A DNA stretch of 64,000 bases, taken from assembly GCA_002722055.1 (NCBI GenBank), contig PBKD01000014.1:80533-144532 (forward strand). The letters run 5' to 3'. Position 1 is the first letter of the stretch. Every line of letters begins with the position of its first letter. The DNA comes from Rhodospirillaceae bacterium (GTDB lineage Bacteria > Pseudomonadota > Alphaproteobacteria > SHVP01). Below the pieces are notes generated by a model. The model made no database searches. It was not told the DNA's origin and saw only the letters and a program-made list of their open reading frames with translations. This document shows positions 1 through 64,000 of the stretch, one piece after another. The position numbers and the translations under genes are program-made.

Positions 1-160
1 GGCAACTCTCATTGACTACAAAGTCCCATACGCGAGAATTTGTCCTATTAGGGTGCAAAAGAATAATTGGGGGATTTTCTCCAGCCCAATCTAAATAATG
101 AATAGAAATATTATTTATAATTATTCTTTTAGATTTGGGTAGTTTTATAGTTTTTTCCAT
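1..160 (-). CDS. alpha/beta hydrolase fold protein, N-terminal fragment (runs off left edge)
   Basis: Only the first 53 codons are inside the window. The ATG is the reverse complement of 158-160. The visible N-terminus carries the opening of an alpha/beta hydrolase: a strand (IHYLDWAG), then PPIILLHPNRTNSRVW, where the ILLHP segment sits where the family's oxyanion-hole HG motif lies and RTNSRVWDFV matches the usual S-x-x-x-W helix start. The catalytic serine, acid and histidine are outside the window, so substrate and activity cannot be judged. It is divergent from the GT9 gene at 235, with 74 bases between them that must hold both promoters. Partial by truncation at the window edge, not by mutation. 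Confidence 0.6.
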   Translation of the reverse strand, partial: MEKTIKLPKSKRIIINNISIHYLDWAGENPPIILLHPNRTNSRVWDFVVNESC

Positions 161-234
161 TTTTTTTTACTACTTAGTATTATTCGATTATAATAGAATT
201 AATAATAATCAACAATAATTTTGTAAGAAATTTT

Positions 235-1173
235 ATGAATCATAAGTATACAAATATATTAGTTATAAAATTAAGCGCTCTTGGTGACTTTATTCTGTCC
301 ACTGGACCATTCAAAGCTATAAGGCAACATCATAAAAATTCAAATATCACACTTTTAACTACATCTTTATTCGCCCCAATTGCTAAAAAAACAGGTTGGT
401 TTGATGATATATATATAGACAAAAAACCTAAAGCATATGAGTTTAAAGAATGGCTAAAACTTAGAAAATTTATTAAGGGAAATAACTGGTCCAGAATTTA
501 TGATCTTCAACATAATGACAGAACAAGTATTTATTTTAGATTCCTTACTAAACCAAAACCCGAATGGTCCGGAATAGAAAAAAATTGCTCTCACAAGCAT
601 AATAACCCTGATAGAGATATGCTTCATACTATTGAAAGGCAAATTGAACAGCTAGAAATTGCTGGAATAACTGATGTTCCAGATACAGATATTTCGTGGT
701 TAGAGGATAATATTGAAATTTTTAATTTACCTGAAAATTATTGCATAATTGTGCCAGGAGGTGCTTTTCATAGAAAAAATAAACGGTGGCCAGAACAAGA
801 GTATATAAAACTATCAAAATACCTTTTAGAAAAAAATATAACTCCAGTTTTAATAGGAACAAAAAGTGAGGAAGATATAACCACAAATATATCAAGAATA
901 TCTTCAAGTATAATTAACCTTACAAATAAAACTTCAATTGGTCAAATTGCAAGCTTGGGAAGAAAAGCTAAATTATCTATTGGCAATGATACAGGTCCTA
1001 TGCACATATTGTCTGCAACTGGGTGCCCCTCTCTTGTACTATTTTCAGAAGAATCGCGACCATCAGAAACTGCTCCAAGAGGAAAAGTCACTGAAATTAT
1101 CCAAAGTAAAGATATAAAAAAACTTTTTTTCGAAAATATATTGGTAAAAATTGAAAAACTGTTAGTATACTAA
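235..1173 (+). CDS. glycosyltransferase family 9 (heptosyltransferase-like)
   Basis: The 312-residue protein has the features of the ADP-heptose:LPS heptosyltransferase family (GT9): an N-terminal KLSALGDFILSTGPFKAI segment, the usual nucleotide-sugar transferase opening with the GD pair, and a C-terminal donor-site motif SIGNDTGPMHILSATGCPS. Known members transfer heptose to the lipopolysaccharide inner core at the cytoplasmic face of the inner membrane. Whether this protein uses heptose or another ADP- or NDP-sugar cannot be read from sequence. Length is normal for the family. No other LPS gene is adjacent; the next gene, 21 bases downstream, is a carboxymuconolactone-decarboxylase-like protein. 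The ATG at 235 was chosen because the LVIKLSALGD strand begins shortly after it. Confidence 0.85.
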   Translation: MNHKYTNILVIKLSALGDFILSTGPFKAIRQHHKNSNITLLTTSLFAPIAKKTGWFDDIYIDKKPKAYEFKEWLKLRKFIKGNNWSRIYDLQHNDRTSIYFRFLTKPKPEWSGIEKNCSHKHNNPDRDMLHTIERQIEQLEIAGITDVPDTDISWLEDNIEIFNLPENYCIIVPGGAFHRKNKRWPEQEYIKLSKYLLEKNITPVLIGTKSEEDITTNISRISSSIINLTNKTSIGQIASLGRKAKLSIGNDTGPMHILSATGCPSLVLFSEESRPSETAPRGKVTEIIQSKDIKKLFFENILVKIEKLLVY

Positions 1174-1194
1174 AAATAAAATTGAGAGGAAAAG

Positions 1195-1755
1195 ATGCCA
1201 AAACCTACATTAGCTCGTGTTAAAAAAGATGAGATGCCAGAGAATATTCAAAATGATTTCAATAAAGCTCTCAAAGTCAGAGACGATGCAACCTTTATGG
1301 AGGTAGCTGCAAATGCTCCAGAGGTGTATGATTGGTATAAAGAGAGTTTTTATGGTAAAATATTTTATGGAGGCAGAGTTGATGTAAGATCTAAAGAGCT
1401 TCTAAGGTTAAGATTATCAATGACCCATGGCTGCGCTTTTTGTAATAAAGGTAATAGAATAGCTGCTCACGAATCAGGAATAACTGAAGAACAAATAAAA
1501 ATGATTATGAATGAGAATGCCGATTGTTTTGATGAAAAGGATAAGTCTATTTTAGAATTAGCAGACCAGATAGTTATTACTAATATGAATGGTAACCTCG
1601 ATAAAAATCTCTACTCAAGATTAAAAAAATTCTACGGCGACGCAGAAATTTTCGAACTTGGTATTGCAGCGGGTATACTAACAGGAATGGCAAAATTTTT
1701 ATTTGTTTATGACTTAGTTGAAAAAGAAGATAATTGCCCCATAAACCCACTATAA
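1195..1755 (+). CDS. carboxymuconolactone decarboxylase / AhpD-like family protein
   Basis: This 186-residue protein belongs to the CMD/AhpD fold: the central segment ELLRLRLSMTHGCAFCNKGN carries the family's C-x-x-C pair followed by a helix with His (AAHESGITEEQI). In AhpD the two cysteines act in peroxidase electron relay; other members are lactone decarboxylases or have unknown roles. Retention of CAFC suggests a redox role, but this is inference. The start has a good ribosome site, GAGAGGA, seven bases upstream of the ATG. It follows the GT9 gene closely and converges on ubiX, with 15 bases between the two stops. Confidence 0.8.
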   Translation: MPKPTLARVKKDEMPENIQNDFNKALKVRDDATFMEVAANAPEVYDWYKESFYGKIFYGGRVDVRSKELLRLRLSMTHGCAFCNKGNRIAAHESGITEEQIKMIMNENADCFDEKDKSILELADQIVITNMNGNLDKNLYSRLKKFYGDAEIFELGIAAGILTGMAKFLFVYDLVEKEDNCPINPL

Positions 1756-1770
1756 TTTTTTTCTAGTGAA

Positions 1771-2352
1771 TTAATTTCTATTTTTGTACCCCATGTCACC
1801 GTCCCACCTTTCTCCAATATCAATTTTAATATCAAATTGGTCACAAGATTTTAGAACAACATGGTTTACTATATCTTGAATTGATTTAGGTTTATTATAA
1901 AACGCAGGATCAGGAGGCAATATTACTACACCTATCCTTGATAATTTTAGTAAATTTTCTAAATGGATTTGCGACAAAGGGGCTTCCCTTGGGAGAAGCA
2001 CCAGTTTTCTTTTTTCTTTGATTATGACATCTGCTGCTCGATGTATTAAGTTTTCACTAATGCCGTTTGCAATTGCCGCTACTGTTCTCATGGAACAAGG
2101 AGCAATAATCATTCCATCTGTAAGGAAAGATCCAGATGATATAGCTGCACCCATTTCGGATTGAGAGTAACTATAATCAGCTAAATCTCTTACTTCAGAT
2201 ATTGATAATTCTGTCTCATATTCAAGTGTTTGTTGCCCCCACTTTGAAACTATTAAATGAGTCTCAACATCATTTATTTCCCGTAAAATTTCAAGCAAAC
2301 GAACACCAAATATAGATCCAGATGCGCCAGATATTCCAATTATAATTTTCAT
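1771..2352 (-). CDS. ubiX: UbiX-type flavin prenyltransferase
   Basis: UbiX joins a dimethylallyl group to FMN to make the prenylated flavin cofactor of UbiD-family decarboxylases, used among others in ubiquinone synthesis. The 193-residue length is typical. The N-terminus has the flavin-binding GISGASGSIFGVRLLE motif; the middle has IIAPCSMRTVAAIANGISENLIHRAADV; then LVLLPREAPLSQIHLENL, all hallmark UbiX segments. It is the last gene of a minus-strand trio (3461 to 1771) whose other two members are unknown. No ubiD is in the window, so the partner decarboxylase must be elsewhere. Confidence 0.93.
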   Translation of the reverse strand: MKIIIGISGASGSIFGVRLLEILREINDVETHLIVSKWGQQTLEYETELSISEVRDLADYSYSQSEMGAAISSGSFLTDGMIIAPCSMRTVAAIANGISENLIHRAADVIIKEKRKLVLLPREAPLSQIHLENLLKLSRIGVVILPPDPAFYNKPKSIQDIVNHVVLKSCDQFDIKIDIGERWDGDMGYKNRN

Positions 2353-2374
2353 TATTTAAATCAACTCTTTTAGA

Positions 2375-3193
2375 TTAGAAACCATGCTCAGATAAATCAT
2401 CCCAAATTTCATAGGTAAGTACCTTCCTTAAAATCATATCAAATTTAATTCTCTCTATAAACCTTATATTCTTATATTTTTTTACTCCACTGTCTATACT
2501 AGAAATCGTACCATTCAAATATATAACCTGATAATTTTTATTTTCCATCAGGCTAATTTCAAAAATTTTTCTATCTGATTTTTTTCTCTCATGGTTTAGA
2601 TATTTAAAAAATTCCTGAACTTTTAATAGTTTATTACCTGGTAATATCGCAAAAAAATTATCATCTAAATTACTTAAATATAATTTTTCATGTTTACAAT
2701 CAAAAGAAGAAATAAATTTTAATACTTCCAAACTTATAGAAATATCTATTTCATTTATTTCAATACTAGTCTGATATTTTTCTGGTAATGGATAATTATT
2801 TTCTGATAAATTATTAATTGCGAAATCATTCCAAACTTCTTGCTTTATAAATTTATTTTTTAGTATAGTAAATTTATCTATATATCTTATATCATTATAT
2901 TCTTTGTTCTTGAGCGATATTCCGAAAAGTTTTCCCCTCAAATAGACTATTGATAAATCATTTTTTTTTATTTCCTCAAAAGACTCAAAAGTTTTAAAAA
3001 CTGAAAATTGTCTTTTTTTTCCATAATTTATTAGTTCATCTAGATATTTAAACTTCATAGATCCCGGGAAAATCATTAAAAAATCATTGGAAAGCATCTT
3101 TTTTGCTTTCTCAAGTTTTCTACTTTCCATAAACTTTAAATATTCATACACTAATTTTGAACTAGGACTTAAACTTTCTACATTTGCATACAT
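2375..3193 (-). CDS. unknown protein with two tandem SnoaL/NTF2-like units
   Basis: I do not recognise this gene. Its two halves resemble each other: each has a helix, then an F-x-x-x-x-P-G segment (FLMIFPGSMKFKYLDEL in the first, FFAILPGNKLLKVQEFF in the second), a strand pair ending in YLRG or YLNGTI, then YNDIRYIDKFTILKNK or YKNIRFIERIKFDMIL, and a closing VWNDFA or IWDDLS. That strand-helix order fits the NTF2-like (SnoaL) cone fold, so this is probably a pseudo-dimer made by internal duplication. There are no obvious catalytic residues. The chosen ATG at 3193 has an AAAGG site eight bases upstream; an in-frame ATG at 3226, overlapping the preceding gene, is an alternative. It precedes ubiX by 22 bases. 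Confidence 0.7.
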   Translation of the reverse strand: MYANVESLSPSSKLVYEYLKFMESRKLEKAKKMLSNDFLMIFPGSMKFKYLDELINYGKKRQFSVFKTFESFEEIKKNDLSIVYLRGKLFGISLKNKEYNDIRYIDKFTILKNKFIKQEVWNDFAINNLSENNYPLPEKYQTSIEINEIDISISLEVLKFISSFDCKHEKLYLSNLDDNFFAILPGNKLLKVQEFFKYLNHERKKSDRKIFEISLMENKNYQVIYLNGTISSIDSGVKKYKNIRFIERIKFDMILRKVLTYEIWDDLSEHGF

Positions 3194-3215
3194 TAATAAT
3201 ACCTTTAGAACAATA

Positions 3216-3461
3216 TCACTCTTCATCAGCTCCTAATAATGTCGCCAAAGAAGAAAATATCCAAAACCAAAAAAAACAAATGCCTACCATTAAGATGACT
3301 ACTGCAGGTAGAATTAGGATAGAAAGACCTATTTTGGATAACCATAATTTACCTATAGCAAAATACCACCATATTGACATTACTATAACTAATGAAGAGA
3401 CTATGCCAGAAACTAATAAAGCAACACCGATTCTCCATGAAAAATATCGATTTTCGTCCAC
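3216..3461 (-). CDS. small two-span inner-membrane protein, unknown
   Basis: The 81-residue product has a short charged N-terminus followed by two hydrophobic stretches (roughly residues 11-33 and 43-74) and ends in an acidic tail, GADEE. This is a small integral membrane protein with no motif I recognise. The start is GTG at 3461, with GGGA about seven bases upstream. It heads the minus-strand set that continues with the tandem NTF2-like gene and ubiX, and its end lies within a few bases of the next gene's possible starts, which points to one transcript. A promoter probably lies in the 105 bases shared with the divergent dehydratase operon. Confidence 0.6.
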   Translation of the reverse strand: MDENRYFSWRIGVALLVSGIVSSLVIVMSIWWYFAIGKLWLSKIGLSILILPAVVILMVGICFFWFWIFSSLATLLGADEE

Positions 3462-3566
3462 TTATTTCCCTTTTTATAACTATAGCCAAACAGGCTCGTT
3501 TCGCTAACTCATATTGTATGTTAAAATTTTATAAAATGCATTAGAATTTGAGTAGGAGTAGTTTGA

Positions 3567-4826
3567 ATGGGAATGACAATTTCAGAAAAAATTATTGCTA
3601 AATCAGCTGGGGTAAGTTTGGTTAAGCCAGGTGAAATAGTAACCTGTTCAGTAGATATAGCAATGATACATGATTCTTCAGGCCCTCGCCGCCAAGGACC
3701 TAGACTTAAGGAACTAGGCTTAAATGTTTGGGATCCGTCTAAAATAGTTGTAATAAGCGATCATTACGTACCTGCTGTAGATACAGTATCTGCAAATATC
3801 CTCAAGATTACGCGTGACTGGGTAAAGGAAGAAAATATTACAAATTTTTATGACTTACAAGGAATTTGCCACATAGTACTCCCTGAACGTGGGCACTTAA
3901 AACCTGGATTATTTTGCGTTGGGGGCGATTCGCACTCTCCAACAGGTGGAGCATTTGGAACATTTATGATTGGAGTTGGAGCAACTGATATGACTGCTGT
4001 CCTGGCAACTGGAGAAATATGGGTCAGAGTACCTGAAACTATGCAAGTAAACTGGTCAGGAAAATTAAATGAGTTTATCACAGCAAAAGATATGATGCTT
4101 GCACTATGTGGAAGAATTGGTTTATTAGGTGCAGACTATATGGTTTGTGAGTTTACAGGTGAAACTATAAAAAACTTATCAATGGATGAGAGAATGGTTC
4201 TAACTAATATGACAGCAGAGGTTGGAGCAAAAACTGGAATAATTGCACCAGATAATACAACACTAGACTTTTTATCATCAAAAAATTTAAAAGAAATAGA
4301 TATGGAATTATGCTCAGATGAGGATGCTAATTTTGCAACTATTGAGAAATTTGATGCAAACACATTAGAACCTCAGGTTGCTGCACCTCATAGCCCTGCT
4401 AACAGTAAGAATCTAAGTGAATTCAGAGGTATCAATATAGATCAAGCTTATATAGGAGCATGTACAGGTGCTAAACTTGAAGATCTTCAGATGGCTGCTA
4501 AAATTTTAAAAGGAAAAACATGCTCAAAAACTACAAGGTTACTTGTCGCTCCATCCTCAACGAAAATTACAGCTGCAGCTGCAGCTGATGGAACCTTAGA
4601 AATTTTAACTGAAGCAGGTGCAATTTTATTACCATCCGGTTGCGGAGCATGTGCAGGTTTGGGGGCTGGGGTTCTTTCTAAAGAAGAAGTATGTATCTCA
4701 ACTACAAATAGAAATTTTAAAGGTAGAATGGGAGATCAAGATGCAGAGGTTTACTTAGGATCACCTTATACAGTTGCTGCTGCTGCCATTACTGGAAGAA
4801 TAGTTGATCCAAGAGAAATAATTTAA
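3567..4826 (+). CDS. aconitase-family dehydratase large subunit (LeuC/DmdA-like)
   Basis: This is the [4Fe-4S] large subunit of an isopropylmalate-dehydratase-type hydro-lyase, 419 residues. The cluster ligands are visible: Cys299 in IGACTGAK and Cys359/Cys362 in SGCGACAGLGAG. Other family segments are GGDSHSPTGGAFGTFMIGVGATDMTAVLATG and SDHYVP. The length matches the compact LeuC/DmdA type. The next two genes encode the matching small subunit and an isocitrate-lyase-family enzyme. That trio resembles the 2,3-dimethylmalate dehydratase plus lyase set known from Eubacterium barkeri nicotinate fermentation, rather than leucine synthesis, where leuB would be expected. Substrate is therefore inferred. 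An AGGAG site precedes the ATG at 3567 by about eight bases; a second in-frame ATG follows at 3573. Confidence 0.85.
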   Translation: MGMTISEKIIAKSAGVSLVKPGEIVTCSVDIAMIHDSSGPRRQGPRLKELGLNVWDPSKIVVISDHYVPAVDTVSANILKITRDWVKEENITNFYDLQGICHIVLPERGHLKPGLFCVGGDSHSPTGGAFGTFMIGVGATDMTAVLATGEIWVRVPETMQVNWSGKLNEFITAKDMMLALCGRIGLLGADYMVCEFTGETIKNLSMDERMVLTNMTAEVGAKTGIIAPDNTTLDFLSSKNLKEIDMELCSDEDANFATIEKFDANTLEPQVAAPHSPANSKNLSEFRGINIDQAYIGACTGAKLEDLQMAAKILKGKTCSKTTRLLVAPSSTKITAAAAADGTLEILTEAGAILLPSGCGACAGLGAGVLSKEEVCISTTNRNFKGRMGDQDAEVYLGSPYTVAAAAITGRIVDPREII

Positions 4827-4838
4827 GGAAAAAATTCA

Positions 4839-5384
4839 ATGAATTTTAACTTTGTTCAAAATTTAAATAAAGGGAAAGCTTTTGTTTATGGAGATGATAT
4901 AAATACAGATGTTCTTGCGCCAGGAGCTTATTTAAAATATTCCCCAGAAAAAATGTCAAAACATTGCTTGGAATCAATTGACCCTGATTTTGTAAGTAAT
5001 GTTAAACCTGGCGATATTGTAGTTGGTGGAAAAAATTTTGGTGTTGGCTCTTCAAGAGAACAAGCAGCTGCAAGTCTAGTAATTTTAGGAGTCAGGTATG
5101 TAGTAGCAAAAAGTTTTGCGAGAATTTTCTATAGAAATGCTTTTAATCTTGGTTTGACGCCACTAATATGTGAGGATTATAGAAAAATAAATAACAATGA
5201 TATTCTGGAAATTAATTCAAAGGAAGGAAAGATTAAAAATTTAACGCAAAATTGTGAATATAATACTAACTCTGTACCTGATCACCTGCTGAAAATTGTT
5301 AATGCAGGTGGACTCCTTGCAGAACTTAAGAACAAAATTGAAAATAATACTTTAAAAACCTTACGATTTAGGAAAGACAATTGA
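4839..5384 (+). CDS. aconitase-family dehydratase small subunit (LeuD/DmdB-like)
   Basis: The small, swivelling subunit that completes the dehydratase encoded just upstream. At 181 residues it is of normal size. Key segments are FVYGDDINTDVLAPG near the start, the substrate-contact loop GGKNFGVGSSREQAAASL, and VVAKSFARIFYRNAFNLGL. It lies 12 bases after the large subunit and its TGA overlaps the TTG start of the next gene by four bases, so all three genes are translationally coupled. As with the large subunit, 3-isopropylmalate, dimethylmalate and similar hydroxy-diacids are possible substrates; the neighbouring lyase favours a dimethylmalate or methylmalate type compound. Confidence 0.85.
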   Translation: MNFNFVQNLNKGKAFVYGDDINTDVLAPGAYLKYSPEKMSKHCLESIDPDFVSNVKPGDIVVGGKNFGVGSSREQAAASLVILGVRYVVAKSFARIFYRNAFNLGLTPLICEDYRKINNNDILEINSKEGKIKNLTQNCEYNTNSVPDHLLKIVNAGGLLAELKNKIENNTLKTLRFRKDN

Positions 5385-6289
5385 ATTCGCTAGAAGAAAA
5401 ACCAAACAAATATAAAAGTTTAAAAGATCAATTATCTAATAATAAAATTATACTAGCTCCAGGTTGCTATGATGCATTTTCTGCTATGCTAATTAGTAAT
5501 TGTGGGTTTGAAGCTGCATATCTTACTGGGGCCTCAATAGCATATACTCGTCTTGGAAGACCAGACATTGGCCTTGTTTCTATGACTGAAGTCTCAAATA
5601 CAATAAGTCTAATAAAAGAGAGAACGAATATTCCTCTAATTGTTGACGGAGATACAGGTTTTGGTAATGCATTAAATGTAATCAGAACAGTAAAACTTTT
5701 TGAAATGGCAGGGGCAAATGCAATTCAATTAGAGGACCAAACATTACCAAAAAGATGTGGCCACTTAAAAGGCAAAAACCTTGTATCAAGCTCTGAAATG
5801 GTAGGTAAAATTAAAGCAGCAGTAGACACGAGGAATAATCAAGAATTTTTAATTGTGGCAAGAACAGACTCAATAGCAGTAGAAGGTTTTGAGTCTGCAA
5901 TTGAACGAGGAAGTAAATATGTAGAAGCAGGAGCAGATGTTTTGTTTATTGAAGCACCAGAGGATGACAAACAGCAAAAAACAATTCCAGAGATATTTAA
6001 AAATAAGATTCCTCTTCTTGCTAATATGGTAGAAGGTGGAAGCACACCTTTAAAAAATGCAAATGAATTAGAATCAATTGGGTATTCAATAGTAATATTT
6101 CCTGGTGGATTAATTAGAGCATTCACTCATATGGCTCTTGAATACTTTGCATCTCTAAAAAAACATGGATCAAATGAACCTTTTTACCCAAGAATGCTTG
6201 ATTTTAACCAGCTTAATGAACTTCTGGGCACAGAAGAAATAATTAATATTGGAAAAAAGTACGACCTCTCTTCATCAAAAAATAAGTAA
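5381..6289 (+). CDS. isocitrate lyase / PEP mutase family C-C lyase (2-methylisocitrate or dimethylmalate lyase-like)
   Basis: A 302-residue TIM-barrel enzyme of the ICL/PEP mutase superfamily. The signature KRCGHLKGK, with catalytic Cys126, is intact; the metal-binding segment is PLIVDGDTGFGNALNV, and LEDQTLP precedes the signature. Family members with this Cys motif cleave 2-methylisocitrate, 2,3-dimethylmalate or similar acids to pyruvate or glyoxylate plus a second acid. Placement directly after a LeuCD-like dehydratase makes 2,3-dimethylmalate-type cleavage the best guess. No prpC/prpD methylcitrate genes are nearby. The start is TTG at 5381, fixed by the four-base overlap with the previous stop; the next in-frame Met is too deep in the barrel. 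Confidence 0.85.
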   Translation: MNSLEEKPNKYKSLKDQLSNNKIILAPGCYDAFSAMLISNCGFEAAYLTGASIAYTRLGRPDIGLVSMTEVSNTISLIKERTNIPLIVDGDTGFGNALNVIRTVKLFEMAGANAIQLEDQTLPKRCGHLKGKNLVSSSEMVGKIKAAVDTRNNQEFLIVARTDSIAVEGFESAIERGSKYVEAGADVLFIEAPEDDKQQKTIPEIFKNKIPLLANMVEGGSTPLKNANELESIGYSIVIFPGGLIRAFTHMALEYFASLKKHGSNEPFYPRMLDFNQLNELLGTEEIINIGKKYDLSSSKNK

Positions 6290-6294
6290 ACTAA

Positions 6295-6606
6295 ATGAAT
6301 ATTAAATCCAAAATATTAATTATAATAGTACTACTGTTTTTTATTTCTGGATGTACTTCTAAAATAAGTGTAATTCCTCGGGCCTTTGGGCAAGGATCAA
6401 CTCCTTCAGAAATATGCATTGAACAAGGTATTTCGTCAGAAAATCCTCAGTTTAACAAATGCGTAAATTTTTATCGATCGCAAAATTCTCTTAATAGAAA
6501 TACTATGGTAATTGGAACTACAATAACTTTATTAGGTGCATTATTCTTTGAAAGAGAATGTGACTGCTTATTTGGCCCGGATAGAGGTGAAAAATTTAAA
6601 CCATAA
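6295..6606 (+). CDS. small predicted lipoprotein, unknown
   Basis: This 103-residue protein starts with a basic N-terminus, a hydrophobic stretch and a lipobox, LLFFISGC, so it is probably lipidated at Cys20 and anchored in the membrane. The mature part has five more cysteines, including a C-x-C (ECDCLFG) near the end. No domain is recognised. It starts five bases after the lyase gene, so it may simply share that transcript. Confidence 0.65.
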   Translation: MNIKSKILIIIVLLFFISGCTSKISVIPRAFGQGSTPSEICIEQGISSENPQFNKCVNFYRSQNSLNRNTMVIGTTITLLGALFFERECDCLFGPDRGEKFKP

Positions 6607-6688
6607 ATCAAAAGATTATATTGGATCAATTGCACTTTACTAAATTATTTAGTAATATTTTACAAACACATTTAAATGGATTAACAAT

Positions 6689-7861
6689 ATGTACCCAAAA
6701 CCATTAGTAAATCGTTGGCGTGAGTATGGAAAACATGAAATTTTAGTCAATACAAATCATGATGAGATAGCTCGACTAGACTTTATGGCAAATTTTTTCA
6801 TGTACCTAAGGGATGATATGGTTCCAAATCACAAAAAAATCTATGAGAAAAAAGTCAAAAAAAATTTTCGAAAGAAACATAAAAGATATCCTAAGAACAG
6901 ACATGAAGTAAGAAAAGCTATGCTTCAAGACAATTATTTCAAAACTTGGAGCCATCTTAGAGTTTACGCTCAGGAGAATACATACTCAGAGAGAAGAAAA
7001 ATTGTAAACAGGCAATTAGGCAATTTAATTGATATAGCAAAACCCAGAAAAACTGATAGAGGCAAAGTTGTTATTGATCCTGATTTTAAAAGCCCAAAAT
7101 ATCAAAAACATTTAGATATGCATTGGATGCCTGGCAGTTACCATTCAATTTTTAATAAATATGAAGTGGCAGGAGGAGCAATGTATGATTGTGGCGGCTT
7201 GTATTTAAGTACTGGAAATATGTTAGGTAAATATAACAATGGTGCGGCCTATGCAGTAATAAAATGGCTTAAAAATAATTATCCAAAATTTAGGCCAGAA
7301 AAAGTTTTAGATGAGGGATGTACTGTAGGCCATAACACATTGCCATATAAGGATGCATGGCCAAATTGTGAAATATATGGAATTGATATTGGAGAACCAG
7401 TTCTTAGATATGCACACAGAAGAGCAGAAAGCCTTGGCTACCATATTAATTTTTCACAACAAAATGCAGAGAATACTAATTTTAAAGAATCTACTTTTGA
7501 TATGGTTGTTTCAACTATGTTTCTTCATGAAACATCTCATAAAGCTATTCATAATATAGTTTCTGAAGCATATAGGCTATTAAGAGATGGAGGAATAATG
7601 ATTCATATAGAACAACCTCCTTTTGAAATGATAAAAGATCCTTTTGATCAACTAATGGGAGATTGGGATACTCATAATAATAATGAACCATTTTGGGGGC
7701 CAATGCATGATATGAATTTAGAGTCAGTTGCATTAAAAGCGGGATTTAAAAAAAATAATATAATACAAACTTTTGCACCTCTTATTTGCCCTTCCGATGA
7801 GGATAAATATAGAGAAAACCCTCATGGAAAATGGTTCGTCTTCGCAGGATGGAAAAAATAA
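6689..7861 (+). CDS. class I SAM-dependent methyltransferase, unknown substrate
   Basis: The 390-residue protein has a roughly 200-residue N-terminal extension rich in basic residues, then a Rossmann methyltransferase domain. Motif I reads VLDEGCTVGHNTLPY, in which the usual G-x-G-x-G is altered to G-C-T-V-G. It is followed by the acidic ribose-binding strand EIYGIDIGEP, the post-I segment FSQQNAENTNF, FDMVVSTMFLHE and LLRDGGIMIHIEQP. These fit a small-molecule or natural-product type methyltransferase of the Methyltransf_11/25 kind. The substrate is unknown. The gene is separated by 82 bases from the lipoprotein upstream and converges on the next gene. Confidence 0.8.
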   Translation: MYPKPLVNRWREYGKHEILVNTNHDEIARLDFMANFFMYLRDDMVPNHKKIYEKKVKKNFRKKHKRYPKNRHEVRKAMLQDNYFKTWSHLRVYAQENTYSERRKIVNRQLGNLIDIAKPRKTDRGKVVIDPDFKSPKYQKHLDMHWMPGSYHSIFNKYEVAGGAMYDCGGLYLSTGNMLGKYNNGAAYAVIKWLKNNYPKFRPEKVLDEGCTVGHNTLPYKDAWPNCEIYGIDIGEPVLRYAHRRAESLGYHINFSQQNAENTNFKESTFDMVVSTMFLHETSHKAIHNIVSEAYRLLRDGGIMIHIEQPPFEMIKDPFDQLMGDWDTHNNNEPFWGPMHDMNLESVALKAGFKKNNIIQTFAPLICPSDEDKYRENPHGKWFVFAGWKK

Positions 7862-7874
7862 AAATTAGATAACT

Positions 7875-8753
7875 TTATTTATTATCAATAATTGAACCTG
7901 GTATAATCTTCCCTTTAATTTTTACTCTTTCACCTTCGTATAATTGATTTGAGTCGTAAATTATAAATGGAAAACCTGAGATCCTATATTTCTTATCATC
8001 CCCTTGGAAAACAAAACCATCAATAATTATATTATAATCAAGAAGGTTAATGTATTTATTTGATAGATTTTCAATTTCAAATGTTTTATACAAATCATCA
8101 TCTAAAGTAAAAACTATCTTTACTATATCACCACTTACAGTTGAAGTAATTGGTGATCTAAATTTAAATACTTGTTTTCCAATTGATATTATATTTTTAT
8201 CTAATTGAGACACTTTTCCTTTAATATAACCGAATGATTGACTGGGTTTTAATTTTATATTTGTAGCTAATATTTTACCTTCTTTCTCATAAAAACCTGA
8301 AACCTCTATCCAATGACCAGGAATTATTTTACTATACCCTCTCAATAAATAGTCTGAAATTATTACCCTTTGACTCAAAATTATAAGCTCAGTTTCACCT
8401 ACATAACTAACTGGCCCTAAAAGTAAATTATCAGACTGTATTTTAACTACTTCAAGATCATCAATATTTTTTTTATAATTTATAATAACATTTTGTCCTA
8501 CTTCAAAAATTTGATTTAGTTCCAAATCATAGTTTTTTTTTCGATTAGAGTTAAATTTATCTTTTTTAAACTCTATACCAGAAACTATTAAAGGCTGAAG
8601 TGTATCAATTATTCCAAAATATATATTTCTTTCAGGATTTCTCTCTAAGATAGTTTTATTTATTTTATCTATCTCTGAACAACTTATAAAAGCAAGTAAA
8701 GATATAATTATAAGTATAAGTTTTTTAAATTTTGAAAATAAGATTTTAATCAA
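7875..8753 (-). CDS. lipoprotein with OB-like repeats (DUF5666-like)
   Basis: A 292-residue envelope protein. The N-terminus is basic, then hydrophobic, ending in a lipobox LLAFISC, so lipidation at the following Cys is likely. The rest shows repeated beta units of the kind seen in DUF5666 proteins: a strand, a central IISIGKQVFKF or LIILSQRVIIS segment, then a G-x-x-V-x-V turn (GHWIEVSGFYEKEGKILATNIKL; GDIVKIVF; GERVKIKGKI). I count about three or four such units. Known members are periplasmic or outer-membrane proteins of unknown role. The start is TTG at 8753; no ATG lies before the signal sequence. It follows the AlkD-like gene by 15 bases. Confidence 0.65.
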   Translation of the reverse strand: MIKILFSKFKKLILIIISLLAFISCSEIDKINKTILERNPERNIYFGIIDTLQPLIVSGIEFKKDKFNSNRKKNYDLELNQIFEVGQNVIINYKKNIDDLEVVKIQSDNLLLGPVSYVGETELIILSQRVIISDYLLRGYSKIIPGHWIEVSGFYEKEGKILATNIKLKPSQSFGYIKGKVSQLDKNIISIGKQVFKFRSPITSTVSGDIVKIVFTLDDDLYKTFEIENLSNKYINLLDYNIIIDGFVFQGDDKKYRISGFPFIIYDSNQLYEGERVKIKGKIIPGSIIDNK

Positions 8754-8768
8754 ATATTTAGCACCAAA

Positions 8769-9533
8769 TTAAATTTTTTTTCTTAGCTTTTTTAACTCTT
8801 CTTTATAAGAATAATTAACTTTTTCCGTTGATGTAGTAAACACTATTGAACTCAAGTTTTTAACATTCTTTTTAATAAATTGATATGTAATTTCGGGGTA
8901 AACATTGTATGATTCTCTTAAGGCCCACCCCAAGCCTCTTTGAACAAAGTAATTTTCATCAAAAATTAAATTTTCAGCAAGGAACAAAATTTTTTGCGCA
9001 CATATTGGATGCAACCTAAGTCTTGAATAATAAAGCAAACTCACAACTGATTGTCTTCTTTCCCAAGGGTTATTTGAACTATTCCATTTTTTTAATTCAG
9101 GATAGATTTTTTCTTTTTCAAACTCTAAACATCTACTATATGAATGGGATAGATTATCTGAGTGAACCCAGTTATCTAACCCAAAAACCCATTTTTTTAT
9201 TACCTTCCAAAACTGAAATAGGATTTTATCATCTTTTATTGACTGTAGCCAAAATAATGGCTGAGAAAGTTCCTCAATTGAAGAGCCCAAATGCCAAACT
9301 TCATCCCAAATATGAATTTGAGAATTCATATCTTTATTTGACCATGAATACCCTTCTTTAAGAAACTTTCTTTGTTTTGCAGTAGGAATACAATAAACAT
9401 TCAATTTTGTTGAAAAATACTTTTTAAGTGATTCTTTTCTGTCTTTATAATCGGAGTTTATATTTGATAAAATTCTTTGAGTTATTTCATCATTTGGTCT
9501 CTGAATCAATTTTTTTACTGTTGTTTCTTCCAA
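8769..9533 (-). CDS. AlkD-like HEAT-repeat protein (DNA alkylation repair family)
   Basis: The 254-residue protein resembles the AlkD/AlkC HEAT-like DNA glycosylase family: helical pairs with WERRQSVVSLLYYSR and YFVQRGLGWALRES, positions where AlkD has its DNA-facing Trp, Asp and Arg residues. AlkD members remove positively charged N3- or N7-alkylated bases without flipping them. Many homologues in bacteria are uncharacterised, so lesion specificity is open. The start is TTG at 9533, overlapping the end of the deacetylase gene by 19 bases; another TTG at 9509 would remove the overlap. It is co-directional with the deacetylase and amidohydrolase genes but has no obvious metabolic link to them. 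Confidence 0.75.
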   Translation of the reverse strand: MEETTVKKLIQRPNDEITQRILSNINSDYKDRKESLKKYFSTKLNVYCIPTAKQRKFLKEGYSWSNKDMNSQIHIWDEVWHLGSSIEELSQPLFWLQSIKDDKILFQFWKVIKKWVFGLDNWVHSDNLSHSYSRCLEFEKEKIYPELKKWNSSNNPWERRQSVVSLLYYSRLRLHPICAQKILFLAENLIFDENYFVQRGLGWALRESYNVYPEITYQFIKKNVKNLSSIVFTTSTEKVNYSYKEELKKLRKKI

Positions 9534-10480
9534 TGTTGCATAATTTCATATCCATTGGCATTCCAGACTTCATTACTTTCTGCAAAATAATTAAGAACAG
9601 TTTCAAGAGCTTTAATTCTATGTGGTTGACCAGATGCCCATGGGTGAATAGTTATTGCCATTATTCTACCACCATAACTTTTGGTTTCTCGAAGAAGAAA
9701 ATTAAACTGATCGATTGCTTGATCAATAAAATCCTGCTCTTTATGTTTATAGTGCAAATAGCACATTGCATCACTTATCCAATGTTGGTGAGGCATTGCT
9801 ATTAAATTTCCGTTTGACGTACTGAATTCGTATGGCATATCATCATTTATCCAATCACAAAAATATTCTATACCATGTTTTGCAATTATATCCGGGGTCT
9901 CCCATGACTCTGATCTACTAGGAGACCACCACCCCTTAAGCTTTTTATTTGAAATTTTTTCTAAAGATTCTATAGCTAATTTTATATTCTCAACTTCTTT
10001 TTGATAATCTAAACCAGTATAACTTAGATGAGACATATTTATTCCATGACCAATGATTTCCCAGTTTCTTTCATTAACATAATCCACAAGATATGGGTAT
10101 CTCTGTGCTACTTCAGAATTAAAAGCAACCGTTACATTTCTAAAACCCGCAGATTCAATTGCTTTTGAAACTCTAAAAAAGCCTACTCGGTTTCCATAAT
10201 CCCTTAAGGTATAATGCCTTAAATCAGGATATGAGGTAACAGTACCACCTAGAGCTTTAAATGGTTTTGCAGGCATATCTAAAGGAAAAAATTCTAATGC
10301 AACATTTATCCATAAAGCAATTTTTTTTTCAGAGGGCCAATTAATATGTTTTCTATCCTTAAGTAAAGACCATTTGTACCTTTTATGATCCATACCATAT
10401 GATCTATGCGGATATATAAAATATTCCTCATTTAAAGTTTCACCTTTATTTTCTTTTTGTTCAATTGGTGGCCTGCTCAT
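9515..10480 (-). CDS. polysaccharide-deacetylase-fold hydrolase, PuuE allantoinase-like (copy 2)
   Basis: A 321-residue member of the carbohydrate esterase 4 (NodB) fold, closest in layout to PuuE, the metal-independent allantoinase that opens the hydantoin ring of allantoin. Segments typical of this group are YTLRDYGNRVGFFRV, WEIIGHGINMSHLSY, GWWSPSRSESWETPD and ITIHPWASGQPHR. It is a diverged paralogue of the gene immediately upstream: the NRVG, HGI and H-P/H-A blocks line up. The six-base gap between the pair suggests a single transcript and possibly a heteromeric or sequential pair. The substrate, a hydantoin or other cyclic amide, is inferred from the family and the adjacent amidohydrolase. 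Confidence 0.78.
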   Translation of the reverse strand: MSRPPIEQKENKGETLNEEYFIYPHRSYGMDHKRYKWSLLKDRKHINWPSEKKIALWINVALEFFPLDMPAKPFKALGGTVTSYPDLRHYTLRDYGNRVGFFRVSKAIESAGFRNVTVAFNSEVAQRYPYLVDYVNERNWEIIGHGINMSHLSYTGLDYQKEVENIKLAIESLEKISNKKLKGWWSPSRSESWETPDIIAKHGIEYFCDWINDDMPYEFSTSNGNLIAMPHQHWISDAMCYLHYKHKEQDFIDQAIDQFNFLLRETKSYGGRIMAITIHPWASGQPHRIKALETVLNYFAESNEVWNANGYEIMQHWKKQQ

Positions 10481-10486
10481 TATTAT

Positions 10487-11407
10487 CTATCTCTTATAGT
10501 TTTTATTAAATTTATCAATCGCAGCTATATATTCATCATAATAATTTGAATAAAAATATTCTGCTATCTCTTTACCTGTAGTTACCCAAACATCTTTATG
10601 GGAAGTTATATACTCTAGCGCTTGATCAAATGCGGCTAACCTATGTCCTTGTGCTACAGCATAAGCATGTAGAGGTATACACATTACTGTTCCTGAGTCA
10701 TCACCATCTAAAAGCAATCTATCAAAGTTAGCTTTTAGCATTTTAGCATAATGCCTAGGAGGCATCATGTAAGAATTATAGACAATTATATCATTCATTT
10801 CTAAAGAATATGGAATAGAAATAAATTTTCCATTCCTAACATTAACTGGAAAAGGTTGATCATCAATAAATAAGTCACACGTATAGAGTATATTTCTATG
10901 AGCTAATAGATCCATAGTTTTTTCAGTATGAGTAAGTGCTGGAGCTAAGTAACCTGCTATCGTTTGACCAGTATGTTTTCTAACATTTTCAATAGAGTCA
11001 TCTATTATCTTTAATTCTTGTTCCTCAGTCATAGTGTAAGAATATCTGGTATTATAAATTCCATGAGAGAAAAACTCCCAACCTCTATCTTTACATGCTT
11101 CAATGATTTCTGGATGATGGTCTAATAGGGCAACACTTAACGAAATTGAACCTCTTACTTTATATTTATCCATTACCTCCATCATTCTCCAGTGACCAAC
11201 ACGATTCCCATGATCTCTTTCGGAGTATGGAACAATATCTGGTATAGGCTTAGCCCAAGGTGTTCTTAGAGGATTGCTAGGGGGATCAATTTCATAATAT
11301 TCAATATTGGGAGCCACCCAAAATGCTAATTTTGCACCGTTTGGCCACCTTAATTTAGGTCTATGATCCCAAGGCAAAAAATCATATAATTTTAAATCTT
11401 TTTTCAA
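10487..11407 (-). CDS. polysaccharide-deacetylase-fold hydrolase, PuuE allantoinase-like (copy 1)
   Basis: At 306 residues this matches the PuuE-type deacetylase fold: SERDHGNRVGHWRMMEVMD near the start, WEFFSHGIYNTRYSYTM (the conserved His-Gly block), YLAPALTHTEKTMDLLA and CIPLHAYAVAQGHRL. Related proteins hydrolyse cyclic amides such as allantoin. It lies 37 bases after the cysteine amidohydrolase gene and six bases before its paralogue. The start is TTG at 11407, with a GAGGA site seven bases upstream, and no ATG precedes the conserved region. Which ring compound it opens cannot be told. Confidence 0.78.
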   Translation of the reverse strand: MKKDLKLYDFLPWDHRPKLRWPNGAKLAFWVAPNIEYYEIDPPSNPLRTPWAKPIPDIVPYSERDHGNRVGHWRMMEVMDKYKVRGSISLSVALLDHHPEIIEACKDRGWEFFSHGIYNTRYSYTMTEEQELKIIDDSIENVRKHTGQTIAGYLAPALTHTEKTMDLLAHRNILYTCDLFIDDQPFPVNVRNGKFISIPYSLEMNDIIVYNSYMMPPRHYAKMLKANFDRLLLDGDDSGTVMCIPLHAYAVAQGHRLAAFDQALEYITSHKDVWVTTGKEIAEYFYSNYYDEYIAAIDKFNKNYKR

Positions 11408-11444
11408 AGAAAATTCCTCATTTACAAATTACAAAAAAAACTTA

Positions 11445-12107
11445 TTACAAATTTTGCAGATAATTACTCACTTCTTGATAAGTTTCCACATCACCATATT
11501 TTAATTGCATATCTACTAAATTTGAAAAATGTGGTATTTCATGTTTATCTGCTACACATTCCTCAGGAATAATTGTTTTATATCCCCGCGACAGTGAGTC
11601 AACACAAGTAGCTCTAATACACCCAGATGTTGAGCCTCCAGTAATAATAACTGTATCTATTTTGTGCCAAATACATAGGGACTGCAGAGGAGTTTCAAAA
11701 AATGCTGACGGCATCCTTTTTAAATAAAAAATATCTTTGTTTGGATCAATAGTTAATCTATCATCAAGTTCATTTCTTTCACTACCAATTTTTATATTTT
11801 GCAAACTATCAGGGGTATCTGTCCTTGTTCCCCAGACACCTGCATCTTCACCCGAATCTAAGTAGCCCACATGCGTCCAAACAACAGGAACATTTTTTTT
11901 TCGACACAATTCAGAAAGGTTACTAATATATTCTAACTGTCTAGGGTCTGTTTCGTAGGCTGTTTTGAAAAGATCTGTTCTTGTATAGGCTTTTTGGAGA
12001 TCTACGTTAACTAAAATTGGCTTTTTTCCAAAACCAAACTTAGCTCTGCTAGAATTTGACTTAACATTTAAGTAGTACTGTCTTGGAGTTAAATCTGATT
12101 TTTCCAT
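11445..12107 (-). CDS. isochorismatase-family cysteine amidohydrolase (N-carbamoylsarcosine amidase-like)
   Basis: A 220-residue cysteine hydrolase. The catalytic triad is visible: Asp in ILVNVDLQKAYT, Lys in FYLKRMPSAFFET, and Cys in GGSTSGCIRATCVDS, with the preceding S-T-S-G giving the family cis-peptide. The T-S-G-C-I-R-A-T form and the R-M-P-S-A-F-F-x-T loop are typical of N-carbamoylsarcosine amidase and related amidohydrolases rather than true isochorismatase. Such enzymes release ammonia and carbon dioxide from carbamoyl compounds, which would fit a role after ring opening by the two PuuE-like hydrolases downstream. ATG at 12107. Upstream lies korB, with a 79-base gap. Confidence 0.82.
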   Translation of the reverse strand: MEKSDLTPRQYYLNVKSNSSRAKFGFGKKPILVNVDLQKAYTRTDLFKTAYETDPRQLEYISNLSELCRKKNVPVVWTHVGYLDSGEDAGVWGTRTDTPDSLQNIKIGSERNELDDRLTIDPNKDIFYLKRMPSAFFETPLQSLCIWHKIDTVIITGGSTSGCIRATCVDSLSRGYKTIIPEECVADKHEIPHFSNLVDMQLKYGDVETYQEVSNYLQNL

Positions 12108-12186
12108 AATACCCTTCCATGTATTAACTTAAACTGATTATCTCATATATACAAAAAAATTCAAAATAAATATTTTATATAAAGGT

Positions 12187-13200
12187 TTAAACCTTCCAGG
12201 TATAACCTGAGTTTATAATATCATTTATTTTGAGATTAGGTTTATCCTCATTAGCTTGCTTTTCTTGATCCGAAATCAGTTGATCATAAGTCTCAATGGG
12301 ATCACAATAAATGACACCTACAGCCACAGGCAAATCAGGGGAATCCATTGATGCCAAAAGATTTGCGAGTGTCCTGTCTTTTTCATTATGAACTAATAAA
12401 TCTGATTCAGTGTATTTTTCTCCTAGTTCAACAGAAGTTAACTCAAGAGAGTTTTTTTTAATTATTAAACCTTTATTTCTATCCTTTCCATATATTAATG
12501 GCTTGCCGTCTTCTAACTTAATCTGCTTTTCAGCTGAAACATCTTTTGCAGTGAAGCCATCAAATACACCATCATTATATACAATACAGTTTTGAAAAAT
12601 CTCAACAAGAGATGTTCCTGTGTGCTTATGTGCTCTGGAAAAAACCATAGGAAGATGCTTTTGATCAGTATCTAATGAACGAGCAATAAACCTTGCTCCT
12701 GCACCAAGCGCTAATTGAACGGCAGATATAGGACTTTCTAAAGATCCAGAAGGGGTAGAGGGAGATCGAGTGCCAATTCTGGATGTAGGCGAATACTGCC
12801 CTTTCGTTAACCCATATATTTCATTATTAAAAATTAATAATTGTAAATTTACGTTTCTTCTCAAAACATGGATCAAGTGATTACCTCCAATAGACAGCAT
12901 ATCTCCATCTCCACCAACAACCCAAACATCTAAGTCTGGGTTAGCAATTTTAATCCCAGTTGCAAAAGCAGGGGCTCGGCCATGAATAGTATGAAAACCA
13001 AATGTTGACATATAATATGGAAATCTTGCTGCGCATCCAATTCCTGAAACAAAAACAACCTCTTCTTTTTTGACGCCTAAATCAGGCATAGTTCTCTGTA
13101 GTGCTTTGAGAATTGCATAATCCCCGCAACCAGGGCACCATCTGACCTCTTGATCAGATGCAAAATCGTTTGCTTTTAATTTTTCAGGTTGTACATTCAT
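12187..13200 (-). CDS. korB: 2-oxoacid:ferredoxin oxidoreductase, beta subunit
   Basis: The thiamine-diphosphate-binding beta subunit (337 residues) of a two-subunit 2-oxoacid:ferredoxin oxidoreductase, which oxidatively decarboxylates 2-oxoglutarate or pyruvate to the acyl-CoA and reduces ferredoxin. Evidence is WCPGCGDYAIL near the start, VVFVSGIGCAARFP, and the ThDP motif VVGGDGDMLSIGGNH followed by IFNNEIYGLTKGQYSPTS. It begins three bases after the alpha subunit stop. No ferredoxin gene is in the window. 2-Oxoglutarate is the commoner substrate for this two-subunit type in alphaproteobacteria, but pyruvate or branched 2-oxoacids are possible. Confidence 0.92.
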   Translation of the reverse strand: MNVQPEKLKANDFASDQEVRWCPGCGDYAILKALQRTMPDLGVKKEEVVFVSGIGCAARFPYYMSTFGFHTIHGRAPAFATGIKIANPDLDVWVVGGDGDMLSIGGNHLIHVLRRNVNLQLLIFNNEIYGLTKGQYSPTSRIGTRSPSTPSGSLESPISAVQLALGAGARFIARSLDTDQKHLPMVFSRAHKHTGTSLVEIFQNCIVYNDGVFDGFTAKDVSAEKQIKLEDGKPLIYGKDRNKGLIIKKNSLELTSVELGEKYTESDLLVHNEKDRTLANLLASMDSPDLPVAVGVIYCDPIETYDQLISDQEKQANEDKPNLKINDIINSGYTWKV

Positions 13201-13202
13201 AT

Positions 13203-15074
13203 TTAACCTTTCATTCTTGCTTTAATTGCTTCTTCAATTTCTGAAATTTTAAATGGTTTTCCCTCTACTTTATTTAATCCAATTGCAGGTACCAAATATT
13301 CTGCTCGAAGTATACTTACCAATTGACCTGCGTTCATTTCAGGAACAAGTATGTATTTAAAAGAACGAAGTATATCACCAAGATTTTTTGGGAAAGGAGA
13401 TATATAAGTTAAATGTATCTGTGCCACTGAGTAACCTTTATTTCTTGAATTAAATACTGCCCGATTTATTGGTCCAAATGTTGAGCCCCAACCAATTACT
13501 ACTAACTCATCTTTTTCATCACCTTCTTCAAATTCTTGCAAAGGAATAAATTCAGATATTCCTTTTATTTTCCCTATTCTTGCATCAGTCATTTTTTGGT
13601 GATTATCAGCATCATATGATATGTGACCGCTATCATAGGATTTTTCTATACCACCTATTCTATGTTCAAGACCAGGAGTGCCAGGTATTGCCCAATTACG
13701 GGCAAGAGTCTCTTTATCTCTAAAAAATGGATGGAAACCCTCAGGATTAGAAATATGATTAACAGGAAATTCCTTTATTTTATCTAAATCAGGTATCTGC
13801 CAAGGCTCTGTTGAATTACTAAGATACCCATCAGTTAGAAGCATCACTGGTGTCATAAATTTTACAGCTAACCTTACTGCCTCAATGCTAACCCGGAAAC
13901 AATCGCCTGGAGATTTAGTAGCTAAAACAACCAATGGCGCATCAGCATTCCTTCCATAAACTGCTTGAAATAAGTCTGATTGCTCAGTCTTTGTTGGGAG
14001 ACCAGTTGAAGGTCCTGCCCTTTGAGAATTTACAATTATCAATGGTAATTCTGTACTAATTGCAAGACCAATTGCCTCACCCTTTAATGCAATTCCGGGA
14101 CCAGAACTTGATGTAATCCCCAATGAACCAGCATATGATGCTCCAATTGCTGAACAGATTGCAGCTATCTCATCTTCAGCCTGAAATGTTGTTACAGATA
14201 AAGATTTTAAATTTGATAATATATGCAATAAAGGTGAAGCCGGCGTTATTGGGTATGAACCAAAAAAAATTTTAAGATTACACTTCTGAGCTCCTACTAT
14301 TAGACCCCAAGCAATTGCTTCTGCACCAGAAATATTTCTATATGTACCTGGATCTACCTTTGCAGCGGGAACATTATATTTTGATATATCTCCTGAAATT
14401 TCAGCTGTTTCTCCAAAAGCATGGCCAGCATTCAATGCAGCTACATTGGCAGAGGCAATGTTTGGTACTTTCATAAACTTCTTTTCAAGCCAGTCTGTAG
14501 TTTCTTTTCTACTTCTTCCATACATCCAATAAACAAGACCTAATGTCCATAGGTTTTTACACCTAAGAGAGTCCTTTTTACCTAGACCAAACTCCTTAAC
14601 ACACTCCATAGTCAAACCAGATATATCAATTTTAAGAAGCCTGAAACCTTCTAAGGAAGTATCATTAAGTGGGTTAGTATCAAAACCTGCTCTTTTAATA
14701 TTTCTATCAGAGAAAGAGCCAGTATCTAAAATAATTAAACCACCTTTTTTTAAACTCGATTTTTCAACCATTAAAGCGGCAGGATTCATGGCAACTAATA
14801 CGTCCAATTCATCGCCAGCAGTTAAAATCTTTTTTTGACCAAAATGGATTTGAAAAGATGATACACCAAAAGTAGTCCCTACCGGTGCTCTTATTTCTGC
14901 TGGAAAATCAGGAAATGTGCTAAGATCATTTCCAGCAACCGCACTAGCATTAGTGAATTGACCTCCAGTAAGTTGCATACCGTCACCAGAGTCACCTGCA
15001 AACCTAATAACCACAGAATCAAGGTGTTCTGATGGTAACACATCATTTTGTTTTATTGGTTCATTAACAACCAT
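13203..15074 (-). CDS. korA: 2-oxoacid:ferredoxin oxidoreductase, fused gamma-alpha subunit
   Basis: About 623 residues. The N-terminal gamma domain (roughly 20-210) has VVIRFAGDSGDGMQLTGGQ, and the alpha domain follows with SYPITPASPLLHIL, FQAEDEIAAICSAIGASYAG, TSSSGPGIALKGEAIGLA and PTKTEQSDLFQAVYG, all standard for KorA. It makes the heterotetrameric oxidoreductase with the beta subunit encoded directly downstream. I chose ATG at 15074, with GAAGGA upstream; a TTG one codon earlier is also open. The gene is 77 bases downstream of the ferredoxin-NADP reductase, so electrons from 2-oxoacid oxidation may be passed through ferredoxin to NADP. Confidence 0.93.
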   Translation of the reverse strand: MVVNEPIKQNDVLPSEHLDSVVIRFAGDSGDGMQLTGGQFTNASAVAGNDLSTFPDFPAEIRAPVGTTFGVSSFQIHFGQKKILTAGDELDVLVAMNPAALMVEKSSLKKGGLIILDTGSFSDRNIKRAGFDTNPLNDTSLEGFRLLKIDISGLTMECVKEFGLGKKDSLRCKNLWTLGLVYWMYGRSRKETTDWLEKKFMKVPNIASANVAALNAGHAFGETAEISGDISKYNVPAAKVDPGTYRNISGAEAIAWGLIVGAQKCNLKIFFGSYPITPASPLLHILSNLKSLSVTTFQAEDEIAAICSAIGASYAGSLGITSSSGPGIALKGEAIGLAISTELPLIIVNSQRAGPSTGLPTKTEQSDLFQAVYGRNADAPLVVLATKSPGDCFRVSIEAVRLAVKFMTPVMLLTDGYLSNSTEPWQIPDLDKIKEFPVNHISNPEGFHPFFRDKETLARNWAIPGTPGLEHRIGGIEKSYDSGHISYDADNHQKMTDARIGKIKGISEFIPLQEFEEGDEKDELVVIGWGSTFGPINRAVFNSRNKGYSVAQIHLTYISPFPKNLGDILRSFKYILVPEMNAGQLVSILRAEYLVPAIGLNKVEGKPFKISEIEEAIKARMKG

Positions 15075-15151
15075 CAAATTTTCCTTCTCAAAACAAAAAA
15101 CCGCGCAAAATTAGGAATGATTTAATAACTATAAATAATAAAACTTTAAAT

Positions 15152-16471
15152 TTATTTGTAAAACACAACATCTAACATATCATCAATTTTCTCAAATTTT
15201 TTTCTTGGAGCACCATTAACTCCAGCAGAAATCTCAGCATTATCAATTAATTTCCACCCCTCAAAACTGACATACTTGATACCCTTCTCTTTAAGTATAC
15301 TAATAAAGGCTTTTCTTCCAGGTTTCCTCCCACCTTCGATAAAATCATTTTCAATATAATTAGCAACTAAAACTCCATCTGGTCGATTTGTAGAAATCAC
15401 ACCACTTGGACCTCTTTTGATCCAACCAACAGCATATACACCGTCTTCAACTCTACCATTATTGTTAGAGATTACAAAATCTGTACTATTAAATGGCAAC
15501 CCTTTTACTGGTATTGATCGATAACCTATTGCTGGTATTACTAATCCGCATTCTATTTCAAGATACTCACCTGTTGATTCTAGTTTACCATTATTTAGAA
15601 AAGTCTTTTCCATTTGTATTCCCTCAACTTTTTTGTTGCCTAGAATTTTTTTTGGCTTATACCAGAAAGGAAAATGCACTCGCTTGCTTGAATCAGAAAT
15701 CTTATTGTTTGAAAACGCTTGTAAAGTTTTCAAATTTTTTTCTTTTAATCTTTGATCCCTTTTATCATCTAGTAATCCAACTTCTAATGGAAGTTGATTT
15801 GAATCTACAATTGCAACTGCATCCTCTAGCTCTCCCATCTCACGTAACTCTACATTTGTAAACTTTGCCTCAATTGGACCTCGCCTACCAAAAACAAATA
15901 CATCTGTTATTGAAGAATTTTCAATATCTCTAAGAGCATATTCAGGAATGTCCGACTCACACATTTCTTTTCGGTTTTTTACAAGGACTCTCGCTATATC
16001 AATAGCTACATTTCCATTTCCAATAATAATAACATTTTTTGTTTTTAAATTTGGTTTTAAATTTACAAAATTGGGATGAGCATTATACCACCCTACAAAT
16101 GAAGCTGAACCAATCACCCCTGGAAGATCAGAACCTTGAATATTTAATTGACTATCAGAGTCTGCACCTGTAGCTATAATTATTACATCATATATATTTT
16201 TTAACTCTGTTATGGAAATACTGTTACCAATATGAACGTTACCAAAAAAATGGCAAGATTCATTCAAGGCAGTTTTTTCAAAAGATTTGATAACTTTTTT
16301 TGTTGTTTGATGGTCAGGAGCTACACCTGCTCGAATTAAACCATAAGGTGTTGGTAAAAAATCGATAATATCAATCTCACAATTTAATTTTTTTTTAAGC
16401 AAAGAATCAGCAGCATAGAAACCCGCTGGACCAGCACCAATAACTGCAACTGAAATTTTTGAAATACCCAC
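15152..16471 (-). CDS. ferredoxin-NADP+ reductase, adrenodoxin-reductase type
   Basis: The 439-residue flavoprotein matches the adrenodoxin reductase/FprA group. It has the FAD dinucleotide motif VAVIGAGPAGFYAAD, TPYGLIRAGVAPDHQTTK, the NADP motif VIIIGNGNVAIDIARVL, the domain-linking VFGRRGPIEAKFTNVELREM, and the C-terminal VYAVGWIKRGPSGVISTNR. These enzymes shuttle electrons between NADPH and ferredoxin in the cytoplasm. Its position directly upstream of korA-korB suggests the reverse direction here: ferredoxin reduced by the oxidoreductase feeding NADPH formation. The start is GTG at 16471, just after a G-rich ribosome site (GGGGGG). Confidence 0.92.
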   Translation of the reverse strand: MGISKISVAVIGAGPAGFYAADSLLKKKLNCEIDIIDFLPTPYGLIRAGVAPDHQTTKKVIKSFEKTALNESCHFFGNVHIGNSISITELKNIYDVIIIATGADSDSQLNIQGSDLPGVIGSASFVGWYNAHPNFVNLKPNLKTKNVIIIGNGNVAIDIARVLVKNRKEMCESDIPEYALRDIENSSITDVFVFGRRGPIEAKFTNVELREMGELEDAVAIVDSNQLPLEVGLLDDKRDQRLKEKNLKTLQAFSNNKISDSSKRVHFPFWYKPKKILGNKKVEGIQMEKTFLNNGKLESTGEYLEIECGLVIPAIGYRSIPVKGLPFNSTDFVISNNNGRVEDGVYAVGWIKRGPSGVISTNRPDGVLVANYIENDFIEGGRKPGRKAFISILKEKGIKYVSFEGWKLIDNAEISAGVNGAPRKKFEKIDDMLDVVFYK

Positions 16472-16556
16472 ATCACCCCCCAGTATTTTAAAAATATATA
16501 TTTAAATGAATAATTATTTAAAATTCCATATTCATAGACTATTTAAAAAACAAAAA

Positions 16557-16805
16557 TTAGATTTTTAAAATATCTCTCCCTCTTTCTGTTAATTTACAAA
16601 TTAACCAATCTGGTTTTACAGGATTTTTAAACCACGGTTTAGCATATCCCTTTTCTATACAAGATTTAATAGTCTTCTCACTAATTTTACTTCCATCTTC
16701 ATTAAAAATTGGTAATTTCCCACCTGGCTGGTCTAATCCTCTCACAAGGTATCTTTTTTGAGCTTCAGACAAAAAAATAGTTGATGAAGATTGCTTATTT
16801 ATCAT
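16557..16805 (-). CDS. small winged-helix-like protein, unknown
   Basis: An 82-residue protein I cannot name. It is hydrophilic and probably globular: an N-terminal helix (LSEAQKRYLVRGLDQPG), a middle SEKTIKSCIEKGYAKPWF and a closing CKLTERGRDIL, the last resembling the wing-to-helix end of small winged-helix proteins (L-T-x-x-G). DNA binding is therefore possible but unproven. It stands alone on the minus strand, 85 bases upstream of the reductase start, and diverges from the ADP-ribosylglycohydrolase gene. Confidence 0.6.
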   Translation of the reverse strand: MINKQSSSTIFLSEAQKRYLVRGLDQPGGKLPIFNEDGSKISEKTIKSCIEKGYAKPWFKNPVKPDWLICKLTERGRDILKI

Positions 16806-16898
16806 TATAATAATTTAAACTAGCTTATAAATTAAACCAAGCCCTGATCTAGTAGATTATAGATTAATATAGTATTTATTGTTTTTTAAGGGTTTTTT

Positions 16899-17837
16899 AT
16901 GGAAAATACTACCTTGTCATATGAAAAAAAATTTTTAGGTGTTTTAGTTGGAGGAGCTGTAGGAGACTCCATAGGAGAACTTGCTGCTGTTCATATTGCA
17001 AAAGAAAGTTTACAAGACTGGTTAAACGAAGGCGACACTCTTAGATATACTGATGATACAGCAATGAGTATTGGTCTTGCTGAAGCAATTATTCAGAACC
17101 AGAGTGTAAACGAAAAAATTATTGGTGAGAAATTTCAAAAAAACTATGCTAAAGAACCGTGGAGATCCTATAGCCCAAGCACTCCAGCAATTTTTGCAAA
17201 AGTAAAAAGGTATGAGATTACATACTCAAAGGCAGCAGAACAATTATATGATGGAATGGGCTCTTTTGGAAATGGAGCTGCAATGAGAATCGCTCCACTT
17301 GGAGCATTATTTAGAAATTCAAAAAAACTAAGAGAACTGTCAGAAGTATCTGCTAAAGTTACTCACTCTCATCCAATGGGAATTGATGGCGCATGCTTAA
17401 TGTCATATGCCGTCGGACAGTTGGTTAATCTTGACCCAAAAAAGAAATTTCCTCTTAATGAATTTATAATTGGACTAGTAAAGTTTTCAAAAACAAAAGA
17501 AATAAGACTAAAATTATTAAATGTAATGGAATTGATAGCAGCGAATAAAAGCCCAAAGGAAGCAGCTAAAGAACTAAAATTATCTCAAAGAGTTGATGAA
17601 ACAATTCCATTCGCAATTTACTCTTTCTTAAAATATAAAGACTCATATAAAAAAAGTTTGTTTTGTTCTGTACTAAACGGAGGCGATCAAGATACTCTTG
17701 GAGCAATCACCGGTAACCTATCTGGTGCATATTTAGGTTATGAATCAATACCTCAAGATTGGGCTTCTAGAGTTGAAAATTCTGAATATATTGTGTCTTT
17801 ATCAAAACAACTAAATAAACTTGATGGAACAATTTAA
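16899..17837 (+). CDS. ADP-ribosylglycohydrolase family protein
   Basis: Members of this family (DraG, ARH) cleave ADP-ribose from proteins or nucleic acids using two metal ions. The metal-binding residues are recognisable in LRYTDDTAMSIGLAE near residue 50 and in the C-terminal NGGDQDTLGAITGNLSGAYLG; MGSFGNGAAMRIAPLGA and THSHPMGIDGACLM complete the fold. The length of 312 residues is typical. No dinitrogenase reductase or ADP-ribosyltransferase gene is nearby, so the target is unknown and nitrogenase regulation is unlikely. It precedes the racemase-fold gene by 38 bases and probably shares its transcript. Confidence 0.88.
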   Translation: MENTTLSYEKKFLGVLVGGAVGDSIGELAAVHIAKESLQDWLNEGDTLRYTDDTAMSIGLAEAIIQNQSVNEKIIGEKFQKNYAKEPWRSYSPSTPAIFAKVKRYEITYSKAAEQLYDGMGSFGNGAAMRIAPLGALFRNSKKLRELSEVSAKVTHSHPMGIDGACLMSYAVGQLVNLDPKKKFPLNEFIIGLVKFSKTKEIRLKLLNVMELIAANKSPKEAAKELKLSQRVDETIPFAIYSFLKYKDSYKKSLFCSVLNGGDQDTLGAITGNLSGAYLGYESIPQDWASRVENSEYIVSLSKQLNKLDGTI

Positions 17838-17875
17838 TAAATTAGTTTTATTTACGAAGATATATGAGGAAAATT

Positions 17876-18697
17876 ATGAAAAAAATTGCTGTTATAGGAA
17901 CTGGGTTTAGAATAACAGGAAGCGATATTCCTCCAAAAGAAATTTTAGATATTAAAGGTCAAAATTTTGATGCAAAACTAATTGAAACCGATCTTCCATC
18001 TTTTCCTGTAAATGAAATAAATAGACAAATTTCTGAGATAGCTATAGTTGAAGCTGGATTAAGAGCCTACCAAAAAGGTTTTGATGGGATTTTTATTAAT
18101 ACTGTTGGAGACTACGGACTAAGTTCTTTAAGATCAGCTTTAGATATTCCAGTTGTTGGAGCAGGACAGGCCTCTATGTATACTGCCATGCAACTTGGGA
18201 GAAAGTTCTCAATTGTATCTATTTGGCCCCCAAAGTTAAAATTTATATATGAAAACCTTTTAAACTTATATAAAGTTTCAACTAAGTGCGCATCAATTAG
18301 ATTTATTAGTGAAGATAATGATCTAGATACTCTTTCAGATGAAAAAAACTTTGTAACTGAAATGAGAGAGGGCGAAATTGGACAAAAAGAACGAATAATT
18401 GAAGAGTGTAATAAATCAATAAATAAAGATGGAGCTGACACTATCTTATTAGGATGTACCTGTATGTCACCAATATCTTATGAAATCTCGAATAATATAT
18501 CTGTACCTGTACTAAACCCAATGACCCTGGGATATAAAAATTTAGAAATTCTCGTTACTCTAAATATTTCACACTCTAAAAAGGAATACCCATCAGATGG
18601 CGAAATAGGCCTTAAACAATTCTCAGCGATGACAAAGAGTTTTAGAGAGACCTTTTCAACTAATAGTAGGAATAATAAAATAAGGGGAAGTTCTTGA
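17876..18697 (+). CDS. Asp/Glu/hydantoin racemase superfamily protein, N-terminal Cys absent
   Basis: A 273-residue protein of the aspartate/glutamate/hydantoin racemase fold. The C-terminal catalytic Cys is present in TILLGCTCMSP. At the position of the N-terminal catalytic Cys (A-C-F-D-D-x-G-L in hydantoin racemase) it reads NTVGDYGLSSLR, with Thr in place of Cys, so the normal two-base racemisation should not work. Arylmalonate decarboxylase shows the same single-Cys pattern. Likely roles are a decarboxylase, isomerase or lyase on a small acid. I chose ATG at 17876, preceded by GAGGA at seven bases; an in-frame ATG at 17864 is less well placed. Confidence 0.75.
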   Translation: MKKIAVIGTGFRITGSDIPPKEILDIKGQNFDAKLIETDLPSFPVNEINRQISEIAIVEAGLRAYQKGFDGIFINTVGDYGLSSLRSALDIPVVGAGQASMYTAMQLGRKFSIVSIWPPKLKFIYENLLNLYKVSTKCASIRFISEDNDLDTLSDEKNFVTEMREGEIGQKERIIEECNKSINKDGADTILLGCTCMSPISYEISNNISVPVLNPMTLGYKNLEILVTLNISHSKKEYPSDGEIGLKQFSAMTKSFRETFSTNSRNNKIRGSS

Positions 18698-18758
18698 TAT
18701 ATTGTGATAATTTCTTATTTCTTATATATATCAGAACTTAAATTAAAGGAGCCTTTAA

Positions 18759-19136
18759 GTGAAAGCCATCTTCATTATTATTTCTTTTTCACTTTTCTTA
18801 TTACCAACCCAAGTCCTCTCAAATGACTTTGATAAAGGAAAGAAAGTTTATAGAAAATGTAAAGCTTGTCATACTATTGCCCTTGGGGCTAAACACCGTG
18901 TTGGACCAAATTTATATAAAGTAATAAACAGGAAAGCTGGGAAAGCTGAAGGCTATAAATATTCTAAAGCAATGAAAAACTCAGAAGTAGTCTGGAATGA
19001 GAAAAATTTATCTCAATATTTAATTAATCCGAGAAAATTCATTAAGGGCACAAAAATGGCTTTTGCTGGTTTAAAAAAAGATTCAGATATTATTAATGTA
19101 ATATTTTATATAGATGAAATGAGTAAAAAAAATTAA
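18759..19136 (+). CDS. class I cytochrome c (c2-like), exported
   Basis: A 125-residue periplasmic electron carrier. It has a cleavable signal peptide (cleavage probably near PTQVLS), heme attachment motif CKACH with Cys34, Cys37 and His38, and an axial Met in KGTKMAFAGL. Size and the VGPNLYKVINRKAG loop place it with small mitochondrial-type or c2 cytochromes that shuttle between the bc1 complex and oxidase. The start is GTG at 18759, well served by AAAGGAG eight bases upstream. It ends one base before pgk, so the two may be co-transcribed despite unrelated roles. Confidence 0.9.
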   Translation: MKAIFIIISFSLFLLPTQVLSNDFDKGKKVYRKCKACHTIALGAKHRVGPNLYKVINRKAGKAEGYKYSKAMKNSEVVWNEKNLSQYLINPRKFIKGTKMAFAGLKKDSDIINVIFYIDEMSKKN

Positions 19137-19137
19137 T

Positions 19138-20343
19138 ATGGATATTTCTGGAATAAACTATATTTCAAAATCAGATATTAAAAATAAGGTTATTTTATTA
19201 CGTGCTGATCTTAATCTCCCTATAATTAATGGCAAGGTAATAGATACCTTAAGACTAGAAAGAATTCTTGCTACTATCAGATTTCTTATAACTAAAAATT
19301 GTAAAGTTGTTTTAATATCCCACTTAGGTCGACCAGGTGGGCAAAAAAATCTTGATTACTCTTTATCAAAAATATTGGAGACCTTAAAGTCAAATCTCAA
19401 CATCTTAAATATTAAGTTTTCTAATGAATGTATTGGAGATAATGCTTTAGAAACGATAAATTTTACTAAATTTGGGGAATTATGCCTTTTAGAAAACCTA
19501 AGATTTTATAAAGAGGAGGAACTAAATGATCAAAATTTTGCAGAAAAGCTTGCAAGAGTTGGGGACATTTATGTGAATGATGCTTTTTCTTGCTGTCATA
19601 GAAACCATGCATCCATAGTAGGTATTCCCAAATATCTTCCTTCTTTTGCAGGTATTGGTTTAGAAAAAGAAATTAAGAATATTAATGAAATACTAGAAAA
19701 ACCAAGAAGACCATTAATGGTAATTATTGGAGGTTCAAAAATTTCAACCAAACTAAATACACTGAATAATATCGTAAAAAAAGCTGAAGTCGTAGCAATT
19801 GGAGGGGCAATGGCAAATACTTTTTTAGCTGCAAAAAATATAGAAATAGGGGGAAGTTTATACGAAAAAAATATGAAGAGTAACACAATAGAAATATTAA
19901 GAACTGCTGAGGATAATAATTGTGATGTTATTCTACCCTTTGACTTTTTAACTTCAAACAATATTAAATCTGGTTCCAAAGCTCAAGAATTCGATATTGA
20001 TAAAATACCTAAGGATAAAATGATTTTTGATATTGGGAAAAAATCTACATCTAATATAATTAATAAATTGAGGCTTTGTAACTCTGTTGTTTGGAATGGC
20101 CCTTTGGGCGCTTTTGAGTATAGCCCATTTGATTTGTCCACAAACAAAATATCAAATGAGATAGCAAAATTAACTCTAGAAAATAAAATCAATAGCTTAG
20201 CAGGTGGGGGAGATACAGTAGCTGCATTAAGTAAAGCCAAAAATAGCAAAAACTTTTCTTACCTTTCCACTGCAGGTGGAGCTTTTCTAGAATGGCTAGA
20301 AGGTAAAGAGCTTCCAGGAATTTCAGTTCTAAAAAATAATTAG
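19138..20343 (+). CDS. pgk: phosphoglycerate kinase
   Basis: Cytoplasmic glycolytic and gluconeogenic enzyme that moves phosphate between 1,3-bisphosphoglycerate and ADP. At 401 residues it has the full two-lobe form: VILLRADLNLP with the substrate Asp/Asn, ISHLGRPGG, LENLRFYKEEE, YVNDAFSCCHRNHASIVG, VIIGGSKISTKLNTL, and the nucleotide-site LAGGGDTVAAL and STAGGAFLEWLEG. The gene is alone among glycolytic genes here; gap, tpi and fba are not adjacent. It starts one base after the cytochrome stop and ends one base before the converging cyclase gene. Confidence 0.97.
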   Translation: MDISGINYISKSDIKNKVILLRADLNLPIINGKVIDTLRLERILATIRFLITKNCKVVLISHLGRPGGQKNLDYSLSKILETLKSNLNILNIKFSNECIGDNALETINFTKFGELCLLENLRFYKEEELNDQNFAEKLARVGDIYVNDAFSCCHRNHASIVGIPKYLPSFAGIGLEKEIKNINEILEKPRRPLMVIIGGSKISTKLNTLNNIVKKAEVVAIGGAMANTFLAAKNIEIGGSLYEKNMKSNTIEILRTAEDNNCDVILPFDFLTSNNIKSGSKAQEFDIDKIPKDKMIFDIGKKSTSNIINKLRLCNSVVWNGPLGAFEYSPFDLSTNKISNEIAKLTLENKINSLAGGGDTVAALSKAKNSKNFSYLSTAGGAFLEWLEGKELPGISVLKNN

Positions 20344-20344
20344 A

Positions 20345-22624
20345 TTACTTTGATGTCATAACCCACACACCATTCCACTCTTCTTTTGGCGGATTAGATG
20401 AGAGATAATTACACCTTTCAACATAAGTCTTTGATAGGTTATCATTTGGGTTAAACTTTATAGCTTCTTCGAACTGACTAATGGCTTTTGACCAGTTAGC
20501 AGATCTATATAATTTTACACCTTCATTAAAGTGGCTAACCACATCCATGAGATTTGGAAAACTTGTATCATTATGATAATCCAAAACTTCATAAACTCCA
20601 ACAGGTTCTGTTTTACCTTTTACAATAACTAGATCTACATCTCTTACTCTATAAGTACCTTTTAACTTTTTAAATGTATTTTCACTAATAAGAATTCTTG
20701 CTGAATACGCTTTACAAGCACTTTCTAATCTTGCAGCCAAATTAACTCCATCTCCTATGAGTGTATAGTCCATTCTTTTTGGAGATCCAATATTTCCAGA
20801 AACTACTGAGTCGGTATTTAAACCAATACCCATGTCAGCTGGTTTTAAACCTTTTGATTCTCTTACCTTATTCCATTTCCATAACTCAGAAATCATAGAT
20901 ATTGATGCTCTAACGGCCCTATCCTCATCATCATCATGAGATATAGGTAAACCAAAAGCTGCCATAATTGCATCACCTATAAACTTATCTAACATGCCTT
21001 CTTCTTTAGAAATACAGTCTACCATTACTGTGAAATATTCATTTAAGAATGAGACTGTTCCTTGAGCTCCTAGCTCTTCTGTTAATGTTGTAAATCCTCT
21101 AACATCTGAAAATAGAACTGTTGCTGTTGTATTTGCGCCTCCCATAATATCATCACCACTATCATTAAGAAGCTGATCTGCTATTCCAGGGTCCATATAA
21201 CGAGACATAGTCGATTTCATTCTTTTTTCATTACTAATATCTTCTATCATCAACATTAACCCTAATTTCTCACCATCAGCATCTGAACTAAGTAAAGGCA
21301 TCACTGTAAGATTCGCTGAAATCTGATCTTCATTAAATTTAAGAGCTGCATCCATTAGAATATCTGTTTGCTGCTCTTCTCTTACAACTTCTAACCTTTC
21401 TAGAACAATAGAATTATCATTGGAGAAGAACTCCTCAACATTTTTTCCAATTATATCATTAGAATTTACTCTAAAAATCTGTAAACCTGCTTTATTACAA
21501 GTAACAATACTTCCTTTGTCATCAATAGTAACAACTCCATTAGTCATACTTTCTAGGACAGCATCATTATACTCTTTCATTTGCTGAACATCATCAAACA
21601 GCTTAGCATTCTCTAAAGCAATAGCTACTTGAGCAGTGAAAGCTTTAAGTCTTGATTCATCCTCATCAGTAAAAGGGCCACCTTTTTTATTTAAAGCTTG
21701 AGTAACACCAATAACTTTACCTTCTTTATTTACGATAGGAACACATAAAATTGACCTGGTAAAAAAACCAGTCTGTTTGTCAAAAGAAGGATTGAATCTT
21801 AGGTCCGCATAGGCATGAGGAATATTAACACTTTTGCCAGAAGTAAATACTGTCCCTGCAATTCCTAGGTGGTTAGGAAGTCTTATCTCTCCAACTGAAT
21901 CACCTTGTGCAATTCTTGAAAATAATTCATTAGTTTTTTCATCATTTAGAAAAAGAGTAGATCTCTCGGCACTTAACATCCTAGTAGCTTCAGACATTAC
22001 TCTTTGCAACAGAGTACCAAGATCTAATTCTGCAGTAACATCAGATACTAAATCAAGAAACTTCATTTCTTGTTCTCTTTTTTTAGTCATTCTTTCAGTA
22101 AATATATTACTTTCTAAAGCAACCGCAGCCTGCATTGTAATCTGCTCAAGCATGTACAGATCTTCGTCATTAAAGATACCCTCTTTTTTATTTAAAGCTT
22201 GCATTGCACCTATAACTTTTCCTTTAGCAGTCCTTACAGGTGCACACAGAATATTAGATGTTTTAAACCCAGTTTGCTGATCAACATCTTTATTAAATCT
22301 TGAGTCTTTATAAGCATCAGGAACAATCAAACCCTCACCGGATGAAAAGACATGACCAGCAATTCCTACATTATTTAAAATTCTTATCTCTCTTGTTAAA
22401 TCACCTTGAGCAAACCTAGAATAAAGCTCATTAGTCACTGGATCGTTTAAGAAGAGAGTAGCACGCTCACATTCAATCTCTTGAGAGGTAATTAATACAA
22501 GATTTTCAAGAACTTCATCCAAAGAGTCAAGTGAAGCACATAGTTTAGAAACCTTAAGAAGTAATTCTGCATCCTTTAATCTATTTGAAGTGCTCTTTTT
22601 CTTTTTTGTTTTTGATTGTGACAT
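20345..22624 (-). CDS. GAF-GAF-PAS class III adenylate cyclase with C-terminal TPR-like tail
   Basis: A 759-residue soluble sensor enzyme. Two GAF domains (about 35-175 and 205-345) closely resemble each other (ATLFLNDP...ELYSRFAQGD; STLFLNDE...ELFSRIAQGD). A PAS domain follows (about 355-470), then a class III cyclase domain (about 490-670) and a short TPR-like tail (FNEGVKLYRSANWSKAI). Catalytic residues appear complete: metal Asp in LFSDVRGFT near 505 and IGDAIMAAFG near 548, purine-selecting Lys in MLDKFIGD and Asp in RMDYTLIGDGVN, and the transition-state Asn and Arg in NLAARLES. That Lys/Asp pair predicts ATP and cAMP. The ligand of the GAF domains is unknown. A coiled-coil repeat gene lies 42 bases upstream on the same strand. 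Confidence 0.92.
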   Translation of the reverse strand: MSQSKTKKKKSTSNRLKDAELLLKVSKLCASLDSLDEVLENLVLITSQEIECERATLFLNDPVTNELYSRFAQGDLTREIRILNNVGIAGHVFSSGEGLIVPDAYKDSRFNKDVDQQTGFKTSNILCAPVRTAKGKVIGAMQALNKKEGIFNDEDLYMLEQITMQAAVALESNIFTERMTKKREQEMKFLDLVSDVTAELDLGTLLQRVMSEATRMLSAERSTLFLNDEKTNELFSRIAQGDSVGEIRLPNHLGIAGTVFTSGKSVNIPHAYADLRFNPSFDKQTGFFTRSILCVPIVNKEGKVIGVTQALNKKGGPFTDEDESRLKAFTAQVAIALENAKLFDDVQQMKEYNDAVLESMTNGVVTIDDKGSIVTCNKAGLQIFRVNSNDIIGKNVEEFFSNDNSIVLERLEVVREEQQTDILMDAALKFNEDQISANLTVMPLLSSDADGEKLGLMLMIEDISNEKRMKSTMSRYMDPGIADQLLNDSGDDIMGGANTTATVLFSDVRGFTTLTEELGAQGTVSFLNEYFTVMVDCISKEEGMLDKFIGDAIMAAFGLPISHDDDEDRAVRASISMISELWKWNKVRESKGLKPADMGIGLNTDSVVSGNIGSPKRMDYTLIGDGVNLAARLESACKAYSARILISENTFKKLKGTYRVRDVDLVIVKGKTEPVGVYEVLDYHNDTSFPNLMDVVSHFNEGVKLYRSANWSKAISQFEEAIKFNPNDNLSKTYVERCNYLSSNPPKEEWNGVWVMTSK

Positions 22625-22666
22625 ACCTTAGACCTTCTCCCTAAAACGTATTTTTTATATAACTCT

Positions 22667-23233
22667 TTACGTATTTAATTTATCTAATTCATCTCGCAAT
22701 GCTCGCGCTGACTGTTGTAATACTTTAATCTCTGCCACAGTATCGGCTTCTTTTTTTTGTAACTGTTTTGAATGCTCAAACTTTTCATTCTCAATTTCAT
22801 CTCTTAATGACTGAATTGTATTTTTTAATTGATTTATCTCATCACTGAACAATGCTTTAGTCTCTTGATTCTTTGACTCACCATTATATCTCACTTCTTC
22901 TATTTCATCCCTTAATGCCTGTATAGTTTTTTTTAATTGATCTATCTCGCCTTTTGAGTCAGCTTTTGCTTTTTGTACATCCTTATCTTTTTTAAAATTC
23001 AAATTTTCAAGCTCATCTCTAAGAGCCTGAGCAGTTACCTTTAATTGTTCTATCTCACCACTTTTGGTTGCTAAAGCTTCCTGAACCGCTTTATCTTTTT
23101 CAAACTTAAATTCCTCTAACTCTGTCCTTAGAGCACTAATTGTATTCTTTAAATGAACTATTTCTTTTTCCTGGACAGGAACCTCATCAATTGTGACTTT
23201 TGAGGTATCTTCATCCATAAACTTTGCACTCAT
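22667..23233 (-). CDS. coiled-coil protein of five 36-residue repeats
   Basis: The 188-residue product is almost wholly coiled coil after a 23-residue acidic leader. From residue 24 it is built of four complete 36-residue units plus a 21-residue partial one, each starting EI-x-x-L-K and continuing TIQALRDELE. No membrane segment, signal peptide or catalytic motif is present. It is encoded just upstream of the GAF-PAS cyclase on the same strand, so it may organise or partner that sensor, but this is guilt by association. The ATG at 23233 is the only sensible start; a second in-frame Met follows at residue 6. Confidence 0.8.
   Translation of the reverse strand: MSAKFMDEDTSKVTIDEVPVQEKEIVHLKNTISALRTELEEFKFEKDKAVQEALATKSGEIEQLKVTAQALRDELENLNFKKDKDVQKAKADSKGEIDQLKKTIQALRDEIEEVRYNGESKNQETKALFSDEINQLKNTIQSLRDEIENEKFEHSKQLQKKEADTVAEIKVLQQSARALRDELDKLNT
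22670..23164 (-). repeat. tandem 108-bp coding repeat, 4.6 copies
   Basis: Within the coiled-coil gene the codons for residues 24-59, 60-95, 96-131, 132-167 and 168-188 form a head-to-tail array with no insertions. The conserved part of each unit encodes EI-x-x-L-K-x-T-x-Q-A-L-R-D-E-L/I-E; the second half (F-x-x-x-K-x-x-Q) is looser. The unit is 36 residues, about five heptads with one extra residue, so a continuous coil must stutter or kink once per unit. Copies differ at many third positions, so the duplication is not recent. Confidence 0.9.
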
Positions 23234-23341
23234 AAGCCTAAAACCCTACTTCAACATTTTCTTAATTTTTATTATTTTGTATTGTATTTCACATTTTGTA
23301 AAAGAAAAAAATTTCTTTCATATATGGAAAAAAAAAATTAA

Positions 23342-24280
23342 TCATTTTTCTGGCGGAATTGCACCAATTCTATCTGTAATTAAATGATAGTGCTGGGGTT
23401 GACGGTGTTTCTCAAAATTGAACCATGTCTCCTTATAAGACCTACACAAATCAAAATTACAACTTGCTGTAATTAGCTCATCATCAATAGTTGTTGCCAT
23501 AGAAACAATTTCTCCTGAGGGAGAAATAATAGAACTTTGACCTAAATGATGAACTCCTTCTTCTATTCCCGCTTTAGCTACACCTACAACCCAAGTTGCA
23601 TTTTGATATGCACCTGCTTGCATACTTAAATGATTGTGAAAAGATGTTAGATGGTCATGTTCTGGAGCAGGAGGGTTCTGTAAGGGCGTATTATAGCCTA
23701 ACATAATCAATTCAACATCCTGCAAGCCCATTACTCTATAAGTCTCAGACCACCTTCTATCATTGCATATACACATACCCATATTTACATTCATAATTCT
23801 TGATACTGGAAAACCTAAATCCCCAATGTCAAAGTATCTCTTCTCTAGATGTTGAAACGATCTTTTCTCATCAAACTCTGAATGACCAGGTAAATGTATT
23901 TTTCTATATTTTAATTCTATTTCACCTTTAGTATTTACTATTATACTTGTATTAAATCTTTTAGTATCTTTTCCAACCTTAATTAACTCAGCAAAACCAA
24001 AAGAAAATAATATACCTAATTTTTGACCAAGATCAAATAAAGGCTTACATTCTTTATTAGGCATTTCAGTCTCAAAAAAATTATCGACTTCAGAAGAATC
24101 TTCAAAAAACCATCTTGGAAAAAATGTTGTTAAACATAGTTCAGGAAAAACAACTACATCACAATTTTTTTTCTTTGCCTGTTTAAGAAGTTCACACATT
24201 CTCTCAACAACGTTTTTTCTTGTATCACTTCTCTGAATGGGTCCCAACTGGGCAGCACCTATGTTTAGAATTCTTGACAT
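23342..24280 (-). CDS. N-carbamoyl-D-amino-acid hydrolase-like nitrilase family amidohydrolase
   Basis: A 312-residue carbon-nitrogen hydrolase. The Glu-Lys-Cys triad is visible: Glu in VVVFPELCLTTFFPRW, Lys in YRKIHLPGHSEFD and Cys in MCICNDRRWSETYR. The CICNDRRW block and the FFPRW loop are characteristic of D-carbamoylase, which converts N-carbamoyl-D-amino acids to D-amino acids, ammonia and carbon dioxide after hydantoin ring opening. It is encoded six bases after the M20 amidohydrolase and opposite hyuA/hyuB, which supports a hydantoin or ureido-acid pathway. Substrate is inferred. Confidence 0.85.
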   Translation of the reverse strand: MSRILNIGAAQLGPIQRSDTRKNVVERMCELLKQAKKKNCDVVVFPELCLTTFFPRWFFEDSSEVDNFFETEMPNKECKPLFDLGQKLGILFSFGFAELIKVGKDTKRFNTSIIVNTKGEIELKYRKIHLPGHSEFDEKRSFQHLEKRYFDIGDLGFPVSRIMNVNMGMCICNDRRWSETYRVMGLQDVELIMLGYNTPLQNPPAPEHDHLTSFHNHLSMQAGAYQNATWVVGVAKAGIEEGVHHLGQSSIISPSGEIVSMATTIDDELITASCNFDLCRSYKETWFNFEKHRQPQHYHLITDRIGAIPPEK

Positions 24281-24286
24281 ATCTAA

Positions 24287-25534
24287 CTATTGGTTTGCAA
24301 GTGATAGCATTGTTTCAGCAAGAACTCTCGTTCCAGCCGCAATATCTTCTGACTGGGCGGCTTCAAGCTCATTATGACTTAAGCCTCCCTCACAAGGTAT
24401 AAAAATCATTCCACTAGGACAAATATCATTCATATACTTTGCATCATGTAAGGCTCCAGAAGTAATATCCATAACAGAAAAATTATGGGCATTAGCAGAT
24501 TCTCTAATTGTACCAACTACATTTCGATCAAAAATAGTAGGAGGCACTGTATATGTTTCATTTATCTTAAACTTAAGACCATGAGAATTTTTTTCACAAA
24601 TAGTTTCAATTTGGTCCCCTAAATTATTTAGAATTTCTGCATTAGGATGTCTAAAATCAACAGTAAAAAAAACTTTACCTGGAATTGTATTTGGTGAATT
24701 TGGTAATACTTCAAACCTACCAATAGTGAACCTTAAAATATCTTCGTCATCCCTGAAAATCTTATACATATTGTTAATCATAGAATGAGCTGCTTTGAAT
24801 GCATCTTTTCTAAGAGCAAATGGAGTTGAACCTGCATGGGCCTCAGAACCAAAAACATCAATTGCAAACCACCTACAGCCTTGGATTCCTGTAACTACCC
24901 CAATGGTTTTGTCTTGTTTCTCCAAAATAGGACCTTGCTCAATATGAGCTTCAATATAAGCAGCCATAGGGGAACCAAAATTCCTTTTATTAGCGCCTGG
25001 AATTGCATTTAAAGCTTCTGGAAGCACATCACCTACTTTTACACCATTTTTATCACTTACATCCAACATTTGATCAAAATCCATAGCACCTACATAAACT
25101 CCCGAACCCATAGTGGCAGGTTGAAATCTACCACCTTCTTCATTAGTCCAAGCAACAAACTCAAGGGGCCTATTAGTTTCTACACCAATATCTTCTGCTG
25201 ATTCTAAAACTTCCAACCCGGCAAGTACACCGTAAGCACCATCAAATTTACCACCAGTTGGCTGACTATCTATATGACTACCAGTTACTACAGGATCTGC
25301 ATTAGGATCTTTTCCTTCTCTTCTAAAAAAAAGGTTCCCAATAGGGTCTATTGAACAAGAAAAACCCCTGTTTTTAGTCCATTTTGCAAGTAATTTTCGT
25401 GCCTGAATTTCTTCCTTTGTAAATGCTTCCCGGTTAACACCCCCTTTCAATGTAGCTCCAATTTTTGCCAATTCCATGTGTCTTTCCCAAAGCCTATTCT
25501 GGTTTATTGCATTAGAAATGGATTTTTCTGTCAT
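24287..25534 (-). CDS. M20-family Zn amidohydrolase (N-carbamoyl-L-amino-acid hydrolase / allantoate amidohydrolase type)
   Basis: The 415-residue protein has the dinuclear metal motifs of the AmaB/AllC group: His and Asp in GSHIDSQPTGGKFDGAYG, Glu-Glu in WTNEEGGRFQP, HIEQGPILE, and a C-terminal LSHNELE. It also has the dimerisation lid domain (FGSEAHAGSTPF). Such enzymes hydrolyse N-carbamoyl-L-amino acids, allantoate or ureidoglycolate to release ammonia. The neighbour downstream is a D-carbamoylase-like nitrilase, so the pair could handle both stereoisomers. It diverges from hyuA across 191 bases that must contain both promoters; I saw no clear operator there beyond three TTATC direct repeats near 25635. 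Confidence 0.88.
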   Translation of the reverse strand: MTEKSISNAINQNRLWERHMELAKIGATLKGGVNREAFTKEEIQARKLLAKWTKNRGFSCSIDPIGNLFFRREGKDPNADPVVTGSHIDSQPTGGKFDGAYGVLAGLEVLESAEDIGVETNRPLEFVAWTNEEGGRFQPATMGSGVYVGAMDFDQMLDVSDKNGVKVGDVLPEALNAIPGANKRNFGSPMAAYIEAHIEQGPILEKQDKTIGVVTGIQGCRWFAIDVFGSEAHAGSTPFALRKDAFKAAHSMINNMYKIFRDDEDILRFTIGRFEVLPNSPNTIPGKVFFTVDFRHPNAEILNNLGDQIETICEKNSHGLKFKINETYTVPPTIFDRNVVGTIRESANAHNFSVMDITSGALHDAKYMNDICPSGMIFIPCEGGLSHNELEAAQSEDIAAGTRVLAETMLSLANQ

Positions 25535-25725
25535 TTTTTGTTCTCCATATATAAAATACTTGTCAATTAATAAAAAATTAGAAATTATTACTGACAGGTC
25601 CTTATTATTTATCTCTGCATGATATTCTCATATTATCTTATCTTATCAGGATTTTAATTTGAATAAACATTAATTAAAATAATATAATAAGTGAAAAAAA
25701 ATTAATAAATTGGGGGTTATAATAA

Positions 25726-27807
25726 ATGAGATTAATTGGAGTTGACGTTGGTGGAACATTCACAGATATTGTGTTTACCGATACCCAAACCAATATGAGT
25801 TATATCCATAAAGTACCCACAACGCCTGAAGACCCATCTAAAGGCATAATGCAAGGGGTCATAGAATTATGTGATAGAAATGAAGTCGGTAAAGAGACAA
25901 TAAATCATTTTCTTCATGGCACAACAATAGCTACAAATGCAGTATTAGAGTATAATGGAGCACTTACAGGGATAATTACAACTAGAAACTACAGAGATAT
26001 TTTACATATTGGTAGACATCAAAGGCCTCAACATTACTCAATAATGCAAGAAATACCATGGCAAGATAGACCATTGGTTAAAAGAAGATTTAGAAAAGTT
26101 GTCTCTGAACGAATTGCACCACCAAATGGAGAGATTTTAGAACCGCTGAACGAAGATGAAGTAAGAACCTCAGTAAAAGAATTGAAGAATCAGGGTGTTC
26201 AGTCAATTGCTGTTTGCTTTTTATTTTCTTACATAGATCCTAATCATGAGGAAAAAGCTAAAAAAATAATTGAAGAAGAATTTCCTCAAGCATTTGTAAC
26301 AACTTCCTCATCAATTTCACCACAATTTAGAGAATTTGAGAGGTTTACTACCGCTGCAATGAATGCATTTGTTGGACCTGCAGTAAGAAATTATATAAAT
26401 AACCTCAAAAAATCTATTTCTGAAGCTGGGTTAAAAACCGAACTTCACATTATGGGATCAAATGGTGGAGTAGCAACCGCAGATCTTGTAGAGGAAAAAC
26501 CTGTTCTTACACTTTTATCTGGCCCTGCAGCAGGAGTTCTAGGAGGAGCTTGGTGCGGAACCCTCTCGGATAGAAATAATTTAATAACATTTGATGTTGG
26601 CGGGACTAGTGCTGATATAGGTATTGTAACTGAAGGAAAATTTAGTGAAGCAAGTGCTAGGGATACTTCTATTGCTGATTACCCACTTATGGTTCCAATG
26701 ATAGATATTCATACTATTGGAGCTGGTGGTGGAAGCATAGCCTGGGAAGATGCAGGAGGCAGCTTTAGAGTGGGCCCTAAAAGTGCTGGATCTAAGCCAG
26801 GTCCAGCAGCATACGCCAGGGGCGGTGATTTGCCCACAGTAACTGATGCTAACGTAGTTTTAGGGAGATTAAGTAAAGATAATTTCCTTGGTGGTGAAAT
26901 GACCTTAGATGAAGAAGCAGCAAAAAGAGTTATTTCAAATTTTGCAAAAAAACTGGAGTTATCAATCAATGAGACTGCTGAAGGTATACTCACAATTCTT
27001 AATGCAAATATGGCTAATGCAATAAGGTCAAGAACAGTACAAAAAGGAATTGATCCAAGAGAGTATGTTTTAGTTGCATTTGGAGGAGCAGGCCCGCTTC
27101 ATGGTGCTGAAGTTGCCTCTGAACTTGGTGTAAAAGAAGTTTTGGTTCCTCCATACCCAGGAATAACTTCTGCTGTTGGACTGCTAACAACTGATCATAA
27201 ATACGATGCTATTAAAACTGAGTTTCAAATAGAGGGAAATATAGACTTCAAAAAATTAAATACTGACTTCAATGCTATGGAAGAAGACCTTTCTAGGCAG
27301 TTTGCATCACAAGGAGTTGATTTAGATCAAATGAAGTTCATAAAATCTGGTGACTTTAGGTATGCTGGTCAAGGTTATGAATTAAGGATTGACATAGATA
27401 GCAAAGAAATTAATGAATTGAATATAAAAGATATTTTTGAAAAATTTCACCAAAACCATCTTGTAGAATACGGCCAAAACTATCCTGATAGTCCAATAGA
27501 GTTAGTAAATGCAAGAGTAACTGGTATTGGAAAAATGCCGAAAATCTCAAATAATAAATTAAATAATTCTACTGAAAGAAATTTTCAAAAAGCGTTAGTA
27601 AAAAATGATAAATGTACTTTTAGAGTGGAAGGAGTATTGAAAGCTTATGATACAAAATACCTTATTCGCGACTTATTACCAATATCTGAGAATTTTTCAG
27701 GTCCGGCAATAATTTTTCAAAAAGATACAACTACAGTAGTACCGCCTAACTGTAGTTTTACTCAAGAGGAGTCAGGAAATCTTTTTATTAGTATTGGAAC
27801 AAAATAA
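25726..27807 (+). CDS. hyuA: hydantoinase/oxoprolinase A subunit (HyuA)
   Basis: The 693-residue ATP-binding subunit of an N-methylhydantoinase/5-oxoprolinase-type enzyme, which uses ATP to open five-membered cyclic amides. It has the actin-like phosphate loops [17 protein letters not shown] at the N-terminus and [15 protein letters not shown] in the middle, the [15 protein letters not shown] segment, [10 protein letters not shown] and [19 protein letters not shown]. Length fits stand-alone HyuA. The stop and the hyuB start share one base (TAATG), a sign of translational coupling. A GGGGG ribosome site precedes the ATG. Acetophenone or acetone carboxylase subunits are related, but the carbamoylase neighbours favour a hydantoinase. 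Confidence 0.92.
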
Positions 27808-29576
27808 TGAATAACTTCAGTAAAAATAAAAATTCAATAGACCCAATAACAGCAAGTGTGATTCAAGGCGCACTCGAAAACATTGCTATTGAAATGGGCT
27901 ATAAATTAATGAGGATGGCATATTCTTCAATTATAAGGGAGTCAGAAGATTTTGGGGCCGCAATAGTAGATACAAAATTTAGACAACTATGTGAGTCAAA
28001 ACAAAGTACTCCCCTCCAGTCTGGACCAATACCAGGTTATATAAGGGGAATATGTAAAGAATTTGAAAAAAGAGGAGAAGGAATAAACCCAGGAGACGTA
28101 ATAATGCATAATGATCCTTATGGTGGATCCTCCCATGGGCCTGATGTCCTGTTTGCCGTTCCAGCTTTCTATGATAACCAACTAGTTGGCTGGTCAGCTA
28201 CCACAGCACATCACCTAGATATAGGAGCATTAAGTCCGGGATCTTGTGGAATTGTAGATGCTATGGATGTATATGCTGAGGGGCTTCAATTTAAAGCTAT
28301 TAAAGTCTACGATAAGGGTAAAAAAAATGAAATGATTTGGCACATGCTAAGAGATAATATCAGAGCAGCTCACTTAGTTGTACCTGATATGGAAGCACAA
28401 ATAGCAGCTGCTAAAATCGGTTCTGAGAGATTTATTGATCTTATTGAGAGATACACAATAGAAACAGTGCTTGCTGCAGCAGAATCGATGATGGCATCAT
28501 CTGAAAAAATGATGAGAGATGCTATCTCAAAAATACCTGATGGAAAGTACGAAGCTCTTGGACATATTGATGGTTATGAGTTTAGTGAAAACCCTAAAGA
28601 GAAAAACTTACCTATAAAGGTAACTGTCGAAGTAAATGGAAGTGATATGATAGTTGATTTAACTGGCACAGCAGAGCAAATTGATTTGCCGATTAATATG
28701 CCACTAGCTGGAACGGTTGATGTGGCTATTTGGTTAACAGTTAGATCAGTTCTTTGCGATACGGCTACAATTGGAAATGTTCCTCAAAATAGCGGACTAA
28801 CTAAACCAATAAAAATTGTAGCCCCTTTAGGAACACTAGCTAATCCGAAATTCCCTGCTCCAGTAATTGCTAGGTTTTCACCTGGTGTAATCATTGCTGA
28901 TACATTAATGCATGCTCTAGCACCCGCTGTGCCCAAACAAATAAGCGCAGGAGTAGGAAATTTAAAAGTGATTGCTTTCTCTGGTTTAGAAGATGACAAA
29001 CATTGGGTGCATATGGAAATATTTGAAGGTGCATATGGTGGAAGGTACCAAAAAGATGGAATGGATGCTGTAGATACTCTTTATGCTAATACAAGAAATA
29101 ACCCTATAGAAGATATTGAGTCTCACTTACCTCTTAGAGTAAATAGATATGAAATGAGAGAAGGAAGTGTCCCACCAGGGAAATGGAGAGGAGGAATAGG
29201 GGCAATAAGAGAATTTACATTTCTTAATGATGGTGGATACTCCGTTGAGGGAGAAGGCCATTTATTTAAACCGTGGGGTTTTGAAAACGGTTCTGAAGGT
29301 GAAACTGCAAGTCTTAAGTTTGAGAGACATGATGGTAAATCAGAAAACTTACCTTCAAAGCTTCCATATAAACCAGCAAAAACAGGTGATAAATTTGTAG
29401 CAGTCGGGCCTTGTGGTGGTGGCTATGGGAACCCTTTCGATAGAGAACCTGCTAAGGTGCTAGATGATGTTCTTGATGGTTTTATTTCTGAAAAAGATGC
29501 GTTGAAGGATTATGGCGTCATCATTCAAAATGGAAAATTAAATTTGAATGAAACTGAGAAAGTAAGAAATAAATAG
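27807..29576 (+). CDS. hyuB: hydantoinase/oxoprolinase B subunit (HyuB)
   Basis: The 589-residue partner of HyuA. Family segments are DPITASVIQGALENIAIEMG at the start, DFGAAIVDTKFR, GDVIMHNDPYGGSSHGPDV with the metal-binding His/Asp, TAHHLDIGALSPGSCG, and C-terminal REGSVPPGKWRGGIGAIREF with a glycine-rich GPCGGGYGNPFDRE. Together HyuA and HyuB form the ATP-dependent ring-opening enzyme. The gene overlaps hyuA by one base and is followed 26 bases later by an SLC13-type transporter, a likely importer of a substrate or product. Confidence 0.92.
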   Translation: MNNFSKNKNSIDPITASVIQGALENIAIEMGYKLMRMAYSSIIRESEDFGAAIVDTKFRQLCESKQSTPLQSGPIPGYIRGICKEFEKRGEGINPGDVIMHNDPYGGSSHGPDVLFAVPAFYDNQLVGWSATTAHHLDIGALSPGSCGIVDAMDVYAEGLQFKAIKVYDKGKKNEMIWHMLRDNIRAAHLVVPDMEAQIAAAKIGSERFIDLIERYTIETVLAAAESMMASSEKMMRDAISKIPDGKYEALGHIDGYEFSENPKEKNLPIKVTVEVNGSDMIVDLTGTAEQIDLPINMPLAGTVDVAIWLTVRSVLCDTATIGNVPQNSGLTKPIKIVAPLGTLANPKFPAPVIARFSPGVIIADTLMHALAPAVPKQISAGVGNLKVIAFSGLEDDKHWVHMEIFEGAYGGRYQKDGMDAVDTLYANTRNNPIEDIESHLPLRVNRYEMREGSVPPGKWRGGIGAIREFTFLNDGGYSVEGEGHLFKPWGFENGSEGETASLKFERHDGKSENLPSKLPYKPAKTGDKFVAVGPCGGGYGNPFDREPAKVLDDVLDGFISEKDALKDYGVIIQNGKLNLNETEKVRNK

Positions 29577-29602
29577 AGTTTACCATACCTAAGCAATAAA
29601 AA

Positions 29603-31384
29603 ATGTCTATTGATCAAATAATAATTATCTTAATCATTTTCATAGCTTTAGCTAATTTTATTTTAGGTTACTTAAGGTATGATTTAGTTGCTATTTGCGC
29701 TCTTATGCTAGCTATTGTTCTGGGAGTGGTAAGCCCAGACAAAGCCTTTGAAGGTTTTGGCCACCCTGCAACAATAACTGTCGCTACTGTTTTAATTCTT
29801 AGTAGAGCTTTGAGTAATTCTGGAGCTGTTTCATATTTAACTAAACTTTTAGAACCTCTTACTAAAACTAAAGTTAAACATATTGCATCTTATTCTATAG
29901 TAAGCGCTGCCTTATCATCTTTCATGAATAATATAGGAGCACTATCTTTAATGCTTCCCGCAGCAGTACAATCTGCATTAAACTCAAAGAGATCTCCTTC
30001 AATAATTTTAATGCCTCTTTCATTTGCTTCAATTCTTGGAGGTTTAATTACTTTAATTGGGACACCTCCAAATATCATTATTGCAAATTACCGACAAACT
30101 ATTTCAGGCGAACCGTTTAAGATGTTTGACTTTTCACCAGTTGGCTTTGCAGTGGCTCTATCTGGAGTGTTTTTTTTAATAATAATCGGTTGGAGATTAA
30201 TTCCTAAAGCTAGAAGACCTGCTGAAATTGCAGAGGCACTTTATCAAATAGAAGCCTATGTAACTGAAGTCCATATTAATGGAAAAGGTCAGATTATCGG
30301 AAAAACAATCAGTGAATTAGAAGATACAGCATCAGAGGAAGAAATTTCTATTATTGGTTTGGTTAGGGCAGAAAGAAGAATGTTTTCTGACTTTAGAAAT
30401 CAACCACTAATGATGGATGATATTCTAATTATTGAAGGATCACCCGATTCTATATCTAGGTATTCAAGTATAGAAGGCTTTGATTTGATTGGTACTGATA
30501 AAACTAAACCAGTTGAGCTTAATACCGAAACTGAAAAGACTTTTGAAGCAGTAATAACGCCTCAATCAATTATTAATAATCAAAATTCTAGAATGGTAGG
30601 CTTTACAGGAAGATTCGGCGTTAATTTATTAGCAATCTCAAGGCAAGGAAAACCCATTAGAGAACGATTAAGACAAGTTAGGTTTAAACCTGGTGATGTT
30701 CTGTTACTTCAAGGTCCCTTCGAAAGAAGTTCCTCTCTCATTACGTCTCTTGGGTTATTGCCGCTTGCTCAAAGAAAAATCACAAGTAGCACTTCAGATA
30801 AATCTATGATCACAATATTTACTTTCGCAATTTCAATAGTTATTGCATCATTTGGTATATTACCCCTTCCAATAGCTTTTGCTTCAGCAGCCATATGTGT
30901 AGTTCTATTTGGAATAGTGCCCTTACACGAACTTTATGAGTCAATTGATTGGCCGATAATTGTTCTATTAGCAGCGATGATCCCTTTAGGAACAGCCCTA
31001 GAGAGTACCGGCGCAACAGCTCTTTTAGTCTCAAATATTGCCGTCTTAGGTAAAAGCACAGGACCAATATTTATGCTCGTTATAATTTTAATTATAACAA
31101 TGACATTATCTGATGTAATGAATAATGCAGCTACAGCAGTAGTTACTGCTCCTATAGCATATGGCATAGCAAATGAATTAGGAGTAAACTCTGATCCATT
31201 TTTGATGGCAGTCGCTGTGGGTGCAAGTTGTGCTTTCTTAACTCCAATTGGACATCAAAATAATACCTTAATTCTTGGCCCCGGGGGATATCACTTTGGA
31301 GATTATTGGAGGCTTGGGTTGCCTTTAGAAATTATTGTAACTATAGTTTCCATTCCAACAATTTTAATTTTTTGGCCACTTTAA
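29603..31384 (+). CDS. SLC13/ArsB-NhaD family anion transporter with two TrkA-C (RCK_C) domains
   Basis: A 593-residue inner-membrane protein. The N-terminal half has hydrophobic spans and the family hallmark SFMNNIGALSLMLPAAV followed by GGLITLIGTPPNIIIANY. The middle holds two soluble RCK_C units (about 215-300 and 325-390: SIIGLVRAERRMF; LAISRQGKPIRERL). A second membrane half ends with DVMNNAATAVVTAPIA and TPIGHQNNTLILGPGGY. This layout matches the YfbS/SAC1-like branch of sodium:sulfate or dicarboxylate symporters. Location after hyuB suggests uptake or export linked to hydantoin or carbamoyl-acid use, which is inference. Confidence 0.88.
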   Translation: MSIDQIIIILIIFIALANFILGYLRYDLVAICALMLAIVLGVVSPDKAFEGFGHPATITVATVLILSRALSNSGAVSYLTKLLEPLTKTKVKHIASYSIVSAALSSFMNNIGALSLMLPAAVQSALNSKRSPSIILMPLSFASILGGLITLIGTPPNIIIANYRQTISGEPFKMFDFSPVGFAVALSGVFFLIIIGWRLIPKARRPAEIAEALYQIEAYVTEVHINGKGQIIGKTISELEDTASEEEISIIGLVRAERRMFSDFRNQPLMMDDILIIEGSPDSISRYSSIEGFDLIGTDKTKPVELNTETEKTFEAVITPQSIINNQNSRMVGFTGRFGVNLLAISRQGKPIRERLRQVRFKPGDVLLLQGPFERSSSLITSLGLLPLAQRKITSSTSDKSMITIFTFAISIVIASFGILPLPIAFASAAICVVLFGIVPLHELYESIDWPIIVLLAAMIPLGTALESTGATALLVSNIAVLGKSTGPIFMLVIILIITMTLSDVMNNAATAVVTAPIAYGIANELGVNSDPFLMAVAVGASCAFLTPIGHQNNTLILGPGGYHFGDYWRLGLPLEIIVTIVSIPTILIFWPL

Positions 31385-31395
31385 GTTTTATCCTT

Positions 31396-31833
31396 ATGAA
31401 ATCTGTTAGAATTTTTTTGATATTCTTTCAAATATACTTTTTATTTATTACTTTCTCATATGCTTCAGAAGGTGAAGAAAAAAATAGTAAAAACAAAATT
31501 TTTCAAGAAATAATTTCTAAACAAATTGCCGCAATTCAGTCTGGAAACAAAAAAGTCGCTTTTTCATATGCTTCTGAAAATATAAAGAAAAAATTTATTA
31601 ACGAAGAGAATTTCTACCAAATGGTAAAAAATAGTTATCCTCAAATCTATTATGCAGAAAAATTTGTTTTAGGAAAGGTATTAGTTAGAAATGTAAATTC
31701 AATTCAAGAGGTAAATTTTCTTAAGAATAAATTACATACCGCAACTGCGTATTACGTATTCATAAAAAATGATCTTGATGAATGGAAGATAGATGGTGTT
31801 ATAGTTAGACCAAAAAAAGGTAAAGAAATATAA
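31396..31833 (+). CDS. exported DUF4864-like protein
   Basis: A 145-residue protein with a signal peptide (MKSVRIFLIFFQIYFLFITFSYA, cut after FSYA) and one globular domain. The domain reads EIISKQIAAIQSGNKKVAFSYASENIKKKF, then FYQMVKNSYPQIYYAEKF, then TAYYVFIKNDLDEWKIDGVIV, in line with DUF4864, an NTF2-like family common in alphaproteobacteria with no known role. The open frame extends back into the transporter gene, but the ATG at 31396, directly ahead of the signal peptide, is the natural start. The gene ends just before a strong terminator. Confidence 0.75.
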   Translation: MKSVRIFLIFFQIYFLFITFSYASEGEEKNSKNKIFQEIISKQIAAIQSGNKKVAFSYASENIKKKFINEENFYQMVKNSYPQIYYAEKFVLGKVLVRNVNSIQEVNFLKNKLHTATAYYVFIKNDLDEWKIDGVIVRPKKGKEI

Positions 31834-31852
31834 TTAATTTTTTTAAACAATT

Positions 31853-31885
31853 AAAAAAAGGGGCATAAAAATTATGCCCCTTTTT
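31853..31885. terminator. bidirectional intrinsic terminator
   Basis: A nine-base-pair stem, GGGGCATAA pairing with TTATGCCCC (31860-31868 and 31872-31880) around an AAA loop, is flanked by seven A residues on the left and five T residues on the right. It can stop transcription from the hyuA-to-DUF4864 side and, on the minus strand, from the liv-type operon beyond 31895. It is the clearest terminator in the window. Confidence 0.9.
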
Positions 31886-31894
31886 AATTTGAAA

Positions 31895-33094
31895 TTATTT
31901 ACACTTATCGGCTGGAAATTCGTCAAATTTACTCCAATCTCCATCCTTGATTTCAATAATATAACCTGGCAATTCCGCATCACCGTTTTCATCAAAGCAT
32001 GTTCCAGAGCCAGTAACACCGCTAAAAATAGTCTTTCGAAGTTGATCCCGGATCATATTTCTTTCTTCAGTTAACTTAGATGGGTTCCCAGTTACACCTG
32101 CTGCTTCAATTACTTGTTTATATAAGTAAACAATGTCATAAGCCTGAGCATCAACATGATGTGGGAAAGGTCTTGCAATTCCAGCTTTTTTGGTACCTTC
32201 AACAAATTTTTTGGTAAACTTAGATGCAGCTGCATCTTGTGTTCTCCAATAACCTGCGGCAAATAAAGTACCCTCAGCTGGTTTCAAGGATTCTAGTGCG
32301 ACTGGATCAGCAAATAATTGCGAACCAATAATACGACCTTTAAAACCTTGTCTTCTTAATTCTTTATGGAAAGCAGCTGCATGAACACCAAAACCTGCTA
32401 CCCCTACAACTTCGGGTTTGCCCTCCATAACTTTAGTTACTTGAGGGGCAACGTCAAAAGAAGCAACTGTAAAACCAATTGGCTCAGCAACTGTTGCACC
32501 AAATTTTTTTAACAAAGCAGGCATGATAAATTTACCTACAACTGATGTAATCCTGTTATCACTTGCATAAACAACCGCAGCTTTAGACATAGGAACATTT
32601 TTTCTTTTCATTGCTTGCATGAGTCTAGCAAACTGTTTCCCCTCATCTTCAGTTAACCTAAAACCGTAAGCCTTATCTTTTGTTAAACCCGGAGCGGACG
32701 ATGCATTAGGTATCTGAACTATTCCTAACCTTTCACCTACTGGGAAAGCCGCCGCTGCCTCTCCTGAAGAAAAAGGGCCAATAATTGCTAGCACCTTATC
32801 ATCTTCTGCAAGTTTTCTTGTTCCAACAACTGCTTGTTTTGGATCACTTCCAGTTTCATACTTAATTAACTCAATTTGTTTTCCATTAATTCCACCACTA
32901 GCATTTATCTCAGCTACCGCAATATCAACAGCGATCTCTGTTCCTTCACCTTGTGTCTTAAGCATTCCACTATTAGTAAAGTTTAATCCAAGTTTAATTG
33001 TATCTGCAGCAAAAGATATATTTAGTAATGAAATAATTCCCATTGAAAATAAAATGGCAAATATAAACTTAGAGTAATTTTTAAATTTTAACAT
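31895..33094 (-). CDS. periplasmic substrate-binding protein, branched-chain amino acid/amide type
   Basis: The roughly 399-residue receptor of the ABC transporter encoded upstream on the same strand. It has a signal peptide ending SFA, then DTIKLGLNFTNSGMLKTQGEGTEIAVDIAV, AIIGPFSSGEAAAAFPVGERLGIVQIPNASS and ASKFTKKFVEGTKKA, as in LivJ/Peripla_BP_6 proteins. These bind leucine-type amino acids but also amides, urea or short acids. I place the start at ATG 33094 because GGGAGG lies five bases upstream; the GTG two codons earlier overlaps that site. The terminator at 31853-31885 follows its stop by only about ten bases. Confidence 0.92.
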   Translation of the reverse strand: MLKFKNYSKFIFAILFSMGIISLLNISFAADTIKLGLNFTNSGMLKTQGEGTEIAVDIAVAEINASGGINGKQIELIKYETGSDPKQAVVGTRKLAEDDKVLAIIGPFSSGEAAAAFPVGERLGIVQIPNASSAPGLTKDKAYGFRLTEDEGKQFARLMQAMKRKNVPMSKAAVVYASDNRITSVVGKFIMPALLKKFGATVAEPIGFTVASFDVAPQVTKVMEGKPEVVGVAGFGVHAAAFHKELRRQGFKGRIIGSQLFADPVALESLKPAEGTLFAAGYWRTQDAAASKFTKKFVEGTKKAGIARPFPHHVDAQAYDIVYLYKQVIEAAGVTGNPSKLTEERNMIRDQLRKTIFSGVTGSGTCFDENGDAELPGYIIEIKDGDWSKFDEFPADKCK

Positions 33095-33117
33095 GTACAC
33101 CTCCCAAAAAAATTAAT

Positions 33118-33822
33118 CTATTCACTTCCAAGATATGCTGATACAATTTTTTCATCAGACATAAGATCCTTGGAAATACCTTTTTGAACTATTTTTCCTA
33201 GTTCCATAACATAAGCCCTATTTGAAACTTGTAAAGCTTTCCTGGCGTTTTGTTCAACAATTAATATCGACATACCCTCTCGATTCAAGGTTTGAATTAC
33301 ACCAAATAGTTCCTCAACTATCAAGGGACTTAAACCTAATGACGGCTCATCTAGCATAAGTAATGACGGTTTTGCAAGTAATGCTCTACCTACTGCGAGC
33401 ATTTGCTGCTCTCCTCCAGAGAGGACGGAAGCGGACATAAAGCTCCTTGTGGATAAATTTGGGAACATTTCATAAACTTTTTTAATATCAGTGTAAATAT
33501 CTTTATCATATCTAAGGTGAGCACCCATAAGAAGATTTTCTTCTACAGAGAGTGAAGTGAGTATTTTCCTTCCCTCTGGCACTAGAACCAAACCATCTCT
33601 TACCCTTTGGGTAGCTGAATGAGAAGATACATCATTATCTTTAAATTTTACTATACCGCTAGATTTAGTATGACCTAATAACGCCCTTAACAAAGAACTT
33701 TTACCTGCTCCATTTGCACCCAAAATACAAACAACTTCTCCCTTATCAACTTGTATATCAATCTGATCTACTGCGATATTTGTTCCATATTTAACTAATA
33801 ATTTTTCGACTGATAAAATCAT
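33118..33822 (-). CDS. livF: ABC transporter ATPase, LivF type
   Basis: A 234-residue ATP-binding subunit. Walker A is GANGAGKSSLLRALLG, the signature is SVLSGGEQQMLAVGRALLAKP and Walker B is LLMLDEPSLGLSP, with the LivF-like IVEQNARKAL following. It pairs with LivG to power the LivHM channel. Its ATG overlaps the livG TGA by four bases (ATGA), so translation is coupled. Naming follows family order within the operon; the transported compound may not be an amino acid. Confidence 0.93.
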   Translation of the reverse strand: MILSVEKLLVKYGTNIAVDQIDIQVDKGEVVCILGANGAGKSSLLRALLGHTKSSGIVKFKDNDVSSHSATQRVRDGLVLVPEGRKILTSLSVEENLLMGAHLRYDKDIYTDIKKVYEMFPNLSTRSFMSASVLSGGEQQMLAVGRALLAKPSLLMLDEPSLGLSPLIVEELFGVIQTLNREGMSILIVEQNARKALQVSNRAYVMELGKIVQKGISKDLMSDEKIVSAYLGSE

Positions 33823-34568
33823 TTTCCTAAGTATGCTTCTCTAACTTGCTTATCTTTCTGCGCTAAAAGAGGGGGGCCCTCATAAATTTTCTCACCAAAA
33901 TTAAGCACAACCGTATGTTCTACAAAATTATTTACGAATCTCATATTGTGCTCAACTAGTAATATAGTAGTTCCGTCACTAGAAATTTGGTTAAGCATCA
34001 GTGATAATTGATCAGACTCTTCTTTGTTCAAACCTGCAGTTGGTTCGTCTAATAATAGAAGTGAAGGCTTAGCCATTAAAGCTCTTACTACCTCAATCCT
34101 TTTCTGTAAGCCATATGGGAGATTAGATACAATTTCTTCAGGAGGAACATTAATTCCAAACTTATCTAGCAAGTTTTTTGCCTCTAATTTATCTTTAGAA
34201 CCTTCCCCAAAATGTATTGGTCTAAATAATGTGGCAAAATTTGATGCCAAAGTATGTTGGCCCATCAGAACATTTTCTATTACACTTAAATGTGGCATTA
34301 ACCTTATATTCTGAAAACTTCTAGCAATTCCAAACCTAATCCTTTTGTATGCAGGTAGAGAAGTAATATCTTTATCATTAATTATTATACTACCTTTATC
34401 AATTGGATAAACACCACTTATTAAGTTGAAAATCGTAGTCTTTCCCGCTCCATTGGGCCCGATCAAAGCGACTTTTGAACCTGAGTCAAGTGATAGACTA
34501 AAATTTTTTATAACTTCAATACCACCAAAGTTTTTATATATATCATTAATTTTTAAAATTTTTTTCAT
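33819..34568 (-). CDS. livG: ABC transporter ATPase, LivG type
   Basis: The second ATPase, 249 residues. Walker A is GPNGAGKTTIFNLISG, then FQNIRLMPHLSVIENVLMGQH, which is typical of LivG, an altered signature SNLPYGLQKRIEVVRALMAKP in place of LSGGQ (normal for LivG), and Walker B LLLLDEPTAGLN, ending EHNMRFV. It lies eight bases after livM and overlaps livF by four. Confidence 0.93.
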   Translation of the reverse strand: MKKILKINDIYKNFGGIEVIKNFSLSLDSGSKVALIGPNGAGKTTIFNLISGVYPIDKGSIIINDKDITSLPAYKRIRFGIARSFQNIRLMPHLSVIENVLMGQHTLASNFATLFRPIHFGEGSKDKLEAKNLLDKFGINVPPEEIVSNLPYGLQKRIEVVRALMAKPSLLLLDEPTAGLNKEESDQLSLMLNQISSDGTTILLVEHNMRFVNNFVEHTVVLNFGEKIYEGPPLLAQKDKQVREAYLGK

Positions 34569-34576
34569 TTTTAAAA

Positions 34577-35419
34577 TTATCTAAATAAGCTTGTAAAAGG
34601 TTTTTTAATTATCTCTAGCTGCCGTCTTGTCACAGCACCCTCAGGCCTTAGGACCATGAATAAAACAAGAAAGCAACCAAAAATAAAGAAACGCCACTCT
34701 TCATTTATCCTCAGCATTTCAGGCACTACAGTAAAAAATGCAGCACCAAATAACGGACCATAAGGGGTTTGAGTTCCACCGATTAATACATATAATAATA
34801 CATATATACTCAAAAGAACGTTGAAATATTGGATTTCAATATAATTATACTGATGAGCATATAATGCGCCAGCAATTCCCGCTGCAATGCCTGCAATTAC
34901 ATAGCAAAATACCTGTATCATACGTATGTTAACCCCAAACAAAGTGGCAACACTGTCATCATCATGTATAGCCCTCATCAAAAGGCCAATTCTTGATGAC
35001 ATGAGGTATATAATAAATAAAGAAAAAATAATTGTTATTGGAACAATAACATCTAAACCAACATAATCGTCTACTGGAAAACCAATTGGTCCGCCAATAA
35101 GGTCAATATTTAGTACAATTCCAGCTACAACCTCAGCAAAAGCAAAGGTAGCAAGTATCATATAAACTCCCCTCGTCCTCAAAATTGGAAATGCTACGAG
35201 AAATGCTATAGCTCCAGTGAAAACAGCTCCAGCAGGAATTGATATCCATATTGGTAGACCAAGTATTGTATTGGTATAGCCAGCAGAATAGGCACCTATA
35301 GCCATGAAACCAGCTCCACCAAGATTTAGCTGCCCAGCAGCCGCTGTAAAGTATACTGCATAAGCAAAAATAATGTTTATACATAAAATTCCTAAAATGC
35401 CTGACCAATATGCACTCAT
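34577..35419 (-). CDS. livM: ABC transporter permease, LivM type
   Basis: A 280-residue inner-membrane permease with about nine hydrophobic spans. Family segments are GQLNLGGAGFMAIGAYSAGY, FLVAFPILRTRGVYMILATFAFAEVV with the coupling-helix region, and GSRIG-like SSRIGLLMRAIHDDDSVATLFG, which contacts the ATPases. I place the start at ATG 35419, one base after the livH stop; a TTG at 35455 would lengthen it by 12 residues and overlap livH by 35 bases. It forms the channel with LivH. Confidence 0.9.
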   Translation of the reverse strand: MSAYWSGILGILCINIIFAYAVYFTAAAGQLNLGGAGFMAIGAYSAGYTNTILGLPIWISIPAGAVFTGAIAFLVAFPILRTRGVYMILATFAFAEVVAGIVLNIDLIGGPIGFPVDDYVGLDVIVPITIIFSLFIIYLMSSRIGLLMRAIHDDDSVATLFGVNIRMIQVFCYVIAGIAAGIAGALYAHQYNYIEIQYFNVLLSIYVLLYVLIGGTQTPYGPLFGAAFFTVVPEMLRINEEWRFFIFGCFLVLFMVLRPEGAVTRRQLEIIKKPFTSLFR

Positions 35420-35420
35420 A

Positions 35421-36341
35421 TCAAAATTTTTCTTTCCCAATTTTAACGTGACCAAAAATACCTTGAGGTTTAATTATTAAAATAACTAGTAACGCTCCCC
35501 AAACAGAGATTTTTACTGTATCAGCACCAAAAAAATGTATGGATAAAACTTCTAAAACACCTACTAAAAGCCCACCAGCTACTGCACCCCAAATATTTCC
35601 TAATCCACCAATCACCATGCCTGCTATAGCTTTCGCTGCCACCTCGTCGCCAATAAATGCACTTACTTCTGTATAGTTAATTGTGAACAGTGCACTTGCT
35701 ACACCGCAAAGTAAGCCAACTATAAGAAAAATCACGGGAACTATTGCAAAAACTTTTACACCAAGAATTAGAGCTGTGTCTGGATTTTCAGCAATACTTC
35801 TTAAAACTCTTCCAATTTTAGTTGTTTTTAGCATATAAGAAAGAAACCAAACTATACTTACTGAAATTATCAAACTCGCTAATTGAGGTATCCCCAGGAC
35901 AAGGCCAAAAAATTTTAGACTTACATTCTCAAAAGGAACAGGAAATTTTACAGGCTCTGATCCAAAATAAATAATGATTATATTTGTAAATATTAGAAGA
36001 AAACCTATAGAACTGACCAGTGGAATGGCATGCTCTGTTGCATCTCCATAACGATTCTTTAAATACCTATATGTAAAACGTTCTACAATTAGTGAGGCTA
36101 CAATAGTTATGAGTATACCAATAAAAATTGCTACTAACCAATTAATGGGACCATCTGTAATACCAAAAGGCAAGCCATACTTCGCCAAAGCCCAACTCAT
36201 CATTGCAGAAAGCATAAATAGAGGCGGTATAGTGAAATTAAGAAAATTAAGCATCCCTATTACAAGTGTAAAAGCAACTGCTACCATTACATAAATACCA
36301 CCAAGCATCAGGCCTGATATAATTTGCTGTATTAAAATCAT
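35421..36341 (-). CDS. livH: ABC transporter permease, LivH type
   Basis: First gene of the transporter operon, a 306-residue permease of the LivH class. Evidence is QQIISGLMLGGIYVMVAVAFTLVIGMLNFLNF at the N-terminus, TTKIGRVLRSIAENPDTALILGV in the ATPase-contact loop, and AIAGMVIGGLGNIWGAVAGGLLVGVLE near the end. Gene order H-M-G-F followed by the binding protein is a complete uptake system. The promoter should lie in the 181-base gap to 36522; I see no distinctive operator there. Confidence 0.92.
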   Translation of the reverse strand: MILIQQIISGLMLGGIYVMVAVAFTLVIGMLNFLNFTIPPLFMLSAMMSWALAKYGLPFGITDGPINWLVAIFIGILITIVASLIVERFTYRYLKNRYGDATEHAIPLVSSIGFLLIFTNIIIIYFGSEPVKFPVPFENVSLKFFGLVLGIPQLASLIISVSIVWFLSYMLKTTKIGRVLRSIAENPDTALILGVKVFAIVPVIFLIVGLLCGVASALFTINYTEVSAFIGDEVAAKAIAGMVIGGLGNIWGAVAGGLLVGVLEVLSIHFFGADTVKISVWGALLVILIIKPQGIFGHVKIGKEKF

Positions 36342-36522
36342 TTATTATACCTGAATTAGAAAACTATAATTTATAAAAATATATTATAGATAAAGTCATA
36401 AATTTTCAAAAAAAAACTTACAAAATTCTTTGTAAAAATATATTATGATGATGAATTAGCTTTAATAAACCATATAATGATTAATCAACCTTCAGTAACC
36501 TGAAACTTCTAGTAAAAATATA

Positions 36523-37029
36523 ATGAAAAAATCATATATACTAGCCAGATCATACTTAATTATTATTTTATTTTTTTTTAATATATTTATAAAAGTAAGT
36601 ACAACCGAGGCGACAAAACTAAATGATTTAGACAAAGAGATAATAAATGGAATAATAGCGACACAAAATGAGTCTATAGCCGCAGTCAAAGAATTCAAAA
36701 ATTTTCAAAAATCTAGAAATAATTCTATAAATTTAATTAATATAATTTTAGAAAATCATTCATCCAATATAAATAAAATTAAATATTTTAAAGTTAAAAA
36801 AGAAAATGAAGAAAGTCTGATTGACTACGAGATTCCTATAGATGATCTAAATACTCCGGAAAAATTTATATCGTTCTTAATTGATTTAACTGAAAGTAAC
36901 TTGGCTGCCTACGGAGATACAATTGACTCTATTGTTAATGAAAAACTCCAGAAAATAATAGAGGATATTATGATTAAAGACCTCAAGACCTTGAGAATAT
37001 TGAACGATTATAATAACAAAGTTAAATAA
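36523..37029 (+). CDS. exported helical protein, unknown
   Basis: A 168-residue protein that I do not recognise. It has a strong N-terminal hydrophobic stretch (about residues 10-26) after basic residues, then a mainly helical, lysine- and asparagine-rich body with long amphipathic stretches (IINGIIATQNESIAAVKEF; FISFLIDLTESNLAAYGDTI). The first part may be a signal peptide or an anchor, since no clear cleavage site is obvious. It is transcribed away from livH and converges on the 59-residue zinc-finger gene with no gap between stops. Confidence 0.5.
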   Translation: MKKSYILARSYLIIILFFFNIFIKVSTTEATKLNDLDKEIINGIIATQNESIAAVKEFKNFQKSRNNSINLINIILENHSSNINKIKYFKVKKENEESLIDYEIPIDDLNTPEKFISFLIDLTESNLAAYGDTIDSIVNEKLQKIIEDIMIKDLKTLRILNDYNNKVK

Positions 37030-37209
37030 TTACTCGTAGGGAGAGGACAAAGATCTACAGGTATTACATAACCTGTTATGCCAACCTTGGCTTTCAAATG
37101 GTTTATGGCAACTCATACACTTCCTTTTAGAAGGTCTATCAGTTTCAGCTCTAAATTCAAAATCAAGTCCAGGCCTACGTCTTTCCTCTATAGAACGATC
37201 TTTATCCAT
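37030..37209 (-). CDS. 59-residue zinc-ribbon-like protein, unknown
   Basis: This short gene has ATG at 37207-37209 and stop TAA at 37030-37032. It encodes a basic leader (MDKDRSIEERRRPGLDFEFR) and a CMSC...CNTC pair spaced C-x2-C-x13-C-x2-C, with two His between, ending in SSPYE. Four cysteines in this spacing should bind one zinc as a treble-clef or ribbon. Proteins of this size in alphaproteobacteria are mostly uncharacterised; DNA, RNA or protein binding are all possible. The stop sits immediately next to the converging gene's stop. It is a gene because the frame, zinc motif and initiator agree. Confidence 0.65.
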   Translation of the reverse strand: MDKDRSIEERRRPGLDFEFRAETDRPSKRKCMSCHKPFESQGWHNRLCNTCRSLSSPYE

Positions 37210-37296
37210 TTGAAACCTTTCAACATATAATCAATATTTGTTAAATAAATTAAATTGATGTATAAACAATTAATTTAAATTTAATCAGAGGTTAAC

Positions 37297-37590
37297 GTGG
37301 TTGCTTATTTAATTAGTTTTTCAAGCCAACACAGTAACGATCCGGACTGGAATAAAACTTACGGTGAAATAGTTAAGCCATTACTCGCTAAATATAAAGC
37401 CGAGATAATTAGTCGTGGAAAGCCTGAAAAGGGAGAAAGGTCGAAGGAATGGGAAAAAGTTACGCTTATACAATTTCCAACAAAAGACCTGGCTCGAAAA
37501 TTTCTTGCTGATCCTGACTATCACCATGCAAAGGGCTTAAGAATTTATCATACATCCGGTGAACTATATCTACTAGGTGATGACACTTAA
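37297..37590 (+). CDS. DUF1330 family protein
   Basis: A 97-residue protein with a ferredoxin-like (dimeric alpha-beta barrel) layout: N-terminal strand VAYLISF, then a helix and the DUF1330-type block ISRGKPEKG...EWEKVTLIQFPTKDLARKFLADPDYHHAK. This family shares a fold with YCII and antibiotic biosynthesis monooxygenases but has no assigned reaction. The start is GTG at 37297. A second DUF1330 protein occurs at 57198. It stands alone, upstream of the tRNA-Leu gene on the other strand. Confidence 0.8.
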   Translation: MVAYLISFSSQHSNDPDWNKTYGEIVKPLLAKYKAEIISRGKPEKGERSKEWEKVTLIQFPTKDLARKFLADPDYHHAKGLRIYHTSGELYLLGDDT

Positions 37591-37725
37591 ATCCTTTAAC
37601 CAGTCTCTAATATAGATATAAACTGTATTATTTTTTTCAAGTAATTTAAAAAAATAATTTCGCTTTATAATAATTTTTTTATTTTTCTAAGATTAACGCT
37701 AGGTAAAGGGAAATGTGAAAATTTT

Positions 37726-37813
37726 TGGTGCGAGCGGGGGGACTTGAACCCCCACGGTCAAAAAGACCTCCAGATTTTAAGTCTGGTGCGTATACCAATT
37801 TCGCCACGCTCGC
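37726..37813 (-). tRNA. tRNA-Leu (anticodon UAA)
   Basis: The reverse strand folds as a class II tRNA. The acceptor stem GCGAGCG pairs with CGCTCGC, the anticodon arm is CCAGA-CTTAAAA-TCTGG with anticodon TAA, there is a long variable arm (GAGGTCTTTTTGACC), and the T arm is GGGGG-TTCAAGT-CCCCC. The 3' CCA is encoded (37726-37728). It reads UUA, the most-used leucine codon in an AT-rich genome. No integrase or attachment repeat is nearby. Confidence 0.96.
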
Positions 37814-37859
37814 AATATTTAAATAAAAAAATTACTATATCTATATTACCTCTCAAAAA

Positions 37860-38600
37860 TTATGTAAATCTCTTTATTAAATTTAAAACTTCAATCTCTC
37901 CATTTTTTAGTGCCTCCTTATTAATAGACCTCAAAACTAGAATAGTTCCAGCACTATCATTTTCATAATAAGGGTATGAACCTATTTCAATTTCATGATA
38001 CTTTTCTTGTATTTTTGTAAGTTCAGGCGCAATAACACCCTCTGGAACTTTTGCATTAATTTCAATAGAATTTAAAATTCTTCCTTTTTTTAAGGTAGGA
38101 AGAATAGCATCAAACATAGACCTCATAATTTTAGGAACACCAGCTAGAATAAATACATTTTCTTTCTTAAAACCAGGCGCTTTGCTTATATTATTATAAA
38201 TCAGTTCTGATCCTTCTGGAGCATAAGCCATTCTCATCCGGGACTCGTTTATTTTCTTCCTGTCTCCATAGTAGTCTAACAAAATCTTGTAAGCATCTTG
38301 ATTTAAAACATTTTCAACACCAAATGCTTTCGCAATAGATTGAGTAGTAATATCATCATGAGTTGGACCTATTCCCCCAGTTGTAAATACATAATCAAAC
38401 CTATCTCTAAAATTATTTATAGCAAGAATTATCTCTTCCTCAATATCTGCTATAACCCTTACTTCATTTAATCTGATTCCCGATTTACTAAGGGAATTAG
38501 CTATATAAGCTATATTTTTGTCCTCAGTTCTCCCTGAAAGAATTTCATTGCCGATAATTATCAAGCCTGCCAAATAAATTCTTTCTTTAATTTTTTTCAT
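37860..38600 (-). CDS. CinA/MoaB-like molybdopterin-binding domain protein
   Basis: A 246-residue protein matching the N-terminal CinA domain (MoCF_biosynth fold). Typical segments are AGLIIIGNEILSGRTEDKNIAYIANSL, DYVFTTGGIGPTHDDITTQSIAKAFG, RMAYAPEGSEL and FILAGVPKIMRSMFDAILP. The C-terminal nicotinamide-deamidase domain of full CinA is absent, as is usual in alphaproteobacteria. Relatives are thought to bind molybdopterin-like or ADP-ribose-like compounds. It diverges from sfsA with 64 bases between. Confidence 0.88.
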   Translation of the reverse strand: MKKIKERIYLAGLIIIGNEILSGRTEDKNIAYIANSLSKSGIRLNEVRVIADIEEEIILAINNFRDRFDYVFTTGGIGPTHDDITTQSIAKAFGVENVLNQDAYKILLDYYGDRKKINESRMRMAYAPEGSELIYNNISKAPGFKKENVFILAGVPKIMRSMFDAILPTLKKGRILNSIEINAKVPEGVIAPELTKIQEKYHEIEIGSYPYYENDSAGTILVLRSINKEALKNGEIEVLNLIKRFT

Positions 38601-38664
38601 ACTAACCTTATAACACTAGTTTATGGTTGACCCAATATATTAAATAAAATTAAGTAGAAGTAGT

Positions 38665-39363
38665 TTGAATTTCAATTCTAAATTAATAAAAGGTCTATTT
38701 ATTAGGCGATACAAACGATTTTTTGCTGATGTGCAATTAGAAAATGGTATTGTTACTGCTCATTGTCCAAATACTGGAAGTATGAAAGGACTTTTAAACA
38801 AAAATGATACTGTTTGGCTATCAGAGACTAATAACCCAAAGAGAAAACTAAAATACACTTGGGAATTAGTTAAAGACAATAAAACCAACTCACTTGTAGG
38901 CATAAATACACATTTACCGAATAAATTAGTATATGATTCGCTTTTAAATAATAAGATAGAAGAATTTAATATTTATGATAATATAAAAAAAGAAGTACCC
39001 TATGGAAATAATTCAAGGATTGACTTTCTGTTAGAAGGTAAAAAGATAAGCCCTTGTTACTTAGAGGTCAAAAATGTACATTTTTCAGATGGATATGGAA
39101 TAGCAAAATTTCCTGATGCGATTACATCTAGGGGTCTTAAACACCTACATGAGTTGATAGAAGTTGCAAATAATGGGTATAGAGCGGTAATGCTATATTT
39201 AATTCAGAGAGAAGATTGCAATAGATTCGCTTTAGCTGATGATATTGATCCAGAGTACTGTAAAGTTTTTAATGAGGCATTAAAAAATGGCGTAGAAGTT
39301 CTGTGTTTTTCTTGTAAGATATCTACATCATCAATATCTATTGGAGATAAAATAAAATTCTAA
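38665..39363 (+). CDS. sfsA: SfsA (sugar fermentation stimulation) family protein
   Basis: The 232-residue protein has all SfsA signature blocks: IKGLFIRRYKRFFADVQLENG, VTAHCPNTGSMKGLL, YGNNSRIDFLLEG, CYLEVKNVHFSD and FPDAITSRGLKHLHEL. SfsA has an OB-fold N-terminus plus a nuclease-like C-terminal domain; its role is unsettled (maltose gene activation in E. coli, nuclease-like structure). The start is TTG at 38665; no ATG is available ahead of the conserved N-terminus. It precedes map by 23 bases, a pairing frequent in alphaproteobacteria. Confidence 0.93.
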   Translation: MNFNSKLIKGLFIRRYKRFFADVQLENGIVTAHCPNTGSMKGLLNKNDTVWLSETNNPKRKLKYTWELVKDNKTNSLVGINTHLPNKLVYDSLLNNKIEEFNIYDNIKKEVPYGNNSRIDFLLEGKKISPCYLEVKNVHFSDGYGIAKFPDAITSRGLKHLHELIEVANNGYRAVMLYLIQREDCNRFALADDIDPEYCKVFNEALKNGVEVLCFSCKISTSSISIGDKIKF

Positions 39364-39386
39364 ATTAATTTAACAAAAGAGATTAA

Positions 39387-40205
39387 ATGTCGTATATAGA
39401 TTCTACGAACGCACCTGAAATAAATAATGGTTTAATTAAGATTCATTCTAAAAGTGATTTTGATGGAATGAGAATAGCTGGACGCATTGCATCAAATACC
39501 CTTGATATGATAACCGAATATGTTAAACCCGGAATAAAAACTGAAGATCTTGATAACATATGCAGAGACTATATAGAAAATGAAGGTGCTATACCTGCCC
39601 CTCTAAATTATAGAGGGTTTCCAAAATCAATATGTACCTCAGTTAATCATGTTGTATGCCATGGTATTCCTGGTGAAAAAGTTTTGGAAAAAGGGGATAT
39701 TTTAAATATTGATGTTACAGTAATATATAATGGTTGGCACGGGGATACTAGTCGAATGTTTTTTGTCGGAGATGTAAGCATTAAGGCTAGAAAGTTATCT
39801 GATATAACATATGAAGCAATGATGAGAGGTATAGAGATTATTAAACCTGGAATTACTACCGGTGATATTGGTCATGCAATACAAACTTATGCTGAGTCCA
39901 AAAAATACTCTGTAGTTAGAGACTTTTGTGGACATGGAATAGGAAAAGTATTTCATGACGCACCCAATATTCTTCACTATGGTCAGCCAGATTCTGGTAT
40001 AGAACTTAGAGAAGGAATGTTTTTTACAGTTGAACCAATGATAAATATAGGTAAATGGCAAGTTAAAATGTTAAATGACGGGTGGACTGCTGTTACCCGA
40101 GATAAATCTCTTTCAGCACAATTTGAGCACTCAGTTGCTGTAACCTCAAATGGATTTGAAATTTTTACAGAATCATCTATAAAAAAATGTAAGCCTCCTT
40201 TTTGA
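39387..40205 (+). CDS. map: methionine aminopeptidase, type I
   Basis: Removes the initiator methionine from new proteins. The 272-residue length suits type I. Metal ligands lie in ILNIDVTVIYNGWHGDTSRMF (two Asp), DFCGHGIGKVFHDAP (His), FTVEPMINIG (Glu) and QFEHSVAVT (Glu); the NHVVCHGIPG block gives the substrate-site His. A short extension precedes the catalytic core. It follows sfsA and precedes purB by 49 bases. Confidence 0.96.
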   Translation: MSYIDSTNAPEINNGLIKIHSKSDFDGMRIAGRIASNTLDMITEYVKPGIKTEDLDNICRDYIENEGAIPAPLNYRGFPKSICTSVNHVVCHGIPGEKVLEKGDILNIDVTVIYNGWHGDTSRMFFVGDVSIKARKLSDITYEAMMRGIEIIKPGITTGDIGHAIQTYAESKKYSVVRDFCGHGIGKVFHDAPNILHYGQPDSGIELREGMFFTVEPMINIGKWQVKMLNDGWTAVTRDKSLSAQFEHSVAVTSNGFEIFTESSIKKCKPPF

Positions 40206-40254
40206 TCTATTTAAAAAAATATGATAAATTTTTTTTACTAATTTAGGTAAACAA

Positions 40255-41547
40255 ATGATTCCAAGATATTCTACAGAAAAAATGTCAGAAATTTGGTCTG
40301 AAAAAACAAAATTTCAAATTTGGTTTGAAATAGAATCTTTTGCATGTGACGCACAAGCTGCTCTAGGTATAATACCAGAGAAATCTGCGAAAATTATTAG
40401 GGAAAAAGGTAAATTTCAGATAGATAGAATTAATGAGATTGAAAAGAAAGTTCACCACGACGTAATTGCATTTTTAACTAACCTTTCTGAAAATATTGGG
40501 CCTGAAGCAAGGTTCATCCATCAAGGTATGACCTCTTCCGATATTTTAGATACATGTTTGTCAGTCCAACTTGTTAGAGCATCAAATATACTACTTAACT
40601 CAATCGATAAACTACTAGATAGTCTTAAAGAAAGAGCTATGGAATTTAAATATACTCCATGCATCGGTAGAAGTCATGGAATACACGCAGAACCAACTAC
40701 TTTTGGTTTAAAATTAGCACAGGCATTTGCTGAATTTTCAAGAAACAAAGATAGATTAATAAAAGCCAAAAAAGAAATTTCTTATTGTTCAATATCAGGA
40801 GCAGTAGGAACATTTGCGAATATCGACCCTAGGGTAGAAAAATATGTATCGGAAAAACTTGGTTTAGATACAGAGACAATATCAACACAAATTATTCCAA
40901 GAGACAGACATGCTTACTTTTTTTCTATACTAGCTATCATTTCATCTTCTATTGAACGTTTATCTGTTGAGATACGTCATCTTCAAAGAACTGAGGTTAT
41001 GGAAGCTGAAGAGTTTTTCTCTAGAACCCAAAAAGGGTCTTCAGCAATGCCTCATAAAAGAAACCCAGTATTATCTGAAAATCTGTCAGGAATTGCTAGG
41101 TTAATTAGGAGTTATTCAATTCCAATTTTGGAAAATGTGGCTCTTTGGCATGAGAGAGATATATCCCACTCTTCAGTAGAGAGAGTTGTTGCTCCAGATG
41201 CAACAATTGCACTAGATTTTGCTTTAAACAGACTAGATAATGTGATTGATAAATTAATAGTATACCCAAAAAGAATGACAGAGAACCTTGAGCAACTAGG
41301 TGGTCTTATCTTTTCACAAAGAGTTCTATTAGCCATAGTTGATTGTGGTATTTCTAGAGAAAAGGCATATGAAATCGTTCAGAAAAACGCTATGAAAGTG
41401 TGGGAAAGCAAAGGCAGTTTTCTAGAGCAATTAAAAAAAGACAGTGATGTTCGGGAAATTCTTCCAGATAATGAGCTAGAAAAACTTTTTGATCTTCAGT
41501 ATCATTTGAAATATGTAGATGATATTTTTGATAAGGTATTTATTTAA
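40255..41547 (+). CDS. purB: adenylosuccinate lyase
   Basis: Acts twice in purine synthesis, cleaving SAICAR and adenylosuccinate to release fumarate. At 430 residues it has the superfamily signature GSSAMPHKRNPVLSEN, FIHQGMTSSDILDTC, GRSHGIHAEPTTFGLK and HHDVIAFL. It starts the purine block, although the zeta-subunit gene on the opposite strand separates it from purC, as in many alphaproteobacteria. Confidence 0.96.
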   Translation: MIPRYSTEKMSEIWSEKTKFQIWFEIESFACDAQAALGIIPEKSAKIIREKGKFQIDRINEIEKKVHHDVIAFLTNLSENIGPEARFIHQGMTSSDILDTCLSVQLVRASNILLNSIDKLLDSLKERAMEFKYTPCIGRSHGIHAEPTTFGLKLAQAFAEFSRNKDRLIKAKKEISYCSISGAVGTFANIDPRVEKYVSEKLGLDTETISTQIIPRDRHAYFFSILAIISSSIERLSVEIRHLQRTEVMEAEEFFSRTQKGSSAMPHKRNPVLSENLSGIARLIRSYSIPILENVALWHERDISHSSVERVVAPDATIALDFALNRLDNVIDKLIVYPKRMTENLEQLGGLIFSQRVLLAIVDCGISREKAYEIVQKNAMKVWESKGSFLEQLKKDSDVREILPDNELEKLFDLQYHLKYVDDIFDKVFI

Positions 41548-41551
41548 AAAA

Positions 41552-41884
41552 TTAATCTTTAGCTTCAAATTCAATTTGTGATCTAGCTACTACAAGTAAC
41601 TCGTCCATCTTCTCCCTGATTTCAACTTCTGTTATTTCAGGTGAAGCTTTTTTTAAATCACTAAAAATTTTTCTGAGCACGTCTTCGTCTCCAGGTTCTT
41701 CAAAATCTGATAAAACTGTTTGCTTAGCAAACTCATCTGCTTCTGATTTAGAGAGACCAAGAATATCTGCGGCCCATAAGCCCAATAACTTATTTCGTCG
41801 AGATACTGATTTGAATTCAAAATCTGCAGTTCTTGAGAATTTTGTTTCTTCAGCGTTCTTTTTTTTATCCAAAGGTGATGACAT
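41552..41884 (-). CDS. F1-ATPase inhibitor zeta subunit (DUF1476)
   Basis: The 110-residue protein has the block SRRNKLLGLWAADILGLSKSEADEFAKQTV, diagnostic of the alphaproteobacterial F1-ATPase zeta subunit. In Paracoccus the N-terminal region blocks ATP hydrolysis by inserting into F1; the C-terminal four-helix part is structural. Here the N-terminal part (LDKKKNAEETKFSRTADFEFKS) departs from the usual D-R-E-x-A-F-E form, so inhibition may be weak. Its conserved position between purB and purC supports the call. Confidence 0.9.
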   Translation of the reverse strand: MSSPLDKKKNAEETKFSRTADFEFKSVSRRNKLLGLWAADILGLSKSEADEFAKQTVLSDFEEPGDEDVLRKIFSDLKKASPEITEVEIREKMDELLVVARSQIEFEAKD

Positions 41885-42097
41885 AAGACTTTCCTTAAAT
41901 TACAGATGATTAAACATTTAATATACTTATTGCATATTTCAACTGTGGAATCATTAGATTTTCTTATAGTTGCAACATTCTACAATTTTATCATTATTTT
42001 TAAAGAAATTACTTCATTGATAATCAAATATTTCTAAGTTAATTTGTTATTCTTTATGTTATTATTTAACAAATTATTGGTATATTTGAGATTTTAT

Positions 42098-42856
42098 ATG
42101 ACGCGTCGCAAACAGATATATGAAGGCAAGGCCAAAGTCCTCTTCGAAGGTCCAGAGCCTGGGACTATTGTTCAGTATTTTAAAGATGATGCGACTGCTT
42201 TCAATAATAAGAAAAAAGGTACTGTCACCGGTAAAGGTGTGCTCAATAATAGAATATCAGAACACTTAATGATTAAGTTAAATGATATGGGAATTCCTAC
42301 TCATTTAATTAAAAGATTAAATATGAGAGAGCAGTTAATTAAAAAAGTAGAAATAATCCCTATTGAGGTAGTAGTAAGAAATATTGTTGCGGGCTCTCTG
42401 GCTGTGAGACTAGGTTTAAAAGAAGGCGATAAACTCTCAAGGTCTATAGTTGAATTTTTCTATAAATCAGACGAGCTAAATGATCCTTTAATTACTGAGG
42501 AACATATCACAGCATTTGATTGGGCATCTACATATGAGATGGATGAAATAGTTACTATGTCTCTCCGGATTAATGACTTTTTATCTGGACTGTTTTTTGG
42601 AGCTGGAATTAAATTAATCGATTTTAAATTAGAATTTGGAAGAATATATTCTAAAGACGAAGTTAAAATTATACTAGCAGACGAAATTAGTCCTGACTCC
42701 TGTAGGCTTTGGGATCTAAAGACAGATGAGAAATTAGATAAAGATAGGTTTAGAAGAGATTTAGGAAATACAGCTGAAGCCTATCAAGAAGTAGCAAGGC
42801 GATTAGGTGTTCTACCCGAGTCTAGCAATAATTTTACAGATGAAAAGTTAAACTAA
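42098..42856 (+). CDS. purC: phosphoribosylaminoimidazole-succinocarboxamide synthase
   Basis: Joins CAIR and aspartate to form SAICAR. The N-terminus is [21 protein letters not shown], followed by [37 protein letters not shown] and [14 protein letters not shown], matching the alphaproteobacterial PurC form of about 250 residues. The open frame extends 18 codons further upstream, but ATG 42098 fits family N-termini. The 213-base gap back to the zeta gene holds divergent promoters; no riboswitch fold is apparent to me. purS follows after four bases. Confidence 0.95.
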
Positions 42857-42860
42857 TATT

Positions 42861-43103
42861 ATGAAAGCAAAAATATTTATTACTCTTAAGGACGACGTGT
42901 TAGATCCACAAGGAAAAGCAATTTCCAAATCTTTAAAAAATCTTGGATTTGAAGGAATAAGTGATGTTCGGCAGGGAAAACTTATAGAAATTAAGATAGA
43001 TAACGATAATAAATCTAAAGTTTTTAATGAGATTGATAACATGTGCAAAAAACTTCTAGCAAATACTGTGGTTGAAAATTATAAAATAGAAATTACTGAA
43101 TAA
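42861..43103 (+). CDS. purS: phosphoribosylformylglycinamidine synthase, PurS subunit
   Basis: An 80-residue ferredoxin-like protein (AKIFITLKDDVLDPQGKAISKSL; FEGISDVRQGKLIEIKI) that bridges PurL and PurQ in the three-part FGAM synthase. Its place between purC and purQ, with short gaps, is the standard arrangement. Confidence 0.94.
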   Translation: MKAKIFITLKDDVLDPQGKAISKSLKNLGFEGISDVRQGKLIEIKIDNDNKSKVFNEIDNMCKKLLANTVVENYKIEITE

Positions 43104-43115
43104 AAAATAATTGTT

Positions 43116-43805
43116 GTGAAAGTATCTTTAATCATATTTCCTGGGTCAAATTGTGATAATGACGCAAAAATAGCTTTAGAAAAATTAATTAAAGCTAAAG
43201 TAAATATGGTATGGCACAAAGAAACTTCTCTTCCTAAAACAGACCTAATAGTTCTTCCTGGTGGTTTTTCTTATGGGGACTATTTGAGGCCCGGTTCAAT
43301 AGCTAGTAAATCTCATATATTATTTGATATAATTAAAAATGGAAAAAAAGGAACTCCTATTTTAGGTATTTGCAATGGTTTTCAAATTTTAACTGAAGCA
43401 AAACTATTGCCTGGCACCCTTACTCGAAATATTCAATTAAAATTTATATGTGAAAATACATATTTGCGTGTAGTTAACAATGATACAATTTTTTCATCTC
43501 GATATAATAATAATGAGATAATAAATATACCAATTGCTCACCATGATGGGAATTACTTTGCACCTGATCATACTATCAATGAATTGGAGGATTCGAACAG
43601 AATTATCTTTAAATACTGTGATAAAGATGGTTTTGTTACTAAGACAACGAATCCAAATGGATCTATAAATAATATTGCAGGTATTGTTAATGATTCAAAA
43701 AATATTCTTGGCATGATGCCTCATCCTGAGAGAGCATATGATCCACTTACAAAAAATATTGACGGCACAAAAGTTTTCACCAGCCTATTGGATATAATCT
43801 TATAA
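43116..43805 (+). CDS. purQ: phosphoribosylformylglycinamidine synthase, PurQ glutaminase subunit
   Basis: Class I glutamine amidotransferase that supplies ammonia to PurL. The catalytic Cys is in [12 protein letters not shown], the oxyanion region in [17 protein letters not shown], and the His/Glu pair in [11 protein letters not shown]. 229 residues is normal. The start is GTG at 43116 with the N-terminal strand [15 protein letters not shown] immediately after. Its TAA shares one base with the purL ATG. Confidence 0.95.
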
Positions 43806-46012
43806 TGAGTGATTACAGTGAAATTGAAATAAAGACATCTGATAAAAAAGCTGAGGATCTTGGTTTAACCAAATCTGAATATCAGAAAATAAAAAAAATA
43901 CTTAACAGAGAACCAAATTTTACAGAACTTTGTATATTCTCTGCCATGTGGAGTGAACATTGCTCATATAAATCATCAAAAAAATGGCTCAAAACAATGA
44001 ACTTTCAAAATTCAAGTGTTATTTGCGGGCCTGGAGAAAATGCAGGTGTGATTGATATAGGAAATGGTTTAGCTGCGGTGTTTAAAATGGAAAGTCATAA
44101 TCACCCATCATACATTGATCCATATCAAGGAGCAGCAACTGGAGTTGGAGGGATTTTAAGAGATGTTTTCACTATGGGGGCAAGACCAATAGCAAACCTT
44201 AATTGTATAAGATTTGGAGATCCAAGTCATCCAAAGACCAAGTATCTAATCGAAGGAGTAGTGGCTGGAATAGGTGGGTACGGAAATTGTGTAGGTATTC
44301 CAACAGTAGGTGGCGAAACATACTTTAATGAAAATTATAACAATAATATTTTGGTTAATGCAATGACTGTTGGAATAGTGAGTGCAAATAAAATATTTTA
44401 TTCTAAAGCATCAGGTGTCGGAAATCCGGTTATTTATGTTGGATCGAAAACAGGAAGAGATGGAATACATGGTGCTTCTATGGCATCAGCTGAATTTGAT
44501 CAAACAATTGAATCTAAAAGACCAACAGTTCAAGTTGGGGATCCTTTTACAGAAAAATTATTATTGGAAGCATGTTTAGAATTAATGAAAAGTGACTCCA
44601 TAGTTGCAATACAAGATATGGGGGCTGCTGGATTAACATCATCTTCTTTTGAAATGGCATCAAAAGGAAACCTTGGAATAGAAATTAATTTAGATAAAGT
44701 TCCACAACGTGAAAAGAATATGAAGGCATTTGAGTTAATGTTATCTGAAAGTCAAGAAAGGATGCTAATTGTAGTAAAAAAAGGAAAAGAAAAAGAGGCA
44801 GAAAAAGTTTTTTTAAAGTGGGAATTACCATTCTCAATAATTGGTAGATTAACAGATAGTGGAAATATGGTTTTATATAAGAGTGATAAAATAGTTGCAA
44901 ATTTACCAATATCACCTCTTGTTTCCGAGGCACCTGAATATGATAGAAAGTGGAAAAGATCGAAACATTATACTCAAAATCCTATAAAAAAATTAGAAAA
45001 ATTAGATTTAAAAAAAAATTTAATCCAATTAATTAGCTCCCCAAATTTATCTTCAAAAAAGTGGGTTTGGCAACAATACGACCATATGGTAATGACAAAT
45101 ACAATTACTGGTCCAGGCTCTGATGCTGCAGTAGTAAGAATAGAAAGAAGCGACTCTGCGCTTGCAATAACAACTGATTGTAACCCTAAATATGTTTTTG
45201 GAAATCCAAAATCAGGTTCTAAACAAGCTATAGCTGAAAGTTGGAGAAATTTAATTTGCGTTGGAGCTAAACCTATAGCAATTACTGACTGTTTAAACTT
45301 TGGTAACCCAGAAAAACCAGAAATTATGGGACAAATAGTTGAGTCGATTGAAGGGATAAAAGAAGCCACAGAGGTATTAAATTTTCCAGTGATATCTGGG
45401 AATGTTTCACTTTATAATGAAACTGAAGGTAAATCTATTTTACCTACTCCGCAAATTGGAGCAGTGGGTGTAATTAATGATATCAGTAATATTGCAAGTA
45501 TTATTTGGAATGAAAATGAATTAATCTATATTCTTGGCAAGAATGATATAGAATTAGGATGCTCAGCTTTTGATGAAATAATTGAGAAAACTGGCATTTC
45601 AGAACCACCAACAATAAATTTGAAACAAGAGAAAAAAGTAGGATCCTTCGTTCTAAACAAAATACAAGAAGGATTAATAAAAACTTGTCATGATATATCA
45701 GATGGAGGGATTTTGATTGCTTTAGCTGAAATGGCAATAAACAGCAAAATAGGAGCTAAAATTGACCACCCCAAGCTTGACACCACCCCATTAGAGTGGT
45801 GGTTTTCTGAGACTCAAGCTAGGTTTATCGTCACCATACCCAAAAATCAAAAAGCTGTTCTCGAAAAAGAGGCAGTAACTCAAAATGTACCTATATTACA
45901 TTTAGGCATAGTTAAAGGAAATACCTTGCAAATTAATAAAGAAATGTCTATTTCTTTACAAGACTTGGAAAACCATAATAGTTCATGGCTTCCAGATTAT
46001 ATGAATAGCTAG
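43805..46012 (+). CDS. purL: phosphoribosylformylglycinamidine synthase, PurL subunit
   Basis: The 735-residue ATP-binding subunit of FGAM synthase in its small form, which needs PurS and PurQ. Segments include [72 protein letters not shown], and the second half [19 protein letters not shown]. It is followed 11 bases later by bolA. Confidence 0.97.
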
Positions 46013-46023
46013 GAAAATTAATA

Positions 46024-46272
46024 ATGGCAATGAGTGCAGATGAAATAGTATCTTTGATAAAAGAATCAATTCCTGATGCTAAAGTGGAAATTCAAGCTCT
46101 CAAAGATGATGGAGATCATTTCTCTGCTCTAGTGATATCTGAAAAATTCAAAAACATTAATAAAGTCCAACAACATCAAATGGTATATAAAGCACTGCAA
46201 GGGAAAATGGGCGAGCAACTTCATGCATTGGCTTTAAAAACCTCAAGTGATCCTCAAACTAAATTAACTTAA
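46024..46272 (+). CDS. bolA: BolA family protein
   Basis: An 82-residue BolA-like protein: class II KH-like fold with DAKVEIQALKDDGDHFSALVI and KVQQHQMVYKALQGKMGEQLHALALKT. BolA proteins bind monothiol glutaredoxins through a shared [2Fe-2S] cluster; the grxD gene follows by 20 bases, so the pair probably works together in iron-sulfur delivery or iron sensing. Confidence 0.94.
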   Translation: MAMSADEIVSLIKESIPDAKVEIQALKDDGDHFSALVISEKFKNINKVQQHQMVYKALQGKMGEQLHALALKTSSDPQTKLT

Positions 46273-46292
46273 TCAAAATATAGAGAAAGAAA

Positions 46293-46637
46293 ATGAGTGA
46301 AAAAAATATTCAAGATTATATAAAACAAGAAATTTCTGACTCAGAAGTTTTACTATTTATGAAAGGTACCCCAGTTTTTCCTCAATGTGGATTTTCATCT
46401 ACTGTAGTTCAGATACTTACTCAAGTTGGTGTAAAATATAAAAGTATTGATGTTCTAAGCGATAACGAGATCAGACAGGGAATTAAAGAATTTAGCGATT
46501 GGCCTACTATACCTCAACTATATATAAAAGGTGAATTTGTCGGAGGCTGTGACATAATCACTGAAATGTATCAATCTGGTGAATTAAATACCTTTTTAGA
46601 AAGCAAAGGGATTGAACTGCAAAAGCCTTCTATCTAG
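46293..46637 (+). CDS. grxD: monothiol glutaredoxin, Grx4 type
   Basis: A 114-residue CGFS glutaredoxin ([50 protein letters not shown]). It carries or transfers [2Fe-2S] clusters with glutathione and BolA. The last eight bases overlap the end of rpsD on the opposite strand, so the two stops are interleaved with no terminator between them. Confidence 0.96.
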
Positions 46638-47247
46638 AAGAATAATATTCAACAACTAGATTAGGTTCCATCATTACAGGATATGGCACATCAGAAAACT
46701 TTGGTATTCTAATAAATGTACCCTTAAATTGATCTTGGGTTACACTAATATATTCTGGTACGTCTCTCTCGGGTAAAGAAGCAGATTCAAGTACTAATCC
46801 CATAGACTTGGATTTATCTTTAACCTCAACTTCATCCCCAGGTTTGCACCTATAGCTTGGGATATTAACTCTTTTTCCATTAACTTTAATATGACCGTGG
46901 TTAACAAATTGCCTAGCAGCAAATACGGTAGGAACAAATTTCATCCTATAGACAATTGCATCAAGTCGTGATTCAAGCAGTCCAATTAAATTTTCAGATG
47001 TATCACCCTTCTTTCTTGATGCCTCTTCATAGGTTCTTTTAAATTGCCTTTCTGTAATATTGCCATAATATCCACGAAGTTTCTGCTTAGCCATTAACTG
47101 AACACCAAAATCAGATGGCTTCTTTCTTCTTTGTCCATGTTGCCCAGGCCCGTACTCACGCCTATTAACTGGACTCTTTGGCCTGCCCCATAAATTTTCA
47201 CCTAACCGGCGATTAATCTTATATTTAGACTTTACTCTTTTTGACAT
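46630..47247 (-). CDS. rpsD: 30S ribosomal protein S4
   Basis: Primary 16S rRNA-binding protein, 205 residues. Typical parts are [87 protein letters not shown] (the S4 RNA-binding fold, split here only for reading). It is a stand-alone gene, separated from trmJ by 144 bases that show no S4-type leader I can recognise. Confidence 0.97.
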
Positions 47248-47391
47248 AAAATCGACAACGTCCTTGAATTAAATTTTAACAGAAGAGCCGTATCTACACC
47301 CCATAAAGCATAATGTCAAATATTCCTTAGTTTAAATATATAAAAAAGTCATAAATCAGCTATTAAACGTAGGTTTCATTATATTTATTGA

Positions 47392-48141
47392 CTAAAGTGA
47401 CATGCCTGCTCGTTTTATAGCAGTAATAACTCCTCTAAGGGTTTTTACCTCTTTCTTACTTAATTTCGACCTAAGAAAAATTGCTCTAAGGTTTTTGATC
47501 ATTTTTGGTGCTTTTTCTGGTGGATATAGGAACCCACCCTTTTCTAAATCATTTTCTAGCTGGGAAAAAAAACCTGATAAATCATTTTTGGTTGCTAATA
47601 GATTATTTATGTTTGTATGAGAATCTTTGTTATTAGATATTAGTTCTCTAGATTTTTTCATCCAATGAAAACATACAATAAGAACAGCATGAGATAAATT
47701 AAATGATTCAAAAGATTTATTTGAAGGTATAGATAAAAGAATATCTGAGTAGTCTAAATCATCATTTTTTAAGCCTGAACTTTCACTTCCAAACATAATA
47801 CCCCAACGACCTATATTTTCTGAATTTTCTAAATATTGATCTAATGCATCATCTATATTTAATTGATTTTTACTTAAATCTCTTTTTCTTGATGTACAGG
47901 CAAGAGTAAAATTCAAATCTGATAATGCTTCTAACGAAGTTTGGTATATACCTGCATTATAAATTATTGACTCTGCCCCTGATGAAGATCTTACAGCTTT
48001 AGAATTTGGCCAACCATCTCGAGGTTTTACTATCCTCAAACTTGTTAAACCACAATTAAGCATAGCTCTTGCCGTTGCACCAATGTTCTCTCCAAGCTGA
48101 GGTTGGACAAGAATAATAATTGGATCGATAATATTACTCAT
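47392..48141 (-). CDS. trmJ: tRNA/rRNA methyltransferase, SpoU/TrmJ family
   Basis: A 249-residue SPOUT methyltransferase. LVQPQLGENIGATARAMLNCGL at the start, GWPNSKAVRSSSGAESII, the knot motifs IMFGSESSGLKNDDLDYSDI and IPSNKSFESFNLSHAVLIVCF are typical of TrmJ, which 2'-O-methylates position 32 of tRNAs. Related LasT-type proteins are an alternative. It follows gltX by 18 bases, in a nadE-gltX-trmJ string. Confidence 0.87.
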   Translation of the reverse strand: MSNIIDPIIILVQPQLGENIGATARAMLNCGLTSLRIVKPRDGWPNSKAVRSSSGAESIIYNAGIYQTSLEALSDLNFTLACTSRKRDLSKNQLNIDDALDQYLENSENIGRWGIMFGSESSGLKNDDLDYSDILLSIPSNKSFESFNLSHAVLIVCFHWMKKSRELISNNKDSHTNINNLLATKNDLSGFFSQLENDLEKGGFLYPPEKAPKMIKNLRAIFLRSKLSKKEVKTLRGVITAIKRAGMSL

Positions 48142-48159
48142 ACTAAAAATTGATAATAC

Positions 48160-49494
48160 TCATGACACATTACCACTTAAACGAGAAATAATTTTATCTT
48201 TACCAATTAAAGGAAGTAGCTTTGCCATTTCGGGCCCAAAATTTTTACCTGTTATAGATAACCTCAAAGGCATAAACAAATTTTTTCCCTTTTTACCAGT
48301 TTTTATTTTTATTAAATCAGTCCAAATTTTCCAAGAAGAGTTATCAAATTCTTCGTTAGGAATTAAATTTAATGCAAGGTTTATATATTCTTTGTCTTCA
48401 ATTATTGGCTCGATTTTTCCATAGATTATCTCAAACCATTCTTGGGCTTCTTTAAAAACTTTTATGTTGTTCTTAACTGCTTCCCAGAAATCGGAAGAAG
48501 CAGTATTGAAATTAAACTCAATTGATTTTTTATTAAAGAATTCATAAGTTTGTTTTTGTAAAAAATTTGAATTAAGATCGTTTAAAAGCTTTTCATCAAA
48601 AGGAGCATTTGATTTTCCTAGAGAATTAATGTCATAGTTTTGTTTTAAATCATTAATTTTATAGAATTCATTTTGTTCTGTTATAGAACCAACAAAAGTA
48701 AGATAATTTAGTAAAACTTCAGGCTCAATTCCTCTATCCCTTATTCCCTTGATGCTTAAGCTACCTATTCTTTTTGACAAAGGACCGCCATTGACATCTG
48801 TCATAAGTGAGTGATGAAAAAAATTGGGAGATTTTGCCTCTAGAATTTGAAACAAATAAATTTGCACCCCACTATTTGTTATATGATCACTTCCTCTTAT
48901 AATATTACTTACCTTGGAATAAATATCGTCTACTACAGAAGTAATAGTATATAAATACCTACCATCAGCTCTCACTATAACTGGATCACTATGAGATTTC
49001 GTATCAAACTTAATCTCACCATATATCTTATCATTCCAAATAATAGGATCATCCGGCAGCTTTAATCTCCAATAAGGTTTTCTCCCCTCAGATTCGTATT
49101 GTTCTTGCTTGTCTGCTGAAATTTTAAGAGATGATCTGTCATAAACTGGTGGGAGACCAGCACTTCGTTGTCTGGATCTTTTTATAGATAATTCCTCATC
49201 TGTTTCATAACATTTATAAATAAGTTTCTCATTTTTTAAATAATTAAAAGCTTCATTATAGGACTCTATTCTCTCAGATTGAGCATATGTCAAATCCCAG
49301 TCCAAACCAATCCATTTAAGATCCTCTTTAATCATATTAACATACTCTATCTTTGACCGTGATGTATCGGTATCATCAATCCTAAGCAAAAAATCTGAAT
49401 TAATTTTTTTTGCATATATCCAGTTTATAATTGCTGTTCTGAGATTCCCTACGTGGAGCAAACCTGTAGGACTAGGAGCAAACCTTAAGACCAT
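48160..49494 (-). CDS. gltX: glutamyl-tRNA synthetase
   Basis: A 444-residue class I aminoacyl-tRNA synthetase. The HIGH element appears as LLHVGNLRTAI in VLRFAPSPTGLLHVG, and the KMSKS element as PLSKRIGSLSI; FLLRIDDTDTSRS and DDIYSKVSNIIRGSDHITNSGVQ complete the catalytic core. A C-terminal anticodon-binding part is present. Its start shares one base with the nadE stop. A second gltX copy elsewhere is common in alphaproteobacteria, so this may be either paralogue. Confidence 0.94.
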   Translation of the reverse strand: MVLRFAPSPTGLLHVGNLRTAIINWIYAKKINSDFLLRIDDTDTSRSKIEYVNMIKEDLKWIGLDWDLTYAQSERIESYNEAFNYLKNEKLIYKCYETDEELSIKRSRQRSAGLPPVYDRSSLKISADKQEQYESEGRKPYWRLKLPDDPIIWNDKIYGEIKFDTKSHSDPVIVRADGRYLYTITSVVDDIYSKVSNIIRGSDHITNSGVQIYLFQILEAKSPNFFHHSLMTDVNGGPLSKRIGSLSIKGIRDRGIEPEVLLNYLTFVGSITEQNEFYKINDLKQNYDINSLGKSNAPFDEKLLNDLNSNFLQKQTYEFFNKKSIEFNFNTASSDFWEAVKNNIKVFKEAQEWFEIIYGKIEPIIEDKEYINLALNLIPNEEFDNSSWKIWTDLIKIKTGKKGKNLFMPLRLSITGKNFGPEMAKLLPLIGKDKIISRLSGNVS

Positions 49495-51164
49495 TAATTT
49501 AATACTTTCTCAAAAAATTGGTTTGTAATTGGATACCTTCTTTCTCTACCAAAGGATTTATTTGTTATTTTAATCCCAGGAGGGGATTGCCACCTTTTAT
49601 ATTCAGCAATTTTTAACAACTTATATACTTGAATAACAGTATTTCTATCAAAACCATCTGATATTATCTGATCTAAGGACATTTCTTTTTCAATTAAATT
49701 TATAAGTATAGCATCTAAAATATCATATTCAGGGAGCTTATCTTGATCAAATTGGTTTAATTTTAATTCAGCAGTTGGAGGCTTGCTAATAATATTTTTT
49801 GGAATAACTTCACATTTTTTTCCTTTAAAAAATTCCAAAAAATTCTCATTGCGCCATGCTGCTATTTTAAATACCACTGTTTTATAGACATCTTTAAGAA
49901 CCGAAAACCCTCCACACATATCTCCATAAAGGGTTGCATAACCTACAGACATCTCAGATTTGTTTCCAGTAGCAATAACCATATCACCAAATTTATTACT
50001 CATTGCCATTAAAATCGCACCTCTAACCCTAGACTGAATGTTCTCTTCAGTCTCATCCTCTTCTAATCCACTAAATATTTTATTAAAAATATTTGTATAT
50101 TCATTTAGTATATTCTTAATATTTATTACGCTATATTTAACACCTAGTAAATCTGAACATTCTTTTGCATCGGTTAAACTCTCATTAGATGTATAAATTG
50201 ATGGCATCATAACACAATGAACTTTTTCAGAACCAAGAGCATCAGTTGCAATACAGGCTGTAAGAGCGGAATCGATACCCCCTGACATGCCTATAATTAC
50301 TCCCTTGAAACCATTTTTATTTATATAATCCTTTAAACCTAAAACAAGAGCTGAATACACTTCTTGATTAGCGTTTAATTCATAATTAAGGTTATCAGAA
50401 AAATTTAATAGTTTTCCGTTAATTTCTTTCTTCCAGCAAACTAACTTGGAATTACTTTGCCACCCTGATAAAGAAACTATTTTATTTCCATTTTGATTTA
50501 AAACAAATGAATTTCCATCAAAAACTAATTCGTCCTGCCCTCCTAATTGATTAACATAAATTAGAGGTAAATTAGTTTCATTTACTCTCATAGAAGCAAT
50601 TTTTTCTCTATCATATAATTTTTTAATATCAAATGGAGATGCATTTATAACAATTAGTATTTGTGCGCCAGCCTCAAATAAAGACTTACAAACTTCAGCT
50701 GTCCACATATCTTCACAAACTAATACACCACAGTTAACACCTCTAATATTAATTAAAGAATTAGATTTTGAAGAAACAAAAAATCTTTCTTCATCAAAAA
50801 CCCCATAATTTGGTAAATTATTTTTTAAACTCATACCAATTATTTTTCCATGATCGATAACAAGTGCTGCATTGTACATATTACCTTTTGCAACCCATGG
50901 AGTACCTAAGATAATCGCTGGACCATTGCTTCCAATTGATTCTATAAATTTTTTTACTTCCTCTTCAATTTTTTCTGTGAATGATGGCCTTAAAATTAGA
51001 TCATCCGGTGGATAGCCTGAAACAACCAGTTCTGATGTTATTAATACATCTGCACCTAGCCTCTTAGCTTCTTCCCAAGATTTTCTAACTAAACTTAAAT
51101 TATAAGAAATATTTCCTACAATTGGATTTAGTTGGCAAAGGTATGTACTAAATGATTCTTTCAT
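49494..51164 (-). CDS. nadE: glutamine-dependent NAD+ synthetase
   Basis: A 556-residue two-domain enzyme for the last step of NAD synthesis. The N-terminal nitrilase-type glutaminase has Glu in VLITSELVVSGYPPDD, Lys in LKNNLPNYGVFDEERFF and Cys in CGVLVCEDMWTAEV. The C-terminal synthetase has the PP-loop VIIGMSGGIDSALTACIATDALG and MAMSNKFGDMVIATGNKSE. It heads the nadE-gltX-trmJ set; a PncB-like gene lies about 1.1 kb away on the same strand, beyond a plus-strand reductase gene. Confidence 0.96.
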   Translation of the reverse strand: MKESFSTYLCQLNPIVGNISYNLSLVRKSWEEAKRLGADVLITSELVVSGYPPDDLILRPSFTEKIEEEVKKFIESIGSNGPAIILGTPWVAKGNMYNAALVIDHGKIIGMSLKNNLPNYGVFDEERFFVSSKSNSLINIRGVNCGVLVCEDMWTAEVCKSLFEAGAQILIVINASPFDIKKLYDREKIASMRVNETNLPLIYVNQLGGQDELVFDGNSFVLNQNGNKIVSLSGWQSNSKLVCWKKEINGKLLNFSDNLNYELNANQEVYSALVLGLKDYINKNGFKGVIIGMSGGIDSALTACIATDALGSEKVHCVMMPSIYTSNESLTDAKECSDLLGVKYSVINIKNILNEYTNIFNKIFSGLEEDETEENIQSRVRGAILMAMSNKFGDMVIATGNKSEMSVGYATLYGDMCGGFSVLKDVYKTVVFKIAAWRNENFLEFFKGKKCEVIPKNIISKPPTAELKLNQFDQDKLPEYDILDAILINLIEKEMSLDQIISDGFDRNTVIQVYKLLKIAEYKRWQSPPGIKITNKSFGRERRYPITNQFFEKVLN

Positions 51165-51240
51165 TTTAATTTAATATATTTTTATTTTACTTCAGTCTAT
51201 AATTTTAGTTCTGTTGTTTAAAGGTTAGGTAACATACAAT

Positions 51241-52305
51241 ATGAAAGATAATATCCTACCAATTAAGGGGCACCAAGTTATCCTTGGCAGCAGGCCACAT
51301 GGCCTACCTAAAGAAAATGACTTTGAAATAAAAGAATTTCAAGTTGAAAGACCCAAAAAGGGCGAAATTCTTATTGAAACTCATTATCTTTCAGCAGACC
51401 CCTTTCAAAGAATGAGATTAAACTCTTCTTCAGGATATGGCAAAACAATAAATTTGGGAGAAACTATCAAAGGAAGAATTGCAGGAAAGGTGATAATTTC
51501 TGAAAATCCTGAATTTAATATAGGAGATTTTGTGGAGGGAATGCTTGGTTGGAAAACTTATGCAATCTCAGACGGCAGTAATTCTCGTGCAGAATATGCC
51601 CCAGGGATAACTAAAATTGACTTGAATAAAGCTCCTATCTCAGCATGGCTTGGTATCCTTGGGTTTCCTGGTATTACTGCCTATTTCTCATTAATAGAAA
51701 CAGGGAAATTGAAAAAAGGGAATACTGTAGTAGTATCAGCCGCCGCCGGAGCGGTTGGTTCAATTGTAGGACAAATTGCAAAAATTAGTGACTGTAAGGT
51801 AATAGGGATAACCGGAAGTGAGAGAAAAGTTGATTACCTAATTAATAAATTAAATTTTACATATGCGATTAACTATACAGAAGGCAACATTTCAAAGAAA
51901 ATAAAAAAATTTGCACCAGATGGAATTGATATTTTTATTGACAATACAGGCGGGCCAATTGCAGACGAGGTCTATGAAAATTTAAGATTAAATGCTAGAG
52001 TTGTTCTTGTTGGTAATATTTCACAGAATAATCAAAAAAATGAAATACAAAGGAGAGACCTTCAAAATATGATAATGAGAACACGAGCAACTGTTGCAGG
52101 GTTTATTGTTTATGATTTTGAAAAAAGAGCAGATGAAGCCAGGGAAAAACTTTCTAGCTGGATTAAAGAAAAAAAGATTAGATACGATCAAACATTGGAA
52201 TTTGGGATAGAAAATGCACCTAAAGCGTTTATTTCAATGCTTAATGGAGGAAATATAGGGAAACAACTAATTAGACTACCCGTATCAATTAAAGAAAATA
52301 CATAA
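51241..52305 (+). CDS. zinc-independent medium-chain NADP-dependent reductase (CurA/PTGR-like)
   Basis: A 354-residue medium-chain dehydrogenase/reductase lacking zinc ligands. It has the N-terminal ETHYLSADPFQRMRL element, and the nucleotide-binding AAAGAVGSIVGQIAK with VIGITGSERKV. The order resembles curcumin reductase CurA and prostaglandin/leukotriene reductases, which reduce activated alkenes with NADPH. The physiological substrate is unknown. It converges on the PncB-like gene, with two bases between stops. Confidence 0.87.
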   Translation: MKDNILPIKGHQVILGSRPHGLPKENDFEIKEFQVERPKKGEILIETHYLSADPFQRMRLNSSSGYGKTINLGETIKGRIAGKVIISENPEFNIGDFVEGMLGWKTYAISDGSNSRAEYAPGITKIDLNKAPISAWLGILGFPGITAYFSLIETGKLKKGNTVVVSAAAGAVGSIVGQIAKISDCKVIGITGSERKVDYLINKLNFTYAINYTEGNISKKIKKFAPDGIDIFIDNTGGPIADEVYENLRLNARVVLVGNISQNNQKNEIQRRDLQNMIMRTRATVAGFIVYDFEKRADEAREKLSSWIKEKKIRYDQTLEFGIENAPKAFISMLNGGNIGKQLIRLPVSIKENT

Positions 52306-52307
52306 TT

Positions 52308-53435
52308 TTACCTAAATAAAAACTCTCGACCTTTCTTTACTGATTTATTTCCATTGTATTCCACTATATCAGCTGTTGCATATGTCTCTTCCCAAATATC
52401 TGGGAGATATGAACCTGTACCAATTACATCAATTGGGGCGTTTACACTTGCCATAACTTTACATTTTGAAGGGTTAAAACCTGAACTTGCAACTATTTTG
52501 ACTTTATGAAATTTATTTTCATCCAAAATTTTCCTCAAATAATAAATTGCTGCTGCAGAAACACCTGTACCAACAAGCCACTTTAGTTCATTTTCTGATC
52601 TGTACTGCCTAATACTATTAGGCGCCTGAGACTCAAGAATAGCGTAAGAACGCTCAGTATCTAAACCTTCTATAAATCTTCCCCCATGAGTATCGAGTCT
52701 CACAGATAATTTTCCTTCATTAGCAAGATCTGAAAATCTATTACATACCTCTAAACTATCAGATATTTCTTTACCAAAATAATCAACTAATACTGTCATA
52801 TCCTCACCTGAAAAAGTTTCACTATAAAGTTCAGCAGCTTTTAAGGTTGAACCAGCGTAGCCAATTAATGAATGAGGCATAGTACCATATGCTTTTTCAT
52901 TTCCGAAATAATGAGCAGTGGCCTGAGTAGCGTTTCCAATAAAGCCAATAGAATTGAATTCTTTTTGAGCAACCCTACTTCCAACACTAGCAGCGTATGA
53001 CATAATTTCTGACATCTCTGTACCAGCACAATGTCTGGCATCCATAGCTAAAAAACTAACACTAGGAAGGTCTTTGCACATTGAGTACGCGTTGTAAGCA
53101 GCTACACAAGCGGGGCCTAAATTTTGAAGGAACAGTGTTTCCAGATCTACTAACTTTGAAAATGGCCCACTAATAAATACCAATGGATCACCCGCACCAA
53201 CCCAATCACCTTCCTCATAACATAGGTCAATCTGTATATTAAAATTTCTTTTTTTTGCAACATAATTAAGATTTTCTAACATCAAATTTGGAGTAAAAAT
53301 AACTGGTCTACGCATAAAAATAGCATACTTTACATTCATATCTCCAGACTGATTTACAATTTTTTTTGTTTGATTGAAGTAGTGATCGGTATAACTCTGA
53401 ATAAGTTTTTCAGATTTAAAAACATCAAATGGCAT
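52308..53435 (-). CDS. nicotinate phosphoribosyltransferase-like protein
   Basis: A 375-residue protein of the nicotinate phosphoribosyltransferase family: SYTDHYFNQTKKIV at the start, RRPVIFTPNLMLENL, FIGNATQATAHYFGNEKAYGTMPHSLIGYAG with the putative phosphorylated His, and SGFNPSKCKVMASVNAPIDVIGTGSYLPD. True PncB makes nicotinate mononucleotide. The length and some blocks are closer to a shorter paralogous group, so nicotinate is likely but not certain. ATG at 53435 is preceded by AAGGAGG at six bases; a TTG one codon earlier is less plausible. Confidence 0.82.
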   Translation of the reverse strand: MPFDVFKSEKLIQSYTDHYFNQTKKIVNQSGDMNVKYAIFMRRPVIFTPNLMLENLNYVAKKRNFNIQIDLCYEEGDWVGAGDPLVFISGPFSKLVDLETLFLQNLGPACVAAYNAYSMCKDLPSVSFLAMDARHCAGTEMSEIMSYAASVGSRVAQKEFNSIGFIGNATQATAHYFGNEKAYGTMPHSLIGYAGSTLKAAELYSETFSGEDMTVLVDYFGKEISDSLEVCNRFSDLANEGKLSVRLDTHGGRFIEGLDTERSYAILESQAPNSIRQYRSENELKWLVGTGVSAAAIYYLRKILDENKFHKVKIVASSGFNPSKCKVMASVNAPIDVIGTGSYLPDIWEETYATADIVEYNGNKSVKKGREFLFR

Positions 53436-53450
53436 CAAAAGCCTCCTTAA

Positions 53451-54824
53451 TCAAATAGTAAAACTATGATCTGTTTTGGTATTTGATTTAAGTATATCAG
53501 CTATCAAAAAAGATAGCTCAAGAGCCTGTTTTGCATTTAGCCTTGGGTCACAAAATGTATGATATCGACTACTCAAGTCCTCTTCAGATATTTCTTGATC
53601 ACCACCTAAACACTCAGTTACATCTTGACCTGTCATCTCAAAATGCACTCCACCTGGGTATGTTCCTTCTGATGAATGACATGAAAAGAAATTTTCAACT
53701 TCTAGGATGATATCATCCAATTTTCTAGTTTTGTAACCATTGGATGCTTTCAAAGTATTACCATGCATCGGATCAGAAACCCACACGACATTTCTACCTT
53801 CTACTAGAATCTTTTTAATTAGTTTTGGAAGGTGCTTTTGAATATTTTCTGCCCCCATCCTTACTATCAATGTAATACGACCAGGTTCATTTTTTGGATT
53901 TAGTTTATCAGTAATTTTTACTAACTCTTCTGGATCCATTGAAGGGCCAACTTTGATACCAATTGGGTTATCTAATCCACTAAGAAATTCAACGTGTGCT
54001 CCGTCTAATTGCCTGGTCCTATCCCCAATCCATAAAAAATGAGCAGAGGTTCCATACCATAATCCTGATGTAGAATCTTTTCTTGTCAAAGCTTGTTCAT
54101 AACCCAGTAATAAAGCTTCATGTGATGTATAAAAGTCTGTTTGTTTAAGCAAGGGAACATTTTCAGGTTTGATCCCACATGATTCCATAAACTTGAGACT
54201 TTCAGCAATTCTCTCAGCAATCTCTTTATATTTTTCACCTTGACGGCTTTCACTTACGAAATCTAGATTCCATCCATGTACTCTTCTGAGATCTGAATAC
54301 CCCCCCTGGGAAAAAGCTCTGATTAAATTAAGAGTAGAGGAAGACTGAAGATAAGCTTGAATCAATCTTTTTGGATCGGGCTTTCTCATATTTTTATTAA
54401 ATTCGATTGAATTAATTATGTCTCCCCTATAACTTGGTAAATCAATTCCATCTTGTGTTTCAGTAGCAGATGATCTTGGCTTAGCAAATTGCCCTGCCAT
54501 TCTTCCGATTTTTACTACTGGTAGAGAACTTCCAAACATTAAAATTACTGACATTTGAAGTAAAACTCTAAATGTATCTCTGATATTATCTGGATGAAAT
54601 TCTGAAAAGCTCTCAGCACAATCTCCGCCTTGTAACAAAAATGCCTTTCCTTCTGAAACTTCAGCTAGAATTTTTTTTAAGTTTCTTGCTTCTCCAGCAA
54701 AAACTAAGGGCGGATAAGACTGAAGCTTAGCCTCAACTTCGCTCAACTCAGCTTCATTTTCGTATTTTGGCTGTTGCTCAATTGGCTTATTTTTCCAGCT
54801 ATCTAATGACCAAATATTTCCCAT
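53451..54824 (-). CDS. class II 3-deoxy-D-arabino-heptulosonate-7-phosphate synthase
   Basis: First enzyme of the shikimate pathway, in its plant-like class II form, 457 residues. Family blocks are [50 protein letters not shown] with the metal Cys, [48 protein letters not shown] and [21 protein letters not shown] (shown as parts). It is 15 bases upstream of the PncB-like gene and separated from gor by 62 bases. Confidence 0.95.
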
Positions 54825-54886
54825 TTATCTATCCTAAAAATCTAAACTGACAAAATATAGTAAAAAATTATAAACTCAATTCAAAT

Positions 54887-56239
54887 TTATGATACCTTAG
54901 TTCTCATCGTAACAAATTCCTCAGCTGCAGAGGGATGAATACCCAAAACAGAGTCCAATTGATCTTTAGTTACACCAATTTTTAACGAAACAGCAAGACC
55001 CTGAATTATTTCGCCAGCCTCAGACCCAACCATATGGAACCCTAAAACTTTTTGACTCTGCGAGTCTACCACAATCTTCATAAAAGTTAACTCATTTCTA
55101 TTTGTTAATGTATGTTTTAAGCTTCTAAAACTTGACTGGTAAATATCAACATCTGTATATTTCTTTTTTGCTTCCTCTTCAGTTAAACCTACAGTGGCTA
55201 CATTAGGCAAACTAAAAACTGCCGTTGGTACCATTGAATAATCCATTAAATTATTTTTATTTCCAAAAACAGTGTCTGCAAAACAAATCCCTTCATTTAA
55301 GGCAACAGGCGTTAGATTAAACCTATCTGTGACATCTCCAATAGCATAAATATTTGAAATATTTGTCTTATGATTAGAATCAACTATAACAGCGCCTTTG
55401 CCATTCATTCTTACACCAATATTTTCAAGACCTAAATTCCTTGTATTGGGTATTCTTCCAGTTGCAAACATTACTACATCAGTCTCAATTTTTAAATCAT
55501 TGTTAGTCTTTACAATTTTTTTAGAATCAGATTCTTCTATTGAGACAATTTCTTGAGAGGTAAATAATTTGATACCTTTCTTTTTGATTTCTTCAGCAAG
55601 AAAATTTCTTAATTGGAAGTCAAAACCTTTCAGAATTTGATCACCTCTGTAAATAATTGTTACTTCAGATCCTAGGCCATTAAATATACTTGCAAACTCA
55701 ACAGCAATATAGCCTCCACCATTAATAATGATTTTTTTTGGTATTTTTTCTATATGGAAGGCTTCATTTGAAGTGATAACATTATTAATACCACTAATAT
55801 TGGGCAAAAAAGGTAGACCGCCGGTAGATATAAGAATTTTATCAGCTGTAATTGTCTTATCACCTACTTTTAAAGTGTGATTATCTACGAAAACACCTTT
55901 GTTCTCGAATAACTTTACATTATTAGAACTTAATATTTTCTTATAAATTTCATTTAATCGATCAATTTCTATGTCTTTATTATTTATTAAGTTACTCCAA
56001 CTAAATGAATTTATATCAATATTCCACCCATAAGCTTTACTATCTTCTAATTCCTCAAAATATTCTGCCGCATAAACAAGAAGTTTTTTTGGAATACAGC
56101 CCCTAATTACACAGGTCCCACCCACTCTATCTTCCTCACAAATACCAACTTTGGCACCATAAGAAGAGGCAACTCTTGAAGCTCTAACACCTCCTGATCC
56201 AGCTCCTAAAACAAACAAATCATAGTCAAAATTTTTCAT
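54887..56239 (-). CDS. gor: glutathione-disulfide reductase
   Basis: A 450-residue flavoprotein of the pyridine nucleotide-disulfide reductase family. FAD motif LFVLGAGSGGVRASRVAS, redox pair GGTCVIRGCIPKKLLVYA (C-V-I-R-G-C), NADP motif IIINGGGYIAVEFASIFNG, second FAD motif IYAIGDVTDRFNLTPVALNEG, and the catalytic His-Glu in LGIHPSAAEEFVTM. The serine and valine after G-S-G-G suit glutathione reductase rather than lipoamide dehydrogenase. It maintains the glutathione pool in the cytoplasm. Confidence 0.93.
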   Translation of the reverse strand: MKNFDYDLFVLGAGSGGVRASRVASSYGAKVGICEEDRVGGTCVIRGCIPKKLLVYAAEYFEELEDSKAYGWNIDINSFSWSNLINNKDIEIDRLNEIYKKILSSNNVKLFENKGVFVDNHTLKVGDKTITADKILISTGGLPFLPNISGINNVITSNEAFHIEKIPKKIIINGGGYIAVEFASIFNGLGSEVTIIYRGDQILKGFDFQLRNFLAEEIKKKGIKLFTSQEIVSIEESDSKKIVKTNNDLKIETDVVMFATGRIPNTRNLGLENIGVRMNGKGAVIVDSNHKTNISNIYAIGDVTDRFNLTPVALNEGICFADTVFGNKNNLMDYSMVPTAVFSLPNVATVGLTEEEAKKKYTDVDIYQSSFRSLKHTLTNRNELTFMKIVVDSQSQKVLGFHMVGSEAGEIIQGLAVSLKIGVTKDQLDSVLGIHPSAAEEFVTMRTKVS

Positions 56240-56252
56240 AACTTTACCTAAA

Positions 56253-57143
56253 TTAATTTTTTTTACTTTTTTGTCTCTTATATTCTTCTATCTCAATTTT
56301 GATTCCATCATTAAAACTAATTGGTTTGAAATCAAAATCTTTTGTAGCATCTGAATGTGAGTATACTTTATTTTCTTTCATTCTCAATATTTGCTCATAA
56401 CTCACTGAAAAAGATTTTTTATTTAATAATTTATAAAAAAATAATAGAGCTAAGCTAAACCATATTGGAATATGAATATAAAGATTTTTTCTTGATAATA
56501 AAGATGAAACTGTTCTTAATATTGAATTATAACTTATTTCAGAGCCTCCTGAAAGGTTATAGCTTCTCCCAATAACTTTATTTTTACTCATCAAAACATC
56601 ATAATATGCATTAGCAAGATCCTTCGCAAATATTGGTTGGAAGAGATTTTTACCTGACCCAAAAATTGGAAATACATAACTATTATCTAGATAGTTAATC
56701 AATTTCCACATATTCTTATCCTCTTCGCTTCCATAAATCATGGTGGGGCGAATTATAGTTATTAAATCAGAAAATTTTGAAATTGAATTTTCAATATTTT
56801 TGTATTCATTTGATGCTGATTTGAATTTAGAATATATACCTGTAGTATGAACACAAATAAACCATTCAACATTCTTTCTTATACCTAATTGAATTAATGG
56901 CAAACTAAAATGAATGCCTGCAATATTGAAAACAGTATCTACATTATTAAAACTCTCAGCAATAGATTCAATATTATTTAAATCACCTTGAAATAATTCA
57001 ATTTTTAAATTTAACTCTTTGAGCCAGTCTACTTTAGAGTTTTTTCTAACTATACATCTAATTTTTCTAGAATAACTCTCATTGTGAAGCCTTTTTAAAA
57101 AAATTTTTCCAGTATGACTTGTCGCACCAGTTACTAAAAGCAT
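56253..57143 (-). CDS. extended SDR / NAD-dependent epimerase-like protein
   Basis: A 296-residue Rossmann protein. The nucleotide motif is MLLVTGATSHTGKIFLKRL, followed by FQGDLNNIESIAESFNNVDTVFNIAG and IIRPTMIYGSEEDKNMW. The usual Y-x-x-x-K pair is not clearly in place: the position reads EYKNIENSI, so it is probably an atypical, NmrA-like SDR without standard dehydrogenase activity. A hydrophobic stretch (IPIWFSLALLFFYKLL) near residue 225 suggests membrane contact. It precedes gor by 13 bases. Confidence 0.78.
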   Translation of the reverse strand: MLLVTGATSHTGKIFLKRLHNESYSRKIRCIVRKNSKVDWLKELNLKIELFQGDLNNIESIAESFNNVDTVFNIAGIHFSLPLIQLGIRKNVEWFICVHTTGIYSKFKSASNEYKNIENSISKFSDLITIIRPTMIYGSEEDKNMWKLINYLDNSYVFPIFGSGKNLFQPIFAKDLANAYYDVLMSKNKVIGRSYNLSGGSEISYNSILRTVSSLLSRKNLYIHIPIWFSLALLFFYKLLNKKSFSVSYEQILRMKENKVYSHSDATKDFDFKPISFNDGIKIEIEEYKRQKSKKN

Positions 57144-57197
57144 ATAATTACCTCAAAAAAAAATAATATTAAATTATTTCAGAGAAGGGAGCAAATA

Positions 57198-57491
57198 ATG
57201 ACAGTTTACTGGATATTAGACAATGAAATAACGAATGAAGAAGACTATAATAAATACAGAAAGGAAGCACCTTACTATGTTCGACGTCATGGAGGAGAAT
57301 TCTGTGTAAGAGGAGGATCTATTGACCTAATCCATGGTGAATGGCAACCTAAAAGAGTTGTAATTTTAAAATTCCCATCAAAAAAAGCCTACGAATCATT
57401 TATAAATGATCCTGATTACAAGCCTTGGAAACAAATGCGAGAAAAAGCAAGTATAACTAATAATGTCTTACTACTTGAGGGAACAGAATAG
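57198..57491 (+). CDS. DUF1330 family protein
   Basis: A 97-residue dimeric alpha-beta-barrel protein with the DUF1330 layout: strand VYWILDNEI, YNKYRKEAPYYVRRHGGEFCVRGG, then PKRVVILKFPSKKAYESFINDPDYKPWKQMREKAS. No reaction is known for the family. The gene is 13 bases ahead of an antibiotic-biosynthesis-monooxygenase-like gene of the same overall fold, which suggests the two act together. Confidence 0.83.
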   Translation: MTVYWILDNEITNEEDYNKYRKEAPYYVRRHGGEFCVRGGSIDLIHGEWQPKRVVILKFPSKKAYESFINDPDYKPWKQMREKASITNNVLLLEGTE

Positions 57492-57504
57492 AAGAGGATT
57501 AATA

Positions 57505-57807
57505 GTGTATATAGCAATGAATAGATTTCATATTAAACTAGGATTTGAGATGGAGTTTGAGAAAGTATGGAAAACAAGGGAAACATATTTAAATGATGTG
57601 GATGGTTTTATAAAATTTAATTTAATTAGAGGTAAAAGTGATACTGATTTTACACTATATGCATCACACAGCACTTGGGAAACAGAACAAGATTTTTTGA
57701 ACTGGACAAAATCAGACTCCTTTAAATTGGCTCATAAAAATGCCGGGCAGAATTCAAACATGTACCTTGGGCACCCTATCTTTGAAGGTTTTAATATAGT
57801 TATATAA
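57505..57807 (+). CDS. antibiotic biosynthesis monooxygenase-domain protein
   Basis: A roughly 100-residue ABM-fold protein: VYIAMNRFHIKLGFEMEFEKVWKTRETYL, FIKFNLIRGKS, YASHSTWETEQDFLNWTKSDSFKLAH. The heme-degrading IsdG branch shares the N-terminal A-M-N-R-F block and the W-x-T/S...F-x-x-W-x-x-S-x-x-F pattern, so heme or quinone chemistry is possible. I place the start at GTG 57505, seven bases after GAAGAGGA; the open frame from 57463 overlaps the preceding gene and adds a non-family tail. It converges on the next gene. Confidence 0.82.
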   Translation: MYIAMNRFHIKLGFEMEFEKVWKTRETYLNDVDGFIKFNLIRGKSDTDFTLYASHSTWETEQDFLNWTKSDSFKLAHKNAGQNSNMYLGHPIFEGFNIVI

Positions 57808-57835
57808 TTTTAAATTTTTCAGACGAACTTTTAAA

Positions 57836-58291
57836 TTAAGATACCATTATATTTTTAAAAAAAAATAATATGTGATTTAATGAATAAATTACTAAGACGG
57901 ACCCTGATCCTATAACTTGTAATAGAAATATAAAGACTGAAACTAGATGCAAAAATTTGAAATACTTTTCTGATATCAAATCTCCTTCTAAGGTCAGGTC
58001 TCTTAACTTATTAATTTTTGGGGTTATAATATAAATATTAGCAAGAAATCCAAAGCCCATAATTATACTAATGGTACTTCCATAGAAACTTTTGCCAATT
58101 AAAAATAAAATAGCAGCTAATATCACTATAATTAAACAAAACTTAAATAGCCGTGGAAAAATATATCTAAGAAATTTCTGTAAATTATCACCCTTTAATA
58201 TGTTAAATACAGCAGGTGTAGTTACAAACATAAATGATAACATAGTTCCAATTAAAACGGCATGCAGAGTGAGAGCTAATAAATTTTCCAT
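57836..58291 (-). CDS. four-span membrane protein, DUF4149-like
   Basis: A 151-residue inner-membrane protein with four hydrophobic spans. The pattern LHAVLIGTMLSFMFVTTPAVFNIL, FLRYIFPRLFKFCLI, ITPKINKLRDL and KYFKFLHLVSVFIFLLQVI resembles DUF4149, a TMEM205-like family of unknown role: Gly-rich first helix, F-P-R after it, T-P-x-I in the third loop and an F-x-x-L-H-x-x-S start of the last helix. It is probably a monocistronic gene. Confidence 0.65.
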   Translation of the reverse strand: MENLLALTLHAVLIGTMLSFMFVTTPAVFNILKGDNLQKFLRYIFPRLFKFCLIIVILAAILFLIGKSFYGSTISIIMGFGFLANIYIITPKINKLRDLTLEGDLISEKYFKFLHLVSVFIFLLQVIGSGSVLVIYSLNHILFFFKNIMVS

Positions 58292-58334
58292 ACACCTGAT
58301 ATGTTCATTTTTTCTTTATAATCAAGAGGCATAC

Positions 58335-59015
58335 CTACCTTGATTTTTTTAGTTTAATTAAATGATATTTAGATTTTTGTGTTTCCGAATTAATAATATC
58401 ACATTCAACAACAAAATACCTCCCTAGCATCTCAATCAAATAATCAATCTCTGAGTTCTTAAAGACTTTTTTATTGAAATTTTGTATCATAGAATATCTA
58501 CCCGCTATCAGTATCATACCGTCTTGATGCAGTATTTTCTTAAATTCTTCCAAATAAATTTCAAGTGGGTCCAAAAAATATATAACATTAATTAACAATA
58601 ATTTATCTATCGACCCAATCTTAATTATTTTAGATAAATTTTTAGCATCAATATTAATAATATCAATATTTTTATTTTTAAATTTAGCCTCTAAAACATT
58701 TCTAAAAACTTTACTAATTTCTATAGCATATATCTTCTTAGGATCGCTTTTTACAATTTCATCTAATGCTTGTCCGTTCCCAGGGCCAATTTCTAATACA
58801 GTATCCGTTTTATCAACTGACAACCTTTGAACAGTACTCTTAATCATTTTTCTATTACTAATATCCATTAATTTTTTGGCAATAAATCCAAAAAAAAAGT
58901 GTCGAGGCTCACGCATATTTTCAGCCATAATTTTTGTAAATTTTAGTTTATTAAATATAAAAACTATTAAAAAATTATACTTTTTTAAAAAGAAAACTTT
59001 TGTTTTATTTGCCAT
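58335..59015 (-). CDS. class I SAM-dependent methyltransferase, unknown substrate
   Basis: A 226-residue protein with a Rossmann methyltransferase core: motif I TVLEIGPGNGQALDEIV, acidic strand IYAIEISKVF, then IDIINIDAKNL, and KLLLINVIYFLDPLEIYLEEFKKILHQDGMILIAG (motifs in order). A hydrophobic, basic N-terminal stretch (about residues 7-28) may contact membrane or be a wrongly included leader; an in-frame ATG at 58928 (MAENMREP) is a possible start. The substrate is unknown. Confidence 0.78.
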   Translation of the reverse strand: MANKTKVFFLKKYNFLIVFIFNKLKFTKIMAENMREPRHFFFGFIAKKLMDISNRKMIKSTVQRLSVDKTDTVLEIGPGNGQALDEIVKSDPKKIYAIEISKVFRNVLEAKFKNKNIDIINIDAKNLSKIIKIGSIDKLLLINVIYFLDPLEIYLEEFKKILHQDGMILIAGRYSMIQNFNKKVFKNSEIDYLIEMLGRYFVVECDIINSETQKSKYHLIKLKKSR

Positions 59016-59048
59016 TCTATTTATCTGAGTTTCAGTTTTATTTAATTT

Positions 59049-59456
59049 CTAAGTAATTTCATCTGACTCTAAGGCATTAGTCATTATTAAAAGTTGTTTA
59101 TAAGTGGAATTAAATACACAATGCGGGTGCCCAGCAGCTGACCATATCTTTTCAAATCTTCTTAATGAAGTATCAATAATTAAATTTAATTCTCTAGGCA
59201 AACCTATAGGAGAGACACCACCAATTGAATAACCTGTAATTTTTTTTACAATTTTTGCTTCTGGCCTAAATACTGACCCCTCTATGTTGAGAATTTTATG
59301 AAGTGCTTGTGTTTTACACTTCTTGTCACCCGCAATCAGCACAATAACAGGTGTATGAATTTTTTTAGATTCTATAATAAATATTAACGTTTTAACTATT
59401 GCTCCGACTGGAACATTCAAAGACTTAGCAGCATCTAAAGCAGATCTTGCCGTCAT
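59049..59456 (-). CDS. YbaK/ProX-like aminoacyl-tRNA deacylase, possibly with non-AUG start further upstream
   Basis: The protein matches the YbaK/EbsC editing family, which hydrolyses mischarged Cys- or Ala-tRNA(Pro): TARSALDAAKSLNVPVGAIVKTLIF, PVIVLIAGDKKCK with the substrate-site Lys, FRPEAKIVKKITGYSIGGVSPIGLP, and SAAGHPHCVFNSTYKQL. From the ATG at 59456 it is 135 residues, lacking the roughly 30-residue first helix usual in the family. The same frame stays open back to 59546 and encodes a plausible helix (SNLEKKLVKN...ILKQYNHPQQVIELE) with no ATG, GTG or TTG; an ATA at 59543 sits six bases after GAGG. The true start may therefore be 59543, giving 164 residues. Confidence 0.85.
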   Translation of the reverse strand: MTARSALDAAKSLNVPVGAIVKTLIFIIESKKIHTPVIVLIAGDKKCKTQALHKILNIEGSVFRPEAKIVKKITGYSIGGVSPIGLPRELNLIIDTSLRRFEKIWSAAGHPHCVFNSTYKQLLIMTNALESDEIT

Positions 59457-59610
59457 CTCAAGTTCAATTACTTGTTGAGGGTGATTATATTGTTTTAAAA
59501 TTTTCGCAACATTTTTTACTAATTTCTTTTCTAAATTAGATATAACTTACCTCATAAATTTCTACTATTTTGTTCACAAAAGCAGTATATTTACTTTTAA
59601 TAATATTTAA

Positions 59611-59754
59611 ACTCATAAAATCAAAATTATTGATAGAATCTATAGGCTATATGATATGCAGAACAAATACCCTAAGGCTTATTTTGCGATCCTTAGAAAA
59701 TCTTTTGAAACATGCCCCCAGTGACATCTTGGGAAATATGGAAATAAATTATGA
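59611..59754 (+). pseudogene. short coding remnant ahead of the Dam-like methylase
   Basis: One frame from 59611 encodes THKIKIIDRIYRLYDMQNKY and PKAYFAILRKSFETCPQ, is stopped by TGA at 59722-59724, then continues HLGKYGNKL to a TGA at 59752. The residue mix and block order look like genuine protein rather than random AT-rich sequence, but there is no recognised family, no good start with a ribosome site, and an in-frame stop. It may be the decayed end of a gene lost near the methylase. A competing 62-codon frame from 59570 looks less protein-like. Confidence 0.3.
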
Positions 59755-60683
59755 GTAAACCAATTCTAAAATGGGCAGGCGGTAAAACTCAGCTCATTAA
59801 CCAAATAGAAAAATTCTTACCCGAAGAAATAAAAAATAGAAAACTAAAAAAATATGCTGAACCTTTTATTGGTGGTGGGGCACTATTTTTTTATCTTCAA
59901 GATAAATATAAAATTGATGAAACATATATAAGTGACACAAATAAAGACTTAATACTTCTCTATAAAACAGTTAAAGAGAATTTAAATGAACTATTAAAAC
60001 AACTATTAATTATATCAAATAAATATCATGCAATTACTATTGAAGAAAACAGGAAAGAATACTTTTATAAAATTCGTGAACTTTATAATGAAGGTATAAC
60101 TGAATCTTCTTATCAAAATTTGACAAAGGAAAGTATCTTTAGAGCAGCCCAGCTAATTTTTCTAAATAGAACAAGTTTTAATGGCTTATATCGAGTAAAC
60201 AGCATGGGCTTATTTAATGTTCCTTTTGGAAAATATAAAAATCCAGGTATTTATAATGAGAAGGGTTTAAAAGAAGCGTCAAAATTACTTAAAAATACGA
60301 TTATTGAATGCTCAAGTTATCAAAACTTGCCTAAAGAGTTTCTTTCTAATTCATTAATATATTTTGATCCCCCTTATCGCCCATTATCGAATACATCAAG
60401 TTTTACTGCTTACAATAAGTCTAATTTTAATGATATCAGTCAAATTGAACTTGCAAATTATTATAAAAAAATATCAAAAAATAAAAATCTATATTTAATT
60501 TTAAGTAACTCAGATCCAAAGAATAGCGACAAAAACGACAAGTTCTTTGATGAATTGTATAATCAATTTATCATTAGCAGAGTAAGTGCAACTAGAATAA
60601 TTAATAGTAAGTCTGAAGGACGAGGAAAAATAACTGAAATATTAGTAACAAACAAAGAATTTAAAAAAGTTTTAAAGAGATGA
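59751..60683 (+). CDS. Dam-like DNA N6-adenine methyltransferase (probably GATC)
   Basis: A 310-residue alpha-class amino methyltransferase of the Dam/DpnIIA group. Motif X is LKWAGGKTQLINQI, motif I is YAEPFIGGGALFFYL, and motif IV is IYFDPPYRPLSNTSSFTAY. The stretch NRTSFNGLYRVNSMGLFNVPFGKYKNP closely follows the Dam/DpnIIA pattern, so methylation of adenine in GATC is the likely activity. Alphaproteobacteria use CcrM (GANTC) as their core methylase, so this one is accessory: an orphan or the survivor of a DpnII-type system. No intact endonuclease follows; only a broken frame overlaps its stop. Confidence 0.92.
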   Translation: MSKPILKWAGGKTQLINQIEKFLPEEIKNRKLKKYAEPFIGGGALFFYLQDKYKIDETYISDTNKDLILLYKTVKENLNELLKQLLIISNKYHAITIEENRKEYFYKIRELYNEGITESSYQNLTKESIFRAAQLIFLNRTSFNGLYRVNSMGLFNVPFGKYKNPGIYNEKGLKEASKLLKNTIIECSSYQNLPKEFLSNSLIYFDPPYRPLSNTSSFTAYNKSNFNDISQIELANYYKKISKNKNLYLILSNSDPKNSDKNDKFFDELYNQFIISRVSATRIINSKSEGRGKITEILVTNKEFKKVLKR

Positions 60684-60789
60684 CAAAAAAACAAAAGAAC
60701 CCTCACTACGAAATAATAAAAGGTACAAGTCTAATTCTTATGTTTTAAAAAATGTAATTAAAATTTCAGATAAAAACTCTCATAATTAA
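60680..60789 (+). pseudogene. frame-broken remnant downstream of the Dam-like methylase
   Basis: An ATG at 60680 overlaps the methylase TGA as ATGA, the usual coupling of a second gene. It encodes MTKKQKNPHYEIIKG before running into TLILMF-type residues and a stop near 60749. A second frame across the same bases reads RYKSNSYVLKNVIKISDKNSHN and stops at 60787. Joined by one frameshift near 60725 they give a coherent basic N-terminus of about 37 residues. I read this as the start of a lost gene, plausibly the partner endonuclease, but no family match is claimed. Confidence 0.35.
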
Positions 60790-60844
60790 GTAAAATGTTT
60801 TTATTTACTAAATTTGAATTAAACATTAAATATGGTAAAAAAAT

Positions 60845-61849
60845 ATGATGAATAATAAAATTTTTACAGTTGGTGGATTGTTCTCAGGCGTTGGAGGTAT
60901 AGAGCTAGGTTTTTCAAATAAAAAAAAATTCAAGATTGCCTGGGGAACAGATTTTGATATTTACGCTTCAAAAACTTACAGAAAAAACTTTACCCACCCT
61001 TTTTATGAAAAAAATATAAATAAACTTAGAGGAAAAGATTTAGAAGCAGTTGATGTGCTTGTAGGTGGTTTTCCTTGCCAGGCATTTTCTGTTGCAGGTT
61101 ATCAAAAAGGGTTTGAAGACGAAAGGGGCGATGTTTTTTTTCAAATTATAAGATTAATAAACGAGTTACCAAAAAAACCTAAAGTTTTATTACTTGAAAA
61201 TGTTAAAAATATTTATACTCATGATAAGAAAAAAACATTTAGAATTATCCAAGACAGTTTGGAAAAAACTGGATATTGTGTTTTTTCTAAAATAATGAAT
61301 ACTTGCGAATATACTTGTGTTCCTCAAAATAGGGAAAGAACTTTTATTGTTTGTTTTCTTGAAGGTAAACATGCTTTTTTAGATCCATCAAAACCAAAAT
61401 CAACCTATTTTCAAAAAGTTTTTCCTCCTGAAAAAATAATTAAACTTAAACCTATACAATATTTTTTAGAAAACGCTGAAGTTGATGAAAAATATTATTA
61501 TAGACAAGATAAATACAATTATAGAGAATTATCACAATCTGTAACTAAAAAAAATACTTTTTATCAATGGAGAAGAGTATATGTTAGAGAAAATAAAAGT
61601 GGTTTATGTCCTACTTTAACAGCAAACATGGGTGCAGGTGGTCATAATGTTCCCTTAATAAAAGACGACTTTGGTATAAGAAAAATTACACCTAGAGAAT
61701 GTTTTAATCTCCAAGGATTTCCAAAGAATTTTAAGCTACCAAAAGATGTTCCAAACACACAATTGTATAAACAAGCGGGCAATTCAGTAACAGTAGATAT
61801 GTTTAAAAAATTTGCAGATATAATATACAATACTTTACTTAAAAATTAA
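60845..61849 (+). CDS. DNA C5-cytosine methyltransferase (M.HhaI-like architecture)
   Basis: A 334-residue 5-methylcytosine methylase with all main motifs in normal order: I TVGGLFSGVGGIELGF, IV VGGFPCQAFSVAGYQKGFEDERG with the catalytic Cys, VI LLLENVKN, VIII VPQNRERTFIV, a target-recognition region (about 190-265), then IX-X ITPRECFNLQGFPKNF and QAGNSVTVDM. The target sequence cannot be read from the protein. Two ATG codons are adjacent at the start (60845 and 60848). Its TAA shares the palindrome TTAA with the stop of the converging glycosylase. Confidence 0.93.
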   Translation: MMNNKIFTVGGLFSGVGGIELGFSNKKKFKIAWGTDFDIYASKTYRKNFTHPFYEKNINKLRGKDLEAVDVLVGGFPCQAFSVAGYQKGFEDERGDVFFQIIRLINELPKKPKVLLLENVKNIYTHDKKKTFRIIQDSLEKTGYCVFSKIMNTCEYTCVPQNRERTFIVCFLEGKHAFLDPSKPKSTYFQKVFPPEKIIKLKPIQYFLENAEVDEKYYYRQDKYNYRELSQSVTKKNTFYQWRRVYVRENKSGLCPTLTANMGAGGHNVPLIKDDFGIRKITPRECFNLQGFPKNFKLPKDVPNTQLYKQAGNSVTVDMFKKFADIIYNTLLKN

Positions 61850-62460
61850 TTTTTAAGTGCAATCATTCCATTATCAACCCACTTCCAAATATAGATCGCA
61901 AGGATACTTCTGTAAGGTTTTGCCCATTTAACTTGAGAAAAATCTTTATCTAATTTCTTATTAAAGATTTTCTGATATCCTTTTTTAAGAGTGGAATCCC
62001 CTTCAGGAAAAATATCTAATCTTCCCATATAAAATAATAGAATAATATTTGAAGACCAAGGACCAAATCCATTTAATTTTTGAATTTCATTTTTTGCATC
62101 TTGATCATTCAATTTTTTCCAATAATAAAAAATTTTTGTATTATTTTTTACTTTTATTGCTAAGTTTTTCATAAAGTTTATTTTAGTATAAGAGATTCCA
62201 ATTTTTCTTAAATCTTCGACATTAGTTTTTAAGATGCAATCTGGACTAATTATTTTGGAGGAGGAAAACATTTTTTTCAATCTTGAAAAAATTACATTAG
62301 CAACCTTGTTTGATAGTTGTTGATTTATAATTATCTTAATTAAAGACTCATAATTTAAACGGCGTACATTTAAACTAACTGGACCAAGTTGTTCAACCAG
62401 TAATTTGAATTTACTATTTTTTTCAAGAAACTTAATCGCATCCGAAATATCAACAAACAT
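61846..62460 (-). CDS. AlkA-like HhH-GPD DNA glycosylase
   Basis: A roughly 204-residue base-excision enzyme. The helix-hairpin-helix is IQKLNGFGPWSSNIILLFYMG, followed by FPEGDSTLKKGY with the catalytic Asp; IIINQQLSNKVANVIFSRL matches the AlkA/3-methyladenine glycosylase II substrate-domain start. There is only one Cys, so no [4Fe-4S] cluster of the MutY/Nth type. The family removes alkylated purines, and some members excise 1-methyladenine and 3-methylcytosine. I place the start at ATG 62460; a TTG at 62472 adds four residues. The gene lies between two C5-methylase genes, which may matter for its role. Confidence 0.88.
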   Translation of the reverse strand: MFVDISDAIKFLEKNSKFKLLVEQLGPVSLNVRRLNYESLIKIIINQQLSNKVANVIFSRLKKMFSSSKIISPDCILKTNVEDLRKIGISYTKINFMKNLAIKVKNNTKIFYYWKKLNDQDAKNEIQKLNGFGPWSSNIILLFYMGRLDIFPEGDSTLKKGYQKIFNKKLDKDFSQVKWAKPYRSILAIYIWKWVDNGMIALKN

Positions 62461-62465
62461 TAATA

Positions 62466-62687
62466 TTACCAATCATCAATATTACCTTTTTTTAAAATTT
62501 TCGGTTTTAAAGGATCTAAAATTTTATCTGGAATTGAAAACCTTGGTCTTTTACCCTGAAATTGTAAATCTTGGATTTTGTTCTGCAAGGAGGTTGTTAA
62601 ACCTCTTGGAAACTTCATAGAAAAGATAATTTGAATACTCTCCATCCGAAAAGTATTGTCCAATCTGACCTACTCCACAGTTACCAT
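62466..62687 (-). pseudogene. two-frame coding remnant after the second C5-methylase
   Basis: From the overlapping ATG at 62687, one frame gives MVTVE and stops. The frame beside it reads VGQIGQYFSDGEYSNYL, FYEVSKRFNNLLAEQNPRF and TISG before TAA at 62551. A third then gives GKRPRFSIPDKILDPLKPKI and LKKGNIDDW, ending at 62466. Each segment looks like real protein and they abut in order, but neither of the latter two has a good start, so at least two frameshifts are implied. The position after a methylase suggests a decayed endonuclease or accessory gene. The simplest intact reading is a 59-residue ORF from ATG 62645, which is less convincing. Confidence 0.45.
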
Positions 62688-64000
62688 CTTTTCCAAATCT
62701 GTAGGTTGATTAAATAAAGGAAAATCATCAGATTCAATTTCAGTATTGGATTCAATTGATTCATATTTCACATTAGCGAATGTCTTTAAAATTGCCTCTA
62801 AAATGTATCTAACACCATCCACAGGAACTGCCATTCCTATTTGTCTTCTCACACTTTCTTTTGAACCATGAAAAATGAAATCATCAGGGAAGGTTTGTAA
62901 TCTAGCACGTTCTCTGTTAGTGAGTGCTCTATTCTCAATCCAGTGATATACGTGAGTTCCACCTCCTCCACTTCCAGTAATAGTATATGCTGGTTTCTCC
63001 GGGTCTAATCTTTTATAAATCATAGATAATTTCGCACCTTTAACATTTAGTTTTAAGTTTTCAGGCAAATCTGCGGTCCAAGCATTTTCACCTGGTTTTA
63101 TATGTTTTAAACGTTCAACAACATTAGTACTTTGTTTTGTAAATTCGTGATTTGCACAATCGCTTTTAATAGGTGGTTCAGTAATAGCATCCTTACAATT
63201 TTTGAATCTATTCAATATTGGTGGTTTTGGAATCTTGAATTTCAATTTTAAATCTTTTCTTATTCCAACAATTATATATCTATGCCTTGTCTGAGGAATT
63301 CCGTATTCTTCAAATTTGTAAAGATGCGTTGTGAGTTCGTAACCATGTCTACCTGCATGCTTCAATTCATCAAGTATTTTTTTAAAAGCACCACCAGAAT
63401 TTGCACTAGATATTCCAGACACATTTTCTGCAAAAATAAATTTAGGGTTATTTTTGTTAATGTACTTTACACCATAAGAATATAAAGGACCATAATTACC
63501 ATCTAAACCTTTTGTTTCTCCAACGCTACTAAAATCATTACATGGAAAACCATATAAAAAACCGTCTACGTATGGTAATTTATTAACTAAATTCTCACTT
63601 ATATCATCGCATATAACTTTAAAATCTTTATTCCTTTTATTGGAAATATTAGTTTGAAAAGTCATACAAGTATCTTGGTGGTTATCAGTCGCCCAAACGT
63701 GCTCAAAACAGTATTTTTTTCCTTTTACTATTAACTTAGATTTTTTAGCAGCTAACGCAATTCCACCAGGACCACAATACATTTCGCCAATAGTAAATTG
63801 ATTAACTTTTGGTTTCTTTTCTATGGTTGGAAAGACATAAGGTTCTCTATTTAAAATTTCATTCTCATATTTTTCTAAAAACAAAGTCATTAAATCTCTT
63901 AATTTCTCAGATGGTTTGACGCCTAATTGTTGACATGCTAATTTGAAATCTGCAGAAAGGTCATTGGGAAGACGGAATTGAAATTTAGAGTTGCTTTCTT
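62670..64000 (-). CDS. DNA C5-cytosine methyltransferase with N-terminal ribbon-helix-helix-like segment (runs off right edge)
   Basis: The catalytic part has motif I GEMYCGPGGIALAA, motif IV FLYGFPCNDFSSVGE (P-C-N-D in place of the usual P-C-Q), motif VI FAENVSG, motif VIII GIPQTRHRYIIVG, and motifs IX-X ARLQTFPDDF and RQIGMAVPV. The first internal ATG, at 63890, is not the likely start: the same frame is open to the window edge and encodes SKFQFRLPNDLSADFKLACQ, QLGVKPSEKLRDLMTLFLEKYE, which has the strand-helix-turn-helix pattern of a ribbon-helix-helix DNA-binding domain. The gene is therefore partial here. A broken frame follows its stop. Confidence 0.88.
   Translation of the reverse strand, partial: ESNSKFQFRLPNDLSADFKLACQQLGVKPSEKLRDLMTLFLEKYENEILNREPYVFPTIEKKPKVNQFTIGEMYCGPGGIALAAKKSKLIVKGKKYCFEHVWATDNHQDTCMTFQTNISNKRNKDFKVICDDISENLVNKLPYVDGFLYGFPCNDFSSVGETKGLDGNYGPLYSYGVKYINKNNPKFIFAENVSGISSANSGGAFKKILDELKHAGRHGYELTTHLYKFEEYGIPQTRHRYIIVGIRKDLKLKFKIPKPPILNRFKNCKDAITEPPIKSDCANHEFTKQSTNVVERLKHIKPGENAWTADLPENLKLNVKGAKLSMIYKRLDPEKPAYTITGSGGGGTHVYHWIENRALTNRERARLQTFPDDFIFHGSKESVRRQIGMAVPVDGVRYILEAILKTFANVKYESIESNTEIESDDFPLFNQPTDLEKMVTVE

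Follow-up and report, generated by a model that had tools for sequence, protein, structure and literature searches.

A C5-cytosine methyltransferase gene on the reverse strand runs off the end of the window, which is the whole 64,000-nucleotide stretch of DNA analysed here, and the residues ahead of its catalytic core had been read by eye, in an earlier note, as a ribbon-helix-helix (RHH) domain serving self-regulation or site targeting. The locus thus raises the question of whether this head is a genuine domain and, if so, what it does for the methylase.

The methylase gene and its N-terminal head

In the open reading frame listing, the frame 62670-63998 (-) is open up to the window edge. The earlier note had proposed looking past position 64000 for the true start, and would have taken an ordinary start there, with no RHH match, as evidence against its reading; the parent contig does place the start at an ordinary ATG (G000:C14:144539) 7 nt further on, but RHH matches are present. 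The complete RHH-headed methylase counts 445 aa and has the N terminus MDKESNSKFQFRLPNDLSADFKLACQQLGVKPSEKLRDLMTLFLEKYE; no good match to a Shine-Dalgarno sequence was found before its ATG. The features of the locus are as follows.

62670..64000 (complete, G000:C14:143202-144539), reverse strand: C5-cytosine methyltransferase gene with an RHH head (Pfam DNA_methylase, E 9.9e-69)
63990..64000 in the window (whole, L002:6523-6554; 28-bp core, G000:C14:144524-144551), reverse strand: 32-bp dyad GTTGC-TATAA-TTGT-ATGG-ACAA-AGAAA-GCAAC, putative operator (alignment of six starts)
63864..63986, reverse strand: predicted ribbon-helix-helix domain, residues 8-48, with strand, helix A, G-V-KPSE turn and helix B (profile, family and fold matches)
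63798..63863, reverse strand: variable linker from head to core, about residues 49-70 (poorly conserved alignment columns)
62784..63797, reverse strand: C5-methyltransferase core, about residues 71-408 (Pfam; nearest PDB relatives M.HaeIII and M.HhaI)
63534..63545, reverse strand: motif IV, PCND (present in 80/80 relatives)

The core is that of a C5-methylase, matching TIGR00675 as well as Pfam and carrying both the PC catalytic motif IV and the ENV motif. PCND and ENV are invariant in the alignment. The PCND reading of motif IV, which had been taken as unusual compared to PCQ, is real in the sequence; being universal in this methylase family, it is the subfamily norm and no anomaly, and we discarded it as an oddity.

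The N-terminal extension is encoded at five further loci; 13 residues of the head are invariant, synonymous codon changes occur at the conserved residues F11, R12, P14 and L17, and for this reason we regard it, on the aligned sequences, as a real translated domain. Searched alone, the first 60 residues gave weak but consistent matches to RelB and, less so, to NikR, and the ribosomal protein eS17 scored about as weakly; eS17 was absent once a profile of six heads was used, which retrieved RelB in the PDB (E 0.0048), followed by NikR and Mnt. Furthermore, Pfam RelB was matched by five of the six fusion heads (best E 0.0021), with other matches to ParG, Arc and RHH_1 and, for individual heads, to Arc/CopG phage families, all these single-sequence family scores falling below the curated cut-offs. 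The AlphaFold model of the head presents an extended stretch followed by two confident helices (mean pLDDT 85), as a single chain, the strand being one that pairs only in a dimer. The Foldseek matches listed for it are overwhelmingly RHH proteins (CopASO, ParG, PutA, Arc and CopG), with E-values that are modest, each above 0.2, given so short a domain. The full-length model of the methylase (mean pLDDT 48) was too poor for use.

Both the profile similarity of an RHH (MetJ/Arc) domain and, in the predicted model, its strand-helix-helix fold were therefore found, and we take the RHH identity of residues 1-50 as established by sequence and predicted fold. The by-eye call is borne out by the profile search and the predicted fold, and the head residues lie outside the methylase core, whose Pfam match begins at about residue 71. 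A search of the same class for free-standing proteins closely related to the head gave only weak matches. By analogy with its family, the head would dimerise and bind DNA through its strand.

Distribution of the fusion and its neighbouring genes

A scan of 84,980 species genomes yielded five further proteins matching from residue 1, which brings the fusions to six sequences only, some of them closely related: those of the window genome, two other alphaproteobacteria, one gammaproteobacterium (Porticoccaceae) and two Prochlorococcus. Among relatives of the fusion hosts, the fusion occurs in 1/10, 1/300, 1/32, 1/346 and 1/112 genomes, each time as the already known member. The fusion is thus rare and scattered, with one genome per set of host relatives, which suggests horizontal movement. 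The earlier note had proposed looking for the fusion in other marine alphaproteobacteria; the fusion is not confined to that group, as the Prochlorococcus and gammaproteobacterial members show. In plasmid and phage searches, the best matches listed start at or near the core and none spans the head, and a search of viral contigs with the full alignment returned one distant core and no head.

In the tree, the six RHH-headed members form one clade (95/83), whose sister is a headless Pelagibacterales protein, and 70 of the 80 relatives have fewer than 25 residues ahead of the core. Two Lentisphaerota relatives (L054:5755-7101 and L062:5713-7071) carry instead a VanU-like head of the Cro/C1 type (HTH_26). 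They thus share with the window protein the methylase family and an added DNA-binding head, and differ from it in the type of head, in their separate branch and in the absence of the start-codon dyad described below. Since that branch is distant from the RHH clade, the HTH_26 head is apparently an independent gain, and DNA-binding heads appear, from these sequences, to have been gained at least twice in the family. Apparent heads in L025, L032, L037, L075 and L080 were rejected as tblastn overrun across stops, the genes starting at the core.

The next gene in the window genome, divergent and 59 bp away, encodes an NgoFVII-type restriction endonuclease with PLD and B3-like domains (PF09565, E 3e-16; PF20731, E 1.1e-15; PDB relative 4rct). 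The nuclease is of the same type, and also divergent, in L005 and L006. In L007 it is convergent, and a gene for a Vsr mismatch endonuclease (L007:2160-2582) lies divergent to the methylase gene, sharing with it the dyad-bearing intergenic region. In L008 and L009 a PD-(D/E)XK-type protein (sub-threshold Pfam match) stands beside the methylase. L005 and L009 are sisters, yet they have different nucleases. It follows from this variation that the head and the putative operator travel with the methylase.

Other features of the surroundings were also recorded. The restriction-modification (R-M) pair adjoins glmS at its 3' end, both in the window genome (L002:7980-9803) and at the two Prochlorococcus loci (L005:2806-4719 and L009:3126-5021); this end of glmS is known as a preferred insertion site of Tn7-type elements. 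In the window genome a 110-aa serine-recombinase fragment (L002:7655-7987, Pfam Recombinase) lies between glmS and the nuclease gene. The end of the methylase gene (62670-62715, GTAACTGTGGAGTAG) and that of glmS (L002:7980-8025, GTAACTGTTGAGTGA) are identical at 30/46 positions on the same strand, against a background that reaches 28/46; this likeness could reflect a repeat that flanks the unit as an attachment site, a suggestion that is unproven. Adjoining the methylase, at 59751-62472, a DNA-modification gene cluster encodes an adenine methylase of the Dam type, an HhH-GPD DNA glycosylase and another C5-methylase, which has PCQ and no head.

A conserved dyad over the start codon

In all six fusions, and at the same place, a perfect dyad TGC-N6-TGT-ATGG-ACA-N6-GCA is centred on the start codon, with 12/12 defined bases present, whereas none of the 74 relatives outside the RHH clade has it, their best match near the start being 9/12. 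Exact matches counted across 753 kb of locus sequence, the window's own locus included, amount to a single copy, and the 2.16-Mb genome of the window has one other. The mean palindrome score is highest at the start codon, at 10.5 of 16 (background 4.7, SD 1.0). While the defined bases are invariant across the six, the spacer bases vary, the non-coding upstream ones included. In L007 the outer box is changed symmetrically (GATGC...GCATC for GTTGC...GCAAC), and in L008 and L005 it is retained in its inner part only.

The coding half of the dyad requires GAC for D2 and AGC for S5. Of 206 residues invariant in all six members, only 24 keep a single codon throughout, and D2 and S5 alone use a C-ending codon in all six, C-ending codons such as these being a rare minority in these AT-rich genes. 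The conserved dyad fits an autorepressor operator, which we propose as putative.

No second full operator was found in the start region of the nuclease gene. An operator-first search of viral contigs gave seven exact matches, none at a methylase or RHH gene, which is about the number expected by chance. As for the promoter, a consensus scan found none for the methylase gene; a possible -35 element (TTGACA or TTGAAA) occurs at -34/-35 in five of the six fusions, with an odd spacing to an uncertain -10. From the position of this element, transcription probably starts within the dyad.

Proposed self-regulation, its alternatives and its relation to known systems

What is observed at this locus is an RHH-type domain, a conserved operator-like dyad, a divergent nuclease gene and six fusions in one clade. 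We consider it quite likely that the protein serves an NgoFVII-like type II R-M system as modification enzyme and, through its RHH head at the start-codon dyad, also acts as its own repressor; that heads pair, that they bind the dyad, that they repress the gene and that they affect the nuclease in any way is conjectured from comparable systems. The head (residues 1-50, followed to about residue 70 by a variable and probably flexible linker) would pair with a second head, and the paired heads would bind the two-fold symmetric TGC-N6-TGT-N4-ACA-N6-GCA over the probable transcription start and the methylase start codon. Soon after entry the operator would be unoccupied and methylase would be produced; as it builds up, the operator would fill and the methylase promoter would be shut off. 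Where the nuclease gene is divergent, this may also, as in Ecl18kI, leave the nuclease promoter with less competition.

The other function that had been put forward for the head, namely steering the methylase to particular chromosomal sites or tightening its grip on DNA, with self-regulation secondary or absent, is compatible with the DNA-binding nature of RHH domains and with a fully intact core. However, in each of the six fusions the dyad coincides exactly with the start of the methylase gene itself, the genome holds just the one copy elsewhere, and most relatives of the methylase are headless; site targeting, left without support, appears improbable to us, and between the two roles the conserved start-codon dyad favours self-regulation. 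It is possible to suppose, with similarly little probability, that the palindrome acts as RNA, as an mRNA hairpin at the start codon limiting translation, and that the head has another role. Four of the five 32-mers tested can indeed form a fold whose loop contains the AUG (-5.5 to -8.7 kcal/mol), but L005 adopts a different fold, three of the five have weak z-scores, and the boxes are short and parted by variable 6-nt spacers, as in a DNA operator; moreover, since transcription probably starts inside the dyad, its 5' arm may go untranscribed. The hairpin is therefore a weaker explanation than autorepression. The head could finally be an element for dimerisation or folding only, without a DNA role, the conservation at the start reflecting shared ancestry. 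The six sequences are indeed related and RHH domains also dimerise, but the non-coding spacers have diverged where the boxes have not, and the scarcity of fixed codons, with the two C-ending ones both in the dyad, makes this the least probable of the three.

Autorepression by a methylase has precedents. In M.Ecl18kI, it has been determined experimentally that a helix-turn-helix (HTH) head binds an inverted repeat and blocks the methylase's own promoter, thereby freeing the nuclease promoter (PMC3695355), and M.SsoII likewise has an N-terminal HTH head, carried on a flexible linker (PMC3978073). The window locus shares with these systems an N-terminal head, about 70 residues long together with its linker, on a C5-methylase core, an inverted repeat at the methylase promoter and a divergent nuclease gene (PMC3695355, PMC3978073, PMC3874152). 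Different from them, its head is RHH instead of HTH, and its dyad lies across the start codon, so that one half falls within coding sequence, whereas the intergenic promoter region holds the Ecl18kI site, a 15-mer inverted repeat with a GGACAA...TTGTCC core. Grouped with M.SsoII and M.Ecl18kI as regulatory C5-methyltransferases are M.EcoRII, M.ScrFIA, M.MspI and M1.LlaJI. The inverted repeat at the methylase start is present in 6/6 fusions, but the head being RHH and not HTH, the window methylase would work like an SsoII-type regulatory methylase without being a member of that type. With the NgoFVII type II R-M system the window locus has in common the adjacent nuclease with NgoFVII PLD and B3-like domains; different from that system, most methylase relatives are headless and some RHH members stand beside a PD-(D/E)XK-type protein.

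Among protein families, the head best matches RelB/DinJ and other RHH antitoxins; these antidotes bind inverted repeats and thereby repress the operons that encode them (PMC3874152). At the window locus the antidote would be a DNA-protecting methylase, in RelB/DinJ-type systems it is a toxin-binding protein. Reviews describe regulatory methylases fused to HTH heads only (PMC3874152, PMC12707154), and we found no description of an RHH-methylase fusion in the open-access literature, which is not all literature.

An RHH version of the regulatory methylases would show that another kind of DNA-binding domain can equip an antidote for self-repression, and would directly tie R-M control to toxin-antitoxin control. 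On a reading whose chances we hold to be evenly balanced, an antitoxin-type RHH repressor, a methylase and a start-codon operator would form a self-contained control unit, mobile with its own regulation, which could therefore move to other nucleases and other hosts and still keep its control of timing.
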